The notes under the pieces are model-generated. The model was not told where the DNA came from, did no database searches, and worked only from the letters and a program-made list of their open reading frames with translations. A stretch of 63,222 nucleotides of DNA from Mesorhizobium sp. SARCC-RB16n. Lineage in GTDB: Bacteria > Pseudomonadota > Alphaproteobacteria > Rhizobiales > Rhizobiaceae. The position numbers were made by a program, and so were the translations under genes. Shown here in pieces: positions 1-63,222 of this stretch. The stretch is taken from assembly GCF_008520305.1 (NCBI RefSeq), contig NZ_ML703265.1, positions 1-63,222 on the forward strand, read 5' to 3'. Numbering within the stretch: position 1 is the first letter of the stretch; each line of letters opens with the position of its first letter.

Positions 1-90
1 AACACGCCTCCCGCAACATTGCGCAACAGGCCCCTCGTGGGGGAGATGTCCGGCAGGACAGAGGGGGGGCGCCTCGCGCCAACGTCTCAA

Positions 91-117
91 CAAAAAGGGC
101 GCCGAAGCGCCCTTTCT
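91..117 (-). terminator. Rho-independent terminator of the aldo/keto reductase gene
   Basis: A perfect 9-bp stem (AAAGGGCGC / GCGCCCTTT, loop CGAA) lies 20-45 bp beyond the stop codon of the minus-strand aldo/keto reductase gene. Read on the minus strand it is followed by a run of five T residues (plus-strand A at 92-96). This is the classical intrinsic terminator layout. Confidence 0.8.
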
Positions 118-137
118 GTTCCGCGATTTGCACCCAC

Positions 138-1133
<996 letters not shown>

Positions 1134-1229
1134 CACGCGTCTCCTTGTTGTGAGGCGGCAGAAATAACGCCTTGCAGCCCGTTCGATAATCGGCTGTTCT
1201 TAGTACGGGTCGTTCCAAGAAATAGATCA

Positions 1230-2120
1230 ATGAACCGAGCACATCTCTCACAGCTTGCTGTGCTGGCAACCGTTGCCCAATGCGGCAGTTTTCGCGGTGC
1301 CGCCAGAGAACTGGCGATCGCGCCTTCGGCGGTGAGCCATGCGGTCTCCAGCCTGGAGGCACGGCTTGGCGTGCGCCTTCTGGCGCGCAGCACGCGCAGT
1401 GTCGCTCCGACCGAGGAAGGCGCGCAGTTGCTGGAGAGGTTGCGTCCGGCTCTGTCGGAGATTGATCTGGCACTGGAGACGGCTGTCGAGGCGCGTGACC
1501 GGCCCGCCGGCAATTTGCGGCTCAGCGTGCCGCGCACGGCGGCGCATCTGGTGCTGACGCCACGGCTCGGCGCCTTTGCGTCAGCCTATCCCGACATCGT
1601 GCTGGAGATCGTCATCGAGGACCGCTTCACCGACGTCGTCGAAGGCGGCTTCGACGCCGGTGTGCGGCTCGGCGAGAGCCTGCAGCGCGACATGATCGCG
1701 GTGCGCATCGGGCCTGACATTCGTGGCGCGGTGGTGGGCGCGCCGGCCTATTTCGAGACAAGCCCCAAGCCGCGCCATCCACGCGATCTCGCCGACCATC
1801 GCTGCATCCGCTTCCGCTTTTCCAGCGGCATTCTCTACCGCTGGGAGTTCGAGAAGGACGGCGAAGCGATCGAGCTGGCGGTGCAGGGACCGCTGATCCT
1901 CGACGAGGACCATCTGATCGCCAACGCCGCGGTCGACGGCGCCGGCCTTGCCTTCGTCTTCGAGGACTATGTCCGCGCGCCGCTTGCCGACGGCCGGCTG
2001 ATCCGCGTCCTAGAGGACTGGTGCCCATCCTTCGGCGGTTTCTTCGTCTACTACCCGAGCCGCCGGCAAATGCGGCCGGCATTGAGGGCTTTCGTGGACT
2101 TTTTCAAGGTGAGCAGATAG
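1230..2120 (+). CDS. LysR family transcriptional regulator
   Basis: The 296-residue protein has an N-terminal winged helix-turn-helix (about residues 5-62, with GSFRGAARELAIAPSAVSHA followed by LEARLGVRLLARSTR) and a C-terminal effector-binding domain resembling the LysR substrate-binding fold. It is transcribed divergently from the aldo/keto reductase gene with about 96 bp between starts, the usual arrangement for a LysR protein and its target. The intergenic region contains TTCTT and AAGAA half-sites, a weak operator candidate. LysR-reductase pairs of this kind often answer electrophile or quinone stress, but the effector is unknown here. Confidence 0.9.
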   Translation: MNRAHLSQLAVLATVAQCGSFRGAARELAIAPSAVSHAVSSLEARLGVRLLARSTRSVAPTEEGAQLLERLRPALSEIDLALETAVEARDRPAGNLRLSVPRTAAHLVLTPRLGAFASAYPDIVLEIVIEDRFTDVVEGGFDAGVRLGESLQRDMIAVRIGPDIRGAVVGAPAYFETSPKPRHPRDLADHRCIRFRFSSGILYRWEFEKDGEAIELAVQGPLILDEDHLIANAAVDGAGLAFVFEDYVRAPLADGRLIRVLEDWCPSFGGFFVYYPSRRQMRPALRAFVDFFKVSR

Positions 2121-2180
2121 GCCCCTCCCCATCAGGGGCAAAGGTGGAAGAAACCCGGCCCGGCATTCGTTCGCCTTTCC

Positions 2181-2750
2181 ATGCAGACGATCACCAACAC
2201 CGCGACCCGCTACGGCTGGGCAAGCATCGTCCTCCACTGGCTGGTCGGGCTTATCTTCATCGGCCAGTTCATACTCGGCTTCGTCATGGTTAGGACCTCG
2301 AGCCAACGCACGGCCTTCGAACTGATCCAGCTGCACAAATCGCTCGGCTTTCTGCTGCTTGGCCTCATCATCCTGCGCATCGCCTGGCGGCTCGGCAATG
2401 CGACACCGCCCTTGCCGCCTTCTGTCGGCACCCTGGAGCGCCGGACGGCACCGCTGGCGCATCTGGCGCTTTATGCCTTCCAGCTCGCCCTGCCTTTGTC
2501 CGGCTGGGCGCTGGTGTCGGTTTCGACGCTGGAAATCCCCAGCATGCCGTTCAACCTGTTCGTCATGCCCAACCTGCCGCTGCCCGAATCCGACGCCGCC
2601 GAAAGTTTTTGGGCGTCGGCGCACTGGTATCTCGCCTATGCCAGCATCGCGCTCGTTGCGCTGCATATCTGCGCGGCCCTGCGCCACCATTTCCTGCTGC
2701 GCGACAGCGTGCTCACGCGCATGATCACGCCTTCGTCAGCCGGGGAATAG
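2181..2750 (+). CDS. Cytochrome b561 family protein
   Basis: This 189-residue integral membrane protein has four predicted transmembrane helices with conserved haem-ligand histidines (near SIVLHWLVGL, QLHKSLGF, the ALYAFQ helix and VALHICAALRHHF). It belongs to the bacterial cytochrome b561 (YodB/CybB) group, which moves electrons between the quinone pool and periplasmic partners. A YceI-family gene starts 69 bp downstream on the same strand, the same pairing as yceJ-yceI in E. coli, so the two probably form one unit. No strong ribosome-binding site is visible before the ATG. Confidence 0.9.
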   Translation: MQTITNTATRYGWASIVLHWLVGLIFIGQFILGFVMVRTSSQRTAFELIQLHKSLGFLLLGLIILRIAWRLGNATPPLPPSVGTLERRTAPLAHLALYAFQLALPLSGWALVSVSTLEIPSMPFNLFVMPNLPLPESDAAESFWASAHWYLAYASIALVALHICAALRHHFLLRDSVLTRMITPSSAGE

Positions 2751-2818
2751 AACGGGCGTTGGTCTCGTTTGTGAGGTGAGGACGCGAGAGAGCGTTGCTC
2801 CAAACAAGGAATAATCCA

Positions 2819-3394
2819 ATGCATGCGCGAACCCTCGGATTGGCGGCTGCCGCCGCCTGCCTTGCCATGCCCGTCTATGCGGCAGTCGTGCTCGGCGATG
2901 CCGCCGGCAGCTATACGATCAGCCAGGCCGGCTCCGCGATCCGCTTCACCATCGGCAAGGCCGGCGGCGGCGGTTTCGACGGCGCCTTTGCCCGTTTCAA
3001 GGGCACGATCCGCATCGACAACAATGACGTCGGCCGCTCGAAGGTCGATCTCACCATCTATCCGGAAAGTGTCGGCACCGGCCAGGGCCGCATCGATGCC
3101 TTCCTGCGCTCCGACGCGGTGTTCGACGCGGCCAACAGTCCCGAAATCCAGTTCCGTTCGACCAGCGTGACGCGCACCGGCGACACGACGGCGCTCGTCA
3201 CCGGCCGGCTGACGGCGCGTGGCAAGACGTTTCCGGAAAAATTCAACGCCGAGCTCGACGGGTTGAAGGGCGGGACGATCAAATTCCATGTCACCGGCAA
3301 GGTGCTGCGCTCGCGCTACGGCATGGATGTCGGCACGCCGCTCTATTCCAACGTCGTCGATTTCGACATGACGCTGACGGGGAGAAGGGGCTGA
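2819..3394 (+). CDS. YceI family periplasmic lipid-binding protein
   Basis: The 191-residue protein has an N-terminal signal peptide (MHARTLG, then an alanine-rich core ending near VYA) and a YceI domain. YceI proteins are lipocalin-like beta barrels that bind isoprenoids such as polyprenyl quinones. The ATG at 2819 is chosen over the upstream in-frame start at 2795 because AAGGA lies about 8 nt before it and the signal peptide then begins correctly. The upstream cytochrome b561 gene suggests a joint role in periplasmic quinone or redox handling; this is inference from context. Confidence 0.88.
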   Translation: MHARTLGLAAAAACLAMPVYAAVVLGDAAGSYTISQAGSAIRFTIGKAGGGGFDGAFARFKGTIRIDNNDVGRSKVDLTIYPESVGTGQGRIDAFLRSDAVFDAANSPEIQFRSTSVTRTGDTTALVTGRLTARGKTFPEKFNAELDGLKGGTIKFHVTGKVLRSRYGMDVGTPLYSNVVDFDMTLTGRRG

Positions 3395-3479
3395 GAGGCT
3401 GCGGTACCGAGCACCCGCATTGGCTTTTCCACGGATTTCGGGCAAACCTCCGTGCCTGTAAGCGACATGGAGAAGCGTG

Positions 3480-4466
3480 ATGTTCCGATGGGGTGTGTTG
3501 TCGACGGCCAAGATCGGCCGCGAGCAGTTGTTGCCGGCAATCGTCGAGGCGGAGAACGGCGTGCTGTCGGCGATCGCCAGCCGTGACCTGTCGAAAGCCA
3601 AGGCATTGGGCGACCGCTTCGGTGCCCGCCATGCCTTCGGCTCCTATGAGGACCTTCTCGCTTCCGACGAGGTCGACGGCGTCTATATCCCCTTGCCGAC
3701 CTCGCAGCATGTCGAATGGACGGCCAAGGCCATCGAAGCGGGCAAGCATGTGCTGGTCGAAAAGCCGCTGGCGCTCGACGCCAAGGACATCGCCCCCCTG
3801 ATCAAGCTGCGCGACCAGAAGAAAGTGCTGGTCTGCGAAGCCTTCATGGTGATCTACCATCCGCAATGGATCAAGGTGCGTGACCTTATCGCCAGCGGCG
3901 CCATCGGCCGGCTTCGCCATGTGCAGGGCGCTTTCTCCTACTACAATGTCGACCCCAACAACATGCGCAACAAGCTCGATCTCGGCGGCGGCGCGCTGCC
4001 CGACATCGGCGTTTACCCGACCGTGTCGACGCGCTTTTCGACCGGCAAGGAGCCGCTGCGCGTCCAGGCGACGATCGAGCGCGACAAGACATTCGGCACC
4101 GACATCTATTCCTCGATCCGCGCCGATTTCGGCGATTTCGAACTGTCCTTCTATTTGTCGACCCAGATGGCGGCACGCCAGGTGATGGTGTTCCACGGCG
4201 AGAAGGGTTTCATCGAAGTGTTCTCGCCCTTCAACGCCGGGCTGTACGACCATCACCGCGTCGAACTGCACAACCAGAACCACACCGAGGCGCAGGTGTT
4301 CCGCTTCCCCGGCACACAGCAGTACAGGCTCGAGGTCGAGACCTTCGCGCGGGCAGCACTTGGCGGCAAGGAGCGGGTCTTCACGCTCGAAGAATCCGTG
4401 CTCAACCAGAAAGTCATCGACGCCATCTTCCGCGCCGGCGACACAGGCGGCTGGGAGACCGTCTGA
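3480..4466 (+). CDS. Gfo/Idh/MocA family NAD(P)-dependent oxidoreductase
   Basis: The 328-residue protein has an N-terminal Rossmann domain and a C-terminal alpha/beta domain of the GFO/IDH/MOCA family. The signature EKPL (in [13 protein letters not shown]) supplies the catalytic lysine, and [12 protein letters not shown] is the typical active-site segment. Family members oxidise or reduce sugars, inositols and related polyols. ATG 3480 follows GGAG at a good spacing and is preferred to the GTG at 3477. A type A intergenic repeat separates it from the next gene. Substrate unknown. Confidence 0.9.
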
Positions 4467-4479
4467 GTCATCGTTTGGC

Positions 4480-4523
4480 GCAATTCCGGACGGAAAACCG
4501 CCTCGCACCTTTCCTGGAATTGC
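4480..4523. repeat. Dispersed intergenic repeat, type A, copy 1
   Basis: A 44-bp element with perfect 8-bp inverted ends (GCAATTCC and GGAATTGC) and an inner segment resembling ACGGAAAACCG-CTCGCAC. Similar copies occur at 16922-16964 and 56939-56982, with a partial copy at 47280-47311. All lie between genes, close to stop codons. Confidence 0.75.
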
Positions 4524-4550
4524 TTGCTTAGCCGGTTAACTGGAGGAAAA

Positions 4551-6209
4551 ATGGCTGACGACGCGGATGTGATCATTGTCGGCGCCGGCCTTGCCGGGCT
4601 GGTTGCCGCCGCCGAGCTTGCCGAGGCCGGGAAGAAAATCATCGTCGTCGACCAGGAGCCGGAGCAATCGCTGGGCGGCCAGGCGTTCTGGTCGTTCGGC
4701 GGGCTTTTCCTCGTCGATTCACCGGAGCAGCGGCGCATGCGCATCCGCGACTCCCATGATCTGGCGCTCGAGGACTGGATGGGCACCGCCGCCTTCGACC
4801 GGCCGGAGGATTTCTGGCCGCGCAAATGGGCCGAGGCCTATGTCGGCTTTGCCGCCGGCGAAAAGCGCTCCTGGCTGATGGCGCGCGGGTTGAAGTTCTT
4901 TCCGGTCGTCGGCTGGGCCGAACGTGGCGGCGGCAATGCCATCGGCCACGGCAATTCCGTGCCGCGCTTCCACATCACCTGGGGGACCGGTCCCGGCGTG
5001 CTCGAGCCTTTCGTGCTGCAAGTGCGCGAGGCGCACAAGCGTGGATTGATCGACTTCAGGTTCCGCCACCGGGTCAATGAGCTGACGCGGACGGGTGCAG
5101 CCGTGACCGGCGTACAGGGCGACATCCTGCAACCGAGCACTGTCGAGCGTGGCCACAAGAGCTCGCGCGAAATATCAGGCGATTTCGCATTGCAAGCGCA
5201 GGCGGTGATCGTCGCCTCCGGCGGCATCGGCGCCAATCACCAGCTTGTTCGTGAAAACTGGCCCAAGCGGCTGGGCAACGCGCCGAAGCGCATGATCACC
5301 GGCGTGCCCGACCATGTCGACGGCCGCATGCTCGCGGTCACGGAACGGGCCGGCGGCTCGATCATCAACCGCGACCGCATGTGGCACTATGTCGAGGGCA
5401 TCAAGAACTGGGCGCCGATCTGGACCGACCATGCTATCCGCATCCTGCCCGGCCCGTCCTCGCTGTGGCTCGATGCCCAGGGAAAACGCCTGCCGGTGCC
5501 GCTCTATCCCGGTTTCGACACGCTGGGCACGCTCAGCCATATCATGAGCACCGGCTTCGACTATTCCTGGTTCATCCTGACTAAGAAAATCATCCAGAAG
5601 GAATTCGCGCTGTCGGGCTCCGAACAGAACCCCGATTTGACGGGAAAAAGCTGGCGCCAGGTGCTCGGCCGCGCCACGTCGGGCATCCCCGGCCCGGTCA
5701 AGGCGTTCATGGAAAAGGGCGAGGATTTCATCGTCGAGGCCGAATTGCCAAAGCTGGTCGCCCGCATGAACGCGCTGGCCGGCGGCGACCCGCTGCTCGA
5801 TGTGGCAGGGGTAGAACGCGAGATCCGCGCCCGCGACACGCAGCTCGACAATCCGTTCTCCAAGGACATGCAGATCACCGCCTTGCGCGGCGCCCGCGCC
5901 TATCTCGGCGACCGGCTGATCCGCACGGCCAAGCCGCACAAGATGCTAGACCCGGCGAACGGGCCGCTGATCGCGGTGCGCCTCAACATCCTGACCCGCA
6001 AGACGCTGGGCGGGCTGCAGACCGATCTCGACAGCCGCGTGCTGGATGGCGATGGCCAGCCGGTGCCGGGCCTCTATGCCGTTGGCGAAGCCGCCGGTTT
6101 CGGCGGCGGCGGCGTGCATGGCTATGCGGCGCTCGAAGGCACGTTCCTGGGTGGCTGTATCTTTTCGGGCCGCAGTGCGGGAAGGGCGGCGGCGCGGTCG
6201 GTGACATGA
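4551..6209 (+). CDS. FAD-binding dehydrogenase (fumarate reductase / ketosteroid dehydrogenase-like flavoprotein)
   Basis: The 552-residue protein begins with an FAD-binding Rossmann motif (IIVGAGLAGLVAAAELAEAG) and ends with the GLYAVGEAAGFGGGG segment that closes the flavin site in the succinate dehydrogenase/fumarate reductase and 3-ketosteroid delta-1-dehydrogenase superfamily. No signal peptide or haem motif is visible, so it is probably cytoplasmic. ATG 4551 has a GGAGG ribosome-binding site directly upstream and is preferred to the start at 4524, which lies just beyond the type A repeat. The electron acceptor and substrate are unknown; 'FAD-binding dehydrogenase' is as precise as the sequence allows. 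Confidence 0.85.
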   Translation: MADDADVIIVGAGLAGLVAAAELAEAGKKIIVVDQEPEQSLGGQAFWSFGGLFLVDSPEQRRMRIRDSHDLALEDWMGTAAFDRPEDFWPRKWAEAYVGFAAGEKRSWLMARGLKFFPVVGWAERGGGNAIGHGNSVPRFHITWGTGPGVLEPFVLQVREAHKRGLIDFRFRHRVNELTRTGAAVTGVQGDILQPSTVERGHKSSREISGDFALQAQAVIVASGGIGANHQLVRENWPKRLGNAPKRMITGVPDHVDGRMLAVTERAGGSIINRDRMWHYVEGIKNWAPIWTDHAIRILPGPSSLWLDAQGKRLPVPLYPGFDTLGTLSHIMSTGFDYSWFILTKKIIQKEFALSGSEQNPDLTGKSWRQVLGRATSGIPGPVKAFMEKGEDFIVEAELPKLVARMNALAGGDPLLDVAGVEREIRARDTQLDNPFSKDMQITALRGARAYLGDRLIRTAKPHKMLDPANGPLIAVRLNILTRKTLGGLQTDLDSRVLDGDGQPVPGLYAVGEAAGFGGGGVHGYAALEGTFLGGCIFSGRSAGRAAARSVT

Positions 6210-6276
6210 GACGGCAGCGGCTTGCCCGCGCTCGGCCGAGCCGTTGCCATCGACGAACTGCAGTCTAGGAAAGTTT

Positions 6277-6353
6277 TGGCGCGCCCGAAGAGATTCGAAC
6301 TCCTGACCCCCAGATTCGTAGTCTGGTGCTCTATCCAGCTGAGCTACGGGCGC
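6277..6353 (-). tRNA. tRNA-Arg (anticodon ACG)
   Basis: Read on the minus strand, the 77-nt segment folds as a cloverleaf. The acceptor stem is GCGCCCG/CGGGCGC, the D arm contains AGCTCAGCTGGATAGAGC, the anticodon stem CCAGA/TCTGG encloses loop CTACGAA with anticodon ACG, and the T arm contains GTTCGAATC. The 3' CCA is genome-encoded at 6277-6279 (TGG on the plus strand). It reads CGU, CGC and CGA after A34 deamination. It lies alone between the flavoprotein gene and the sensor kinase gene; no integrase or attachment-site duplication is seen next to it. Confidence 0.95.
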
Positions 6354-6612
6354 GCATCAGGCCATGTTTTCGACGGCCCCGCGATCCGGTCCGAAAGACC
6401 GGCCGCGAATGTGTGCAGTTCCCTAACGACTGAATTTGCGAAAAGCAAGCCGATCCGGCAAAAGTTTTGTCGCAAGCCTGTCATGCGGCGATGCCGGCGC
6501 CGATCCCGGCCCTTCGATCCGCCGTGGACCGGCCAGAATCCAGACGGCGGACGATCGGGAACGGCCAGCGATGGGGCCGGGAGGCAAGTAACCGGGAAAC
6601 GGCACGGAAGCG

Positions 6613-8100
6613 TCAGGCCGGACGGCGCAGGCTGCCACGGGCCTGGTCGAGCCGCACCGGCTGGTCGGGGATGGTGACCGCGAATGTCGTGCGCCCGCCA
6701 ATCGACTCGACCAGTTCCACCGTGCCGCCATGCGCGCGGATCAGTTCGTGCGCGATCGCCAGGCCAAGGCCAGTGCCGCCGCTGCGCGCCGAGCCGCGGA
6801 AGGCCGCGAACAGGTTTTCGCGCGCCTTCGGCGGCAGGCCGGGGCCGGTGTCGGTGACGGCGATGCGGCTGACACTGCCCATGCGCTCGGCCGAGACCGC
6901 CAGCCGCCGCACCACGGCGCTTTCGGTATCGGCCGCCATCGCCTGCACCGAGTTGCGACAAAGATTGGTGAGCACCCGGAAGAGCTGGTCGGAATCGGCG
7001 TCAACCTCGAATGCCCCTTCGACGGCGTTGATGAACTCGATGCCTTCCTCGATGTCGAGCAGGCCGTGCACGTCCTCGACCAGCTGGCGCAGCCTCACCC
7101 TGCGGCGCGAAGGCGGCGGCTCCTGCGTGCGGCCGTAGTGAAGCACGCCCTCCGAATAGGAGACGGCGCGGTCGAGCGCGCGCAACAGTTTTGGCGCGAA
7201 GGCCTGCACGGTCGGATCCTTGACCTGGCGCAGGCGGTCCGACATCAGCTGGGCCGAGGCCAGTATGTTGCGCATGTCGTGGTTGATCTTCGACACGGCG
7301 AGACCGAGGTCGGCAAGATGCTTCTGCTCAGCCAGCATCTTTTGCAGCCGCTCCTGCATCTGCGACAGTTCGCGCTCGGCCACTCCGATCTCGTCGGCGC
7401 GGTCGGCGGGGTGAATGATCCGCCCGGGATCGTCGGGGGCCTCGGAGAAGGACAGCATCGAGCGCGTCATGGTGCGGATCGGGCCGATCATGATCAGGTC
7501 GATCGCGGCATAGACCAGCATGGCCGTGAACAGTGAGATCAGAAGTGAGACGAAGGCGACGTTGCGCGAATAGATGAGCATCGCCTTGCGCAGGGAGTAG
7601 TCCGGCATGATCAGCTCGAACTCCTTGTCGCTGTCGCCGACCGGTCCGAAAACCCGCAGCATCCTGTCGCCGCCGAAGAACAGCGTGTCCAGCGCGCCGG
7701 TCATGCCCTTGACCATGCCGACGCTGGCGAGATCGATGTGTTCGTCGACCTGCGGCGGCATGTCGGCCACCACCAGAAGCCGCGAGACGCCGCCGTCGCG
7801 CACCGCGATCGCCTTAGCACCGATGGCCATCAGCACGTCATTCTGGGCCGTTCGCGACAGCGAGGTCGAATCGCCCTGCACCAGCACGATCGACACGGCG
7901 GCTGCCGTGCTCAGCCTCTCCTTGAGCCAGCTCAGCCTATAGCTGGCGATCCAGGGCAGGAAGATCAGCACTTCGGCCAGCAGCACGAAGACGATGGTGA
8001 GCAGCAGCAGCTTCGTCGACAGACCGCGCGACAGGGGTACCGTGCGGACAGCGGCTGACGCCGTTCCGGTTCCTTCCCCTGCTTGGCTGGCTTCGCTCAT
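6613..8100 (-). CDS. HAMP-domain sensor histidine kinase (orphan)
   Basis: The 495-residue protein has a transmembrane segment at about residues 30-52, a periplasmic sensor region, a second transmembrane segment near 180-202, a HAMP-like linker, a dimerisation domain with phosphoacceptor His in [10 protein letters not shown], and a catalytic domain with N box ([10 protein letters not shown]), G1 (DTGPGLP) and G2 ([10 protein letters not shown]). It should autophosphorylate in response to a periplasmic or membrane signal. No response regulator gene lies beside it, so the partner must be elsewhere. The 259 bp between it and the tRNA hold no recognisable gene. Confidence 0.93.
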
Positions 8101-8377
8101 GCGACTCGATCTTCACAATCACTTGATCAGCCAAGATTAGGCGATTACGGCTTTTTTGCCAATTTCTCCCTTGGTCGGAAAAATAGATGCTCCAAAAACG
8201 GTGCGTCTTTAGCGCGCCGACGCCGGATTGACTTCCAAAACCCTTCTTTCTATAAGCCCGCTCACGCTCGGGCCATTCGTCCCGGCGCGGTTTCGATCGC
8301 GCCAAAACCGGCCCGGCAAAGCTCCTGTTACAAAGTGACAGAATCAAGAAGGGCCGCACCCCGCGGTATTAAAACAA

Positions 8378-8512
8378 ATGAAGCGTACCTACCAACCGTC
8401 CAAACTCGTCCGCAAACGCCGGCACGGCTTCCGTGCTCGCATGGCCACCAAGGGTGGCCGTGGCGTCGTCGCAGCTCGCCGCAACCGCGGCCGCAAGCGG
8501 CTCAGCGCCTAA
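8378..8512 (+). CDS. rpmH: 50S ribosomal protein L34
   Basis: The 44-residue, strongly basic protein starts [18 protein letters not shown] and ends GRKRLSA, the full L34 sequence. It is a large-subunit ribosomal protein. The ATG at 8378 follows an A-rich stretch. The gene is followed after 14 bp by rnpA, the near-universal bacterial order. In the leader, CTGTTAC (8325-8331) and GTGACAG (8335-8341) form a small near-palindrome of unknown role. Confidence 0.98.
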
Positions 8513-8526
8513 GCGAGACGAGATCG

Positions 8527-8880
8527 TTGCCCGCAACCGGCAAGCCAGTGGGGCAAAATCCCAAGCGGCTTCTGAAACGCGCGGAATTCCTGGCCGTCCG
8601 TCGTGGTGAAAAGCGACGCGGACGGTTTTTCCTCGTCGAGGTCCTCGACCGCGGCGATGGCGGGGTGCCGCGCGTCGGCTTCACCGTCACCAAGAAGGTC
8701 GGCAACGCCGTTGTGCGCAACCGCGTCAGGCGGCGGCTGAAAGAAGCCGTCCGCGTCCATGCGGCAGATGACATGGTGCCCGGCAATGATTATGTCATCG
8801 TCGGGCGCGATGATGCGCTGCGCGCCCCTTTCGGCCAGTTGAAGGCCGAACTCTCCCGCCGACTTCGCGGAACACGATAG
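8527..8880 (+). CDS. rnpA: Ribonuclease P protein component
   Basis: The 117-residue basic protein is the protein subunit of RNase P, which with the catalytic RNA matures tRNA 5' ends. The RNR signature is present ([17 protein letters not shown]), preceded by the [11 protein letters not shown] strand. There is no ATG at a sensible place: TTG at 8527 gives [16 protein letters not shown], and GTG at 8548 is an alternative that shortens it by seven residues. It sits between rpmH and yidC, probably in one transcript. Confidence 0.93.
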
Positions 8881-8894
8881 GCCAAGGGCTCTCG

Positions 8895-10715
8895 ATGGAA
8901 AACAACCGGAACTTCTTCATCACCATCGCGCTGTCGGTGCTGATCCTGGCGGTGTGGCAGTACTTCTACGTGCTGCCGCGCAGCGAGGCACAACGCGAGG
9001 CGGCCCGCATCGAGCAGCAGCGCGTCGAGGAACAGAAGAAGGCGGCCGACGCCGCCAATCCGGGCGCATCGACGCCGGCGCCGGGCACTACGGCCCCGGG
9101 CGCCATTCCCAACGCCCCCGGCGGTGATGTCGTCACCGCGGCCAGCCGCGATCAGGCGCTGGCGGCTTCCAAGCGCGTCAAGATCGACACGCCGAGCCTC
9201 GAGGGCTCGATCAATTTGACCGGCGCGCGGCTCGATGACCTCAAGCTCAAGCACTACACCGAAACCGTCGACAAGAATTCGCCCGAGATCGAACTGCTCA
9301 ACCCGCAGGCGCTGCCCACCGGCTATTTCGCCGAGATCGGCTTTGTCGGCAACGACAAGACCGGCGCGGTGCCGGGTGCCGAAACGGTGTGGAGCGTGGA
9401 CGGCAATCCGACGCTAACCCCGTCCACGCCAGTGACGCTCACCTACACCAACGACAAGGGCCTGACCTTCAAGCGCACCTTCTCCGTCGACACCAACTAC
9501 ATGTTCACGGTGTCGGACACGGTGCAGAATGCCGGATCGAGCGCGGTTTCGCTGTTCAATTACGGCCGCGTCACGCGCTACGACAAGCCGGCCGTCGCCA
9601 GCACCTACGTGCTGCATGAAGGCCTGATCGGCTTCACCGGCACGGAAGGCCTGCAGGAGCACAAATACGCGTCGGTCGAGAAGGACAAGCAGTACCAGCC
9701 CGGCAAATCGACCGACGGCTGGCTCGGCATCACCGACAAATACTGGGCCGTCACGCTGGTGCCGACGGAGAAGCAGCCGTTTCAGCCGCGCTATGCCTAT
9801 TTCGAGGACGGTCGCCACCGCTACCAGTCCGACTTCCTGACCGACCCGATCAATGTCGCGGCTGGCCAGTCGGCGACCGTCGAGACCGAAATCTTCGCCG
9901 GCGCCAAGGAAGTCGCCAAGATCAACGCCTATGCCGAAGACCGCCACATCAAGCGGTTCGACCTCTTGATCGACTGGGGCTGGTTCCACTTCATCACCAA
10001 GCCGATGTTCTGGCTGATCGACACGCTCTACAAATTCCTCGGCAATTTCGGCCTGGCGATCCTGGCCACCACCGTCATCGTCAAGGCCCTGTTCTTCCCG
10101 CTCGCCAACAAATCCTACGCGTCGATGGCGAACATGAAGAAGGTGCAGCCCAAGATGCTCGAGATCCGCGAGAAATACGCGGACGACAAGATGAAGCAGC
10201 AGCAGGCGATGATGGAGCTGTACAAGACCGAGAAGATCAATCCGCTCGCCGGCTGCTGGCCGGTGGCGCTGCAGATCCCAGTCTTCTTCTCGCTCTACAA
10301 GGTGCTCTACATTACCATCGAGATGCGCCACGCGCCGTTCTTCGGCTGGATCCAGGATCTGGCCGCACCCGATCCGACATCGATCTTCAACCTGTTCGGG
10401 CTCGTTCCGATCACGCTGCCGCACATGCTGATGATCGGGGTGTGGCCACTGATCATGGGCGTCACCATGTTCCTGCAGATGCGCATGAACCCGACGCCGC
10501 CGGACCCGACGCAGGCCGCGATCTTCACTTGGATGCCCGTCATATTCACCTTCATGATGGCGGGTTTCCCGGCGGGTCTCGTCATCTACTGGGCCTGGAA
10601 CAACACGCTGTCGATCCTGCAGCAGGGCGTGATCATGAAGCGCCAGGGCGCCAAGATCGAGCTTTGGGACAATCTGGTGGCGCTGTTCCGCAAGAAACCC
10701 TCGCCGGCGGAATAG
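8895..10715 (+). CDS. yidC: Membrane protein insertase YidC
   Basis: This 606-residue inner-membrane insertase helps insert and fold membrane proteins, with or without SecYEG. It has an N-terminal membrane anchor (residues about 7-25), an Ala/Pro-rich linker, a large periplasmic beta-sandwich domain (about 80-350), and a C-terminal core of conserved transmembrane helices including NPLAGCWPVALQIPVFFSLYK and the GLVIYWAWNN segment. It starts 14 bp after rnpA. A strong intrinsic terminator follows. In many alphaproteobacteria engB comes next; here more than 5 kb of other genes intervene. Confidence 0.97.
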   Translation: MENNRNFFITIALSVLILAVWQYFYVLPRSEAQREAARIEQQRVEEQKKAADAANPGASTPAPGTTAPGAIPNAPGGDVVTAASRDQALAASKRVKIDTPSLEGSINLTGARLDDLKLKHYTETVDKNSPEIELLNPQALPTGYFAEIGFVGNDKTGAVPGAETVWSVDGNPTLTPSTPVTLTYTNDKGLTFKRTFSVDTNYMFTVSDTVQNAGSSAVSLFNYGRVTRYDKPAVASTYVLHEGLIGFTGTEGLQEHKYASVEKDKQYQPGKSTDGWLGITDKYWAVTLVPTEKQPFQPRYAYFEDGRHRYQSDFLTDPINVAAGQSATVETEIFAGAKEVAKINAYAEDRHIKRFDLLIDWGWFHFITKPMFWLIDTLYKFLGNFGLAILATTVIVKALFFPLANKSYASMANMKKVQPKMLEIREKYADDKMKQQQAMMELYKTEKINPLAGCWPVALQIPVFFSLYKVLYITIEMRHAPFFGWIQDLAAPDPTSIFNLFGLVPITLPHMLMIGVWPLIMGVTMFLQMRMNPTPPDPTQAAIFTWMPVIFTFMMAGFPAGLVIYWAWNNTLSILQQGVIMKRQGAKIELWDNLVALFRKKPSPAE

Positions 10716-10733
10716 CCGGCAACTCCCCTCCTC

Positions 10734-10758
10734 AAGGCCCGCTCGTCCGGGCCTTTTT
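10734..10758 (+). terminator. Rho-independent terminator after yidC
   Basis: An 8-bp perfect stem AAGGCCCG/CGGGCCTT with a 6-nt loop is followed by TTTTT and lies 19 bp after the yidC stop codon. It should end the rpmH-rnpA-yidC transcript. Confidence 0.88.
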
Positions 10759-10774
10759 GTTTCCGAAGGCGTCG

Positions 10775-10792
10775 GATCACGTTCCCGTGATC
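10775..10792. promoter_or_regulatory. Perfect inverted repeat upstream of the first fasciclin gene
   Basis: GATCACG-TTCC-CGTGATC forms 7-bp perfect arms around a 4-nt centre, about 90 bp upstream of the fasciclin gene start at 10883. The overlapping 9-mer CACGTTCCC also occurs in the leader of the second fasciclin gene (minus strand, 22140-22132). It may be an operator or promoter element shared by the two genes, but a chance match cannot be excluded. Confidence 0.35.
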
Positions 10793-10882
10793 GGCGAAAC
10801 TGCAGGCATTCGCGGGGCGTGACTGCTTGTGCGTTTCCAAAGGCTATCAATTCCGATCAGCCCTCACCCGGAGGAAGACCAC

Positions 10883-11443
10883 ATGCGCTTGCCCACATTC
10901 AGGACCATCGCCTTTTCCGCACTTGTCGCTAGTGCGGCAATCGCCGCTCCAGCCTACGCCAAGGACCCCATGGTCGGAGGCGCGGCGATGTATGCGACCA
11001 AGAACATCGTCGAGAACGCCGTCAACTCGAAGGACCACACGACGTTGGTCGCCGCCGTCAAGGCGGCCGGCCTGGTCGACACGCTGCAGGGCGCCGGCCC
11101 GTTCACTGTCTTTGCGCCGACCAACGAAGCTTTCGCGGCACTGCCGAGCGGCACAGTCGACACGCTGCTCAAGCCCGAGAACAAGGACAAGCTCACCAAG
11201 GTGCTGACGGCCCATGTCGTGGCCGGCAAGATTTCAGGCGCCGATATGTTGAAGAAAGCCAAGGCGATGGGCGGCAAATACGAGATGAAGACCGTCTCGG
11301 GCGACACGCTCACCGCCGAAGTCAAGAAGGGCAAGCTCTACATCATGGACGAGTCTGGCGGCGAGGCGAAAGTGACGATCGCCGACGTCAACCAGTCGAA
11401 CGGCGTCATTCACGTCGTCAACAAGGTGCTGTTGCCGAAGTAA
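10883..11443 (+). CDS. Secreted fasciclin (FAS1) domain protein, copy 1
   Basis: The 186-residue protein has a signal peptide (MRLPTFRTIAFSALVASAAI...AYA) and one FAS1 domain carrying the family's GPFTVFAPTNEAFAALP segment and the C-terminal NGVIHVVNKVLLP strand. FAS1 domains mediate adhesion or ligand binding outside the cytoplasm. ATG 10883 has a GGAGG ribosome-binding site and starts the signal peptide. The first half of the mature protein is almost identical to the paralogue at 21537-22094, which lies beside an ECF sigma/anti-sigma pair. A terminator follows at 11550. Confidence 0.92.
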   Translation: MRLPTFRTIAFSALVASAAIAAPAYAKDPMVGGAAMYATKNIVENAVNSKDHTTLVAAVKAAGLVDTLQGAGPFTVFAPTNEAFAALPSGTVDTLLKPENKDKLTKVLTAHVVAGKISGADMLKKAKAMGGKYEMKTVSGDTLTAEVKKGKLYIMDESGGEAKVTIADVNQSNGVIHVVNKVLLPK

Positions 11444-11549
11444 CGGCTTCCGGCGAAAGGGGCGTTGGCAGATCGTTGGGGCTTTCTCGGTCCGCCATCG
11501 CCGCCTCATGACGAGGTGCCATGTTTCTTGGGAGGCCGTATCGGCGAGG

Positions 11550-11590
11550 CCGGGGTCCTGTAGTCCCTCACAGGACCCCGGTTTCTTTTT
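11550..11590 (+). terminator. Rho-independent terminator after fasciclin copy 1
   Basis: An 11-bp perfect stem (CCGGGGTCCTG at 11550-11560 with CAGGACCCCGG at 11571-11581) is followed by TTTCTTTTT. It lies about 105 bp after the fasciclin stop codon. Confidence 0.8.
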
Positions 11591-11606
11591 GCCTACCCGT
11601 GAGGAC

Positions 11607-11639
11607 GGTCGGGCTTCAGCGTTCGAAGCCCGACCTTTT
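11607..11639 (+). terminator. Second hairpin terminator between convergent genes
   Basis: A perfect 11-bp stem (GGTCGGGCTTC at 11607-11617, GAAGCCCGACC at 11625-11635) is followed by TTTT on the plus strand. It lies between the fasciclin gene and the convergent efflux operon, whose last stop codon is at 11648. It lacks a T-run on the minus strand, so it mainly serves the plus strand. Confidence 0.65.
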
Positions 11640-11647
11640 CCGGCACG

Positions 11648-13195
11648 TCACTCCATGACCGCGCTATGGTCGACCTTGGCCGGCGTGCCCGGCTTGCGCA
11701 GCAGGAGCACCAGCGGGATGGCGGCCAGCGACAGGATCATCATCAGCTTGAAGTCATTCATGTAGCTGATGATCGTCGCCTGCAGCGTCACCACGCCGTC
11801 CAGCGCGGCGCGGCCGGCGGCGGTATAGGGGTTCATCGCATGGAAGATCGCCGGATCGCTGAACGCCTGGTTGAAGGGCGTAACATAGGTGGCGATGTTG
11901 GCGTGGTTGATCTGCACATTCTGCGTCAGAAGCGCGGTGACCACCGATATGCCGACGCTGGAGCCGATGTTGCGCGACAGATTGTAGAGGCCGGTGCCTT
12001 CGGCCCGTCGCTCGGGCGCCAGCGTGGCGAAGGTGATGGTGGTCAGCGGAACGAACAGGAAGCCGAGCCCCGCACCCTGGATGAAGCCGGTGGAGATGAT
12101 GGTCCATTGCGAAACGTCGGGCGTCCAGCCGGTCATGTCGTACATCGCCCAGGCGGTGATCAGCAGGCCGATCAGCAGCAGCCATCGTGTATCCACCTTG
12201 CCGATCAGCCTGCCAACCAGGAACATGCAGGCCATCGTGCCGAGGCCGCGCGGCCCCATGACGATGCCGGCCGTCACCACGGGATAGCCCATCAGCGTCT
12301 GCAGATAGGGCGTCATCAGCGCCAGCGAGGCGAGGTATGTGATGCCGATGATGAAGATGAAGATCATGCCGACGGCGAAATTCCGGTCCAGGAAAAGCCG
12401 CGGATTGACGAAGGTGTTGCGGGCAGTGAAGGTGTGGACAAGGAAGATGTAGAAGGCCGACGCGCAGATCACCGCCTCGACGATGATCTCGGATGACGAG
12501 AACCAGTTGAGCTGCTCGCCGCGATCGAGAAACATCTGCAGGGCGGCGATCGTTATGCTGAGCATGCCGAAACCCAGCCAGTCCAGCCTTGCCTTGAAGT
12601 CCAGCTTGGTTTCCAGGACGTACAGCGACACGCCGGCGAAGGCCAGCGCGCCGATCGGCACGTTGATGTAGAACACCCAGCGCCAGCTGACATTTTCGGT
12701 CAGCCAGCCGCCGATGACCGGTCCCAGCACCGGCCCGACCATCACCGAAATGCCGAACAGCGCCATAGCGGAGCCGCGCTCTTCCACACTGTAGATATCG
12801 AGCAGGATGCTCTGCGACAGCGGCACCAGGGCCGCGCCGAACAGGCCCTGCAGCAGGCGGAAGCCGACGATCTGCGGCAGCGACTGGGCGAAGCCGCACA
12901 GCACCGAGGCGACGACGAAGCCGGTGATCGAGGTCAGGAGGATGCGCTTGCGGCCGAAGCGGTTGGCAAGGTAGCCCGAAGGCGGCGTCATCACCGCCGC
13001 CGCCACGATGTAGGAGGTCAGCACCCAGTTGATCTGGTCGGCGCTGGCCGAGACGCTGCCCTGGATATAGGGCAGCGCGACATTGGCGATGGTCGTGTCC
13101 AGCGCCTGCATGATGACGGCCAGGATCACGCAGGCGGTGATGGCGCCGCGATTGGCGACCACCGGCGTGGCACCTGTCGCGGACGCGCTGGTCAT
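11648..13195 (-). CDS. EmrB-type multidrug efflux MFS transporter (DHA2 family), system 1
   Basis: The 515-residue inner-membrane protein has about 14 transmembrane helices and the DHA2 pattern, including TTIANVALPYIQGSVSAS in helix 1, the motif A region GYLANRFGRKRI and motif C near GPVLGPVIGGWLTE. EmrB proteins use the proton gradient to export hydrophobic toxins through an EmrA adaptor and an outer-membrane channel. Its ATG overlaps the stop codon of the upstream emrA-like gene by 4 bp (ATGA), so the two are translationally coupled. No TolC-type gene is present in the window. Confidence 0.92.
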   Translation of the reverse strand: MTSASATGATPVVANRGAITACVILAVIMQALDTTIANVALPYIQGSVSASADQINWVLTSYIVAAAVMTPPSGYLANRFGRKRILLTSITGFVVASVLCGFAQSLPQIVGFRLLQGLFGAALVPLSQSILLDIYSVEERGSAMALFGISVMVGPVLGPVIGGWLTENVSWRWVFYINVPIGALAFAGVSLYVLETKLDFKARLDWLGFGMLSITIAALQMFLDRGEQLNWFSSSEIIVEAVICASAFYIFLVHTFTARNTFVNPRLFLDRNFAVGMIFIFIIGITYLASLALMTPYLQTLMGYPVVTAGIVMGPRGLGTMACMFLVGRLIGKVDTRWLLLIGLLITAWAMYDMTGWTPDVSQWTIISTGFIQGAGLGFLFVPLTTITFATLAPERRAEGTGLYNLSRNIGSSVGISVVTALLTQNVQINHANIATYVTPFNQAFSDPAIFHAMNPYTAAGRAALDGVVTLQATIISYMNDFKLMMILSLAAIPLVLLLRKPGTPAKVDHSAVME

Positions 13196-14484
13196 GACTT
13201 TTGCCCGAACAGGCCGATGAGATTGGTGACGAAGTCCGGCAGGCCGCGTGCATGGCCGGTGTCGACGTCGACGACCACGCTCATGCCGCCGCGCAGCGGC
13301 GGTTTGCCCTCGAGATCATCAATCGTCACGCGCATCGGGATGCGCTGCACGACCTTGACCCAGTTGCCGGTGGTGTTCTGCGCCGGCAGCAGCGAGAAGC
13401 TCGACGACGAGGCGGGGCTGATCGAGGCGACGGTACCGTGCCAGACGGCACCCGGATAGGTGTCGACGCTGATCGTCGCCGTCTGTCCCGGCCTGACATA
13501 GGTCAGCTCGGTTTCCTTCGGGTCCGCCGCGATCCACAGATCCGTCGACGAGACCAGGCTGAACGCCGGCTGCGAAGCCGGCAGGTACTTGCCGACCTGT
13601 AGCGCGTCGACATTGGTGACGATGCCGTCGAACGGCGCCTTGACCACGGAATCAGCGAGGTTGCGCTGCGCATCGTCGACGCCCGACTGGGCCTGCAGGT
13701 AGAAGGGGTTCTTCTCCACCGGCTGGTTGGCGTCGCCGCCGAGTTGGGCGAGCGTGGCCTGCGCCTGCGCCTTGGCGACGGACACTTTCTGGCGCGCGGC
13801 GACGAGGTCGTGCTGGGCGCTGTCGAAAGACGCCTTCGAGGCGGTGGATGTCTTGAGCAGATCCTGCTGCCGCTGGAAGGCGGCCTCGTAATAAGGGATG
13901 TCGGCCTGGGCCTGTTCGATCTGCACCAGCGACTGCTGGTAGCTCGCCTCCAGGGTCAGCACCTGGTTGCGTACCGTGCCGAGCTGGGCCTGGGCGGCGG
14001 CGAGAGCGGTCTCGAAGGAGGCCGGCCGCAGGCGAAACAGCACGTCGCCCTTCTTCACGGCCTGGTTCTCATGCACGTCGATCTCCTGCACCGTGCCGGA
14101 GACGTCGGTGGAGACGCCGAGCGACTGGGCCTGGATGTAGGCATTGTCGGTCGTCATCAGCTGGCCGCCGGTGACATAATAGTAACCGCCGACGACGAGC
14201 GCGACGGGAAGCAGGGCAAAAAGGACGGGCCGCGTCAGGCTGCGCTTCGGTTTGGCCGGAACAGGAGGGGCAACGGCGGCAGGGGCCTGCTGTGGCTGCG
14301 GCTCCTTGGCCGGAGCCTCGAGTGCCGCCGGCTCCAGGGCGACCGGCGCTTCCAGCTCGTCATTGTCGATGACGACGCTGGTCCGCCTCTGCTCCCGCTC
14401 ATTGTCGAGCTGGATAATCTGGTCGGTCCGACCGGCCGGTGTCTCGTCTCCGGCAGGCTTCTTTGGGGATATTGATTCAGCCAT
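13192..14484 (-). CDS. EmrA/HlyD family efflux adaptor, system 1
   Basis: The 430-residue periplasmic adaptor subunit is anchored by one N-terminal transmembrane segment (about residues 84-103, PVLFALLPVALVVGGYYYV). It has the biotinyl-lipoyl-like strand TDNAYIQAQSLGVSTDVSGTV, a long coiled-coil hairpin rich in Gln and Ala, and a beta-barrel region with the typical GQTATISVDTYPG. The cytoplasmic N-terminus is unusually long (about 80 residues) and rich in Pro, Ala and Gln. It overlaps marR upstream by 8 bp and emrB downstream by 4 bp, forming a marR-emrA-emrB operon. Confidence 0.92.
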   Translation of the reverse strand: MAESISPKKPAGDETPAGRTDQIIQLDNEREQRRTSVVIDNDELEAPVALEPAALEAPAKEPQPQQAPAAVAPPVPAKPKRSLTRPVLFALLPVALVVGGYYYVTGGQLMTTDNAYIQAQSLGVSTDVSGTVQEIDVHENQAVKKGDVLFRLRPASFETALAAAQAQLGTVRNQVLTLEASYQQSLVQIEQAQADIPYYEAAFQRQQDLLKTSTASKASFDSAQHDLVAARQKVSVAKAQAQATLAQLGGDANQPVEKNPFYLQAQSGVDDAQRNLADSVVKAPFDGIVTNVDALQVGKYLPASQPAFSLVSSTDLWIAADPKETELTYVRPGQTATISVDTYPGAVWHGTVASISPASSSSFSLLPAQNTTGNWVKVVQRIPMRVTIDDLEGKPPLRGGMSVVVDVDTGHARGLPDFVTNLIGLFGQKS

Positions 14485-14941
14485 GTACTTTCTCCCGGTC
14501 GACGGCTGGCCGGGTGCAAGCCGCGAGCAGATTGGATTTGATCAAGCTTAAGGTTTGCAGCAGATGCTGCTGTGTCTCAGACGAAAGGCCGGCGAAGGCC
14601 TCGTCTCGTGTTTTCTGGCCGTTGCCGCGCATGATCTCGAGCAGCGGATGGGCTTGGGGTGTCAGGTAAAGCAGCCAGGCCCTGCGGTCGGCGGGATCGG
14701 GCCGGCGCTCGACGAAGCCGCGCGCCTCCATCTTGTCGAGCAGCCGGGCGAGCGTGATCGGCACGATCTCGATGAGGTCGGCGAGCTTGTTCTGATGGAT
14801 GCCTTCATGCAACGAAAGGTACGCCAGCACCTGCCACTGGGCTCGGGTCAGCCCCGATGCGCGCGACCGCTGCTCGAACCGCTTGCGAAGCAGGCGCGCG
14901 ACGTCGTGCAGCACGAAGCTGATATTGGGGGATGAGGGCAT
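14477..14941 (-). CDS. MarR family transcriptional regulator of emrAB system 1
   Basis: The 154-residue protein has the MarR winged helix-turn-helix (LAYLSLHEGIHQNKLADLIE, LARLLDKMEARGFVERRPDPADRRAW). It is the first gene of the marR-emrA-emrB operon, as EmrR/MprA is in E. coli, and is expected to repress the operon until a phenolic or hydrophobic ligand binds. No ribosome-binding site precedes the ATG at 14941 (the upstream sequence is C/T-rich), so initiation may be leaderless. A candidate operator lies at 14978-14998. Confidence 0.9.
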   Translation of the reverse strand: MPSSPNISFVLHDVARLLRKRFEQRSRASGLTRAQWQVLAYLSLHEGIHQNKLADLIEIVPITLARLLDKMEARGFVERRPDPADRRAWLLYLTPQAHPLLEIMRGNGQKTRDEAFAGLSSETQQHLLQTLSLIKSNLLAACTRPAVDREKVHG

Positions 14942-14977
14942 GGGAGGAGATCGGGGTCGACTGATAACTTTTCGTGA

Positions 14978-14998
14978 GCATGCTTATTATCATCATGC
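14978..14998. promoter_or_regulatory. Candidate MarR operator upstream of marR-emrAB
   Basis: GCATG (14978-14982) and CATGC (14994-14998) form an inverted repeat around an AT-rich 11-nt centre, between marR (start 14941) and the divergent small gene at 15117. Size, AT content and position fit a MarR-family operator, but the arms are short. Confidence 0.4.
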
Positions 14999-15116
14999 AC
15001 ATAATCCTGCTGGACGCCTCGCGCAAGACCGATTAAGCCCCGGGGACGAAAAAACGCATGGGCCACCGCGCGGAAAACGCGCCAGGCGGCGAGATTGTCC
15101 GGCAAGGATTTTGGCG

Positions 15117-15431
15117 ATGGATTGGATCAGGATCGCGGCCGTCACGGCTCTCATTGGGTGCCCCGCTGCCGCGGCTGCGAAGGATGCGGTCAGCTGTGGC
15201 GGTGCCGCCATGCTGGGCGGCGCGCAGCTCAACTGCAGCCATGTCGAACCCAAGGCACCGCCGCAATTCTGCACGTTTAGCTGGGATCTCCACACGGTGG
15301 CGGGAGATCAGAAGGTCGTCGAAGGCACCTTCATGCTGCCGCCCGGAGCGTCGAACGTACAGGTCTACCAGGGCAGTGGTTTCGACAGCGCGCTGTCCAA
15401 CCCGATCGTGATCTGCCGCGGCAACAAATGA
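15117..15431 (+). CDS. Small exported four-cysteine protein of unknown function
   Basis: The 104-residue protein begins with a short hydrophobic signal sequence. LIGC at residues 12-15 could be a lipobox, giving a lipoprotein; otherwise cleavage after the alanine run near residue 21 is likely. The mature part has four cysteines (in VSCGG, LNCSH, QFCTF and VICRG), consistent with two disulfide bonds, and no domain I recognise. ATG 15117 follows AAGGA. It is divergent from marR-emrAB and shares its regulatory region, but a functional link is unproven. Confidence 0.75.
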   Translation: MDWIRIAAVTALIGCPAAAAAKDAVSCGGAAMLGGAQLNCSHVEPKAPPQFCTFSWDLHTVAGDQKVVEGTFMLPPGASNVQVYQGSGFDSALSNPIVICRGNK

Positions 15432-15553
15432 GCGTGGCGAGCAAGGAAGGCTCGCTCGTCAGCAGATTGATGCTATAGGGCGGATCACGTTATTTTGACC
15501 AGGCACGCGGATTCCGGATCTGCGTGGCTTTCACTTCCCGGACGGACTTCGAC

Positions 15554-16192
15554 ATGGACGGACCCAACCCCGGCATCAAGCACCCGATCCCGATGCACGC
15601 GCGCGTCAGCTTCCTAAAGCCTCTGGTGACAGTGCCGAACATCGAGATCGGCGACTTCACCTATTATGACGACCCGGACGGGCCGGACAAATTCGCCGAA
15701 AAATGCGTGCTGCATCACTATCCCTTCATCGGCGACAAGCTCATCATCGGCAAGTTCTGCGCCATCGCCGAAGGCGCGCGTTTTATCATGAACGGCGCCA
15801 ACCACGCCATGTCCGGCTTCTCGACCTATCCGTTCAACATCTTCGGTCATGGTTGGGAAAAGGGCTTTGATGCGGCGACCTGGTCGAAGGAAGTGCGCGG
15901 CGATACCGTGGTTGGCAACGATGTCTGGATCGGCATGGAGGCGGTGATCCTGCCCGGCGTGGAAATAGGCGATGGCGCCATCATCGCCGCCAAATCGGTG
16001 GTGACGCACGACGTGCCGCCCTATGCGATCGTTGCCGGCAACGCGGCCAAAATGGTCAAGATGCGTTTCGACGACAGGACGATCCGGCGGCTGCTGGCGG
16101 TGGCATGGTGGGACTGGCCGGTGGACAAGATCGGTCGCAATCTCGATGCCATCAGGGGCGCCGATATCTCTCTTCTGGAGGCAGCAGTTTGA
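15554..16192 (+). CDS. CatB/Vat-type hexapeptide-repeat acetyltransferase
   Basis: The 212-residue protein is a left-handed beta-helix acetyltransferase of the xenobiotic (chloramphenicol/streptogramin) group. The signature [15 protein letters not shown] (with the catalytic His), [27 protein letters not shown] and the C-terminal [18 protein letters not shown] are typical. Such enzymes transfer acetyl from acetyl-CoA to hydroxyl groups; chromosomal members often have no known natural substrate. The ATG at 15554 is chosen; a GTG at 15524 is possible, and neither has a strong ribosome-binding site. Its stop codon overlaps the TTG start of engB, so the genes are translationally coupled. Confidence 0.88.
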
Positions 16193-16848
16193 ACGTTCCC
16201 AGCAGCACCGCAATCGGCACCGACCTGTTCACGCGCGGATGGATTTTCATCCGCGGCGTGCCGGCCATGAAGTTCCTGCCGCCGGAAGGGCCGCCGGAGA
16301 TTGCCTTTGCCGGCCGCTCCAATGTCGGCAAGTCGTCGCTGATCAACGCCCTGGTCAACCAGAAGGGGCTGGCGCGTACCTCCAACACGCCGGGGCGCAC
16401 GCAGGAGCTCAACTATTTCGTGCCGGACGGGTTTTCGGGCGAAGGCGCCGACCTGCCGCCAATGGCGCTGGTCGACATGCCGGGCTACGGCTACGCCACC
16501 GCGCCCAAGGAGAAGGTCGACGAGTGGACCAAGCTGGTCTTCGACTATCTCAAGGGCCGTGTCACGCTGAAGCGGGTCTATGTGCTGATCGATGCCCGCC
16601 ACGGCATCAAGGCCAAGGACGACGAGGTGCTGTCGCTGCTCGACAAGGCGGCGGTGTCCTACCAGATCGTGCTGACCAAGACCGACAAGATCAAGGCCGC
16701 CGCCGTGCCGCGGCTGATCGAGGAGACCTTGGTCAAGATCAAGAAGCGGCCTGCGGCGTTTCCGTTCGTGCTGGCGACATCATCGGAAAAGGGCGAAGGC
16801 CTCGAGGAATTGCAGGCCGCGATCGTGCTTGCCGCCAATGGCGGCTAA
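16189..16848 (+). CDS. engB: Ribosome biogenesis GTP-binding protein EngB/YsxC/YihA
   Basis: The 219-residue GTPase is needed for large ribosomal subunit assembly. The G motifs are present: G1 [10 protein letters not shown]2 region [10 protein letters not shown]3 DMPGYGYA, G4 TKTD and G5 [12 protein letters not shown] at 16189 is the chosen start: GGAGG lies 7 nt upstream, the length fits the family, and it overlaps the upstream TGA stop. The gene belongs to the yidC-engB-argB backbone of rhizobia, here split by accessory genes on both sides. Confidence 0.95.
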
Positions 16849-16921
16849 AGCCTGGGGCGGCTAAAAACCCGGGATAGGTTCGTCCATCGGGACAGGCAGC
16901 CTTCTAACTCTCTGTTTTCAC

Positions 16922-16964
16922 GCAATTCGCACGGAAAACCGCTACGCACTTTTCCTGGAATTGC
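16922..16964. repeat. Dispersed intergenic repeat, type A, copy 2
   Basis: A 43-bp copy running from GCAATTCG to GGAATTGC, with the inner sequence CACGGAAAACCGCTACGCAC. It lies between engB and tetR and ends 2 bp before the tetR stop codon. Confidence 0.75.
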
Positions 16965-16965
16965 T

Positions 16966-17700
16966 TTAGGGCTTTGCCTCCAGGGCGATCATCTGGTGGC
17001 TTTCCTCCTCGACGAGCCTCTCGGTGCCGTAGGCTTTCAGGAACATGTCGACGCCCGACCTGACAATGTGGTCGATCTCGTCCTGGGTCGGGGCCTTGGT
17101 ACGGTAGGCAAAGATGCACTGCCGAAAAAGACCGGCCAGGCACAGTTCGGTGAACTGGTACGCGGCGAGGTCGACATCGTCGATCTTGAGCAGGCCGCGC
17201 TCGATGCCGGCGTTGAGGAACGTCGCGACCTTGTCATGGCCGCGTTTGGGCCCGCGTTCGTAGAAGCGGGCGCCCATGTCCGGTATCCTGTCGGAAGCGC
17301 CGATCACCGTGCGCTGCGCCTGGATTACCCTGGCCGAGGTGATCTTCATGGACAGCACCTTGCCGAACTTGACCAGCGTCTGGCGCAGGTCGTCGGCGCG
17401 GTCGAGCATGTCATACATGTTCTTGAAGATGGTGCCGCGCTCTTCCTCGATCAGCGCTTCGAACAGCTCTTCCTTATTGGCGAAGTAGACATAGATGGTC
17501 CCCTTGGAGACACCGGCCTCGCGCGTGATGTCGTTCATCGAAGCGGCCTCGAAGCCCTTTTCGATGAAGACACGGCGGGCGCCGTCGATGATCTGGCTGC
17601 GCTTGACCGGATCCTGTCCGGCCGCCGGGCGGCCGCGGCGCAGACCATCCAGTAGGTCTTCGCACGGGTCGGTTTCGGTGTTGCGCACGGGCTCAACCAT
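16966..17700 (-). CDS. TetR/AcrR family repressor of emrAB system 2
   Basis: The 244-residue protein has an N-terminal TetR helix-turn-helix (IIDGARRVFIEKGFEAASMN through VSKGTIYVYFANKEELFEAL, about residues 40-85) and a C-terminal ligand-binding domain. ATG 17700 has GAGGTG about 8 nt upstream and is preferred to the GTG at 17709. It is divergent from the emrAB pair at 17829-20689, and the 128-bp gap holds two palindromes with the same TCGAACC half-site, so autoregulation and repression of the efflux pair are likely. Confidence 0.92.
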   Translation of the reverse strand: MVEPVRNTETDPCEDLLDGLRRGRPAAGQDPVKRSQIIDGARRVFIEKGFEAASMNDITREAGVSKGTIYVYFANKEELFEALIEEERGTIFKNMYDMLDRADDLRQTLVKFGKVLSMKITSARVIQAQRTVIGASDRIPDMGARFYERGPKRGHDKVATFLNAGIERGLLKIDDVDLAAYQFTELCLAGLFRQCIFAYRTKAPTQDEIDHIVRSGVDMFLKAYGTERLVEEESHQMIALEAKP

Positions 17701-17723
17701 AAAAGTCACACCTCGAAAATAAT

Positions 17724-17741
17724 TCGAACCAACCGGTTCGA
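17724..17741. promoter_or_regulatory. TetR operator candidate 1
   Basis: TCGAACC-AACC-GGTTCGA is a perfect 18-bp palindrome with a 4-nt centre, 24 bp upstream of the tetR start. The same half-site occurs in a second palindrome 64 bp away. Paired palindromes in a tetR-efflux intergenic region are the standard operator arrangement. Confidence 0.75.
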
Positions 17742-17787
17742 TTGCCCCTTGATATGGTCCTCTTTACACGCTATGTCAACGCCCAGA

Positions 17788-17805
17788 TCGAACCGAACGG
17801 TTCAG
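17788..17805. promoter_or_regulatory. TetR operator candidate 2
   Basis: TCGAACC-GAAC-GGTTCAG repeats the first operator with two mismatches at the right end. It lies 24 bp upstream of the emrA-like start at 17829, where a bound repressor would block transcription of the efflux genes. Confidence 0.7.
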
Positions 17806-17828
17806 TATTATAACATTAGAGAGATGTC

Positions 17829-19019
17829 ATGTCCTCGAACACTCCCGCCACCGCCGAAGTCCGTCCTTTCCCCAACGCCAAGGTTGCCCCGGCGACGGAA
17901 GCCCCCGACGTGCATGTCCAGCCGGTCGTCGCACCGCCGCCGGAGGCTGATGCTCCGGCCAAGAAGAAGCGTTCGGTGCGCTCGTTCCTGTTGCCGATCA
18001 TCGGCCTTGCCCTTTTGAGCGGCGGCGCCTGGTACGGCTATGACTACTGGACTACGGGCCGCTTCATGATCTCGACGGATGACGCCTATGTCCAGGCCGA
18101 CATGGCGTTCGTCTCGCCGAAAATTTCCGGCTATGTCGATCAGGTCCTGGTCAGCGAGAACCAGCAGGTCAAGGCCGGCGATCCGCTGCTGACGATCGAT
18201 GCCGGCGACTACAAGATCGCCGTTGGCCAGGCCGAGGCGCAGATCGCAACGCTGGCCAAGACGCTCGACCGCATCGACGCGCAGACCAAGGCCGCGCAGG
18301 CCTCCCTGCAGCAGGCACAGGCGCAGAAGGTCGCCGACCAGGCGGCCGCCGACAATGCCGGCCGCGCCCAGCAGCGCGCCGCGCAACTGGTCAAGACTCA
18401 TGTCGGCACGCAGGCCCAGCTGGACGACGCCCAGACCGCGCTCGACCAGGCCAAGGCCGCGCTCGTCGGCGCCGACGCGCAGATCGCCGCCGCGCAGGCC
18501 AATATCGGCGTGCTCGAGGCGCAGCGCGCCGAATCCGCCAGCACGCTGGCGTCGCTGCAACTCGGCCGCGACAAGGCCGCACGCGACCTCTCCTTCACCG
18601 TGCTTAAGGCGCCGTATGACGGCGTCGTCGGCAACCGCTCCGTTGAGCAGGGCGATCTGGTCAGCCCCGGCCAGAAGCTCGCCGTGGTCGTGCCGATGGA
18701 CAAGCTCTACGTCGTCGCCAATTTCAAGGAGACGCAGCTTGCGCGGCTCGTGCCCGGCGAAAAGGTCAACATCTCGGTCGACGCCATCGACGGCCACCCC
18801 ATCCAGGGAACCGTCTCCTCGCTGGCGCCGGCGTCAGGCGCGGTGTTCTCGCTGCTGCCGCCGGAAAACGCCACCGGCAACTTCACCAAGGTGGTGCAGC
18901 GCGTGCCGGTCCGCATCGACGTGCCGGCCGATGCGCTGAAAACCGGCAAGCTGCGCGCCGGCTTGAGCGTCGTCGTCGCCGTCGACAGCCGCACCGCGCC
19001 TGCCGCGACCAGTAACTAA
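17829..19019 (+). CDS. EmrA/HlyD family efflux adaptor, system 2
   Basis: The 396-residue membrane-fusion protein has one transmembrane anchor at about residues 51-70 (FLLPIIGLALLSGGAWYGY), the lipoyl-like strand STDDAYVQADMAFVSPKISG, a long Ala/Gln-rich coiled-coil hairpin and the beta-barrel segment PGEKVNISVDAIDG. It bridges the inner-membrane EmrB pump to an outer-membrane channel. It is first in an emrA-emrB pair controlled by the divergent TetR gene, with an operator candidate just upstream. Same architecture as system 1 but clearly divergent in sequence, so not a recent duplicate. Confidence 0.93.
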   Translation: MSSNTPATAEVRPFPNAKVAPATEAPDVHVQPVVAPPPEADAPAKKKRSVRSFLLPIIGLALLSGGAWYGYDYWTTGRFMISTDDAYVQADMAFVSPKISGYVDQVLVSENQQVKAGDPLLTIDAGDYKIAVGQAEAQIATLAKTLDRIDAQTKAAQASLQQAQAQKVADQAAADNAGRAQQRAAQLVKTHVGTQAQLDDAQTALDQAKAALVGADAQIAAAQANIGVLEAQRAESASTLASLQLGRDKAARDLSFTVLKAPYDGVVGNRSVEQGDLVSPGQKLAVVVPMDKLYVVANFKETQLARLVPGEKVNISVDAIDGHPIQGTVSSLAPASGAVFSLLPPENATGNFTKVVQRVPVRIDVPADALKTGKLRAGLSVVVAVDSRTAPAATSN

Positions 19020-19093
19020 TCGCTTTTCGGAGGGCGGCTTGGTGGCTGACTGAAGCACCTAGCCGCCCGGCCTGCCTCAAGGAGGCTCAGGAC

Positions 19094-20689
19094 ATGGCAA
19101 CCGCAACCATCACCGCAGGAGCGCCGCCGGCGATACCGGCCGCGCCCGACACCATTTCGACACGACGCATCATCGCTTTCCTGGCGATGGTGTTCGGCAT
19201 GTTCATGGCGATCCTGGACATCCAGATCGTCTCGGCCTCGCTGGCCGAGATCCAGGCCGGCCTCAGCGCCAGCTCCGACGAGATCCCGTGGGTGCAGACG
19301 GCCTATCTGATCGCCGAGGTGGTCATGATCCCGCTGTCGGGCTTTCTCAGCCGGATGCTGTCGACGCGCGTGCTGTTCACCGTCGCGGCCGCTGGCTTCA
19401 CCGCGGCCAGTGCGCTGGCTGCGACCGCCACGAACATCGACCAGATGATCGTCTATCGCGCCGTGCAAGGTTTCATCGGCGGCGGCATGATCCCGAGCGT
19501 CTTTGCCGCGGCCTTCACTATCTTCCCGCCGTCGCGCCGCGCCATCGTCTCGCCGATGATCGGCCTGGTGGCGACGCTGGCGCCGACCATCGGCCCGACC
19601 GTCGGCGGCTATATCAGCCACGCCTTCTCATGGCACTGGCTGTTCCTGGTCAATGTCGTGCCCGGCATTCTGGTGGCGACCGCGGCCTGGTCGCTGATCG
19701 ATTTCGACAAGCCCAATCTCAAGCTGTTCTCGAAGTTCGACTGGTGGGGCCTCGCCGGCATGGCCGCTTTCCTCGGCTGCATGGAGTATGTGCTCGAGGA
19801 GGGTCCGAACAATGACTGGCTGCAGGACCAAGCCGTGTTCATCTGCGCCATCATCATGACCATCGGCGCGGTGATCTTCTTCTGGCGTGTCTTCACGGCC
19901 GAGGAACCGATCGTCGACCTCAAGGCGTTCAGCAACATCAATTTCGCCTTCGGCTCGCTGTTTTCCTTCGTCATCGGCATCGGCCTCTATGGCCTGACCT
20001 ATCTCTATCCGGTCTTCCTCGGACGCATCCGCGGCTACGATTCGATGATGATCGGCGAAGCGCTGTTCGTCAGCGGCCTGGCCATGTTCGTCACCGCGCC
20101 CATCTCCGGCATCCTGTCGAGCAAGATGGACCTGCGGCTGATGATGATGATCGGCCTGTTCGGCTTCGCCACCGGTACGTGGTGGATGACGCATCTGACC
20201 GCCGACTGGGACTTTTACGAGTTGCTCATCCCGCAGATCCTGCGCGGCTGTTCGATGATGCTGTGCATGGTGCCGATCAACAATATCGCGCTGGGCACCT
20301 TGCCGCCGGACCGGCTGAAGAATGCATCCGGCCTGTTCAATCTGACCCGCAACCTCGGCGGCGCGGTCGGCCTTGCCCTCATCAACACGGTGCTGATCGA
20401 CCGCAATGCCTTCCACTATGCCCGGCTCTCCGAGCATGTGCAGTGGGGCAGTGCCGCCGCGCAGACCAAGCTCCAGAACATGACGCTCAATTTCGAGCAG
20501 ACCACCGGCCTGGACGCCACAAGTGCCGCGATCTCCAAGCTGTCGGGCATGGTCCACCAGCAGGCGGCGCTGCTGTCCTTCATGGATGTGTTCTATCTGC
20601 TTACCGTGCTGTTCGGGACGCTTGGGTTCTTCACCATGCTGATCAAGAAGCCGGCGGCGCCCGGTGGTGGCGGAGGCGGCGGGCACTGA
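19094..20689 (+). CDS. EmrB-type multidrug efflux MFS transporter (DHA2 family), system 2
   Basis: The 531-residue protein has about 14 transmembrane helices of the DHA2 drug:H+ antiporter family (MAILDIQIVSASLAEIQAG in helix 1, LAPTIGPTVGGYISHAFSWH at motif C). A perfect AAGGAGG ribosome-binding site precedes ATG 19094. The C-terminus ends in a glycine run followed by His. It forms a pair with the adaptor gene 75 bp upstream and ends at a bidirectional terminator. Confidence 0.93.
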   Translation: MATATITAGAPPAIPAAPDTISTRRIIAFLAMVFGMFMAILDIQIVSASLAEIQAGLSASSDEIPWVQTAYLIAEVVMIPLSGFLSRMLSTRVLFTVAAAGFTAASALAATATNIDQMIVYRAVQGFIGGGMIPSVFAAAFTIFPPSRRAIVSPMIGLVATLAPTIGPTVGGYISHAFSWHWLFLVNVVPGILVATAAWSLIDFDKPNLKLFSKFDWWGLAGMAAFLGCMEYVLEEGPNNDWLQDQAVFICAIIMTIGAVIFFWRVFTAEEPIVDLKAFSNINFAFGSLFSFVIGIGLYGLTYLYPVFLGRIRGYDSMMIGEALFVSGLAMFVTAPISGILSSKMDLRLMMMIGLFGFATGTWWMTHLTADWDFYELLIPQILRGCSMMLCMVPINNIALGTLPPDRLKNASGLFNLTRNLGGAVGLALINTVLIDRNAFHYARLSEHVQWGSAAAQTKLQNMTLNFEQTTGLDATSAAISKLSGMVHQQAALLSFMDVFYLLTVLFGTLGFFTMLIKKPAAPGGGGGGGH

Positions 20690-20695
20690 AGCAAA

Positions 20696-20731
20696 GAAAA
20701 GTGGGCAGCGGTTTCGGGAAGCTCCTCCAGT
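20696..20731. repeat. Partial type B intergenic repeat
   Basis: The segment around GAAAAGTGGGCAGCGGTTTC resembles the right part of the type B repeats at 25298-25350, 47896-47940 and 56758-56806, but it is truncated and diverged. Confidence 0.4.
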
Positions 20732-20756
20732 CCACGCCCGAAAAGCTCTGACCACG

Positions 20757-20791
20757 CAAAAAACTCCGGGCCGCAAAGCCCGGAGTTTTTT
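20757..20791. terminator. Bidirectional terminator between emrB (system 2) and msrB
   Basis: A perfect 9-bp stem (ACTCCGGGC / GCCCGGAGT, 6-nt loop) is flanked by an A-run on the left and a T-run on the right. It can therefore terminate both the plus-strand efflux genes and the minus-strand msrB gene. Confidence 0.9.
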
Positions 20792-20806
20792 ATTGCCCTG
20801 GTGTCG

Positions 20807-21310
20807 TCAGGCGGTCGCCGGCTTGAAGGTCAGCGCCACGCCATTGATGCAGTGGCGCAGGCCGGTCGGCGCCGGGCCGTCGTCGAAGACATGGCCGAGA
20901 TGGCCGCCGCAACGGCGGCAATGCACTTCGGTGCGGGTCATGCCCAGCGAGCGGTCCTCGGTCTTGCCGATGCCATTGGCGATCTCCTGCCAGAAGCTCG
21001 GCCAGCCGGTGCCGGAATCGAACTTCGTCTCCGAGGGATAGACCGGCAGATCGCAGCCGGCGCAGGCGAAGATCCCCTTGCGGTGTTCGTTGAGCAGCGG
21101 GCTGGTGCCGGGATACTCCGTGCCTTCCTTGCGCAGCACGTTGAAGGCGGCCGGCGACAGGATGGCTTTCCACTCGTCTTCGGTCTTGGTGACCTCGAAT
21201 TTCTCGGCGGCTTGCGCGGCCTGCGGGGTGCCCATGCGCAGCATCGTTGCCGCGGCACCGATAAGGCCGATGGCGGCGGCACCGCTCAAAAGAAAGTCGC
21301 GACGGTTCAT
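20807..21310 (-). CDS. msrB: Peptide-methionine (R)-S-oxide reductase MsrB, Tat-exported
   Basis: The 167-residue enzyme reduces methionine-R-sulfoxide. It has the zinc-binding Cys pairs (CAGC and CRRCG), the GTGWPSFW segment, and the catalytic Cys in RHCINGVALTF. The N-terminus MNRRDFLLSGAAAIGLIG is a twin-arginine signal, so the enzyme should fold in the cytoplasm and act in the periplasm. Most MsrB proteins are cytoplasmic and about 130-140 residues; the extra length here is the leader. It precedes the fasciclin/SigK/RskA-like genes on the same strand, but its own transcription unit is not clear. Confidence 0.93.
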   Translation of the reverse strand: MNRRDFLLSGAAAIGLIGAAATMLRMGTPQAAQAAEKFEVTKTEDEWKAILSPAAFNVLRKEGTEYPGTSPLLNEHRKGIFACAGCDLPVYPSETKFDSGTGWPSFWQEIANGIGKTEDRSLGMTRTEVHCRRCGGHLGHVFDDGPAPTGLRHCINGVALTFKPATA

Positions 21311-21536
21311 GACCAGTTCCTCCTGTCGTCTGTTTTGCCAAACTATGCCGTCGCCCGAAAGTCAAAAGCCGGTGACGGTTGCCCAAAACGACACTCCGCG
21401 CCGCTCCACGGGTGACCGTGGGCGGCGCGGAGCACGCGTGTCGATTGCGCATCACGGCAGCGAGACGGCGCGATCGACGGAGGGCTCTTGCAGCAGGTTC
21501 GTCGGCGGCAAGCGCCTCGTTACATCTTCCACCCGA

Positions 21537-22094
21537 TCACATCTTCGGGAGCAGAACCTTGTCGATGACATGGATGACGCCGTTGGACTGTTCGACATCG
21601 GCGATCGTCACATTGGCGACATTGCCGTTCTCGTCGGTGACGGTGACCTTGCCGCCATCGGCTTTCAGGGACAGTTCGCAGCCTCCGACCGTCTTGACCT
21701 TGTGGGTGCCGCCATCGGCCTTGGCCATCGCGGTCACATCCGCTCCCATCGCCTTGGCGGCGATCACGTGGCAGGCCAGGATCTTGGTGAGCTTGTCCTT
21801 GTTCTCGGGCTTGAGCAGCGTGTCGACCGTGCCGGTCGGCAGTGCGGCGAAGGCTTCGTTGGTCGGCGCGAAAACGGTGAACGGGCCGGCGCCCTGCAGC
21901 GTATCGACCAGGCCTGCGGCCTTGACGGCGGCGACCAGCGTCGTGTGATCCTTCGAATTGACGGCGTTCTCGACGATGGTCTTGTTGGCATACATGGCGG
22001 CGCCGCCGACCATCGGGTTTTCGGCATAGGCAGCGGTGGCAAGCGCGGAGACAGCGATCGTACCGGCGAGCAAAAGGGTGGCGAATCTACGCAT
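21537..22094 (-). CDS. Secreted fasciclin (FAS1) domain protein, copy 2
   Basis: The 185-residue protein has a signal peptide (MRRFATLLLAGTIAVSALATAAYA) and one FAS1 domain, with GPFTVFAPTNEAFAALP and the terminal NGVIHVIDKVLLP. It differs from copy 1 mainly in the middle of the domain, where two cysteines (in LACHV and GGCEL) occur that copy 1 lacks and that could form a disulfide. ATG 22094 has GAGGAG upstream. It lies 223 bp downstream of the anti-sigma gene on the same strand, so it is a likely regulon member of the sigma factor at 23037-23576. Confidence 0.92.
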   Translation of the reverse strand: MRRFATLLLAGTIAVSALATAAYAENPMVGGAAMYANKTIVENAVNSKDHTTLVAAVKAAGLVDTLQGAGPFTVFAPTNEAFAALPTGTVDTLLKPENKDKLTKILACHVIAAKAMGADVTAMAKADGGTHKVKTVGGCELSLKADGGKVTVTDENGNVANVTIADVEQSNGVIHVIDKVLLPKM

Positions 22095-22317
22095 GATATT
22101 AAAACTCCTCGGGTTTTCTCTTCCCATTTTTGGGAACGTGAGGAGATACGCAACACAGGCACGCTAGTTTCAGAATATTCGTGGATTTTTAAGTTATTTT
22201 CATCCTCGAATAAATTTTCCGGGCACGACAGTTTTCCGGCTTACAGGCCTGTTAGACATGTATGGTAAAAGACAGACTGCCAAATTTCTATCTTGGTTTC
22301 ACAGTCCGAGGGGTCGA

Positions 22318-23040
22318 TCAGATGCCCTTCAAATCACCCGCGGCGACGACGGGTCCGGTCGGCTGGCCGGTCGGCGAGCCTCCGGCAGGCTCGAGGCTGA
22401 CCGCCAGTACGGCGCCCTGCGCGAGTTTCTGCTGCACCGCCGGGGCAACCGCCACATGCGCGGTCTGGCCGGCAGGGATGACGCCCATCGAGACCGGGGC
22501 ATTCTTGCCCTCGATCATCCACAGTTCGAAGTCCTTGCCGGCGGCGCGTTCGCCGGAGACGAGAGAGAGACCGACATCGTGGCGGGCAGCGTCGTAGACG
22601 GCCAGATATTTGACGTCGCTGCCGTCAGCCGCCAGCGAGGCGACAAGGCGCGTCTGCGGCTGTCCGGCCGGCGGATTGAGGTAGGGCACGGCGATGTAGA
22701 GTGCCAGTGCCGCGACAGCCGCGACCGCAAGACCGCGCCAGAAGGCGAGGCTGGACCACAGGCCGGCACGCGGTTCGGCGGGCGCGCCGGCGACGGATGA
22801 AAACAGCCGGCGGTCGATCGCCGGCTTCACCGAAGCCGGCTGCTCGATTTCCGGATAGGCGGATGCCAGCGGCGACAGGCGAACCTCCCAGCCATCGACA
22901 AGCCGCGCGAAATCGGTTTCGGCGTCGATGCGCCTGGATGCGATCTGCCGCTCTTCCGCCGGAAGCACGCCGAGAACGTATTCGGCGGCGAACAGGTCGT
23001 CGCCCCCACGTTCCGGTCCGTTGTCTTCTGCCAGCGTCAT
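22318..23040 (-). CDS. RskA-type anti-sigma factor
   Basis: The 240-residue membrane protein has an N-terminal cytoplasmic sigma-binding region (LFAAEYVLGVLPAEERQ), one transmembrane helix (about residues 102-118, AVAAVAALALYIAVPYL) and a C-terminal periplasmic RskA domain. Such proteins sequester an ECF sigma factor until a signal triggers release. The ATG at 23040 overlaps the sigma stop codon (ATGA), giving translational coupling; an ATG at 23052 is an alternative. The order sigma, anti-sigma, fasciclin on one strand suggests control of an extracytoplasmic response. Confidence 0.88.
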   Translation of the reverse strand: MTLAEDNGPERGGDDLFAAEYVLGVLPAEERQIASRRIDAETDFARLVDGWEVRLSPLASAYPEIEQPASVKPAIDRRLFSSVAGAPAEPRAGLWSSLAFWRGLAVAAVAALALYIAVPYLNPPAGQPQTRLVASLAADGSDVKYLAVYDAARHDVGLSLVSGERAAGKDFELWMIEGKNAPVSMGVIPAGQTAHVAVAPAVQQKLAQGAVLAVSLEPAGGSPTGQPTGPVVAAGDLKGI

Positions 23041-23576
23041 CTTTCCAGACATTCCCTGAGTTTCATCAGGCTGCGGCGCAGCCAGGTACGCATCGTGTTC
23101 AACGGCACGCCGTGGCGCTCCGCCAGTTCGGCATAGCTCTCGCCCTTGAGATAAGCACCGCGGACGGCCGCCGCCCGGTCCTTTTCCAATTCATCGAGAC
23201 AATGGTGGATGCGTTCGGATTCGTCGCCCGCCACCGCCATCGCTTCAGGTCCCAGCGCCGGATCGGCCACGTGGAGCGCGGCATCGATATCGACGGCAGG
23301 CTTGCGCCTCGCCCTCACGCGATCGATCGCATGGTTGCGCGCGATCGCGACCAGCCAGGAGATTGGGCTTAGGTCGGAGACAGCAAAACGATCCGCCTTC
23401 GTCCAAATCTTGACGAAGACTTCCTGCAGCGCTTCTTCCGCATCTCCCCGGTCGTTCAATACACGAAGGCACACGCCGAAAAGTTTCGCGCTGGTCTGCC
23501 GGTAGAGCAGGTCGAACGCTGCCCGGTCCTTCATCGAAGTCCGGACGATCAGCTTGGTGATGTCCTGCGGCGTCAT
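23037..23576 (-). CDS. ECF sigma factor (SigK-like)
   Basis: The 179-residue protein has sigma region 2 (YRQTSAKLFGVCLRVLNDRG, DAEEALQEVFVKIW, WLVAIARNHAIDRVRAR) and region 4 with a helix-turn-helix (YAELAERHGVPLNTMRTWLRRSLMKLRECL). This is the normal size for an ECF sigma. The start at 23576 restores family length, although no ribosome-binding site is evident. It is coupled to an RskA-type anti-sigma factor, as SigK is in mycobacteria. A GGAAC box at 23642-23638 upstream resembles an ECF -35 element, but no -10 at proper spacing is clear. Confidence 0.9.
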   Translation of the reverse strand: MTPQDITKLIVRTSMKDRAAFDLLYRQTSAKLFGVCLRVLNDRGDAEEALQEVFVKIWTKADRFAVSDLSPISWLVAIARNHAIDRVRARRKPAVDIDAALHVADPALGPEAMAVAGDESERIHHCLDELEKDRAAAVRGAYLKGESYAELAERHGVPLNTMRTWLRRSLMKLRECLER

Positions 23577-23715
23577 GCGCGCCAAATTAGGCAATTGCCT
23601 TGTATTTGCAACGACGGAAATATTCCGTGCACCTAAAGTTCCGCCGTCTTGATCAGGGCTCCGATTGCCAAGGGAATCGCGGCTGGCTAGCTTGGCGGCA
23701 ACGGGGGGAGCGCGC

Positions 23716-25215
23716 ATGTCTGTCGAACGGATCCTGTGGGAAGAAGACGCAACCGGTCTTGCCGGTCTGGTGCGCAAGGGTGAACTGTCGGCGATCGAGT
23801 TGACCGAGGCGGCGATCGCCCGTGCCGAGGCCACCCGCCCCGAAATCAATGCCACGGCAGAGCCGCTCTATGAGGCCGCACGGACCCGGGCAAGGAGCAT
23901 CGACCGTTCGCTGCCGCTGGCCGGGGTGCCCTTTGCCATCAAGGATCTCGGCATTGCCATCAAGGGCGTGCCCTCGCATGGCGGCAGCCGCATTCCGGCG
24001 TGGGTGCCCGATTTCAATTCGGTGATGACCGAGCGCTATCTCGCCGCCGGGTTGATCCCGATCGTCACCTCGACGTCGCCCGAGCATGGGCTGCGGCTGA
24101 TGACGGAATCAAAGGCCTTCGGCATCACCCGCAATCCCTGGAATACCGGCCACACCACCGGTGGTTCGTCTGGCGGTTCGGCAGCGCTGGTCGCCGCCGG
24201 CGTCGTGCCGGTGGCGCACGCCTCGGATGGCGGCGGCTCGATCCGCGTGCCTTCGGCCTGCAGCGGGCTTGTCGGCCTCAAGACCTCGCGCGGGCGTGTC
24301 CCGCTGTCGCCGCTGGTGAGCGAAAGCTGGTACGGCATGGTCGTCGATCACGCCGTCACCCGCTCGGTGCGCGACTGCGCGCTGCTGCTCGACCTCACCC
24401 ATGGTCCCGATACGCTGGCGCCCTATGCCGCGCTGCCGCCGAAGGGCCCGTTCGCCGCCGCCGCAGCGCGCGATCCCGGCAAGCTCAGGCTGGCGGTGTA
24501 CCGCAAATCGCCGCTTGGCCTGCCGATCTCGGCCGAGACGCTCAAGGCGCTCGACATCGCCGTGGCGCTCGCCCGCGAGGGCGGCCATTCGATCGAGGAC
24601 ATCGAGCTGCCCTTCATCGGCCGCGATTTCTTCGCCGATTTCTGCACGACGGTCGCCTCCGCGGTCGCCGGCTCGTTGCGGGCGGAAGCGCTGCGCGTCG
24701 GCCGGTCCGTCACCGGCGACATCGAGCGCGCCACGCGGGTGCTCGGCCGGTTGGGCGAAATGGTCTCGGCCGGCGAAACCTATGCCGGCCTGCAGCGGCT
24801 GCATGCCGCCTCGCGGCAACTGATCACCGAGACGGCGCGCTATGATGCGGTGCTGATGCCCATCATCGCACACCCACCGCTCGCCTGCGGCGCCATGGAC
24901 CCCAAGGGCGCCGACGAGCTGATCGAAAACCTGCTCGACAAGCTTCACCTCACCTCCTTGCTCAAGATCAAGCCACTGTTCGGCCAGTTGATGGACAAGA
25001 GCCTTTGGTTCACGCACTGGCCCGCGATCCACAATGTCAGCGGCCAGCCGTCGATCGCGCTCCCCGTCCATGTCACGGACGCCGGCCTGCCACTCGGCAT
25101 CCAGGCCGCAGGCCGCCCGGGCGACGAGGAAACGCTTTTGTCGCTCGCCGCGCAGATGGAGAAAATCTCGGGCTGGCTGACGCGGCGGGCGACGCTGATG
25201 GTGCCGTCACAATGA
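23716..25215 (+). CDS. Amidase (amidase signature family)
   Basis: The 499-residue enzyme belongs to the amidase signature family, which hydrolyses C-N bonds using a Ser-cisSer-Lys triad. The Lys lies in PFAIKDLG, and the serine-rich signature is TTGGSSGGSAALVAAGVVPV followed by DGGGSIRVP. ATG 23716 has a GGGGGAG ribosome-binding site and is preferred to an in-frame start at 23665. It is divergent from the sigma factor gene. The amide substrate is unknown; GatA is unlikely because no gatB or gatC is adjacent. Confidence 0.9.
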   Translation: MSVERILWEEDATGLAGLVRKGELSAIELTEAAIARAEATRPEINATAEPLYEAARTRARSIDRSLPLAGVPFAIKDLGIAIKGVPSHGGSRIPAWVPDFNSVMTERYLAAGLIPIVTSTSPEHGLRLMTESKAFGITRNPWNTGHTTGGSSGGSAALVAAGVVPVAHASDGGGSIRVPSACSGLVGLKTSRGRVPLSPLVSESWYGMVVDHAVTRSVRDCALLLDLTHGPDTLAPYAALPPKGPFAAAAARDPGKLRLAVYRKSPLGLPISAETLKALDIAVALAREGGHSIEDIELPFIGRDFFADFCTTVASAVAGSLRAEALRVGRSVTGDIERATRVLGRLGEMVSAGETYAGLQRLHAASRQLITETARYDAVLMPIIAHPPLACGAMDPKGADELIENLLDKLHLTSLLKIKPLFGQLMDKSLWFTHWPAIHNVSGQPSIALPVHVTDAGLPLGIQAAGRPGDEETLLSLAAQMEKISGWLTRRATLMVPSQ

Positions 25216-25297
25216 CGACACCGTGAACCGCTCGAATATGACAGCAATGCCATTTGCGGCTCGCGTCAATTCCCGCTAAGACGCCGCCGTCTTTACC

Positions 25298-25350
25298 TGA
25301 TGCAGGTCGCCCAAAAAGTGCCCAGCGGTTGTGGGGCAACGACATGCATA
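25298..25350. repeat. Dispersed intergenic repeat, type B, copy 1
   Basis: A roughly 53-bp element starting TGATGCAGGTCGCCC, with inner AAAAAGTGCCCAGCGGTT and ending CGACATGCATA. It lies in the argB leader. An in-frame ATG at 25344 falls inside it, which argues that translation of argB starts further on. Related copies are at 47896-47940 and 56758-56806. Confidence 0.6.
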
Positions 25351-25376
25351 GAACCAGAAGCCGGGGAACCACGCCG

Positions 25377-26270
25377 ATGACGGACGTCACCGCCACCGCG
25401 GAAATGCAGGCCGCCCTCTTGTCGCGGGCGCTGCCCTACATGCAGCGCTACGAGAACAGAACCGTCGTGGTGAAATATGGCGGTCACGCCATGGGCGATA
25501 TCGAGCTCGGCAAGGCCTTCGCACGCGACATCGCGCTGCTGAAGCAATCCGGCGTCAACCCGATCGTCGTTCATGGCGGCGGTCCGCAGATCGGCGCCAT
25601 GCTGAACAAGATGGGTATCGAATCCAAGTTCGAGGGCGGTCTGCGCGTCACCGACCAGAAGACGGTCGAGATCGTCGAGATGGTGCTGGCCGGGTCGATC
25701 AACAAGGAGATCGTGGCACTGATCAACGCCGAGGGCGAATGGGCGATCGGCCTGTGCGGCAAGGACGGCAACATGGTGTTCGCCGAAAAGGCGCGCAAGA
25801 CCATGATCGACCCCGATTCCAACATCGAGCGCGTGCTCGATCTCGGCTTCGTCGGCGAACCGGTCGAGGTCGACCGCACGCTGCTCGACCTTCTTGCACG
25901 CTCCGAAATGATCCCCGTGCTGGCGCCGGTCGCGCCCGGCCGCGACGGCCACACCTACAACATCAACGCCGACACTTTCGCCGGTGCCATCGCCGGCGCC
26001 TGCAAGGCCTCGCGCCTTCTGTTCCTCACCGACGTGCCGGGCGTGCTCGACAAGGACAAGAAGCTGATCGACGAGCTGACGGTCGCCGAGGCCAAGGCGC
26101 TGATCAAGGACGGCACGGTGTCGGGCGGCATGATCCCCAAGGTCGAGACCTGCATCGAGGCGATCGAGCGCGGCGTCGAAGGCGTCGTCATCCTCAACGG
26201 CAAGACGCCGCATTCGGTGCTGCTCGAACTCTTCACCGAACACGGCGCCGGTACACTGATCGTGCCTTGA
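25377..26270 (+). CDS. argB: Acetylglutamate kinase
   Basis: The 297-residue cytoplasmic enzyme phosphorylates N-acetyl-L-glutamate in arginine biosynthesis. Visible motifs are [10 protein letters not shown] (phosphate binding), [12 protein letters not shown] and the C-terminal [26 protein letters not shown]. The length matches other ArgB proteins when ATG 25377 is used, giving [20 protein letters not shown]. The in-frame starts at 25254 and 25344 read through a type B repeat and are unlikely. A core gene of the rhizobial engB-argB-dapD segment. Confidence 0.97.
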
Positions 26271-26298
26271 TATTTTGCATTTTCGGCGCCTCGGATCC

Positions 26299-26757
26299 TC
26301 AGTCCGGCAGAGCGGCGACGGCCACGATCTCGATGACGAGATCGGGATGGGCAAGTGCGGCAACCCCGATCACTTCCGATGGCGGCGGATTGTTGTAGCT
26401 GCAGTGCTTCGGGCAGTGCTCGGCGAAGAACTCGTCCATGACGTCCAGCCGGAAATTGGGCGAGCTCAGCGCGCCGCCGTCTGGAAACGGCCCTTTGACA
26501 TACTGGGTTATCTTGACGAGATATTCGAGCGAACTGCCGAGTTCTTCCAGATCCGATTTGATGTTCGTCAGAATGGAGCGCCATTGCATCGCCGCGTCGC
26601 CAACGGCACCACCCTTGCCGCTCGACGGGTCATAATTCTCGGCTGTGCCTGTATTGCCGGCAAGAAAGACATATCCCTTGGCTCCGGTCACGACAGTGCC
26701 TTTGCCCCAAGGCATAAGCCGGCCTCCCTTCATCTTCTTATGCGTGACAAGGTTCAT
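26299..26757 (-). CDS. RidA/YjgF/Rid family protein
   Basis: The 152-residue protein belongs to the Rid superfamily, whose archetype RidA hydrolyses reactive enamines and imines formed by PLP enzymes. Features are the N-terminal GYVFLAGNTG, the central QWRSILTNIKSDLEELGSSL and ITQYVKG, and the C-terminal HPDLVIEIVAVAALP. The usual catalytic arginine of RidA (in an IEAVA-R context) is not evident here, so it may belong to another Rid subgroup with a different role. A GGAGGA ribosome-binding site precedes ATG 26757. Confidence 0.88.
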   Translation of the reverse strand: MNLVTHKKMKGGRLMPWGKGTVVTGAKGYVFLAGNTGTAENYDPSSGKGGAVGDAAMQWRSILTNIKSDLEELGSSLEYLVKITQYVKGPFPDGGALSSPNFRLDVMDEFFAEHCPKHCSYNNPPPSEVIGVAALAHPDLVIEIVAVAALPD

Positions 26758-26834
26758 CGATTCCTCCTGCCAGTCACCACAGTCCGATCCCTGGAAATTA
26801 GCGCGTTGACCGCTGGCGGCCAGGACGCGACGGG

Positions 26835-28421
26835 TCAGGCCGGCGGCGGCGAGACGCGAAGTGCGCGCTGCTCAGGGGCCGCATTTTGCACGGCGGCAGG
26901 CACCGTTGCAGGTCTCTTCGCCGGACGCGCGGCGACCATAGATTCCTCCTCGGCGTCCTGCGGCGCCCCCCAGAATGCGGCCAGCGTCGGACCATCCTTC
27001 ACGCGTCGGTCCGTTACCAGGAATCCCCAGACCTCGCGGAACCAGACGCGGCGACCCATTTTGGTGTACCAGCGCATCGAGTGCCGCTGTTCAGGATCGG
27101 GGTGGAACAGGATGCGCGCCAGCGCTTTCGGGCGTGACTGCACCGCGACCTCGATCAGCTTGACCGAGAAGAACAGCATCCATGGCTTCAGCCTTGTCAT
27201 GTGCAGCACCTGGTGCTTGTAGTCCCACAGGCGGGCGTCCTTCTGGATCACCCTGCGATCTCGTGCGATCCTGAAAAAGGGCGTCCAGCGATGCGGCGTC
27301 ACGTAAAGCGCCTGGATCTGGTCGGGGTCATAGGCGAGGAGCTGGCGGAAGCCGCGCCACAGATCGCGAAACCCCTCGTCCTCGAAGCCGGCCACCCAGG
27401 TCGCCATCGACAGGATGCCGTGCTTTCGCAACAGCCTTATCGCCTCGCGGTCGGACGAGGTGCTGCCACCCTTGCGGATCAATTCAAGCGTCTGTTCGTC
27501 GGTGTTTTCCATCCCGAGCAGCCAGCGGATGACGCCGGCCTTGCGGTAGAGGTGCAGGATATCGGCGTCGCGCACGATGTCGTCGGCGCGCGTCGAGCCG
27601 ACGATCAGCACCGGCACGTCCTCGGCGATCATCGCATCCAGGAAGGCGCGCCAGGCCTTCTTCGAAACCGTCGGGTTCTCGTCGGCGAGGTTGATCAGCT
27701 CGACGCCGTGCTCGCGGTGTAGCCAGGCAATCTCCTGCGCGAATTTCTTGGGATCGCGATGGCGCCAGCGGGTCCAGAAACCGCGCTGGCCGCAATAGTT
27801 GCATAGATGCGGGCAGCCGCGCGAAAACTGCATGACCACGGCGCGCTTGCCGCCCCAGTAGCTGTATCCGCGGTGGTCGATCAGTTCCCAGCCGACGCGG
27901 TAGGCGTCGAGGTCGGCGATCGTCATCGCCGCTTGCGTGGCGAAGGGACGACCGAGGTCATCGCGATAGGCAATGCCGGCCACGCTTGCCGGCGGCTGGC
28001 GCATTTCCACCGCCTCGACCAGCGCCACCACGGTCGCCTCGCCCTCGCCGCGCACGATAAAGTCGAAAACATCCGTTTCCATCAGGATGTCACGCCAGTG
28101 ATAGGTCGGGAACACGCCGCCGTAGAGGATGATCGTCGCCGGCTCGCGCGCCTTGATCATCCCGGCGATCAACAAGGCGGTCGGATGCGCCGAGGTCGAT
28201 CCGGAATGGCCGATCAGGACGAAGTCGGGGCAGTCCTTCAGGGCTTCCGCGACGACCGAGGCGAGCGGCATCGGCCCGAACTCGGCATCGACGAGCCGCA
28301 CTTCGTGGCCGGCGTCGGTCAGCGGGCCGCCGATCGCCAGAAGACCAAGCGGCGGCAGGTGGTCGTCGGGCACGCGGCTGCCGATGGCTGTGTGCGGCGG
28401 ATTGATCAGGACGATGTTCAT
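26835..28421 (-). CDS. Cobalamin-binding radical SAM protein of unknown substrate
   Basis: The 528-residue protein has an N-terminal B12-binding domain (about residues 1-145, starting MNIVLINPPH) and a radical SAM domain with the [4Fe-4S] motif Cys203-x3-Cys207-x2-Cys210 (GCPHLCNYC). The C-terminus carries an Ala/Pro-rich tail. Class B radical SAM enzymes of this type methylate carbon or phosphorus centres or rearrange rings (BchE, HpnP and fosfomycin enzymes are examples), but nothing here fixes a substrate. ATG 28421 follows GGAGGT; the longer in-frame start at 28451 is unlikely. The neighbours are RidA and an Lrp regulator. Confidence 0.9.
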   Translation of the reverse strand: MNIVLINPPHTAIGSRVPDDHLPPLGLLAIGGPLTDAGHEVRLVDAEFGPMPLASVVAEALKDCPDFVLIGHSGSTSAHPTALLIAGMIKAREPATIILYGGVFPTYHWRDILMETDVFDFIVRGEGEATVVALVEAVEMRQPPASVAGIAYRDDLGRPFATQAAMTIADLDAYRVGWELIDHRGYSYWGGKRAVVMQFSRGCPHLCNYCGQRGFWTRWRHRDPKKFAQEIAWLHREHGVELINLADENPTVSKKAWRAFLDAMIAEDVPVLIVGSTRADDIVRDADILHLYRKAGVIRWLLGMENTDEQTLELIRKGGSTSSDREAIRLLRKHGILSMATWVAGFEDEGFRDLWRGFRQLLAYDPDQIQALYVTPHRWTPFFRIARDRRVIQKDARLWDYKHQVLHMTRLKPWMLFFSVKLIEVAVQSRPKALARILFHPDPEQRHSMRWYTKMGRRVWFREVWGFLVTDRRVKDGPTLAAFWGAPQDAEEESMVAARPAKRPATVPAAVQNAAPEQRALRVSPPPA

Positions 28422-28532
28422 CGCGGACCTCCAGGGAGTTGGTCCGCGCAAGCTGGCCGGCGATAGTGCCGCCCGATTGGCCCATTTCAGCAGTTTGCTT
28501 GCAGCTTTTCCGCAAAAAAGGGAAGGCCGGCA

Positions 28533-29009
28533 TCATCGCCTGAGATGCGCGAGCGGCACGTGGCCGGGTCCCTTGATGTTCTGCAACACCAGTTGCGTGT
28601 GGACGTCGCGCACGCCGTCGAGCCGCATCAGCCTGTGCATGACGAAGGCGTTGAGCTCATCGACCGACGGCACCATGACATGCAGCAAAAAGTCGTGGTC
28701 GCCGGTCATCGTCCAGCACGACGATACCTCGTCCATGCGCTGAACGGCGGCAATGAAGCTTTCGGGCGACCCGTCGCTGTGGCTGACAAGGCGCACCTGG
28801 ATGAACACCTCGACCATCAGGCCGACGGCGCGACGGCTGATCACGGCGGCAAAGCCCTTGATGATGCCGGCTTCCTGCAGCGCTTCGAAGCGCCGCGCGC
28901 AGGGCGTGGTAGAGAGGCCGATCTCCTGCGCCAGCTCGGAGACGGGCTTGCGCCCGTCGCGTTGCAGGACATCGAGCATCCTGATCTCGAAATCGTCGAA
29001 TTGAGGCAT
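28533..29009 (-). CDS. Lrp/AsnC family transcriptional regulator, beside phhA
   Basis: The 158-residue protein has an N-terminal winged helix-turn-helix (MLDVLQRDGRKPVSELAQEI, LSTTPCARRFEALQEAGIIKG) and a C-terminal RAM/AsnC effector domain. ATG 29009 with AGGAG upstream is chosen over the GTG at 29015. It is divergent from phenylalanine 4-hydroxylase with 139 bp between starts; in Pseudomonas and rhizobia phhA has its own regulator, so this protein probably senses an aromatic amino acid (inference). Confidence 0.92.
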   Translation of the reverse strand: MPQFDDFEIRMLDVLQRDGRKPVSELAQEIGLSTTPCARRFEALQEAGIIKGFAAVISRRAVGLMVEVFIQVRLVSHSDGSPESFIAAVQRMDEVSSCWTMTGDHDFLLHVMVPSVDELNAFVMHRLMRLDGVRDVHTQLVLQNIKGPGHVPLAHLRR

Positions 29010-29148
29010 TTTCACTCCTCTTAAGTGGATTGTGAGTGAATCTTACCTAGAATGTGGCGGGCGAGCCATCATCAAAACCGATTTTCCTCTGCGGGTTGGG
29101 TTAGCCTTGCGGCACGTCAGCCATTGATGATTTGCGAGGAGAGAAACC

Positions 29149-29985
29149 ATGACGACGATGAGCGTTGCCGAATATGCCCGCGACTGTGCGGCGCAAGGGT
29201 TGCGCGGCGACTATTCGGTGTGCCGCGCCGATTTCACCGTGGCGCAGGGTTATGACTACAGCGCCGAGGAGCAGGCGGTCTGGCGCACGCTGTGCGATCG
29301 CCAGACCAAGCTGACACGCAAGCTCGCTCACCACTCCTATCTGGACGGCGTCGAGAAGCTCGGCCTGCTCGACGCCATTCCCGATTTCGCTGACGTCAGC
29401 GCCAAGCTGCGCAAGCTGACCGGCTGGGAGATCGTCGCCGTGCCCGGCCTCATTCCGGCCGCACCCTTCTTCGATCACCTCGCCAACCGCCGCTTCCCGG
29501 TCACCAACTGGCTGCGCACACGGCAGGAACTCGACTACATCGTCGAGCCGGACATGTTCCATGATTTCTTCGGCCATGTGCCGGTGCTGTCGCAGCCGGT
29601 GTTTGCCGACTTCATGCAGATGTATGGCAAGAAGGCCGGCGACATCATCGCGCTGGGCGGCGACGAGATGATTACCCGGCTCTACTGGTACACGGCCGAA
29701 TATGGCCTGATGCAGGAGGCCGGCCAGCCGCTGAAGGCCTTCGGCGCCGGGCTGATGTCGTCGTTCACCGAGTTGCAGTTCGCGATCGAGAGCAGGGACG
29801 CCCACCACGTGCCTTTCGACCTCGAGACGGTGATGCGCACCGGCTACGAGATCGACAAGTTCCAGCGCGCCTATTTCGTGCTGCCGTCCTTCGACGCCTT
29901 GCGAGATGCCTTCCAGACCGCGGATTTCGAGGCGATCGTCGCGCGCCGCAAGGGGCAGCCGGCGCTCGACCCGGCGACGGTCTAG
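29149..29985 (+). CDS. phhA: Phenylalanine 4-hydroxylase
   Basis: The 278-residue tetrahydropterin-dependent monooxygenase converts phenylalanine to tyrosine. The non-haem iron site is visible: His138 and His143 in PDMFHDFFGHVP, with the third ligand a Glu in YTAEYGL. This is the normal length for the bacterial single-domain enzyme, which lacks the regulatory domain of the animal protein. GGAGA precedes ATG 29149. No phhB (pterin dehydratase) gene is beside it. Confidence 0.96.
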   Translation: MTTMSVAEYARDCAAQGLRGDYSVCRADFTVAQGYDYSAEEQAVWRTLCDRQTKLTRKLAHHSYLDGVEKLGLLDAIPDFADVSAKLRKLTGWEIVAVPGLIPAAPFFDHLANRRFPVTNWLRTRQELDYIVEPDMFHDFFGHVPVLSQPVFADFMQMYGKKAGDIIALGGDEMITRLYWYTAEYGLMQEAGQPLKAFGAGLMSSFTELQFAIESRDAHHVPFDLETVMRTGYEIDKFQRAYFVLPSFDALRDAFQTADFEAIVARRKGQPALDPATV

Positions 29986-30051
29986 TCCGACTGCATGGCG
30001 GCCCTGGCTGGCGGAGCGTTCTCCTCCGCCGCCGGGACATCCCGCCACCTC

Positions 30052-30498
30052 CTACAATGCGTAGATGGTCCGGTTGAACTTCGTCTCCATCACCACATGG
30101 GAAGCGGTTTTGATGACGCCGCCGATTTCATTCACGGCATTCACCTCCCTGTTCAGCTTCTCGAGCGTCTCGGCGGCAAGGTGGATGATCAGGTCCCACT
30201 CGCCGGTTATGGCGTAGACCGCCTGGATCGAAGGCATCGCCTTGATCTTTCTGGAGACGTCCGGGTAGCTCTTGTTGTTCAGGGCGGCGAGCGTGAAACA
30301 GTGGACGGCGTTCTGGGCCACCGCCTTGGTCAGCCGCACGGAATAACCTTCGATAATGCCGCCGGCCTCCAGCTTCTGTATGCGCTCCTGCAGCGCTGTC
30401 CGCGATACGCCGAGCTGACGTGCCAGTGACGCCACCGGCTCACGCGCATTCTTCTGCATCAGCGCGAGCAGCTGACGATCCTTGTCGGTCAATTCCAC
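30052..30498 (-). CDS. Lrp/AsnC family transcriptional regulator, beside the ABC importer genes
   Basis: The 148-residue protein has a winged helix-turn-helix (LMQKNAREPVASLARQLG, VSRTALQERIQKLEAGGIIEG) and a C-terminal AsnC domain (VYAITGEWDLIIHLAA). It is divergent from the solute-binding/oxidase/permease genes that start at 30854, and so probably controls them in response to an amino acid or amine. It is only modestly similar to the Lrp protein at 28533-29009. Confidence 0.92.
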   Translation of the reverse strand: MELTDKDRQLLALMQKNAREPVASLARQLGVSRTALQERIQKLEAGGIIEGYSVRLTKAVAQNAVHCFTLAALNNKSYPDVSRKIKAMPSIQAVYAITGEWDLIIHLAAETLEKLNREVNAVNEIGGVIKTASHVVMETKFNRTIYAL

Positions 30499-30853
30499 AA
30501 ACTAATCCTCTCGCTCGATCCGCGCTGTAACCATCTCAGCTGTCACGATCTTATCGGCTGAACCGCCTCCGGGACAATCCGGAAGACTGGCCGGCGCGGA
30601 CACATCCGGCACTTTGCCGTCTCAAGGCACGCAATGACTGCGCGATCGCCATTATCCCGCATTTCGCCGGGTAGAACCCTTCCTTTTGCGACCTGACTGT
30701 CCGGGGTCACAAACGCCGGTCCATCAGGGGGAATCAGCTTCGGCTGTGGTGGGCACAAACCGAAACCGATCCACGTTGAACCTGTGGCTGAAGGCGCTGA
30801 GGTCCGACGTCTGTCACGCATCCTGTCAGTTCAACCACAAGGGAGGGATAACT
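30499..30853. other. 355-bp divergent regulatory region without a gene
   Basis: The gap between the Lrp regulator (start 30498) and the solute-binding protein gene (start 30854) holds no convincing coding sequence. A small minus-strand open frame at 30543-30821 has no recognisable product. Lrp proteins bind degenerate sites over long regions, so a broad control region is expected here. I see no clear palindrome or sigma-70 promoter. Confidence 0.5.
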
Positions 30854-31681
30854 TTGAAAAAGCTGCTCGATTTAGCTGTTCTTGCCGCCGCGACATTGGC
30901 GATCACAACGGCAGCCATGGCCGGGGAAACCCTGGACCGCGTCACATCGAAGAAGGCGATGGTCATCGCCACCAACGCGGCCTGGCCGCCACAGAGCTTT
31001 CTCAACGACAGCAACGAACTCGCCGGCTTCGACATCGATGTCTCGCGCGAGATCGGCAAGCGGCTCGGTGTCGACGTCTCGTTCGAAACGCCCGACTGGG
31101 CGACGCTGACCGGCGGGCGCTGGCAAGGACGCTACGACCTCGGCGTCGGGTCGGTCACGCCGACCAAGGCCCGTTCCAAGGTGATCGACTTTGTCGGCAT
31201 CTATTATTACAGCCCCTATGTCTACGTCGTGCACAAGGACAGCGGCGCGAAGTCGGTCGCCGATCTTAACGGCAAGGTCATCGGCGTCGAGACGGCCACC
31301 ACCTCGGAGGATTTCATCCGCCGCAAGCTGGAAATCGACGCGCCCGGGCTGGCTCCCATCGAATACAAGCTCGAGCCGGGGGAGGTCCGCACCTACGCGG
31401 ATTCCATGCTTCCCTTCGATGACCTGCGGCTTGGCGACGGCGTGCGCCTGAATGCGGTGATCGCCCCGGAGCAGACGGCGCAGAACGCCATCAAGAACGG
31501 CTATCCCGTGAAGATCCTCGAAGGCGAGTACGCTTTCCGCGAGCCGCTCGTCGTCATCGCCGAGAAGAAGGATCCCGAGTGGACCGCAAAGGTCGCCGGC
31601 ATCATCACCGAGATGAAGACGGACGGCACGCTCGCCGCGCTGACCACGAAGTGGTACGGCAAGGACTACAGCGCCAAGTAA
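30854..31681 (+). CDS. Amino-acid-type ABC transporter substrate-binding protein
   Basis: The 275-residue periplasmic protein has a signal peptide (LKKLLDLAVLAAATLAITTA ending AMA) and the SBP_bac_3 fold typical of polar amino acid binding proteins (WPPQSFLNDSNELAGFDIDV; PTKARSKVIDF). The start is TTG at 30854, with GGGAGGGAT 6-12 nt upstream; there is no suitable ATG. A strong hairpin at 31689-31716 separates it from the downstream oxidase gene, a common device for keeping binding-protein mRNA abundant. Confidence 0.92.
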   Translation: MKKLLDLAVLAAATLAITTAAMAGETLDRVTSKKAMVIATNAAWPPQSFLNDSNELAGFDIDVSREIGKRLGVDVSFETPDWATLTGGRWQGRYDLGVGSVTPTKARSKVIDFVGIYYYSPYVYVVHKDSGAKSVADLNGKVIGVETATTSEDFIRRKLEIDAPGLAPIEYKLEPGEVRTYADSMLPFDDLRLGDGVRLNAVIAPEQTAQNAIKNGYPVKILEGEYAFREPLVVIAEKKDPEWTAKVAGIITEMKTDGTLAALTTKWYGKDYSAK

Positions 31682-31688
31682 CGTCATT

Positions 31689-31716
31689 CCGCCGGCTGCC
31701 CCTCGGCAGCCGGCGG
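31689..31716 (+). promoter_or_regulatory. Intercistronic hairpin after the substrate-binding protein gene
   Basis: A perfect 12-bp stem (CCGCCGGCTGCC / GGCAGCCGGCGG) with loop CCTC lies 8 bp after the stop codon. It has no T-run, so it is more likely an mRNA-stabilising or attenuating element than a full terminator, giving more binding protein than permease. Confidence 0.65.
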
Positions 31717-31735
31717 ACGTCACACCACCAAATGC

Positions 31736-33064
31736 ATGCCGCTCACCGCAAAGTCGCCGATGGCCTATCCGGACACCTATTACGCACGCACTCTGACCGA
31801 CCGGAAGACGAGGCCTCCGCTCAAAGGCGAGGTGCAATGTGAGGTGGCCGTCGTCGGCGCCGGACTGGCCGGACTGACGACGGCGCTGCAGCTGGCGCGC
31901 GCCGGACTGCATGTCGCCGTGCTGGAAGCCCAGCTCGTCGGTTTCGGCGCTTCGGGCCGCAATGGCGGTTTCGTCACGCCGGGCTTCGCCACCGGCGGCG
32001 ACAATATCGCCGCACGTGTCGGCGGCGAGGCGGCGCGCGACCTGCACCGGCTGTCGATCGAAGGCGTCGAATTAGTGCGCGACACCATCGAGGCGCTCGG
32101 AATATCGGCTGCCCAGCCGCGTGCCGGGCTTACCAGCGTCTTGCGCTACGACGACGGCGATGCGCTGAAGGCCTATGCCGATCAGATGGCACGCGACCAT
32201 GGCTATGAACTTCAGTATCTCGAGAGAGAAGACGTCCGAGCGGTGCTGAAGTCCGTCCGCTACCACCAGGGCCTGCGCGACCCCAATGCCTTTCACATCC
32301 ATCCGCTCAACTATCTTCGTTGCCTGGCCGACGAGATCGAGCGGCTTGGCGGCGATATCCATGAAAGCTCCGAGGTCGTGCAGTGCGATCTGTCGGAACC
32401 GCAAAAGATGCTCCGCACCAGACAGGGCACGCTTCGGGCGCCCCGGGTCGTGCTCGCGACCGGCGGCTACACCGGCCCGGTATTCGGGCAGCTCCACCGC
32501 GCTTTTCTGCCCATCGCGACCTATGTGATGGTTTCCGAGGCGGCTCCCCGCCTCATTGCGCAGGCCGTGGCCACGACGGATGCCGTCGGCGACAACAGGC
32601 GGGCCGGCGACTATTATCGTCTGGTCGAGAGCGGCAATCGTCTCTTGTGGGGCGGACGCATCACCACGCGCGCCGCTTCCGCCGACGCGCTGGCGCGCGA
32701 ATTGCGCCGCGAGATGGTCGGCACCTACCCGCAGCTTGCCGGCCTCAAGACCGAACTGGCCTGGTCGGGGCTGATGTCCTATGCCCGGCATCTGATGCCC
32801 CAGATCGGGCAGCTGCAGCCAGGCGTCTGGTACTGCACCGCTTTCGGCGGCCATGGCCTCAACACCACGGCGATTGCCGGAAAAATTATCGCCGAGGGCA
32901 TTCTGGGCGTTTCGGACCGGTACCGGCAGTTCGCGCCGTTCGGACTGAGTTGGGCTGGCGGGGGCGCCGGCCTGGCCGCCGCGCAGCTCACCTACTGGAA
33001 ACTGCAGGCGCAGGACTGGTGGCGGGAACGCCGAGCCACCGCCAAGGACAAGGTGGCGGCATGA
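31736..33064 (+). CDS. FAD-dependent amine/amino-acid oxidase (DAO superfamily)
   Basis: The 442-residue protein has an N-terminal FAD-binding motif (VAVVGAGLAGLTTALQLARAG) followed by GFGASGRNGGF, typical of the PuuB/OrdL group of gamma-glutamylputrescine and related secondary amine oxidases, and a C-terminal GHGLNTTAIAGKIIAEGI segment. It probably oxidises the imported compound in the cytoplasm. ATG 31736 or ATG 31760 could be the start. The stop codon overlaps the permease ATG (ATGA, 33061-33064), so uptake and oxidation are coupled. Confidence 0.9.
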   Translation: MPLTAKSPMAYPDTYYARTLTDRKTRPPLKGEVQCEVAVVGAGLAGLTTALQLARAGLHVAVLEAQLVGFGASGRNGGFVTPGFATGGDNIAARVGGEAARDLHRLSIEGVELVRDTIEALGISAAQPRAGLTSVLRYDDGDALKAYADQMARDHGYELQYLEREDVRAVLKSVRYHQGLRDPNAFHIHPLNYLRCLADEIERLGGDIHESSEVVQCDLSEPQKMLRTRQGTLRAPRVVLATGGYTGPVFGQLHRAFLPIATYVMVSEAAPRLIAQAVATTDAVGDNRRAGDYYRLVESGNRLLWGGRITTRAASADALARELRREMVGTYPQLAGLKTELAWSGLMSYARHLMPQIGQLQPGVWYCTAFGGHGLNTTAIAGKIIAEGILGVSDRYRQFAPFGLSWAGGGAGLAAAQLTYWKLQAQDWWRERRATAKDKVAA

Positions 33065-34029
33065 TCGGCAGGCTGATGCTCTCCCATCCAGGGCTCGCCC
33101 GCCGCGCCGCCGGCGCGCTTTTCCCGGCGCTGCTGGCCGCGGCCCTCTATGCCATGGGCATCAAGTCGAGCTGGATCGGCTCGTTGATGCCGCTTGCATC
33201 GGACTGGTTGCAGGCCAACCCAGCCTTGTCGCGCGCCCTCTCCGCCGCGTTGATCGCGCTCCTGGTGCTGGTGAATTGCAAGCTGCTGCTGTTTCTGCCC
33301 CGACGCCAGCAGATCGCCGGCGTCTGGATCGAGCTGTTCGCGCTGCTGATGCTGTTCTTCTATTCCTTCGACCTCTCCTTTGCCTTCATCGCCAGGAAGG
33401 TCGGCTTCCTGATCACCCAGGGCGTCACCACGACGCTTTACATCTCGGCGATCTCGATCCTGATCGCGACGACCATCGCGCTTGTCGGTGCCATCGCCAA
33501 GCTGACCGGCAACGGCATCGTTTACGGGCTGGCGACCTTCTACACGTCGCTGTTTCGCGGCCTGCCATTGCTGATGCAGATCTACATCATCTATCTCGGC
33601 CTGCCGCAGGTCGGCTACGTGATCGGCGCGGTGCCGGCAGGTATCGTGGCGCTGTCGCTGTGTTACGGCGCCTACATGACCGAGATTTTCCGCGCCGGCA
33701 TCGAAAGCATTCCGCGCGGTCAAAGCGAAGGCGCCACGGCGCTCGGCCTGAGCCCCGGCCAGACCATGGCGCTGGTCATCCTGCCGCAGGCCATGCGGGT
33801 CATCATCCCGCCGACAGGCAACCAATTCATCGCCATGTTGAAGGATTCCTCGCTGGTATCGGTCGTCGGCGTCTGGGAGATCATGTATCTCGCCCGCACG
33901 ATGGGCCAAACGGAGTTCCGCCATATCGAGATGCTGATCACCGCCTCGATGATCTACTGGATCCTGTCGATCGCACTGGAATTCGGCCAGGCCTATCTCG
34001 AACGGCGCTTCGGCCGATCGGAACGGTAG
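33061..34029 (+). CDS. Amino-acid-type ABC transporter permease with N-terminal extension
   Basis: The 322-residue inner-membrane protein has a typical HisM/GlnP permease domain in its C-terminal 220 residues (YTSLFRGLPLLMQIYIIYLG; the EAA loop GIESIPRGQSEGATALGLSP). About 100 N-terminal residues add further hydrophobic segments, making it longer than usual for the family. The ATG overlaps the oxidase stop codon. No ATPase gene follows; the next gene, on the other strand, is MarR. An ATPase from elsewhere, possibly the one at 57046-57768, must energise it. Confidence 0.9.
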   Translation: MIGRLMLSHPGLARRAAGALFPALLAAALYAMGIKSSWIGSLMPLASDWLQANPALSRALSAALIALLVLVNCKLLLFLPRRQQIAGVWIELFALLMLFFYSFDLSFAFIARKVGFLITQGVTTTLYISAISILIATTIALVGAIAKLTGNGIVYGLATFYTSLFRGLPLLMQIYIIYLGLPQVGYVIGAVPAGIVALSLCYGAYMTEIFRAGIESIPRGQSEGATALGLSPGQTMALVILPQAMRVIIPPTGNQFIAMLKDSSLVSVVGVWEIMYLARTMGQTEFRHIEMLITASMIYWILSIALEFGQAYLERRFGRSER

Positions 34030-34048
34030 GTGTTTTAGGCGACATGTA

Positions 34049-34540
34049 TCAGCGCGGCTGCGGTGCCTCGGCCTTCAGCCGCACAAGCTGGTCGCGTTGC
34101 AGATCGAGCGCCGCGGTGACGAAGCGCCGAATGGTGGCAAGCTCGGCGTCGCTGAACGTGGCGATGACCTTCTCGCCTTCCCGCGCGATGGCGCCGTAAT
34201 AGCGCGCCGACAGCTCCCGTGTTGTCTCCGTTGCCTCGATAACCACCTTGCGCCTGTCCTCGAGGCTGCGCGTGCGCGTCAAGAGGCCCCGCGCCTCCAG
34301 CCGATCGATCAGCGCGGTCACCGCGGCCGGCGTCAGCCCGGTCGCGGTCGCGATCGCGCCGGCCGATTGCGGGCCGCCATGGAGCAGTCCGATACAATGG
34401 CGCTCGGCCATGTTGAGGCCGAGTCTCGCCCCTACCGCCTCGTCATAGGCCTGCGTCGCGTCCTGCCACTGCATAATGGCAAGGCCAATCTCGGCGGCCA
34501 GTTCGTTGCGATCTTCGCTTGACGAATTTGTTTCGATCAT
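34049..34540 (-). CDS. MarR family transcriptional regulator
   Basis: The 163-residue protein has the MarR winged helix-turn-helix (GLLHGGPQSAGAIATATGLT, TALIDRLEARGLLTRTRSLEDRR). It is divergent from a 55-residue membrane peptide gene and the remains of a flavin monooxygenase gene, with a perfect palindrome at 34555-34569 between them. The regulator is intact although its target operon is broken. Confidence 0.9.
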   Translation of the reverse strand: MIETNSSSEDRNELAAEIGLAIMQWQDATQAYDEAVGARLGLNMAERHCIGLLHGGPQSAGAIATATGLTPAAVTALIDRLEARGLLTRTRSLEDRRKVVIEATETTRELSARYYGAIAREGEKVIATFSDAELATIRRFVTAALDLQRDQLVRLKAEAPQPR

Positions 34541-34554
34541 CTAATTATCAATAT

Positions 34555-34569
34555 GTCTAACATTTAGAC
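34555..34569. promoter_or_regulatory. MarR operator candidate
   Basis: GTCTAA-CAT-TTAGAC is a perfect palindrome in an AT-rich stretch, 15-29 bp upstream of the marR start and about 67 bp upstream of the small ORF at 34636. The position suits autorepression and control of the divergent genes. Confidence 0.6.
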
Positions 34570-34635
34570 TATTATAGCAATATGCGGCTGGCGTCCCGAC
34601 AAGGCAAGAGCCGCCTCCCCACAGGGATATGAAAA

Positions 34636-34803
34636 ATGAGCTTGATTCAACAGCGTACGCCTCTCTCGCACGAGGAAGAATTCAAATACGCCAAGCTGGC
34701 GATGGAATGGTATGGCTGGGGGTCTCCGATTGGCCTCGGCATCCTGCTGGTGTCGCTGGCCGCCGCCGCCGTGTTGGTGCGCATCGCGGTCTACGGCCTG
34801 TAA
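34636..34803 (+). CDS. 55-residue single-pass membrane peptide
   Basis: This short ORF encodes MSLIQQRTPLSHEEEFKYAK followed by a Trp-rich segment and one hydrophobic helix (about residues 31-54). Its stop codon overlaps an ATG (TAATG at 34801-34805) that starts the decayed flavin monooxygenase frame, indicating a former translationally coupled operon under the divergent MarR. I do not recognise the family. Codon use looks normal for the genome, and the frame is intact. Confidence 0.65.
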   Translation: MSLIQQRTPLSHEEEFKYAKLAMEWYGWGSPIGLGILLVSLAAAAVLVRIAVYGL

Positions 34804-34975
34804 TGATGGCTGTCGCCGCCAGCGAGGCATTGCCGGTCGCCATCATTGGCACCGGCGTCGCCGGGCTGGCTTTTACGCCATGCTTCGTCGGCAAACAGTT
34901 GGCGTCTGTCTGTTCGAGGCACGATCGCGCGAAACCCGAGCGAAGGTGCGTTCCTCACCTGGCGCCCACCATTGA
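34803..34975 (+). pseudogene. Remnant of an FAD-dependent monooxygenase gene
   Basis: Three reading frames in succession spell a flavoprotein N-terminus: LPVAIIGTGVAGLAF (GxGxxG Rossmann motif), then in the second frame AMLRRQTVGVCLFEARSRET (the second FAD-binding strand ending in an acidic residue), then in the third frame SEGAFLT. At least two frameshifts have broken it, and the remaining three quarters of a normal gene (about 1.1 kb) are missing, replaced by the diguanylate cyclase gene that ends at 35019. Confidence 0.75.
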
Positions 34976-35018
34976 GGCCGCCTGCCTCGTTGCGACGCCG
35001 GCTGTCATTCGTGATCAG

Positions 35019-35780
35019 TCACGCGGCGGCCGAGATATCCGTGCCCAGGATCGTCAGGTTGCGGCCCGCATGTTTGGCCTGGTAGAGACGCCGGTCCGCG
35101 GCGCGCATCAACTCCGATACGTTGACGTCCTCGCCGCAGACGGTGCCGCCGATGCTGACGGTCAACGGAATGGTCCGTTCATCGACCGGCCGGAAGCGGA
35201 TCAGCTCGACCTCGCGGCGGATCCGTTCGGCAACGCGCTTGGCCTCCTGTTCCGTGGCCCCGGTCAGAAACGCGCCGAACTCCTCGCCGCCGATGCGGCC
35301 GAGCACGTCGCCACTGCGCACGCCGCGCTCGATGGCGCTGGCGATCAACAGCAGCGCCTCGTCACCGGTCAGGTGACCGAAATTGTCATTGATCGTCTTG
35401 AAGTGGTCGGCGTCGATGATCAGCAGCGCGCCGCGGTCGGACTTGCGCCGGGAGCCGTCCAGCGCGGAGAAGAAGCTTTCCCGGTTGAGCATGCCGGTCA
35501 TGTCGTCGCGGCTCGCCTTTTCCGCCAGGCGGCGGTGCGCGGCGGCGAGTTGGGCGTGTGCACGGGCAAGTTCGCGGTGCGCGTTCTTCAGCCTGTCGCT
35601 CTGCCAGAAAGTGCTGGCGCAGCCCACCCATGCAAGCACCAGCGGACAGAGCGTCGAGGTCAACCAGATCGTCCGGTTGACCGGAAACCCCATCGCCGGA
35701 ACGATGATCAGCGTCAGCAAGAGAGAGGTGGCGACGGAGGCGAAAGCGATGGCGGCGGATTTCAGAATGATGCTGTTCAT
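35019..35780 (-). CDS. Membrane-bound diguanylate cyclase (GGDEF domain)
   Basis: The 253-residue protein has two N-terminal transmembrane helices (about residues 7-30 and 38-56), a short coiled-coil linker rich in Ala, Arg and His, and a GGDEF domain with an active-site variant GGEEF at residues 164-168, which is catalytically competent. The RxxD product-inhibition site (Arg155-Asp158) lies five residues before it. It should make cyclic di-GMP with feedback control. No sensory domain is present beyond the membrane helices. Confidence 0.92.
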   Translation of the reverse strand: MNSIILKSAAIAFASVATSLLLTLIIVPAMGFPVNRTIWLTSTLCPLVLAWVGCASTFWQSDRLKNAHRELARAHAQLAAAHRRLAEKASRDDMTGMLNRESFFSALDGSRRKSDRGALLIIDADHFKTINDNFGHLTGDEALLLIASAIERGVRSGDVLGRIGGEEFGAFLTGATEQEAKRVAERIRREVELIRFRPVDERTIPLTVSIGGTVCGEDVNVSELMRAADRRLYQAKHAGRNLTILGTDISAAA

Positions 35781-35940
35781 CGCGAGCTCCCACAGGACTG
35801 TCTCTGTGCCAGCAAGCCCTGAAGGCTACCTTTCCGGGATGCATAAAATTTGAATCGTGAGGCTATTTCTGCAACTTCAACGCGCAAAAGTTGTGGATAA
35901 AATCCCTTTCAGAATCCCTGTTTCATGCCATAAGGAGCGC

Positions 35941-36645
35941 ATGACCACGCTCCCCGATCCTGCCCGCTTCGCCCACGTCACCGACTGGGTGTTCGACCTC
36001 GACAACACGCTCTATCCGCACCACTCGAATCTGTTCTCGCAGATCGACGTCAAGATGACCGCCTATGTCGGGGAGCTGCTGGCGCTGCCGCGCGAGGAGG
36101 CGCGCAAGCTGCAGAAGGAGCTTTATCTCGAATACGGTACCACGCTGAATGGGTTGATGACGCGCCATGGCATCGATCCCGACGACTTCCTCGAGAAGGT
36201 CCATGACATCGACTATTCGTGGCTGGTGCCCGATCCTGTTCTCGGCACTGCCATCCGCCAGCTTCCCGGCCGCAAGTTCATCTTCACCAATGGCGACCGC
36301 AGGCACGCCGAGCGTACCGCACGCCAGCTCGGCATCCTCGACCATTTCGACGACATCTTCGATATCGTCGCCGCCGGCCTCAACCCCAAGCCGGCGCGCC
36401 AGACCTACGAGAAATTCGCCGAACTGCACGCCGTCACCGGCCACAATGCGGTGATGTTCGAGGATCTCGCCCGCAACCTGGCCGTGCCGAAGTCGCTGGG
36501 CATGACCACGGTTCTCGTGGTGCCGCGCAATTTCGAGCCGACCTTCTCGGAAATCTGGGAACGCGACCCGGCCAACGAGGATGACGTCGATTTCGTCACC
36601 GACGATCTCGCCACGTTCCTCACGACCATAGTCGTAAGGGAGTGA
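35941..36645 (+). CDS. HAD-superfamily pyrimidine 5'-nucleotidase-type hydrolase
   Basis: The 234-residue protein belongs to the Sdt1/YjjG-like pyrimidine 5'-nucleotidase group of HAD phosphatases. Motif I is DWVFDLDNTLYP (Asp nucleophile and Asp acid/base), motif II includes KFIFTNGDRRHAE, and motif III FEDLARNL. It dephosphorylates nucleotides or related small molecules. ATG 35941 is preceded by AAGGAG. In rhizobia this gene commonly lies between argB and dapD; here nearly 10 kb of other genes intervene from argB. Its stop codon merges with a tandem repeat. Confidence 0.9.
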   Translation: MTTLPDPARFAHVTDWVFDLDNTLYPHHSNLFSQIDVKMTAYVGELLALPREEARKLQKELYLEYGTTLNGLMTRHGIDPDDFLEKVHDIDYSWLVPDPVLGTAIRQLPGRKFIFTNGDRRHAERTARQLGILDHFDDIFDIVAAGLNPKPARQTYEKFAELHAVTGHNAVMFEDLARNLAVPKSLGMTTVLVVPRNFEPTFSEIWERDPANEDDVDFVTDDLATFLTTIVVRE

Positions 36646-36707
36646 GGAATTGAGGAATTGAGGAATTGAGGAATTGAGGAATTGAGGAATTGAGGAATTG
36701 AGGAATT
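36644..36707. repeat. Tandem 8-bp repeat, GAGGAATT x 8
   Basis: Eight perfect copies of GAGGAATT run from 36644 to 36707. The array begins inside the stop codon of the HAD gene and lies in the short gap between it and the convergent LOG-family gene. The following stretch (36738-36780) contains several partly complementary AATTC/CTTC/TCCTC words, so the transcript may fold back. The unit length is not a multiple of three, but the array lies outside coding sequence. Confidence 0.97.
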
Positions 36708-36776
36708 GGTCGGGACGCAAGGCTGTCCGTTATTTCGTCAATTCTTCATTTCCTCATTTCCCCGCTCCTCCAATTC

Positions 36777-37631
36777 CTATTCCCCTAGCTTGTAGAAGCG
36801 GCTGATGATGCCCCAGGCCTCGTCGGCTGTGTCGACGAAATCGATGATGTCCTGGTCGCCCGGGCTGATCGTGCCTTGCTCGGCAAGGAAGTCGAGGTCG
36901 ATCGCCCGTTTCCAGAAGGACTTGCCGAACAGGATCACCGGCACGCGCTCCATGCGCCCGGTCTGGATCAGCGTCAGCGTCTCGAAGAACTCGTCCATCG
37001 TGCCGAAGCCGCCGGGAAACACCGCCACGGCCTTGGCGCGCATGACGAAGTGCATCTTGCGGATGGCGAAATAGTGGAAGTTGAAACAGAGCTCCGGCGT
37101 AACATAGGGATTCGGCGCCTGCTCGTGCGGCAGCACGATGTTGAGCCCGATCGACGGCGCGCCGACATCGTCGGCGCCGCGGTTTCCCGCTTCCATCACG
37201 CCCGGCCCGCCACCGGTCACCACAACATATTCGCGATAATATGAAGTGGCCGACTGCTGCGAGCAGAGGCGGGCGAATTTGCGCGCCTCTTCGTAATATT
37301 TGCTGTTTTCCTCGAGGTTCTTCTTCTGCGTCTCGTTCTTGGCCGCCCAGGCCTCGCCGCCCGGTTCGGGCAGGCGCGCGCCGCCGAACAGGATCACCGT
37401 TGAACGGATGCCGCGCTCGGCCAGGATCATTTCCGGCTTCAGCAGTTCCAGTTGCAGCCTGACCGCGCGCAATTCGCGCCGCGTCATGAAGTCGGGATCG
37501 TTCCAGGCCAGGCGGTAGGTTTCGGCCCGCGTCTGCGGCGTGTCCGGCACGCTTTTCGACCGCTCCAGATCCTCGTCCGAATGCGGCAGCGGCGTCCATC
37601 CCGCCTTTTCCATGGGAGTCATCGAGTCCAC
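36777..37631 (-). CDS. LOG family protein (TIGR00730-type nucleotide 5'-monophosphate phosphoribohydrolase)
   Basis: The 284-residue protein carries the LOG-family signatures GGGPGVMEAGNRGA and PGGFGTMDEFFE. Older annotations call this group lysine decarboxylase-like; characterised members hydrolyse nucleotide monophosphates or release active cytokinins. The N-terminal 70 residues are longer than in minimal LOG proteins, as in the bacterial PpnN-like and rhizobial forms. It is convergent with the HAD gene and divergent from dapD. Confidence 0.88.
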   Translation of the reverse strand: MDSMTPMEKAGWTPLPHSDEDLERSKSVPDTPQTRAETYRLAWNDPDFMTRRELRAVRLQLELLKPEMILAERGIRSTVILFGGARLPEPGGEAWAAKNETQKKNLEENSKYYEEARKFARLCSQQSATSYYREYVVVTGGGPGVMEAGNRGADDVGAPSIGLNIVLPHEQAPNPYVTPELCFNFHYFAIRKMHFVMRAKAVAVFPGGFGTMDEFFETLTLIQTGRMERVPVILFGKSFWKRAIDLDFLAEQGTISPGDQDIIDFVDTADEAWGIISRFYKLGE

Positions 37632-37765
37632 CCGTCCATTCCTTTACTTTGCGTCGTCCCGTGACGCAGCCGCGATTGACCCCCATTGAGCCTTAACATA
37701 GGGTCCGCGCGACTTTTAAACAGGTTAAGGCGCAGCCCTTAACAGCTTGGTAATGGAGCAAATTC

Positions 37766-38620
37766 ATGTCGAAGCCCGATCTGGCGAGCCTCGAAAAGAC
37801 CATCGACAAGGCCTTCGACGAACGCGACGCCATTTCGACCGCCACCCGCGGCGAGGTGCGCGACGCCATCCAGTCGGCGCTCGACCTGCTCGACCGCGGC
37901 ACCGCCCGCGTCGCCGAGCGGCAGGCCGACGGCAAGTGGCATGTCAATCAGTGGCTGAAGAAGGCGGTGCTGCTCTCCTTCCGGCTCAATCCGATGGAGA
38001 TCATCAAGGGCGGCCCCGGTGAGGCCGTGTGGTGGGACAAGGTGGCGTCGAAGTTCGACGGCTGGAGCGCCGTCGATTTCGAGAAGGCAGGCTTCCGCGC
38101 CGTGCCGTCGTCGATCGTGCGCCGCTCGGCCTATGTCGCACCCGGCGCCGTCTTGATGCCGTCCTTCGTCAATGTCGGCGCCTATGTCGATAGCGGCACC
38201 ATGGTCGATACCTGGGCTTCTGTCGGCTCCTGCGCCCAGATCGGCAAGAATGTCCACCTTTCGGGCGGCGTCGGTATCGGCGGCGTGCTGGAGCCGATGC
38301 AGGCCGGTCCCACCATCATCGAGGACAATTGCTTCATCGGCGCGCGTTCCGAAGTGGTCGAGGGCTGCATAGTGCGCGAAGGCTCGGTGCTCGGCATGGG
38401 CGTCTTCATCGGCCAGTCGACCAAGATCGTCGACCGCGCCACCGGCGAGATCTTCTATGGCGAGGTGCCGCCGAATTCCGTCGTCGTCGCCGGATCGCTG
38501 CCGGGCAAGCCTTTTCCAAACAACGAACCAGGCCCGGGCCTCTATTGCGCCGTCATCGTCAAGCGGGTCGATGCCAAGACCCGGTCCAAGACCTCGATCA
38601 ACGAATTGCTGCGCGATTGA
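37766..38620 (+). CDS. dapD: 2,3,4,5-tetrahydropyridine-2,6-dicarboxylate N-succinyltransferase
   Basis: The 284-residue enzyme uses succinyl-CoA to acylate tetrahydrodipicolinate in the succinylase branch of lysine/meso-diaminopimelate synthesis. The left-handed beta-helix is visible ([39 protein letters not shown]), with [17 protein letters not shown] lies 8 nt before the ATG. Works with dapE 2.7 kb downstream. Confidence 0.97.
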
Positions 38621-38692
38621 TCTTTCAGCCGGGCAGGCGCACCTTCCGCCGGCGCGACGATCGGTCGCGCTGGTTCAACATGGAGGGGTGAC

Positions 38693-39055
38693 ATGGACTG
38701 GAAGTATCTGCTCACGAGTTTCGACGGCCGCATCAACCGCGCCAAGTTCTGGGCCGGTATCGGCATATTCATCGTGATCGCCATCGTAGCCTTCATTCTC
38801 GATGCGATCCTCGGCACACGTTTCACCACCGCCGGCGGCGCCCAGGTCGGCGTCATCGGCATCCTCGTCGCGATCGGGTCGATTTATTTCGCGATTGCCC
38901 TCTATGCCAAACGCTGGCACGACCGGAACAAGTCGGGCTGGTGGACACTGATCGGCTTCGTACCCGTTATCGGCGGCATCTGGCTGCTGGTCGAACTCGG
39001 CATTCTCGAAGGCACCAGGGGTGCCAATCAATATGGATCGGACCCGCTTGCCTGA
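38693..39055 (+). CDS. DUF805 family membrane protein, first of a tandem pair
   Basis: The 120-residue protein has the DUF805 pattern: an aromatic-rich N-terminus (WKYLLTSFDGRINRAKFW), three to four transmembrane helices, and the KRWHDRNKSGWW loop. GGAGGGG precedes the ATG. Function unknown. It overlaps the next DUF805 gene by about 23 bp. Confidence 0.88.
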   Translation: MDWKYLLTSFDGRINRAKFWAGIGIFIVIAIVAFILDAILGTRFTTAGGAQVGVIGILVAIGSIYFAIALYAKRWHDRNKSGWWTLIGFVPVIGGIWLLVELGILEGTRGANQYGSDPLA

Positions 39056-39425
39056 AAGATCGGATCTCACCTGGCTTTTCTTCAAGACATCGGGCCGCGT
39101 CAGCCGCGCGGCCTATTTTCTCGGCGGATTGCTCGTCGCCATCATCCAGGCGTTCCCGCTCTACCGCTTCACGCTCGTGCCGGAGGGCTCGGCCGAGAGC
39201 AATATGTGGTCGTTCATCTTCTTCATCGCCTTCATCGCTTCGCTGTGGTCGAACATCGCGCTGGCGGTGAAGCGGCTGCACGACCTCGACAAGCCGGGCA
39301 TTACCGCGCTGATCCTGTTCGTGCCGATCGTCTCGATCGTCGCCTTCCTTGTGTTGTGCCTGTTTCCAGGGCAGCCTGGACCCAACCGCTACGGCCAGCG
39401 CACCAACGAGCCGGCTCAACCCTGA
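39033..39425 (+). CDS. DUF805 family membrane protein, second of a tandem pair
   Basis: The 130-residue protein repeats the DUF805 layout (DLTWLFFKTSGRVSRAAYF; VKRLHDLDKPG loop; FPGQPGPNRYG near the end). ATG 39033 is chosen; GTG 39021 would lengthen the overlap with the first gene. Sequence identity to the first copy is limited to the family motifs, so the duplication is old or the genes were recruited separately. Function unknown. Confidence 0.85.
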   Translation: MDRTRLPERSDLTWLFFKTSGRVSRAAYFLGGLLVAIIQAFPLYRFTLVPEGSAESNMWSFIFFIAFIASLWSNIALAVKRLHDLDKPGITALILFVPIVSIVAFLVLCLFPGQPGPNRYGQRTNEPAQP

Positions 39426-39457
39426 GGCCCGATTCATGAGGGGTCGGATATCTCGCC

Positions 39458-40237
39458 ATGCGCTACCGCACGCTTGATCCGAAACTGATCGTCGAGACCG
39501 CCGAGCGGCTGGAAGGCCGAATCGCCGACCGCTTCCCCGAAGCGGGCTTGCGCGGCGTGGCGGCCGAACTGGTCTCGCTGTCGCGCGACCTGGCCAAGGC
39601 GGCAAAGGCACTCGAGGAACCGATCTGGTGGCTGCGCGGCCTCATCGTCGCGGTCTTCATCGCCGGCGTGCTGATCTTCGTGTTTGTCGGCACCATCCTG
39701 CCGCTCGACCGCATTTCCGGAACCGACGATGCTGTGCAATCGGTGCAAGGGATCGAGGCCTCGATCAACACCGTCATCCTCGCCGTGCTTGGCTTTCTGG
39801 CCCTGATTCGCACCGAGGAGCGCATCAAGCGCAAGAAGGTCTTTCGCCAGTTGCATGGACTGCGCTCGCTGATCCACGTTATCGACATGCACCAGTTGAC
39901 CAAGGATCCGGCCACGCTTTCAGCCAGTTTCAAGCCGACCGCTCACTCCCCGACCCGCCGCCTCACCACAGCCGCCGATCTGGCGCGTTATCTCGACTAT
40001 TGCTCGGAGATGCTGTCGATCACCGGCAAGGTCGCCGCCCTGTTCGCCCAGTCGGTCAATGATGATGTCGTCATCGACGGCGTCAACGACATCGAGAACC
40101 TGAGTTCGAACCTGTCGCGCAAGATCTGGCAGAAGATCACGCTGATCGACGGCCGGCCGGCGGCGCTAGAACCTTCTCCGGCGCCAAGCCCGGCGAGCCA
40201 AGCCGCTCGGCTTCCGCCGCGCGCACCAAGGCGCTAA
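39458..40237 (+). CDS. Conserved hypothetical membrane protein
   Basis: The 259-residue protein has two adjacent transmembrane helices (about residues 61-84 and 104-118) flanked by soluble helical regions; no domain is recognised. The C-terminal 34 codons lie over the 3' end of the convergent ketopantoate reductase gene (40137-40237), where the protein becomes Pro/Ala/Ser-rich and low in complexity, suggesting a stop codon was lost and the frame ran on. It may share a transcript with the DUF805 pair. Confidence 0.75.
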   Translation: MRYRTLDPKLIVETAERLEGRIADRFPEAGLRGVAAELVSLSRDLAKAAKALEEPIWWLRGLIVAVFIAGVLIFVFVGTILPLDRISGTDDAVQSVQGIEASINTVILAVLGFLALIRTEERIKRKKVFRQLHGLRSLIHVIDMHQLTKDPATLSASFKPTAHSPTRRLTTAADLARYLDYCSEMLSITGKVAALFAQSVNDDVVIDGVNDIENLSSNLSRKIWQKITLIDGRPAALEPSPAPSPASQAARLPPRAPRR

Positions 40238-41174
40238 TCCGCTGGACCGTCGGCGCCGACGTGCCGGCTTTTTCAGCGAGCCGCAAAACGGCACCCTGCA
40301 GGTCGTTGATCTCGGTCGGCCGGCCGCGCCGCAGATCGTCCCACATCGACGAACGCGCCTCGGGGTCGATCGCCAGCATGCGCCGCGCCAGGAGCTTGAA
40401 CAGCCAGTCGGGCAGCTTGAGTACCTTCGGCAGCAGCGCCGGCCGCAAGCCGGCGATGCGCGCCGGCTCGATGCCGGAAGCCTTCATCGCCCGCAGCGCC
40501 TCGTCGATCTGGCTGGCTAGGATCAGCCGCCAGCGCCTGTCGGCAAGTTCGGTTGCCAGCGGCAGGCCTGACAGCGCCACCAGCGCGTTGTTCAGGTTCA
40601 TCAGAAGCTTGCCCCACAGCACGGCCTTCATGTCGCCATGCGTTTCGACAGCGAGACCTTCGACGTCGAGAAGGCCGGCAAGGCCGGCATCTTCGACCAT
40701 TACCTTGCCGTCGCTGGCGCGGTGGACGCGCAGCGGCAGCTCTCCATCGGCTGATTGCACGACATTGAACGGCACCATGCCGGCCAGCACCGTTTGCTGG
40801 CCAAGTGCCGCGCGCAGCCTGTCGGCATTGTCGACGCCGTTCTGCAGGCTCACCACCACGGCATCGGGACGGGCATAGGCCTTGATGAGGGCTGCCATAT
40901 CCTGCGTCGCGCCGCTCTTGACGGTAACCAGGATCACATCGGCCTCCGGCAAGGCGGCGGCCGGATCGGTGGTGACGGCAAGCGCTTCGGGCTTGATTAG
41001 GCTATCGCGGCCCTCGAGGTCGCTGACGCGCAATCCGCCCTGCCGCAGCGCTGCCTCGATGCGCGGCCGGGCGAGCAGGACAGCCTGCCGGCCGGCGAGT
41101 GCCAGGCAGCCGCCGGCATAACAGCCAATGCTGCCGGCGCCGGCAATGACGATCCTCTTTTCCCCGTTTGGCAT
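40137..41174 (-). CDS. 2-dehydropantoate 2-reductase family protein
   Basis: The 345-residue protein has the N-terminal NADPH Rossmann motif ([21 protein letters not shown]) and the C-terminal ketopantoate reductase domain (catalytic Lys region [40 protein letters not shown]). It probably reduces ketopantoate to pantoate in coenzyme A synthesis, though paralogues with other substrates are common in rhizobia. ATG 41174 with GGAG upstream gives normal length; a far longer in-frame start at 41453 reads across the dapE leader and is rejected. Confidence 0.88.
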
Positions 41175-41298
41175 CTCTTGCTCCGCACCAGTCCAACTAT
41201 ACGACATGAAAACCATAATGTCGGCGGTATCGCCGGCCATTGCATTGGCCCTATGTCTGGCCGTGACAGGCCTTTCGCTTTCGACTATCGCTTTTGCC

Positions 41299-42492
41299 AT
41301 GACGCTGCCGACCGATCCCGCCACAAATCTCGCCTCTCTCATCCGCTGTGCCTCGGTGACACCAGCCGAAGGCGGCGCGTTGAGCGCGCTGGAGGCGATG
41401 CTGAAACCGCTCGGCTTCCTGGTCGATCGGCCGGTGTTTTCCGAGGACGGCACGCCAGATATCGAGAACCTCTATGCACGACGCTCCGGCAACGGCCCGC
41501 ATCTGATGTTCGCGGGCCATACCGACGTGGTGCCTGTCGGCGACGAAGCCGCCTGGACGCATCCGCCTTTCGCCGCCGAGATCGCCAATGGCGAGATGTA
41601 TGGCCGCGGCGCCGTCGACATGAAAGGCGGCATTGCCTGCTTCGTCGCCGCGGTGGCGCGCCATGTCGAGGCAAATGGCGGCCCGAAAGGCTCGGTCTCG
41701 CTGCTGATCACCGGCGACGAGGAAGGGCCGGCCATCAACGGCACGGTCAAGCTGCTCGAATGGGCCGCGTCCAAAGGCGAGAAATGGGACGCGTCGATCG
41801 TCGGCGAGCCGACCAATCCGGACACGCTCGGCGACATGATCAAGATCGGGCGGCGCGGCTCGATGTCGGGCAGTATCACCATCAATGGCCGCCAGGGGCA
41901 TGCCGCCTATCCGCAGCTCGCCGACAATCCGGTCCGCGGCCTGATGAGCCTGGTGGACGCCCTGCTGCATCCTGTCTTCGACAAGGGCACCAAGGATTTC
42001 CAACCGACCAACCTGGAGGTGACCTCCATCGATGTCGGCAACCCAGCCACCAATGTCATCCCCGCCAAGGCGATCGCGACCTTCAACATCCGCTTCAACG
42101 ATACCTGGACGGCCGAGACGGTCCAGGCGGAAATCCACAACCGTCTGGATCAGGCGGCGGGGCGCAAGAAATACCGGCCAGGCAAGAAGACGCCAGTCGA
42201 CTATGACCTCGTCTGGCGCGACCGGCCGAGCCATGTCTTCCTGACCCGCGACGACAGGCTGATCGAGACGCTGAGCGGCTCGGTCAAGGCGGTGGTCGGC
42301 AAAAAACCGGCGCTGTCCACCTCCGGCGGCACATCGGACGCGCGCTTCATCAAGGATTACTGCCCGGTGGTCGAATTCGGCCTGGTCGGCAAGACCATGC
42401 ACATGGTCGACGAGCGCGTCGCCATCGCCGATCTGGAAACGCTGACGCGGATCTACCAGCGCTTCATCGACGACTGGTTCGGACAGGGCTGA
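41299..42492 (+). CDS. dapE: Succinyl-diaminopimelate desuccinylase
   Basis: The 397-residue zinc hydrolase releases succinate from N-succinyl-L,L-diaminopimelate, the step before diaminopimelate epimerase. The M20 metallopeptidase motifs are present ([44 protein letters not shown]). ATG 41299 gives [20 protein letters not shown] and family-typical length. An in-frame ATG at 41206 would add 31 residues that look like a signal peptide; this is doubted because DapE is cytoplasmic and codon use there is atypical. Confidence 0.95.
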
Positions 42493-42497
42493 CCAGC

Positions 42498-43130
42498 ATG
42501 CTTTCGGCGGACGAAACCCAAGCTTCGCTGACCGGCGCCTGGCGGCTGATGCTCGGCAAAGTCGACGGACTGCGCCTGCTCGACCTGTCGGCCGACGGCT
42601 TCTGGAATTCGTTCTTCGCCATCATCGTCGCGGCTCCGGCGCTGATCGTCGGCTGGGTCGGCATCGCCAACGAGATCGGCGATCCCGATGCCTTCGCCGG
42701 CCGCTTCAGCATGCTGGTGCGGCTGGCGACGGTCGATATCGGCTCGTGGGTGCTGCCGCTGGTCGCGCTCGCTTTGGTGGCGCCGCGCGCCGGCATTGGC
42801 GGGCGTTTCGTCCACTATGTCGTCGCCAGCAACTGGGCCTCGGCGATCACCGCCTGGCTGATGCTGCCTTCGGCGCTGATCAGGCTTTTCCTGTCGTCGA
42901 CAAGCCAAGTCTCGAGCCTTGTCTCGCTACTGCTGTTCTCCCTGTCGATGGTGCTGACCTGGCGGATGACCAACGCCACGATCGGCAGGGGCGCGGCGGT
43001 CGGCACCGCGGTTTTCGTCGGTATGTTCATCGCTTCGCTGCTGGTGCTGTTCGGGCTGCAGATGCTGCTGGGCATCACCGTGCCGGACAATATCGGGGCT
43101 CAGAGCCTTTCCGGACTCTATTCCGGGTAG
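42498..43130 (+). CDS. Conserved hypothetical membrane protein
   Basis: The 210-residue protein has about five hydrophobic segments (near residues 34-54, 75-95, 110-130, 136-155 and 175-195). No catalytic motif is seen and I do not recognise a named family, though size and topology recall Yip1-like proteins. It starts 5 bp after dapE and is probably co-transcribed. The short gap to the convergent truA gene contains three degenerate TAT(T)CCGGG repeats. Confidence 0.75.
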   Translation: MLSADETQASLTGAWRLMLGKVDGLRLLDLSADGFWNSFFAIIVAAPALIVGWVGIANEIGDPDAFAGRFSMLVRLATVDIGSWVLPLVALALVAPRAGIGGRFVHYVVASNWASAITAWLMLPSALIRLFLSSTSQVSSLVSLLLFSLSMVLTWRMTNATIGRGAAVGTAVFVGMFIASLLVLFGLQMLLGITVPDNIGAQSLSGLYSG

Positions 43131-43163
43131 ACCCGGGCTCTTATCCGGGATGGAACCGGAGTT

Positions 43164-43913
43164 CTATCCGGGATAATCGACGCCGATTAGAAAAAGCCCA
43201 TCGGGCGGCGCCACCTGGCCGCAGGCGGCGCGGTCTCGCGCCTCGAGCGCGGTCTTGAGGTCGCCTGATGTCCAGCCGCCTTCGCCGACCCGCTTGAGCG
43301 AGCCGACCATGGAGCGCACCTGGTTGTGCAGGAAGGACCGCGCCGAGGCTCTCACTTCGATGACGTCGCCTGTTCGGCTGACATCGAGCCGCTCCAATGT
43401 CCTGACCGGGCTGTTGGCCTGGCACTGGGTTGAGCGGAAAGTGGTGAAGTCGTGCCGGCCGAGCAGGAGCTTCGCCGCCTCGTGCATGGCGGCGGCATCG
43501 AGCCGCTTCGGCACCCACCACACCTTGCCCTTCTCCAGCGCCGACGGCGCCCGCCGATTGAGGATGCGGTAGAGATAATGCCGGCCAGTGGCCGAGAAAC
43601 GGGCATCGAAATCGTCCGGAACGATCGTGGCCTTCAGGATGACGATGCGCGCGCCGGCCGCCTGCAGATGGGCATTGATGGCATCGCGCACCTTGTCGTC
43701 GGGCCACGCCTTGGCAAGGTCGACATGCGCCACCTGCGCGATGGCGTGCACGCCGGCATCGGTGCGACCGGCAGCGCGCAAGCGGACATTCTCGCCGCAG
43801 AATTTCTCGATCGCCTGCTCGATCGCCTGCTGCACCGAAGGCTGGTCGGCCTGGTGCTGCCAGCCGGCAAAGAGGCTGCCGTCATATTCGATATCGAGGC
43901 GAAAACGCGGCAT
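43164..43913 (-). CDS. truA: tRNA pseudouridine(38-40) synthase
   Basis: The 249-residue enzyme isomerises uridines 38-40 of the anticodon arm to pseudouridine. The catalytic Asp52 lies in the conserved [11 protein letters not shown] motif; [11 protein letters not shown] and [11 protein letters not shown] are also family marks. It is the last gene of a def-fmt-GNAT-truA run on the minus strand, with 23 bp to the upstream gene. Confidence 0.96.
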
Positions 43914-43936
43914 GCCGGTCGGTTATACGCTCTCGC

Positions 43937-44443
43937 CTAGGCGGCGAGAGCGGTAAAGGCGGAGGCGTAGACCAGCCTGCCGGCTTCGGGTGCGTCGCCC
44001 CAGGCCAGCGCCTGAAGCGCCTCGCCTTGGTATTCGCTTTCGAACTTTTCAGCGCGGGCGTGGCTATAGCCGAAACGGCCGTAATAGGCCGGATCGCCCA
44101 GCACAACGGCCAGCGTCTCGCCGGCGTCCTTGAGCCGGATATGGGCCTCGCGGATCAGCGCGCCGCCGATGCCGGAGCCGTGAAAAGACGGCTCCACCGC
44201 CAGCGGGGCTAGCGCCACGGCGGCAAAACTCTTGCCGCCGTTCTGCACGAACAGCCGCGAAAACAGGATGTGGCCAACGGCCTGGCCGTCCTCTTCCGCC
44301 ACCAGTTCGACGACGGCGTCACCGCCGGTCACCAACGCGTCGACCAGCCCGGCCTCCGCCTGCTGGCCGAAAGCGTGTTCCTCGACGAGGCGAATGGCCT
44401 CGCGGTCCCGCGGCGTCGCCGCGCGTATCGACATCATGCTCAT
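43937..44443 (-). CDS. GNAT family N-acetyltransferase
   Basis: The 168-residue protein has the GNAT fold: an N-terminal strand starting [20 protein letters not shown], the acetyl-CoA pyrophosphate-binding loop near [19 protein letters not shown], and [11 protein letters not shown] in the C-terminal half. The acceptor is unknown. Its ATG overlaps the fmt stop codon (ATGA, 44440-44443), so it is co-translated with the formyl-methionine genes; several in-frame ATGs (44443, 44437, 44434) are possible starts. Confidence 0.9.
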
Positions 44444-45393
44444 GAGAATTTCAGTCCTTTTTCGATCTTGGCTCCGCGCAGGAATTCCGACGCGGCGGCA
44501 GGCCTTCCGCCCGCACGTTGAACTTCGACCAGCCTGACCGCGCCTTTTCCGCAGGCGACCGTCAGCCGGTCATCGAGAATTCCTCCCGACTCGCCCAAAT
44601 CTTCCGAAAGCGACAGGCCTTCGGACAGCGTCGAGCGAAGCAGTTTCAGCCGTTCCATGCGGCCGCCAATTTCAATCTCCGACCAGGCGCCAGGAAACGG
44701 CGACAGGCCACGAATGTGATTGTGGACCTCGGCCGCCGGCCGTGTCCACTCCACGCGCGTCTCGGATTTATCGATTTTCCAGGCGTAAGTCACCCCATCC
44801 ACCGCCTGGGAGGTAAATGTCAGGGTGTTCTCTTCCAGCCGCGCCAGTGCTTCCACCATCAGGGCAGCGCCAACACTCATCAACCGATCATGCAGATCGC
44901 CGGCAGTCATATCGGGGTCGATGGCGCATTTTTCAACCAATCCCACCGGACCGGTATCCAGCCCCTCCTCCATACGCATCACCATCATGCCGGTCTCGGC
45001 GTCGCCGGCCATGATGGCGCGCTGGATGGGCGCGGCGCCGCGCCAGCGCGGCAAAAGCGACGCATGGCCGTTGAGGCAGCCAAGCCGGGGCGCCTCCAGA
45101 ACCGCCTTGGGGAGGAGCAAGCCATAGGCGACGACCACGGCTATATCGGCGCCATGCGCGGCAAAAGCGGCCTGTTCGGCCTCACCCTTCAGCGATGTCG
45201 GCGTGCGCACCTCGATACCCAGCCGCTCGGCCTCGCCCTGCACCGGCGATGGCGTCAGCTCCAGCCCGCGTCGGCCGGCGGCGCGCGGCGGCTGCGTGTA
45301 AACGGCTGCTATCTCATGTCCGGCTTCGGCGATGGCGCGCAGCGTTGGCACCGAAAACTCCGGCGTGCCCATGAAGATGACGCGAAGGGGCAT
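44440..45393 (-). CDS. fmt: Methionyl-tRNA formyltransferase
   Basis: The 317-residue enzyme transfers a formyl group from 10-formyltetrahydrofolate to initiator Met-tRNA. The N-terminal domain has [20 protein letters not shown] and the signature [20 protein letters not shown]; the C-terminal OB-fold binds tRNA. It starts 4 bp after def on the minus strand, the usual def-fmt pairing. Confidence 0.97.
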
Positions 45394-45397
45394 TGCC

Positions 45398-45928
45398 CTA
45401 TCCCGCCAGCTTGCCTGGCGCCTTGTCCCTGGCGAGCTTCTTGAACTTCTTCACCACCATGTCGCGCTTCAGCTTGGAGATGTGGTCGATGAACAGCACA
45501 CCGTTGAGGTGGTCGATCTCGTGCTGCAGGCACGTCGCCATAAGGCCCTCGGCCTCCATCTCCTGCAGCGTGCCGTCGCGGTCGAGATATTTGACCCGCA
45601 CCGAAGCCGGGCGCTCGACCTCGGCGTAGTAATCCGGGATCGACAGGCAGCCTTCCTCGTAGACGGACCGCGCGTCGGCGCTTTCGAGAATCTCCGGGTT
45701 GATGAAGACGTGCGGCGCCGGCGTTTCGTCTTCCTTGGCGAGGTCGATCACCAGCATGCGCAGCGGTTCGCCGATCTGGATCGCCGCCAGCCCGATGCCA
45801 GGTGCGTCATACATGGTCGCCAGCATGTCGTCGGCCAATTTGCGCAGGGGCGCGTCGACGCGCTCCACCGGCTTGGAAACCTGGCGCAGGATAGGGTCGG
45901 GAAGGATGATGAGCGGCTTGATCGGCAT
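45398..45928 (-). CDS. def: Peptide deformylase
   Basis: The 176-residue metalloenzyme removes the formyl group from nascent proteins. All three PDF motifs are present: [17 protein letters not shown] (Cys metal ligand) and QHEIDHLNG (two His ligands and catalytic Glu). It heads the def-fmt-GNAT-truA run and is divergent from rmuC. Confidence 0.98.
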
Positions 45929-46031
45929 GGCGTTTCACCTAAGACCTCAAAAGAAAGGCGTCAACCGGTGCGCCTGAGCCTCGTTCACGTTTTGATCTGT
46001 GCCAGTCCAGCGAATCGGCTATGCTGTCCAC

Positions 46032-47279
46032 ATGAATGATCTGAGCACCATCCTTTCGGAGCCTGTCGCACGGCTCGGCGCCTCGACAATCACGCTCGGC
46101 CACGCCTTGGCCTTTGGCGCCTTGCTGTTTTTCGGCTTGTTCGTGGCGCTCGTCGTTGCGCTGTGGCGGTCGGCCAAGGCGCGCGCGGTCGCCGCGGCTG
46201 AAGCCGCCGACCATGCCCGTGATGCCGAGGCGCGCATGGCTGGTATTTTGCAGGCGCAGGCGGAAATGCAGGGCCGCATGGGGGCTATCGCCGAAGTGTT
46301 CGGCGCCCGGCAGGCGGAATTGACGCAATCGATCGGCCAGCGCCTCGACGCCATGACCGGCCGCATCGGCCAGACCATGACCGAGCAGACCAAATCCACG
46401 CATGAGAGCCTGGCGAAACTGCAGGAGCGGCTGGCGGTCATCGACACCGCGCAAGGCAACATCCAGTCGCTGGCCGGCCAGGTCGTGCAGTTGCAGGCGA
46501 TCCTCTCCAACAAGCAGACGCGCGGCGCCTTCGGCCAGTCGCGCATGGAGGCGATCGTCGCCGACGGCCTGCCGCATGGCGCCTATGAATTCCAGGCAAC
46601 GTTGTCGAACGGCAGCCGGCCGGACTGCCTGGTGAAAATGCCGAACGGCGCGCCGTCGCTTGCCATCGATGCCAAATTTCCGCTGGAAGCCTGGAATGCC
46701 ATCCGCGCCGCCGACGGCGCCGACCTGAAGAAGGTCGCGGCCCAGGCCTTTCGCCGCGACATCGAGATCCATGTCCGCGACATTTCGGAAAAATACCTGC
46801 TCCGGGGCGAGACGCAGGACACCGCCTTCATGTTCGTGCCGTCGGAATCGGTGTTCGCCGAAATCCACGAGAATTTCGAAGCGGTTATCCAGAAGGCGCA
46901 CCGCGCCCGCGTCGTCATCGTCTCGCCTTCTCTCTTGATGCTGTCGATCCAGGTCATCCAGGCGATCCTCAAGGACGCCCGCATGCGCGAACAGGCGCAT
47001 CTGATCCAGGGCGAAGTCATCAGGCTGATGGAAGACGTCCAGCGTGTCGACGAGCGGGTGCGCAAATTGCAGGGCCATTTCGGCCAGTCGGCCAAGGACA
47101 TCGACGATATCCTCGTCTCGACCTCGAAAGTGACCAAGCGCGGCCAGAAAATCGAGGCGCTGGAGTTCGGGGAGGGCGAGCCCGACGCCCCGCGCGCCGC
47201 CAACGTGGAGGCCACACCGCGCGTGGCCGATTCCAAGACCGGGCAGCTGAGGCTGAGGGTCGTCGAAGGCGACGACTGA
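46032..47279 (+). CDS. rmuC: DNA recombination protein RmuC homologue
   Basis: The 415-residue protein has an N-terminal transmembrane helix (LAFGALLFFGLFVALVVALW), a long coiled-coil region (about residues 50-180), and the RmuC domain with DAKFPLEAWNAI and KYLLRGETQDTAFMFVPSE. RmuC proteins limit recombination and inversion at short inverted repeats. ATG 46032 (MNDLSTIL) is chosen over the start at 45999. The stop codon is followed directly by a partial type A repeat. Confidence 0.93.
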   Translation: MNDLSTILSEPVARLGASTITLGHALAFGALLFFGLFVALVVALWRSAKARAVAAAEAADHARDAEARMAGILQAQAEMQGRMGAIAEVFGARQAELTQSIGQRLDAMTGRIGQTMTEQTKSTHESLAKLQERLAVIDTAQGNIQSLAGQVVQLQAILSNKQTRGAFGQSRMEAIVADGLPHGAYEFQATLSNGSRPDCLVKMPNGAPSLAIDAKFPLEAWNAIRAADGADLKKVAAQAFRRDIEIHVRDISEKYLLRGETQDTAFMFVPSESVFAEIHENFEAVIQKAHRARVVIVSPSLLMLSIQVIQAILKDARMREQAHLIQGEVIRLMEDVQRVDERVRKLQGHFGQSAKDIDDILVSTSKVTKRGQKIEALEFGEGEPDAPRAANVEATPRVADSKTGQLRLRVVEGDD

Positions 47280-47311
47280 GCAATTCCAGGAAAGTGCGTG
47301 GCGGTTTTCCC
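47280..47311. repeat. Dispersed intergenic repeat, type A, partial copy 3
   Basis: GCAATTCCAGGAAAGTGCGT followed by GGCGGTTTTCC matches the left two thirds of the type A element. The right inverted end is missing or degraded. It begins immediately after the rmuC stop codon. Confidence 0.65.
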
Positions 47312-47408
47312 GAAAAGCTCGCAGTGCCTTTCCCCTTCCGAAATTGTGTGAAAACAATGCTTTAGATCGGCCCAGCGATCTATCAACATTGAACCGCTCC
47401 CGCTGGAG

Positions 47409-47813
47409 CTACTGCTCCTCCACCGTCGTCATGCCCTCGAATTCCGGAAGCCAGCGCAGCGCCGATCGGTGCCATTTCTGGTGTCTGGGGACCAAGTCCT
47501 GGCGCTGCCGCGAGGTCCCGACCCTGATCCCATAGACCTTCGGACCGTCGCCGACCGATGTCGCATAAAGATGCGAGCCGCAGTCGGCACAAAAAGCCTG
47601 CGCGCGCCTGGCGCCGCTCGCCACGGTCTTGATATAGATTTTCGGTACGCCCCTGGTGATCCGGTAGTGATCCTCCGGCGCGGGAACGGTGACGCGAAAG
47701 GCCGTACCGGTCAGCTGCTGGCAATCGGTACAGTGGCAGATCGAGGTCTTTTCCGGGTCGACCTCCGCCTCATAGGTGATGGCACCACAATGACAGCCGC
47801 CGTCTATCTTCAT
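47409..47813 (-). CDS. GFA (CENP-V/glutathione-dependent formaldehyde-activating-like) family protein
   Basis: The 134-residue protein has the zinc-binding cysteines of the GFA fold: GGCHCGAITYEAEV, then CHCTDCQQLTG, then FCADCGSHLY. Gfa itself speeds S-hydroxymethylglutathione formation, but most family members are uncharacterised. ATG 47813 is chosen because GGAGGA lies 6 nt before it and directly abuts the alternative ATG at 47819. Confidence 0.9.
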   Translation of the reverse strand: MKIDGGCHCGAITYEAEVDPEKTSICHCTDCQQLTGTAFRVTVPAPEDHYRITRGVPKIYIKTVASGARRAQAFCADCGSHLYATSVGDGPKVYGIRVGTSRQRQDLVPRHQKWHRSALRWLPEFEGMTTVEEQ

Positions 47814-47895
47814 CGTCATTCCTCCAACATCGATCGGCCGATATTAGCTGCGCAGATACGCGAGGCAACGGCGCGGCGCTGTTTCGGAGGCCAGG

Positions 47896-47940
47896 GCATG
47901 ATCGCGAAGAGGGAATGCGGTTTTCGAAAATCATGCTCGA
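47896..47940. repeat. Dispersed intergenic repeat, type B, copy 2
   Basis: GGGCATGATCGCGAAGAGGG followed by AATGCGGTTTTCGAAAATCATGCTC, with imperfect inverted ends around GCATGAT/ATCATGC. It lies between the GFA gene and the 3' end of the CDF gene. Confidence 0.6.
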
Positions 47941-47943
47941 CCT

Positions 47944-48897
47944 CTATCCGGACGCGGATTCGATCAGCTTGCGCCGCTTTTCCCAGGTACCTGATGTCTG
48001 CGGCTTGACGAACAGCCGCGTGATCTCAGGCATTTCCTTCCTCAGGCGTGCCTCGAGACGCTCGATACAAGCCTCGATCTCCGGCGCCGCCAGATGGTCC
48101 TCGAATTCCACGCTCAGGGCGGCAACGATCTCTTCCGGTCCCATATGCACCGTCAGCACACCGTTCGCCCGTTGCACCGCCGGATCCTGCTGGACGATCG
48201 CCAGCACCTTCCCCTGCACCTCGGGCGAGGCCGGCTCGCCGATGAGCAGGCCCTTGCTTTCACGTGCCAGGAAGATCGCCGTCGCGCCGAGGATGAGGGC
48301 GATGCCGATCGAGGCGGCGCCGTCGAGTTCGGGCATCTCGAAAATCTCCGCCGCCAGGATGCCGGCAAAGGCGACAGTCAGGCCGAGAAGGGCGGCACTG
48401 TCTTCGAACAGCACCGTATAGACGCTTGGGTCCTTGCTCGATTGCACGGCCTGCAGCCAGCCCTGCTCGCCCTTCTGCTTGCGGAATTCCTTGAGTGCCA
48501 CCAGCCAGGAACTGCCTTCGAACAGGAAGGACAGGCCGAGAACGATATAGTTCACCTTGACGTTGGCGACCGGCTCCGGTGTCATGATGTGGACGACGCC
48601 CTCATAGAACGATACGCCGGCGCCCAGCGCGAAGACCAGCAGGGCGACGATGAAGCTCCAGAAATAGAGTTCCCGGCCATGGCCGAGCGGATGCGTGCGG
48701 TCTGCCGGACGCGCGGCGCGGTGCATGCCGTAAAGCAGCAGGCCGCCATTGCCGGTGTCGACCAGCGAGTGCACGCCTTCCGACAACATTGCCGAGCTGC
48801 CCGTGAAGAACGCCGCAGCGAATTTGGTCACAGCGATGGCAAGATTGCCGGCGAGCGCCGCATAGATGACCGTTTTCGAGCCGCCATGCCCGGCCAT
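47944..48897 (-). CDS. Cation diffusion facilitator (CDF) family transporter
   Basis: The 317-residue protein has six predicted transmembrane helices and a C-terminal cytoplasmic dimerisation domain. Metal-site residues include the His/Asp pair in SEGVHSLVDTGN (helix 2) and the Asp in LFEDSAALLGL (helix 5). It exports divalent cations such as Zn2+ in exchange for protons; the large cytoplasmic loop recalls the SLC30A9-like subgroup. ATG 48897 follows AAGGGGA; the TTG at 48915 is less likely. Confidence 0.9.
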   Translation of the reverse strand: MAGHGGSKTVIYAALAGNLAIAVTKFAAAFFTGSSAMLSEGVHSLVDTGNGGLLLYGMHRAARPADRTHPLGHGRELYFWSFIVALLVFALGAGVSFYEGVVHIMTPEPVANVKVNYIVLGLSFLFEGSSWLVALKEFRKQKGEQGWLQAVQSSKDPSVYTVLFEDSAALLGLTVAFAGILAAEIFEMPELDGAASIGIALILGATAIFLARESKGLLIGEPASPEVQGKVLAIVQQDPAVQRANGVLTVHMGPEEIVAALSVEFEDHLAAPEIEACIERLEARLRKEMPEITRLFVKPQTSGTWEKRRKLIESASG

Positions 48898-49018
48898 ATG
48901 GTTCGTCCCCTTCAACGCACCCAGTTTAGCGGTCCTGCAACCGAAGCTCTACAGGCAACACAACGCGCGAACCGCCCGGTCGTTCAGGTGAGTGAAGGCC
49001 GAGGTTGGAAAACACCTT

Positions 49019-49828
49019 CTATTCGATGACCTCGTCGGTCCATACCTTGAAGCTCGCAAGCATACCTGGCCCGAAAATATGGGTCAGCGGCACGTCCGCC
49101 GCATCACGGCCCGAGGCGATCAGGATACGGCCTATACGTGGCGCGTTGTTGCGCGGATCGAAAGCGTGCCAGCGGCCGCCGAGGTAAACCTCCATCCAGG
49201 CGCAGAAATCCATGCTCGCCCAGGGCTTCGGCATGCCGATGTCGCTGATGTAGCCTGTGCAGTAGCGCGTCGGGATATTGAGCGCCCGGCAGAATGTGAC
49301 AGCGAGATGCGCGAAATCGCGGCACACGCCACTCCGTTCGCGCCAGGCGTCCGCTGCGGTGCGCGTCACCCGTGCGTTGGCGTAGTCGAAGACGATGTGG
49401 TTGTGAACGAAATCGCACACCGCCTGCACGCGTGGGATGCCGAGCGGCGTATGGCCGAACAGCCGCCACGCCTCGCCTGCCAAAAGGTCGCTTTCGCAAA
49501 ACCGGCTGGGCAGCAGGAACAGAAGCGTTTCCGCCGGCAGGTCGCGCACCTCGTGCTGCCACGCCATCAGCTCGCCCATCTCGAACGTGCCGGGGTCCCG
49601 GATCACCGCATCCGTACCGAAAGTGAAACGCCCGGGCGGAGCGACGAACCGGTTGCACCAGTTGCCGAAACTGTCGCGATAACTTTCAATCGGCACTGGC
49701 GGGTTGGAGGTCAGGAAATCCGGGCGCTCAAGATCGGAGGCACGGGAATAGTGGACATTGAGCATCGCGATGAGCGGCGTTTCCTGCGGAAAGTCGAAGC
49801 TCATCTCGCAGCCGATGTGGATCCGCAT
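49019..49828 (-). CDS. Transglutaminase-like domain protein
   Basis: The 269-residue protein has an N-terminal beta domain and a transglutaminase/protease-like core with the Cys-His-Asp triad: Cys in RSGVCRDFAHLA, His in GRWHAFDPRN and Asp in the same segment. No signal peptide is seen. Bacterial proteins of this group are often thiol proteases or amidases of unknown substrate, and are frequently linked to alpha-E/circularly permuted ATP-grasp genes, which are not present here. Confidence 0.88.
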   Translation of the reverse strand: MRIHIGCEMSFDFPQETPLIAMLNVHYSRASDLERPDFLTSNPPVPIESYRDSFGNWCNRFVAPPGRFTFGTDAVIRDPGTFEMGELMAWQHEVRDLPAETLLFLLPSRFCESDLLAGEAWRLFGHTPLGIPRVQAVCDFVHNHIVFDYANARVTRTAADAWRERSGVCRDFAHLAVTFCRALNIPTRYCTGYISDIGMPKPWASMDFCAWMEVYLGGRWHAFDPRNNAPRIGRILIASGRDAADVPLTHIFGPGMLASFKVWTDEVIE

Positions 49829-50039
49829 TGTCGTCCTGACCGGCCTGCCTGACGATCACCCGGCGGTGCACGGGTCGATGCTGCAGTGCGAAGACAACCA
49901 TGGCATGTCGCGACGGGGTTTACGAGCAAATTAGAAACCGGTTGAAAGCGGCCTGCCGGCGTCGGCAGCAGGCACTACCCCCTTGCAGTCTGGCCTTCGT
50001 CTTGTTTCACTCCGCCTCCCGCAACTGGAGGAACGAATC

Positions 50040-50165
50040 ATGGCTAAAGGTGCGATGAAAGCAGGCAAGGAAGCCCGCAAGCCGAAGAAGGATGCCAAGA
50101 AGCCCGCCGCTGCTCCGGCCCTCAAGGCGGCGCCGGTCAAGGCGATGCGGCTCAAGGAAAAGTAA
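50040..50165 (+). CDS. 41-residue lysine/alanine-rich basic peptide
   Basis: The peptide starts [20 protein letters not shown] and is about one third lysine and one third alanine, recalling histone H1-like tails. GGAGG stands 8 nt before the ATG, the best evidence that it is translated. It is followed by a perfect hairpin at 50196-50221. Nucleic-acid binding is a guess from composition. Confidence 0.7.
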
Positions 50166-50195
50166 GTCTCGGCAACCCGGCTCGGCGGGATTTCA

Positions 50196-50221
50196 CCGGC
50201 GGCATTCGACAATGCCGCCGG
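50196..50221. terminator. Strong hairpin after the 41-residue gene
   Basis: A perfect 11-bp stem CCGGCGGCATT / AATGCCGCCGG with loop CGAC lies 31 bp after the stop codon. No T-run follows, so it may be a rho-aided terminator or a 3' stabiliser rather than a classical terminator. Confidence 0.55.
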
Positions 50222-50260
50222 CATGTGTTGATCGGGCGTTCGGACAGCCCTATAGCGACG

Positions 50261-50311
50261 GCGCGGAGACGACCTCGCACTTTCCGGAAAATTCGGTCGG
50301 GACGACCCGCC
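50261..50311 (+). promoter_or_regulatory. Guanidine-II (mini-ykkC) riboswitch candidate
   Basis: Two small hairpins each display ACGA, as in the guanidine-II class. P1 is a bulged stem around ACGA at 50269-50272 (GCGGAG on the left, CCTCGC on the right). P2 is a perfect CGGG-ACGA-CCCG stem at 50298-50309. They are separated by about 20 nt and stand 57 nt before a SugE/Gdx-type exporter gene, the classic target. Guanidine would pair with the ACGR loops and expose the ribosome-binding site. Confidence 0.75.
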
Positions 50312-50367
50312 ATTGTCGACTGGGCATCCGAGGCCGGAAAGCCTGGATGTTCCGATGGAGCGTTGCG

Positions 50368-50682
50368 ATGTCCTGGACTTTTCTGTTTTTCGCCGGCCTG
50401 TTCGAAATCGGCTGGGCAATCGGCCTCAAATACACCGACGGGTTCACCAGGCTGGTTCCGACCGTGCTCACCGTCGCTTCGATGATCGTCAGTCTCACCT
50501 TGCTTGGCCTGGCGCTGAAGGCGCTGCCTGTCGGCACCGCCTATGCGGTGTGGACCGGTATCGGCACCGTCGGCACGGCGCTGCTCGGTATCTGGCTGCT
50601 AGGCGAGCCCGCCACGGCGATCAGGCTCGGCTGCATCGCGTTGATCGTCTGCGGCATCATGGGGCTGAAATTCGCGGCCTGA
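50368..50682 (+). CDS. gdx: SMR family guanidinium exporter (SugE/Gdx type)
   Basis: The 104-residue protein has four transmembrane helices and the SMR-family active-site Glu in helix 1 ([16 protein letters not shown]). The GLFEIGWA form and [19 protein letters not shown] are typical of SugE/Gdx, which exports guanidinium rather than broad quaternary ammonium compounds. ATG 50368 has GGAG 7 nt upstream. A guanidine-II riboswitch candidate in the leader supports the substrate assignment. As a dual-topology homodimer it needs no partner. Confidence 0.92.
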
Positions 50683-50827
50683 ACGGCCTTGTCCGCCGGC
50701 TGGCGATATCGACCGAGCCGACATCCCTGAACGATGGGATTTTTCCGGTGAGCGGCATCGGCAAACGCGAAAAAGGGCCGCGCGGTGGCGCGTCCCTCAT
50801 TCATGATACGTCGAGGCGAGTGCGCTC

Positions 50828-51256
50828 TCAGCGACCCGTAAAGCCGGGAGGTGTCCTGCCGGTGCGCTGCTTGCGTGCCGCGTAGCGCGCGTCGCGCTTT
50901 GCCTTTCGCTCGGCTTCATCGGCAAGCAAGCGAGCAATACGCTCGGTCTCTTCAGCCTCCCGAAGCTTGGCTTCCGCTTCCGCTGCCTCTTCGGCGGCGA
51001 TGCGCGCTGCTTCGGCGGCGGCCTCGCGCTCGGCCTTCTCGGCCGCCTCGCGTGCCAGTTTTTCCTGCTTCAGCTTGGCCTTTTCGGCCTCGCGGATCTC
51101 ACGAGCCGCAAGGATCGCCTTGCGTTCGGCCTGTCGTGCCAGCACTGCGGGATCGTCTGCTGCCGGCTTTGACTTGAAGCGCTCCAGGAGCGCCTTCTTT
51201 GCCTCGGTCGCGGCATTGCGCCGCTCGAAAATGTCTTTTTCCCTGTAGATAGCCAA
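50828..51256 (-). CDS. Coiled-coil protein of the DUF6481 type
   Basis: The 142-residue protein is almost entirely a charged helix, rich in Glu, Ala, Lys and Arg (REAEKAKLKQEKLAREAAEK), with a basic C-terminal tail. The start is uncertain: GTG 51262 abuts the AAGGA ribosome-binding site, whereas TTG 51256 has a normal 8-nt spacing and is preferred. The N-terminal YREKDIFERRNAATEAKKAL matches DUF6481 proteins of rhizobia, whose function is unknown. Confidence 0.8.
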   Translation of the reverse strand: MAIYREKDIFERRNAATEAKKALLERFKSKPAADDPAVLARQAERKAILAAREIREAEKAKLKQEKLAREAAEKAEREAAAEAARIAAEEAAEAEAKLREAEETERIARLLADEAERKAKRDARYAARKQRTGRTPPGFTGR

Positions 51257-51476
51257 GTCCACTTCCTTGAAGTCTATTCGCGACGCTTACATACGCGCGA
51301 AAACCGGGAGTTCAAGCGCCAAAACGGTATGCCAGCCATGAAATTCCGGGATGTTGCACCCGGGAGACGCATTTCCTGCCGAAATCGACATGCACTGTTC
51401 ACCAGCCACCCTCTGGCGGCGTGACGGACGCGTCGCTACCTCTAGCGCAACAATCAACACACTGGGATGACATCCA

Positions 51477-52535
51477 ATGGAACTCGGCCTCTACACTTTT
51501 GCCGATGTGAGCCCTCAGCCGGGTCCCGGCGCCGTCGGGCCGCACGAGCGGTTGCGCAACCTGATCGAGGAGATCGAATTGGCCGATCAGGTCGGCCTCG
51601 ACGTCTTTGGCCTCGGCGAGCATCATCGGCCCGACTATGCCGCCTCGGCGCCGGTCGTGGCCTTGGCCGCGGCGGCGGAGCGTTCGAAGCGCATCAGACT
51701 GACCAGCGCGGTCACCGTCCTGTCCTCCGACGATCCGGTGCGCGTCTTCCAGCAATTCGCCACACTCGACCTGTTGTCGGGCGGCCGTGCCGAGATCATG
51801 GCCGGACGGGGATCGTTCATCGAATCCTTCCCGCTGTTCGGCTACAACCTCGAGGACTATGACGAGCTGTTCGCCGAAAAGCTCGACCTTTTGCTTGCCA
51901 TCCGCGATCAGGTGAAGGTGTCTTGGTCGGGCAATCTGCGCGCGCCGATCAACGATCGTGGCGTCTATCCCAGGCCGTTCCAGGACAGGCTGCCGGTCTG
52001 GATCGCCATTGGCGGAACGCCGCAATCGGCCGCCCGCGCCGGCGCGCTCGGCCTGCCGCTGGCGCTTGCCATCATCGGCGGCGAACCGGCGCGCTTCGCG
52101 CCGCTGTTCGACCTCTACCGTGAGGCCGCCAGGCGTGCCGGCAGCGATCCGGCAGGGCTGGCCACAAGCATCAACGTGCATGGCTTCATCGCCGAGACTA
52201 CCGAGCAGGCGGCGGACGATTTCTACGGTCCGCAAGCCGAAGTGATGAACCGCATCGGCCGTGAGCGCGGCTGGGGTCCGACATCGCGCGCGCATTTCGA
52301 CCAGTCGCGTGGTCCCGATGGCGCCCTGTTCGTCGGCAATCCGGAGCAGGTTGCGGAAAAGATCGTCGCCCAGCAAAGGATCTTCGGCAACAACCGCTTC
52401 CTGCTGCAAATGGCGATCGGCACCATGCCGCACGCCAAGATCATGAAGGCGATCGAGCTTTACGGCACCAAGGTGGCGCCGATCGTGCGCAAGGAAACGG
52501 CGAAAGCCATTCCGGCAACGGCGCCCGCCGCCTGA
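51477..52535 (+). CDS. LLM-class flavin-dependent oxidoreductase (luciferase-like)
   Basis: The 352-residue TIM-barrel protein belongs to the bacterial luciferase-like monooxygenase superfamily. Typical segments are [40 protein letters not shown] and the C-terminal [14 protein letters not shown]. Members use FMNH2 or F420 to oxidise small organic molecules; in this group the substrate is usually unknown. A second LLM protein is at 54861-55862. Confidence 0.9.
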
Positions 52536-52718
52536 TCTTGGCGAGGCTCGCATGAGCGGGCCTTATTCCGTTCCGACCGTCACATGACGCGGGCTTTCCA
52601 GGCCCGCCACGTGCCCGGACTCAATTCCATGTAATACGGAACACTTGCAGCCGAGCCGTCGGTCGAGCCATTGGAGGTAAGCCCCTCACGGCCGCCCGTG
52701 CCATCAGTGCCGGCTAAC

Positions 52719-52743
52719 GGAACCTTGAAGCCACGCCGGCGTT
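52719..52743 (+). promoter_or_regulatory. EcfG-type (general stress) promoter candidate
   Basis: GGAAC (52719-52723), a 16-nt spacer and CGTT (52740-52743) match the GGAAC-N16/17-CGTT consensus of alphaproteobacterial EcfG sigma factors. It lies about 48 bp upstream of the AI-2E family transporter start. A single match of nine positions can arise by chance, so this is moderate evidence. Confidence 0.5.
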
Positions 52744-52791
52744 TCCGTCTGCGGATTGCATCAGTTGTGGTGTGCCGCCGAGGGGACCACG

Positions 52792-53961
52792 ATGAAAGCC
52801 GAACCCGCCGCTTTGGGCGCAGGCGTTGCCGAGGCTAATGAGTTGCGCGCGGCGGCGCGTGCCGATACACGCCTGATGCGCTCGCTGCTCATCGGCATCT
52901 TCCTGTTCATGACCATCTATGCGCTCTATTTCGCGCGCGCCTTTTTCATGCCGGTCATTCTGGCATTCCTGCTGACACTGACACTGACGCCGATCGTGCG
53001 GCTGCTACGCAAGCGCGGCATTCCCGAAGTGGTTTCGGCGACGCTTCTGGTGCTTGTGTCCATCTTCATCTTCGCGAGCGCCGGCTATGTGCTAAGTGGC
53101 CCTGTCATCGACCTCATCAACAACACGTCGTCCATCGGCCAGCAACTGACCGAACGGTTGGCGCAGTTACGGCGGCCGGTCGAGAGGATCATGGAGATTG
53201 CGCACCAGATCGAAGGTCTCACCGAGACATCGCAGGAACCGGGTGTACAAAAGGTCGCGGTAGCGCAGTCGGGCTTCCTCTCATCGGCGGCGAGCAACAT
53301 TCTGTCGGCCGGAACAACCCTGACCATCATCTTCGTGTTGTCGCTATTCCTGCTCGCCTCGGGCACGATGTTCTACGAAAAGATCATCCAATCCTTCGCC
53401 AGCCTCACCGAAAAGAAGCGGGCGCTGCGCGTCGTCTACGACGTCGAGCGGGAAATCTCGCACTATCTGCTCACCGTCACCATCATCAACGCCGGCCTCG
53501 GCACGATCATCGGCCTCGGCCTGTGGGCGCTCGGCATGCCCAATCCGCTGGTTTGGGGCGCGGCGGCCGCACTGCTCAATTTCCTGCCTTATATCGGAGC
53601 CATGATCACGCTTGTCCTGGTCACGGTCATCGCGCTGATCAGCTTCGACACGATCGCCTATGCGTTGTTGGCGCCGGCCTTCCTGCTGCTGTGTGACATC
53701 GTCGAAGGCCAGTTCGTGACGCCGATGGTGGTCGGGCGGCGGCTCGAGATCAATGCCGTGGCGATCTTCATCGCCATCGCATTCTGGTCATGGCTGTGGG
53801 GTTTCGTCGGCGCGCTGATGGCGGTGCCGCTGCTGGTCGTCGTCAAGGTGTTCTGCGACCATTTCGAGAGCCTTAGCCATGTCGGCAATTTTCTCGCCGC
53901 CCAACATGCGGCAGTCATAGAGGAGGAAGCCGACGAGCAGGACGGCACGGCTGCCGCATAA
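52792..53961 (+). CDS. AI-2E family transporter (PerM/TqsA-like)
   Basis: The 389-residue membrane protein has about seven to eight transmembrane helices; the FLPYIGAMITLVLVTVIALI and EGQFVTPMVVGRRLEINAVA segments are characteristic. The family includes E. coli TqsA (AI-2 export) and Na+/H+ antiporters, so substrate assignment is open. GAGGGGA precedes ATG 52792. An EcfG-type promoter candidate lies upstream, suggesting induction under general stress. Confidence 0.9.
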   Translation: MKAEPAALGAGVAEANELRAAARADTRLMRSLLIGIFLFMTIYALYFARAFFMPVILAFLLTLTLTPIVRLLRKRGIPEVVSATLLVLVSIFIFASAGYVLSGPVIDLINNTSSIGQQLTERLAQLRRPVERIMEIAHQIEGLTETSQEPGVQKVAVAQSGFLSSAASNILSAGTTLTIIFVLSLFLLASGTMFYEKIIQSFASLTEKKRALRVVYDVEREISHYLLTVTIINAGLGTIIGLGLWALGMPNPLVWGAAAALLNFLPYIGAMITLVLVTVIALISFDTIAYALLAPAFLLLCDIVEGQFVTPMVVGRRLEINAVAIFIAIAFWSWLWGFVGALMAVPLLVVVKVFCDHFESLSHVGNFLAAQHAAVIEEEADEQDGTAAA

Positions 53962-54030
53962 ACGGCGCACGGTTTGCGGCGGCGGGATCGAATGCCTATA
54001 TCCGCGCGATCAGTGCCCGGTGCCCTTCCG

Positions 54031-54864
54031 ATGAACGACGTTCCCCTCGACCTTGACGCCTATTTCGCCCGGATCGGCCATGCTGGTTCCAGGGATGTCT
54101 CGCTCGACACGCTGAAGACGCTTCATTTCTTGCATCCGCAGGCGATTCCCTTCGAGAACATGGATCCGTTTCTGGGGCGCCCCGTCCGGCTGGATGTTGC
54201 CTCGCTGCAGGACAAGATCGTCGTTGGTGGACGCGGCGGCTATTGCTTCGAGCACAATCTCCTCTTCATGCATGCGCTGAAGGCGCTAGGCTTCGAGGTC
54301 GGCGGGCTCGCCGCGCGTGTGCTTTGGGGCCAGAGCGAGGGCGCCATCACAGCGCGTAGCCATATGCTTTTGCGCGTCGAGCTAGACGGCCGCACCTATA
54401 TCGCCGATGTCGGCTTCGGCGGCCTGACGCTTACGGCGCCGCTGCTGCTGAAGGCCGGCCCGGAACAAAAAACCCCGCACGAGACATTCCGCATCGTCGA
54501 GGCTGGCGATCATTTTCGCCTGCAGGCCGCCCTCGGCGGCGACTGGCGCTCTCTGTATCGCTTCGATCTGCAGCCGCAATATGAGGTTGACTATTCCGTC
54601 GCCAATTATTTCCTGTCGACCAACCCGGCATCGCATTTCCTGACCTCGGTTTTGGCGGCGCGCGCCGCGCCCGACCGGCGCCACGCCCTGCGCGGCGATC
54701 ACCTGTCGATTCATCACATCGATGGCCGAACCGAACAGAAGCAGATCGCCACTGCCGCCGAACTTGCCGACACATTGGAAGGCCAGCTCGGCATCACCAT
54801 TCCCGACCGCACGGCCTTCGAGGCCCGGGTGCGCGAGACGAAGATCGTGGAGACCAGTATATGA
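54031..54864 (+). CDS. nat: Arylamine N-acetyltransferase
   Basis: The 277-residue enzyme acetylates arylamines and hydrazines. The catalytic triad is visible: Cys72 in [11 protein letters not shown], His111 in [11 protein letters not shown] and Asp126 in [12 protein letters not shown] 54031 gives the normal NAT length; the earlier in-frame start at 53974 is less likely. The stop codon overlaps the ATG of an LLM monooxygenase gene (ATGA), so the two are translationally coupled. Confidence 0.95.
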
Positions 54865-55862
54865 CCGAACTGTCCGTTCTCGATCTGTCGCCGATCGTCG
54901 AAGGCAGCGATGCCGCGCAATCGCTCGCCAATTCGCTCGACCTCGCCCGCCACGCCGAGCGGCTCGGTTACAAGCGCTACTGGCTGGCCGAGCATCACAA
55001 CATGCCGGGCATCGCCAGTGCGGCCACATCGGTCGTCATCGCCCATGTCGCCGGCGGCACCAAGACCATTCGTGTCGGCGCCGGCGGCATCATGCTGCCC
55101 AACCATGCGCCGCTGGTGATCGCCGAGCAGTTCGGCACGCTGGCCGCCTTGTTTCCCGGCCGCATCGACCTCGGCCTCGGCAGGGCGCCCGGCACGGACA
55201 TGAACACGGCGCGCGCATTGCGCCGCAATCTCGAGGCCGGCGTCGACAATTTCCCGCAGGATGTCGTCGAGCTGATGGGCTATTTCCTGCCCGCGGAGGA
55301 AGGCCAGCGCCTGCGCGCCGTGCCCGGCGAAGGCCAGACGGTGCCGATCTGGATTCTCGGGTCGAGCCTCTATGGCGCGCAGCTCGCCGCCATGCTCGGC
55401 CTGCCCTACGCCTTCGCCTCGCATTTCGCGCCGGCGGAGCTCGATCACGCGCTGGATATCTACCGCTCGCGCTTCCAGCCATCCGAGCAGCTCGACAAGC
55501 CGCATGTCATGCTCGGCCTCAACGTCTTTGCAGCGCTCACCGACGCCGAGGCACGGCTGCTGTTCACCTCGCTGCAGCAGGCCTTCGTCAATCTGCGCAC
55601 CGGCAGGCCTGGACGACTGCCGCCGCCGGTCGAGAACTATGAGCGGGATCTCGACCCGATGGCAAAGACCATGCTCGGCCAGGCACTGTCCTGCGCCGTC
55701 GTCGGCTCGCCGGAAACGGTCCGGCAAGGCATCGATGCGTTCGTGCGCCGCACCGGCGCCGACGAGCTGATGGTCACCGCGCAGATCTTCGATCACGCCG
55801 CCCGCGTGCGCTCCTTCGAGATTTTGGCCGAGGCCCACAAATCGCTGTCGCAAGCCGCCTGA
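54861..55862 (+). CDS. LLM-class flavin-dependent oxidoreductase, coupled to nat
   Basis: The 333-residue luciferase-like protein (YhbW/LuxA-like group) has [35 protein letters not shown] and [23 protein letters not shown]. It overlaps nat by 4 bp. Coupling of an N-acetyltransferase with a flavin monooxygenase suggests joint modification of an aromatic or amine compound (inference). It is not close in sequence to the LLM protein at 51477-52535. Confidence 0.92.
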
Positions 55863-55943
55863 ATTAAAAGGCCGCCAGACGCTTTTGCCGGTAGCGATGC
55901 TCTGCTAAGTGCGGGTCATCCCTGGGCAGGAGCGAGCTTTTCC

Positions 55944-56738
55944 GTGACACATGATCTCGACGCACGCATGCACTTCGCCATCGATCTGGCGCGGCGCGCC
56001 GGCGAACTCGGCCTCAGATATTTCCGCGATCTCGACAGCCTGACCATCGAAAGCAAGGGCCATCAGGACCTGGTCTCGCAGGCCGACCGCGAGGTCGAGC
56101 TGTTCATCCGCGCGGCAATCGCCGCCGACTATCCGCAGGACGGCATCGTCGGCGAGGAGCATGCCTCGGTCGCCGGCTCGACCGCCTATGCCTGGGTGAT
56201 CGACCCCATCGACGGCACCGCCAATTTCGTGCGCGGCATTCCGGCCTGGTGCGTGGTGATCGCTTGCGCCAGGGATGGAGAGACGATCGTCGGCGTCATC
56301 CACGAGCCTTCGACCGGCGAGACCTTCCACGGAAGGCTGGGCGGCGGCGCCTTCGTCAACGCCAGGCCGATGAAGACAAGTGCGGCCACCAGCCTGGAAG
56401 AGGGTTCGGTGGGAACCGGCTTCTCAAACCGGGCCGAGGCCGAAAACATCGCCGTGCTGATCAAAAAGATCCTGGCCGAGGGCGGTGTCTTCTTCCGCAA
56501 TGCGTCCGGCGCGCTGATGCTCGCCTATGTCGCCTCGGGCCGGCTGCTTGGCTATGTGGAAGAGCACATGAACGCCTGGGACTGCCTGGCCGGCATGCTG
56601 CTGATCGAGGAAGCCGGCGGCACGATCCTGAAGGCGGACCCGAAGACGGTGCTGCAGAGCGGGACACAGGTCATCACGGGTGGCAAGGGCGTTTTTTCGA
56701 AGCTAGAGGCGCTGTGTTCTGGTGTCTTCACGCCGTGA
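55944..56738 (+). CDS. Inositol monophosphatase family protein
   Basis: The 264-residue Mg2+-dependent phosphatase has the family motifs: GEEHA (metal-binding Glu), WVIDPIDGTANFVRGIP (Asp ligands) and WDCLAGMLLIEEAGG. SuhB-like proteins dephosphorylate inositol phosphates or related sugar phosphates. The start is GTG 55944, with AGGAG 12 nt upstream; no in-frame ATG is nearer than residue 9. A type B repeat follows the gene. Confidence 0.92.
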   Translation: MTHDLDARMHFAIDLARRAGELGLRYFRDLDSLTIESKGHQDLVSQADREVELFIRAAIAADYPQDGIVGEEHASVAGSTAYAWVIDPIDGTANFVRGIPAWCVVIACARDGETIVGVIHEPSTGETFHGRLGGGAFVNARPMKTSAATSLEEGSVGTGFSNRAEAENIAVLIKKILAEGGVFFRNASGALMLAYVASGRLLGYVEEHMNAWDCLAGMLLIEEAGGTILKADPKTVLQSGTQVITGGKGVFSKLEALCSGVFTP

Positions 56739-56757
56739 TCAAGCAGCAAATCCCAGC

Positions 56758-56806
56758 AAGCATGATGTCGTCCGAAAACCGCTTCACACTTTTCGCATGG
56801 GCACCC
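56758..56806. repeat. Dispersed intergenic repeat, type B, copy 3
   Basis: The element around CATGATGTCGTCCGAAAACC-GCTTCACACTTTTCGCATG is in inverse orientation relative to copy 2. It lies between the phosphatase gene and the type A copy at 56939. Confidence 0.6.
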
Positions 56807-56938
56807 AGCCGGCGCATGACCGCCATGACGGTTTCCATGAGAAGACCATCACTCAGCCGACGCAGAAGATCACCAAGGAAAACGCCGCCCAGGGTGCTGA
56901 AGGACAACGGCCTCTGATGGGCTGAGATGCTTGCCAGA

Positions 56939-56982
56939 GCAATTCCGGGAAAAATGCGTAAAGGTTTTCCGTCCGGGATTGC
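56939..56982. repeat. Dispersed intergenic repeat, type A, copy 4
   Basis: GCAATTCCGGGAAAAATGCG followed by TAAAGGTTTTCCGTCCGGGATTGC, with near-perfect inverted ends. It lies about 60 bp before the 3' end of the ABC ATPase gene on the other strand. This 307-bp gap (56739-57045) holds this repeat and a type B copy, and no gene. Confidence 0.75.
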
Positions 56983-57045
56983 GAGAACAGGAAGGAGGGG
57001 CATCGCATGGCGCTGCCCCTCGTCTGCCGCAGCCGGGCTTTTCGC

Positions 57046-57768
57046 CTACAGGATTTTCGCCAGGAAACTCTTGGTGCGGTTCCTCTGCGGATACGAAAAG
57101 AGTGCCTGTGGCGCTCCCTCCTCCACGATCAATCCGTCATCCATGAAAATCACCCTGTGCCCGACCTCACGGGCAAAGCCCATCTCGTGGGTGACGACCA
57201 TCATCGTCATGCCTTCGATCGCGAGCGTCTTCATGACCTGAAGCACCTCACCCACCATTTCGGGGTCGAGCGCCGAGGTCGGTTCGTCGAAAAGCATGAC
57301 ATTGGGTCCCATGGCCAGCGAGCGGGCGATCGCCACCCGTTGCTGCTGGCCGCCGGAAAGCTCGTCCGGGTAGCTCGCTTCCTTCCCCACGAGGCCGACC
57401 TTGGCCAGCAACTCGCGCGCGACCCGGTTGGCTTCGGCCGGCGCGATCTTCTTGACCTTGCGCGGGCCGATCGTGACGTTCTCCAGAATGGTCAAATGCT
57501 TGAAGAGATTGAACTGCTGGAACACCATGCCGACATGCTGGCGCAGCAGGTGAATGTTCGTCTTCGGATCGGTCAGCGTCATGCCGGCGATTTCAATCTC
57601 GCCGCTGGTTGCGGTCTCCAAGCCGTTCAGGCAGCGCAGAAACGTGCTTTTGCCGCTCCCCGAAGGGCCGATAATGACGACCACCTCTTTTTCCGCCACA
57701 TGCGTGCTTATCCCCTTCAGGATCTCATTGTGGCCGAAGGACTTGTGAAGGTCTTTAACGTTTATCAA
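57046..57768 (-). CDS. Polar amino acid-type ABC transporter ATP-binding protein
   Basis: The 240-residue ATPase of the GlnQ/HisP group has Walker A (GPSGSGKST), the Q-loop ([11 protein letters not shown]), the ABC signature LSGGQQQR, Walker B ([12 protein letters not shown]) and the switch His (VVTHEMGFA). The start is TTG 57768, with GGAGG about 7 nt upstream; it overlaps the permease gene by 14 bp, and the longer in-frame start at 57879 has Arg/Ser-rich non-coding character. It is the last gene of an SBP-permease-ATPase importer operon. Confidence 0.94.
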
Positions 57769-58423
57769 CTTGAAGCCTCCTCTCCAGGTAAGACGAGAAC
57801 TTCGACAAGGAGAAGATGAGGACGAAGTACAGGGCCGCGATGAGACCCCAGATGGCGAAGGACGCGAACGTCTCGGCAATGACGATCTCGCCCTTGTAGA
57901 CCAGCTCGGCGATGCCGACCGGAGCCAGCAGCGAGGTGTCCTTGATCGTCTGGGCCGCCTGGTTGACCAGCGGCGGTATCATGCGCTTGAACGCCTGGGG
58001 CAGCACGATGTAGCGCATCGTCTGAAAGCCGTTCATCGCGATGCTCTGGGCGGCTTCCTTCTGGCCCCGGTCGACGCCGAGAATACCCGCGCGGATGATT
58101 TCGGTGACGTAGGCACCTTCGTTCAGGCTGAGCGTGAGCGCGGCCGCGAGGATGGGATATGTCAATTGCCCGAACCAGTGGTTGACGGGCAGGATCGCAG
58201 GCAACCCAAGCACGATGAAGAAGAGTTGCACCAACAGCGGCGTGGATCGGAAAATTTCGACATAGGCCGTGGCGATCCAGCGCAGCGGCGCAACCGCCGA
58301 CAGGCGCATGAGTGCCGCGACAAGGCCGATGACCACCATCAGGATGATGGCGACAATCGAATACTGGATCGTCAGCCGCAAACCGTCGAGTAGAACGGGT
58401 AGGTTTTGCCGGATGGGGTCCAT
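57755..58423 (-). CDS. Polar amino acid-type ABC transporter permease
   Basis: The 222-residue inner-membrane protein has about five transmembrane helices and the HisM/GlnP EAA loop ([20 protein letters not shown]). It pairs with the downstream ATPase, which it overlaps, and probably forms a homodimeric channel since only one permease gene is present. Confidence 0.95.
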
Positions 58424-58560
58424 GCGCCGTGCCTTGATTGCTATCCCCGGCCGCCTCGGCGAGAAGAAGGCATCGCAGTGGTTTCGCCACTTGCTTTGCG
58501 ATCACCTGCCGGACGGCCGGGAGGCTGAGCTATCTGTCGTTCAGACGATCAGAACGTGAC

Positions 58561-59373
58561 TCAACCCGAAATCGCAACGCTCGCCGGCTTTTGCACTTCC
58601 TTGACCATGCCGCTGGTATCGCCGCCGAAATATGTCTCGAACAGCTTCTGATATTCGCCGTTCTGCTTGATCTTGGCGAGGCCGTCATTAATCTTCGCGG
58701 CCAGCTCGGGCTTTTGTTTGCTGATGGCGATGCCGTAATATTCGCCGGTCAGCAGCGGGCCGACGATCTTGACGTCGTCATGGGCGGTTTTGAAATTGAC
58801 GTTGACCGGGTTGTCGAAGATGACGGCGTCGGCCCCACCAGTCTCAAGCGCCTGATAGGCGGCATCGATGTTCTGGAATTGCTTGATGTAGTCGGACTGG
58901 AAACCCTTGGCGGTCATATAGTCCACCGATGAGGTGGCTTTCTTGGTGGCAACCACGTGGCCCTTGAGGTCGTCGAAACCCTTGATGTCGGAGTCTTTCT
59001 TGACCAGCACTGAAAGGCCGGACTTGTAATAGGCATCGCTGAAATCGACGTTCTGCATCCGGCTGGTCTTGATCGTGATCCCGGCGACCGCCGCGTCGAT
59101 CGATCCGGCCTGCAGGCTCGGGATAATTCCGTTGAACGGCAGTGTCTTCAAACTGACCGTCATGCCTTCTGCCTTGGCGATTGCCTTGATCATGTCGATG
59201 TCGAAGCCGGTAACCTCGCCGTTCGTCTCGGTCTCGAACGGCGGGAAGGTGGTATCCGCGCCGACGACGATGTTGGTCGCGCTTTGCGCAAGCGCCACCG
59301 AGGTAGCGCCGTATGCAAGCACGAGGCCGGAAACCAGCGACGTGGCCAGCACGATGAGTGACTTGTTTTTCAC
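58561..59373 (-). CDS. Polar amino acid-type ABC transporter substrate-binding protein
   Basis: The 270-residue periplasmic protein has a signal peptide (MKNKSLIVLATSLVSGLVLA ending near ALAQS) and the SBP_bac_3 fold (TTFPPFETETNGEVTGFDID; the VKKDSDIKGFDDLKG hinge). It should deliver a polar amino acid or similar solute to the downstream permease and ATPase. It lies 210 bp after the MarR gene of the reductase operon on the same strand, raising the possibility that it imports that operon's substrate. Confidence 0.95.
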   Translation of the reverse strand: MKNKSLIVLATSLVSGLVLAYGATSVALAQSATNIVVGADTTFPPFETETNGEVTGFDIDMIKAIAKAEGMTVSLKTLPFNGIIPSLQAGSIDAAVAGITIKTSRMQNVDFSDAYYKSGLSVLVKKDSDIKGFDDLKGHVVATKKATSSVDYMTAKGFQSDYIKQFQNIDAAYQALETGGADAVIFDNPVNVNFKTAHDDVKIVGPLLTGEYYGIAISKQKPELAAKINDGLAKIKQNGEYQKLFETYFGGDTSGMVKEVQKPASVAISG

Positions 59374-59583
59374 AGATGTCTCCTTTCGGCGGGCATTCGT
59401 CAGCTTCGAGCGGAGTCAACGACGAGGAGTGGTGCGTGAATGCATGAACTCTAGGCCCGTCCGGAGCCATCTGGATCGGCAGGGGTCCAAGTCAAGACTT
59501 AGAGATGCTTCACATTTGCGTTTTGGATTGGGCCACGATTGCCGCTCTTTTCAGGGGGCGGCGATCCACTTGGCGGGCGGCGC

Positions 59584-60045
59584 CTAAGCCAGCTTGGCCA
59601 GCAGCTTCATGAACGTAGCGATTTCCTTGTTCGTGAGCGGCGCCAGCGTTTCCTGCGTGATTTCCCTTGCGAGCGGGATCAGGCGCTCGATCGCTTCGCG
59701 GCCCTCCGCTGTCAGGTTGACCAGCAGCCGTCTTTTGTCGACCTCGTGCCTGGAAAGCTCGACAAGGCCGCGCGCCTTCAACCGGTCGATCACGCCCTTC
59801 ACCGTTGCCGCATCCATGGCAATCAGCGTGCCGAGCTGGTTCTGCGAAGTCTCGCCGACATCGCGCAGCTTGGCGAGCGCGGCGAATTGCGGCGGCGTCA
59901 GGTCGGCGATACGGGCAGCGAAGATCGACACATGGCGCTGGTGCGCCTTGCGCAGGATGAAGCCGACCTGCTCCTGCAAGAGGTAGTCGTGATCGTCGGC
60001 CTCTTCGGCATCGACCAGCTTGAGCAAATTGTCGTCGCCGCTCAC
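59584..60045 (-). CDS. MarR family regulator of the reductase operon
   Basis: The 153-residue protein has the MarR winged helix-turn-helix (LAKLRDVGETSQNQLGTLIA, MDAATVKGVIDRLKARGLVE). It overlaps the 'amino acid synthesis' family gene by 4 bp (ATGA), so it is the last member of a four-gene coupled operon starting at 63044. It probably senses a pathway intermediate, a common job for MarR proteins in aromatic and heterocycle catabolism. Confidence 0.92.
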   Translation of the reverse strand: MSGDDNLLKLVDAEEADDHDYLLQEQVGFILRKAHQRHVSIFAARIADLTPPQFAALAKLRDVGETSQNQLGTLIAMDAATVKGVIDRLKARGLVELSRHEVDKRRLLVNLTAEGREAIERLIPLAREITQETLAPLTNKEIATFMKLLAKLA

Positions 60046-60626
60046 CGCAGCCCATCCCAGGCTTTTATCTCATCCGCCGCGAGGCCACCCATGCGGTTAT
60101 GAACGCGCGGGCCGCAGGTCATGGCTAGGCAGAACAGGATCTCGTCGGGGCGCGGCCCGTCGCTGATGCCGACTTCCATGGCATCGAAATGGCTGCGCAC
60201 ATAAGCGGCGTTGATGTGGCCGAGCGGCACATCGAGCTTTGACCCGAAGGCGCCGACCTTCTTGGCCGAAGGCACGATCGCCTTGGCATCGCCCAGCCGC
60301 TCGCGCATCGCGTAGCCGCCCGGCACATGCCACAGCGCGCCATGTTCCAGTTCGCCAGCGCTGCCGACGATGGCGCCCTTGCCGTAGCCGTCGATCTGTT
60401 TGACGTCGCCGCCGAGTGCGGCGATCAGCCGGTCGGCGAGCAGCAGGCCGAGCGGCTTCAGATCGTCCATGGCGCTCTGCAGATCCTCGACATAGCGCCC
60501 GGCGAAAGGGTTCCCGACCACGGCCATGGCAGCGGCACGCCGGCGCGGCACTTCAGCGACAGGCCCGCCTTCGTGAAAAATCTCTTCGCTCAGCACCGCG
60601 ATCTTGCGGATCGGAAACTCAGGCAT
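60042..60626 (-). CDS. 'Amino acid synthesis' family protein (PF06684/DUF1185 type)
   Basis: The 194-residue protein belongs to the family named amino acid synthesis (DUF1185). Its name rests on old genetic evidence and its activity is unknown. Visible conserved segments are GGPVAEVPRRRAAAMAVVGN, PFAGRYVEDL and GYGKGAIVGSAGELEHGA. ATG 60626 follows GGAGG and overlaps the end of the UPF0280 gene by 8 bp. It is always worth reading with its neighbours: UPF0280 and the 6-hydroxynicotinate reductase-like gene. Confidence 0.88.
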   Translation of the reverse strand: MPEFPIRKIAVLSEEIFHEGGPVAEVPRRRAAAMAVVGNPFAGRYVEDLQSAMDDLKPLGLLLADRLIAALGGDVKQIDGYGKGAIVGSAGELEHGALWHVPGGYAMRERLGDAKAIVPSAKKVGAFGSKLDVPLGHINAAYVRSHFDAMEVGISDGPRPDEILFCLAMTCGPRVHNRMGGLAADEIKAWDGLR

Positions 60627-61503
60627 GGGCAACTTCCTCCAGTTCATGCTTGTTGGGCGCGCCGAGTGCAACGGAGCCACTGATGCGGGCCTCCCCGCCA
60701 AGAAACAGCGCCGATGCGGCAATCAAGCCGCGCCGGCGAAAATCTTCGGCGACGGCGAGGCCATTGTCCAGCGCCCGCGCCACTTCATCAGGCGCAAGCG
60801 TGCCGACGCCTTGTGTCACCGGCCGCGCGCCGAGATCGCTGTCGGGCGACAGGTCGCGCGCGGGAATGCGCCTGATGGCGGGATTGCCTGGCAGGTCCAC
60901 CGCGTTGGCGATGAGCGTCGCCGCCGCATCGGCCTCGGCGCCGGTCCGCGCGAGCACGGTGACGGCATCGGCAATGCCAAGCGAGAAGGACCGGCCACGC
61001 CAGCCGCTGGTTGCGACGCCACCCACGCCATCTTGCGCGCGGATCGTGATTTGGTCGGCCATGCCGTTGCCGGTGCCGGCGACCGCCAATCCCATCGACC
61101 GGCCCTTGCCGATGTGGATGGCGCTATCGCCACCATTGTTGATATAGGCGCGGTCGAGCTTGCGACCTGCAAGCAGCGCGGCAAGCATTTCGTCGGCTAC
61201 CGATCCGGCCACGGCGGCCATTGGGGTGATGAAGCATTCCGCCAGGGGGATGACGGCTGCTTCCATGCGACGCGCGGTCGGACCGGCGAAGGCGCGCGGC
61301 GCCAGGAAGAATGCCGGGAGGCGCAATTCGGGAAGCTCCTCGACCAACTCGATCAGGATCGTCTGGAAGCGCGCGACGGCTTGGGCGTAGGCGGCGCGAC
61401 ACTCATCGGCCTCGCCGAAGGCCTCGACGATCAGGTCGATCGGCCCATGGTTGAGATGCAGCCGCTTGCCGTCCTGCAGCCAGTGCGCTTGCGGGCCTTC
61501 CAT
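60619..61503 (-). CDS. UPF0280 family protein (ApbE-superfamily relative)
   Basis: The 294-residue protein shows the UPF0280 marks ITPMAAVAGSVADEMLAAL and AYINNGGDSAIHI. UPF0280 proteins are related to ApbE, the FAD:protein FMN transferase that attaches FMN covalently to threonine or serine of partner proteins, but UPF0280 activity itself is unproven. ATG 61503 overlaps the stop codon of the upstream reductase gene by 1 bp (TGATG). It may flavinylate or otherwise modify the adjacent reductase (inference). Confidence 0.88.
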   Translation of the reverse strand: MEGPQAHWLQDGKRLHLNHGPIDLIVEAFGEADECRAAYAQAVARFQTILIELVEELPELRLPAFFLAPRAFAGPTARRMEAAVIPLAECFITPMAAVAGSVADEMLAALLAGRKLDRAYINNGGDSAIHIGKGRSMGLAVAGTGNGMADQITIRAQDGVGGVATSGWRGRSFSLGIADAVTVLARTGAEADAAATLIANAVDLPGNPAIRRIPARDLSPDSDLGARPVTQGVGTLAPDEVARALDNGLAVAEDFRRRGLIAASALFLGGEARISGSVALGAPNKHELEEVAHA

Positions 61504-63044
61504 CACCCGGCTCCGTTCGAGCTCGAGCGGCGCAACTGCGCCAGCGGCGGCCACGGATTGGTAGCCGCGGCACCCGTGCCGCGTCGCGGATTGAGGTACT
61601 CACCGCCCTTGGCGACGATGTCCGCGACGCTGCGGATTTCGGCCTCGTAGCCGCCGAGCCTCACATAGTCGTCGCGGCGCAGCGTGAACTCGATCGGCGC
61701 CACCAGCGCCGGCGTCGGCACATAGCCGAAGGCGCCTTCCGGTACCTTGGTGACATCGACCATCAGCGTGATGCCGCCGCCCGGCCAGACATAGACCGGC
61801 GCGCCGCCGACGGTCACATAGGTCTTCAGCCCTTGCACGGAGCGGGTGAGATTGACCGGGTTTTCGGTCACTCCGGCACGCAGCGACCCGCCGGCCCCGC
61901 CGATGAACAGCACGGTGCACAAAGCCGGCTCGCAATTGTCCTCGATCAGGTTGACGGATTTCTGCAGCCGTTCCGGAAACGGCTTTTCGATCGGCTTCAG
62001 GTCGTCGTCGAGTTCATAATAGGCGAACTGCTCGCCGGTGGTCGAAACCATCAGCAGCGACAGGCCCGGCCGCGCGCCCTTCTTGGCGTTCCACTCGCCG
62101 AGGATCGACAGCGGGTCTGAAATGCTCGTGCCGCCCCAGCCGAGGCCAGGCTCGGAGACCTTGAAATAGCGGCCTGGCGTCGAACGCCGACCGATGATCT
62201 TGATGCCCGTATCCTGCCAGCCCAGCACCTTGCCGGCCTGGTGTTCGGAGACGACGCCGGTGATGTGGTCGTCGACCACCACAACCTCGTCGACCAGGCC
62301 GCGCCATTGCGTGGCGAACATCCCGATGGTGGCCGAGCCGCAGCCGACCCGCATGCGATGTTCCTGCTTGCCGTCGATGATAGGTGACTTGCCGGCTTCG
62401 ACGATTATGGTGGCGCCTTCGTCGATGGTGAGTTCCACCGGCTTGCGGTTGCACAAATTGAGCAGCGCGTCGCATGTGGCGCGGCCCTCGGCCTTGGAGC
62501 CGCCGGTCAGATGATGCACGCCGCCGAGCGACAGCATCTGCGAGCCATATTCTCCCGTCGTGACATGGCCGATCGCCTCGCCCTCGGCCCGCACGGCAGC
62601 CGTTTCGGGTCCGATATGACGGTCGGTGTCAATCTTCACCTTGACGCCGCAGTAGGAGAAGATGCCTTCGGTCACCACGGTGACGAGATCGACGCCCTCG
62701 ACTTCCTGGCTGACGATGAAAGGCGCCGGCTTGTAATCGGGATAGGTGGTGCCGGCGCCGATTGCCGTGACGAAGCGCCGGCCGGTGTTGATCAGTTCGC
62801 CGTCCCACTGCTCGCCCTCGGCGACGAAGGGCACCACGGCGGCGCCGGTCTCCGTCGCGTGGTCGAGGATGGTCAGCGGGTCCATGCGCACGATCCGGCC
62901 CGCGGCATTGCCATAGCGATCGCAGGCGCCGGTGCGACCGTCAGCGATGTAGCACATGACGGGACAGGCGTCGCAGCGGATCTTTTCCGCCACCAGCTTC
63001 TCGCCGGGATCATGGGTCTCGAAGCGTTCGGCAAGCTCGCTCAT
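61503..63044 (-). CDS. 6-hydroxynicotinate reductase-like iron-sulfur protein
   Basis: The 513-residue protein has an N-terminal cysteine cluster Cys24-x2-Cys27-x3-Cys31-x9-Cys41 (IRCDACPVMC), suited to a [4Fe-4S] centre, then a large domain of the family annotated as 6-hydroxynicotinate reductase. The Eubacterium enzyme reduces 6-hydroxynicotinate with ferredoxin in anaerobic nicotinate fermentation, so the aerobic relative here may act on another cyclic amide or N-heterocycle. It heads the operon with UPF0280, DUF1185 and MarR. The 178 bp between its start and the window end hold no recognisable gene. Confidence 0.82.
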   Translation of the reverse strand: MSELAERFETHDPGEKLVAEKIRCDACPVMCYIADGRTGACDRYGNAAGRIVRMDPLTILDHATETGAAVVPFVAEGEQWDGELINTGRRFVTAIGAGTTYPDYKPAPFIVSQEVEGVDLVTVVTEGIFSYCGVKVKIDTDRHIGPETAAVRAEGEAIGHVTTGEYGSQMLSLGGVHHLTGGSKAEGRATCDALLNLCNRKPVELTIDEGATIIVEAGKSPIIDGKQEHRMRVGCGSATIGMFATQWRGLVDEVVVVDDHITGVVSEHQAGKVLGWQDTGIKIIGRRSTPGRYFKVSEPGLGWGGTSISDPLSILGEWNAKKGARPGLSLLMVSTTGEQFAYYELDDDLKPIEKPFPERLQKSVNLIEDNCEPALCTVLFIGGAGGSLRAGVTENPVNLTRSVQGLKTYVTVGGAPVYVWPGGGITLMVDVTKVPEGAFGYVPTPALVAPIEFTLRRDDYVRLGGYEAEIRSVADIVAKGGEYLNPRRGTGAAATNPWPPLAQLRRSSSNGAG

Positions 63045-63222
63045 CAGGCAACCTCACGATTGCGTTGAATCAGTTTAGGAGCTGATTGGGCGTTGGTCCC
63101 GCGCCACCGTGACGACTGCCTATGTCGCTTGCCCGATGAGGGCCCGCATGAGACTTGCAGCGTTTCGGTGGCCGAGAGCCACAGACGGGCTACAGGAAGA
63201 TGCGCCACGGACACTTCGGCCA

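Follow-up and report, generated by a model that had tools for sequence, protein, structure and literature searches.

The four-gene operon near the end of the stretch analysed here (the window, 63,222 nucleotides from Mesorhizobium sp. SARCC-RB16n) probably encodes the 6-hydroxynicotinate-reduction part of an aerobic catabolic module for nicotinate and nicotinamide, with HyuAB as the predicted ring opener and UPF0280 as partner of the reductase Hnr. We give about even chances to the more specific reading that two interchangeable ring openers have repeatedly been swapped and that Hnr works only with UPF0280, a flavin-handling partner of ApbE fold that would not be a flavin transferase. With the gene content read from the sequence, we infer each reaction, the cofactors and the ligand of the MarR regulator. 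PncA would convert nicotinamide to nicotinate, a Mo hydroxylase would convert nicotinate to 6-hydroxynicotinate, Hnr would reduce the latter to tetrahydro-6-oxonicotinate (THON) and the THON ring would be opened to a formylglutarate-type product, with MarR as the likely sensor.

Table 1. Features of the operon and of its upstream flank in the window
Feature	Positions	Strand	Basis
hnr, 6-hydroxynicotinate reductase homologue, 513 aa	61503..63044	-	ORF; named homologues; invariant Cys; N-terminal CxxCPxxC...C cluster motif
UPF0280 partner gene, ApbE-like fold	60619..61503	-	ATG 61503; longest frame from GTG 61554
AA_synth, PF06684 (once DUF1185), Bacillus-chorismate-mutase-like fold family	60042..60626	-	Pfam; PDB 3byq; PMC2954203 (excerpt)
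MarR-family regulator	59584..60045	-	PF01047
IS110-type insertion element end, abuts hnr start codon	63045..63222		Comparison with relatives

The four open reading frames lie on the minus strand and overlap by 1 bp (UPF0280 ATG with the reductase stop), 8 bp (UPF0280 and AA_synth) and 4 bp (AA_synth and MarR), which confirms the four coupled genes described in an earlier note on this DNA. The same note had counted MarR as a member of the set, and a MarR homologue does recur at 57 of 80 related loci from genome contigs and at 36 of 60 loci of a wider sample (all neighbourhood counts are homology-based); the window protein matches PF01047 with E 4.9e-12 and 46 bits (gathering score 24.6). The neighbourhood comparison also showed that the enzyme genes occur together elsewhere. 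Strong matches to Hnr and to UPF0280 were found in an identical set of 65 of 337 alphaproteobacterial genomes, a one-to-one pairing visible in the sequences themselves, in a comparison whose list omits G106 (weak AA_synth match). With Hnr present in 36 of the 37 genomes of the nearest genus and adjacent to UPF0280 on one strand in 63 of the 65, the operon is confirmed as real, far beyond chance. The polar-amino-acid ABC transporter downstream (57046-59373) was rejected as a conserved part of the module, since its binding protein was found at one of the 80 loci (L015) and at none of 66 others. No match to a hydroxylase, PncA, enamidase or HyuAB was found in the window, and Rfam gave zero matches at E 0.1 on positions 57000-63222.

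The assignment of Hnr comes from its relatives. Those in 26 plasmid records share 57-71% identity (top 70.6%) over 89-96% of the query, and many are annotated as 6-hydroxynicotinate reductase. Cys24, 27, 31, 41, 132, 235 and 371 are invariant in all 147 aligned sequences, the window included, in agreement with the earlier reading of a 6-hydroxynicotinate reductase-like protein with a Cys24/27/31/41 cluster. Zero matches to Pfam or NCBIfam profiles were obtained at E 0.001, PDB sequences gave nothing credible (best E 0.75 with the single sequence, 0.46 as a profile), and a predicted model of modest quality (pLDDT 74.8, pTM 0.66) had zero PDB matches at E 0.001 or better. Hnr would be an iron-sulfur reductase converting 6-hydroxynicotinate to THON.

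A nicotinate route via 6-hydroxynicotinate and THON is reported in an aerobe. In the excerpts used here, nicotinate catabolism via THON is described for Azorhizobium caulinodans and Bradyrhizobiaceae SG-6C (PMC3511419) and cited for Eubacterium barkeri (through PMC3511419 and PMC9304392); in contrast, PMC9304392 terms the A. caulinodans route anaerobic. The argument that a presumed aerobe could not use the known nicotinate fermentation is therefore wrong, or at least weakened. What remains of the undescribed reductive pathway that had been proposed for an N-heterocycle is the reductive module itself, most likely the known THON route for nicotinate, although its lower, fermentative part may be absent.

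The window and its genus differ from these three organisms in that the operon carries its own regulator gene, and in the enzyme expected to open the ring. Of the 23 genomes of the genus, 21 gave no close enamidase homologue and 22 have HyuA (66-69% identity), the sole exception to the latter (G014) being the genome without Hnr. Two Mesorhizobium genomes (G010 and G015) have HyuA together with a 60-61% enamidase homologue, the latter in a separate cluster that lacks Hnr. Among all 65 Hnr genomes, 28 have an enamidase (70-86% identity) and 37 have HyuA (56-71%), none having both and none neither, at identity cut-offs (70% for enamidase, 56% for HyuA) that were read off the data. HyuA does not exceed 46% identity in the 28 enamidase genomes. 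Of 52 control genomes without Hnr, two have HyuA at 54-55% and the rest at 45% or less, and none has a 70% enamidase. The enamidase of L074 matches that of E. barkeri (2vun) over its full length (E 1.3e-107); its orthologues are those of the 28 genomes, whereas the other 37 have HyuA instead. A quick Hnr tree of 70 rows took the label of the window from G001 and that of nine named loci purely from the genes around them; G133, G255, G084 and G114, which belong to the 65 but have split or cut genes, are absent from it. On this tree the enamidase/HyuA label switches at least nine times, five of them forced by well-supported branches. This count is safer than Fisher or combinatorial figures, which treat related genomes as independent.

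The mutual exclusion in 65 genomes and the repeated switches suggest that THON is probably opened by an ATP-dependent lactamase in place of enamidase, the genus of the window included. In Mesorhizobium, THON would be opened by a HyuA/HyuB enzyme encoded elsewhere in the genome; HyuA is ascribed to the window strain from G001. Domains of the Hydantoinase_A and Hydantoinase_B kinds (PF01968, PF05378, PF02538) are present in HyuA and HyuB of L093, whose best NCBIfam match is caprolactamase CapA/CapB, at 482.5 and 309.2 bits, far under the equivalog cut-offs of 1000 each. Similar to the ATP-dependent lactamases CapAB and OplAB in their domains and best match, as far as the excerpts of PMC8453981 and PMC11033972 describe these, they differ in scoring below the equivalog cut-offs and in their association with Hnr. 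OplAB is described as opening the six-membered delta-valerolactam (PMC11033972, excerpt). A literature search that covered few subscription papers found none joining hydantoinase with nicotinic acid and hydroxynicotinic, or with oxonicotinate, and within that literature the ATP-dependent alternative to enamidase looks new.

The upper steps would be provided by genes next to Hnr. A Mo hydroxylase accompanies Hnr at 74 of the 80 related loci and at 53 of the 60 wider ones, and the nearest genome (L199) also has it there. The L199 hydroxylase adjoins PncA, which passes the nicotinamidase equivalog at 213.6 bits (cut-off 174) and matches nicotinamidase 2wt9 in the PDB. We think it unlikely that the substrate is some other pyridine or a cyclic amide (a pyridone or a substituted nicotinate, for example), the enamidase and HyuAB versions then differing in what they act on instead of sharing THON. 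Such a reading could explain why, by PDB sequence match, the L199 hydroxylase is closer to aldehyde oxidoreductase (1dgj, 7.9e-126) than to nicotinate dehydrogenase (3hrd, 2e-74), why a Rieske oxygenase homologue appears at 11 of the 60 wider loci, and why a PncA homologue, found at 43 of the 80 loci, is at only 1 of the 60 and rarely adjacent outside the Mesorhizobium group. However, Hnr, UPF0280 and mostly the hydroxylase are common to both versions, the label switches many times on the Hnr tree, and the nicotinamidase gene that adjoins the HyuAB-type Mesorhizobium cluster has homologues in the enamidase-type loci L108 and L212.

AA_synth was identified by PF06684 (E 1.5e-70, 236.7 bits against a gathering score of 27) and by PDB 3byq (E 1.1e-55). 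Its fold group includes hydrolases, and HyuA is related also to acetophenone and acetone carboxylases; HyuAB could on these grounds act later or elsewhere, for instance on an amide further down the pathway or in a carboxylation, while an unrecognised enzyme, perhaps AA_synth, opened THON in HyuAB-type genomes. We regard this as improbable, given that the complementarity of HyuA and enamidase is exact and that nine of the 65 Hnr genomes, all HyuA-type, are without AA_synth altogether. Because of those nine genomes AA_synth cannot be the general THON opener, and a universal ring-opening role was ruled out. AA_synth probably acts on the unstable enamine or aldehyde left by ring opening, which is the weakest step of the scheme. 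AA_synth was split into two subgroups at 54% identity to the window protein, a cut-off picked after the values were seen; all 21 of the 21 enamidase loci have the lower-identity subgroup, as do 4 of 46 HyuAB loci. The relatives TgnF and HcdD belong to the same protein family and also lie in catabolic operons, although they serve other pathways, and no effect of HcdD was seen by the authors (PMC7913881, excerpt).

The UPF0280 protein passes NCBIfam NF003322 (389.5 bits, cut-off 290), and an ApbE-like fold was found for it. N139, G142, D143, A208, D209, A212 and T213 are invariant in 51 rows and align, by profile alignment, with NxGGD and AD-x-x-AT, the FAD/metal-site motifs of ApbE. The SH-x-x-DP segment, which holds the catalytic His of ApbE (an H257G mutant is on record), falls in a gap of that alignment, and an ApbE-type acceptor motif was found in 1 of 50 Hnr sequences. 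UPF0280 and its partner thus differ in both respects from the ApbE/Ftp flavin transferases. Of 25 genomes of the window genus, 13 gave no match to canonical ApbE (PF02424); since every one of these 13 carries Hnr, canonical ApbE could not be what serves Hnr in them. The earlier note saw in UPF0280 an ApbE relative that could modify a flavoprotein; the fold holds, but covalent flavinylation of the reductase is unsupported. The fold, the invariant motif residues, the obligate pairing and the genomes without canonical ApbE would all suit a true flavinyl transferase placing FMN on Hnr at an unrecognised site, yet the missing His segment and the rarity of the acceptor motif make this doubtful. We favour a flavin-nucleotide-handling partner of Hnr, either a subunit or a cofactor-insertion factor, that would not be a canonical ApbE transferase. 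UPF0280 looks to be an obligate partner of Hnr, and the partnership, not found in the literature searched, appears new. Searches by name and by DUF375, DVU1097 and 2O34, covering few subscription papers, returned no paper on the protein; the single mention of DUF375 was in a human-genetics paper. Relatives of UPF0280 are also present in two methanogens.

Upstream, homology with relatives stops at the hnr ATG. In the relatives a ribosome-binding site and the tail of the Mo-hydroxylase gene occupy this place. The window instead has the IS110-type end, whose 178 bp match L201 alone among 233 loci, with 79.8% identity to the stretch preceding an IS110-family transposase on M. amorphae pM0123d. With this element where the hydroxylase gene would end, the operon may be silent in this strain.

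The scheme gives testable jobs to proteins without established function (UPF0280, HyuAB and AA_synth) and predicts by what route most Mesorhizobium and many other Alphaproteobacteria use nicotinate. A role of UPF0280 with Hnr, if true, would be a lead for its relatives in methanogens. It would be unusual for an ATP-spending enzyme and a hydrolase that uses no ATP to replace one another repeatedly at a single step, and the lactamase activity would, if true, be new.

The four genes of the operon overlap by 1, 8 and 4 bp in succession on the minus strand, in line with the 1-8 bp of the earlier note. The four cysteines that it pointed out in the reductase (Cys24/27/31/41) are conserved: an alignment of 147 sequences shows no exception at these positions, nor at Cys132, Cys235 and Cys371. 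No Pfam match was obtained for the reductase or the UPF0280 protein. The latter scored 389.5 bits against its NCBIfam model (cut-off 290), and most homologues of the reductase that plasmid records contain carry the annotation 6-hydroxynicotinate reductase (Hnr). Other features of the region include an ABC transporter whose binding protein was found in only one of 80 related loci (L015), and two flavin monooxygenases.

Features of the operon and its surroundings in the window
Feature	Coordinates	Strand	Remark
Reductase (hnr)	63044-61503	minus	first of four overlapping genes
UPF0280	ATG 61503 to 60619	minus	NCBIfam NF003322
AA_synth	60626-60042	minus	Pfam PF06684
MarR	60045-59584	minus	Pfam
IS110-type element end	63045-63222		directly at hnr start codon
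ABC transporter, polar-amino-acid type (binding protein, permease, ATPase)	57046-59373	minus	~210 bp past MarR
Luciferase-like flavin monooxygenases (two)	51477-52535 and 54861-55862		TIGR03858 and TIGR03558 families; at most ~12 kb from operon

Of the 37 genomes of the nearest genus, 36 contain Hnr, as do 65 of 337 genomes sampled evenly from the class and 26 of 299 sampled across the phylum. The 80 related loci, a set weighted to Mesorhizobium (the first 24 listed all belong to it) and including some loci cut by contig ends, held a molybdenum hydroxylase (74), its FAD subunit homologue (68), UPF0280 (78), AA_synth (69), MarR (57) and a PncA homologue (43); in 60 loci of the class sample, some likewise cut, the counts were 53, 52, 60, 43, 36 and 1. 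The gene set is conserved and real. In the nearest genome, the PncA homologue scored above the nicotinamidase equivalog cut-off and also matched nicotinamidase 2wt9, and the hydroxylase matched nicotinate dehydrogenase 3hrd, with a higher score for aldehyde oxidoreductase 1dgj. Several loci carry an amidohydrolase, the copy in L074 being a full-length match to the Eubacterium barkeri enamidase 2vun (E 1.3e-107). A single cluster of one genome (G366, locus L113) contains NicA, NicB, Hnr, UPF0280, AA_synth, ABC transporter genes, MarR, enamidase and a ferredoxin-NADP reductase, which agrees with the description of the A. caulinodans nicotinate cluster in PMC3511419; we infer that two proteins of that cluster are UPF0280 and AA_synth.

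The pathway is most likely the already known reductive nicotinate route. The earlier note had excluded this route on the ground that the host is an aerobe, an argument that falls because PMC3511419 refers to the reduction to tetrahydro-6-oxonicotinate (THON) as reported in aerobic A. caulinodans; it also proposes this step for the nicotinate degrader SG-6C. According to PMC9304392, the bifunctional enamidase of E. barkeri opens THON to (S)-2-formylglutarate; that paper terms the pathway anaerobic both in E. barkeri and in A. caulinodans.

All 65 Hnr genomes of the class sample gave a strong NF003322 match, 64 above the cut-off and one (G133) slightly below it, with the gene split by a contig end; matches in five further genomes were weak and far below the cut-off. 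Hnr and UPF0280 are neighbours on the same strand in 63 of the 65, and the two exceptions (G133 and G255) have both genes at contig ends. AA_synth, in contrast, is no more than 2.6 kb away in 39 of the 65 and was absent from nine in a genome-wide search. UPF0280 thus looks bound up with Hnr itself and AA_synth with something more optional. Two of 14 control genomes, Methanocaldococcus jannaschii and Methanosarcina acetivorans, gave NF003322 matches below the cut-off, and the wider family therefore has a role beyond Hnr operons.

An AA_synth subgroup of lower identity occurs together with the enamidase in 21 of 21 loci, and in a genome lacking Hnr (G231) AA_synth adjoins an enamidase relative of 42% identity. 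PMC7913881 credits TgnF, an AA_synth relative, with stimulating the oxidation of a semialdehyde in Acinetobacter; going by the title of the work cited there, the pathway concerned is that of trigonelline. The same paper saw no effect of HcdD. Tentatively, AA_synth might handle the enamine or aldehyde released by ring opening.

Two candidates for that opening, the enamidase and the HyuA/HyuB pair, never occurred in one locus (flanks of up to ~10 kb on each side). The enamidase was present in 18 and HyuA/HyuB in 23 of 66 loci, and in 3 and 23 of 80, the remainder having neither nearby; 12 additional loci gave five, two and five with neither. Genome-wide, the enamidase (70-86% identity) was found in 28 and HyuA (56-71%) in 37 of the 65 Hnr genomes, and none had both or lacked both. 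Weaker enamidase relatives (34-42%) occur in several genomes of either kind, and HyuA homologues in enamidase genomes reach 46% at most. As a control, 52 genomes without Hnr, a random draw thinned by hand, contained no enamidase at 70% or more (one at 42%) and HyuA at 54-55% in two. When 70 Hnr proteins were placed on a tree and labelled by opener, the label had to change at least nine times, five of these changes being forced by well-supported branches; the window took its label from the nearest genome, and for nine named loci the surrounding genes supplied it.

In the genus of the window, 22 of 23 genomes have HyuA, the lone exception being a genome without Hnr, and enamidase relatives above 50% occur in two, at 60-61%. 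These two Mesorhizobium homologues lie in a second cluster (L196:9298-12577 and L197:3531-6378) that lacks Hnr but contains MarR, a pair of AA_synth genes and a weak match of isochorismatase type; its pathway may act on a different cyclic enamide. In G001, the genome from which HyuA of the window strain was inferred, HyuAB is on a separate contig and adjoins a ferredoxin-NADP reductase homologue.

Homology to the Mesorhizobium relatives ends at the hnr ATG, within one or two bases in most. Among 233 loci, the 178 bp beyond it matched only L201 (79.8%), a stretch of the M. amorphae plasmid pM0123d between the hrcU start and an IS110-family transposase. Both junctions, at hnr here and at hrcU there, abut ATGAGCGA, as if the IS110-type element targeted gene starts of this kind. 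Since six relatives have at this site the hydroxylase gene end and an AAGGAGG-type ribosome-binding site, the insertion probably separates hnr from the hydroxylase in the window strain.

The top NCBIfam matches of a Neorhizobium HyuAB pair were the caprolactamase subunits; HyuAB thus resemble ATP-dependent lactamases, although the CapA and CapB equivalog cut-offs were missed. In PMC8453981, CapA is the subunit that phosphorylates at the expense of ATP and CapB the one that opens the ring, and PMC11033972 shows OplAB to be active on delta-valerolactam, a six-membered lactam. THON is also a six-membered lactam, and HyuAB is therefore proposed as its opener, which would spend ATP. As far as our literature search went, the exact complementarity of enamidase and HyuA and the obligate partnership of Hnr with UPF0280 are new, and the HyuAB step on THON is the one that we rate most worth testing.
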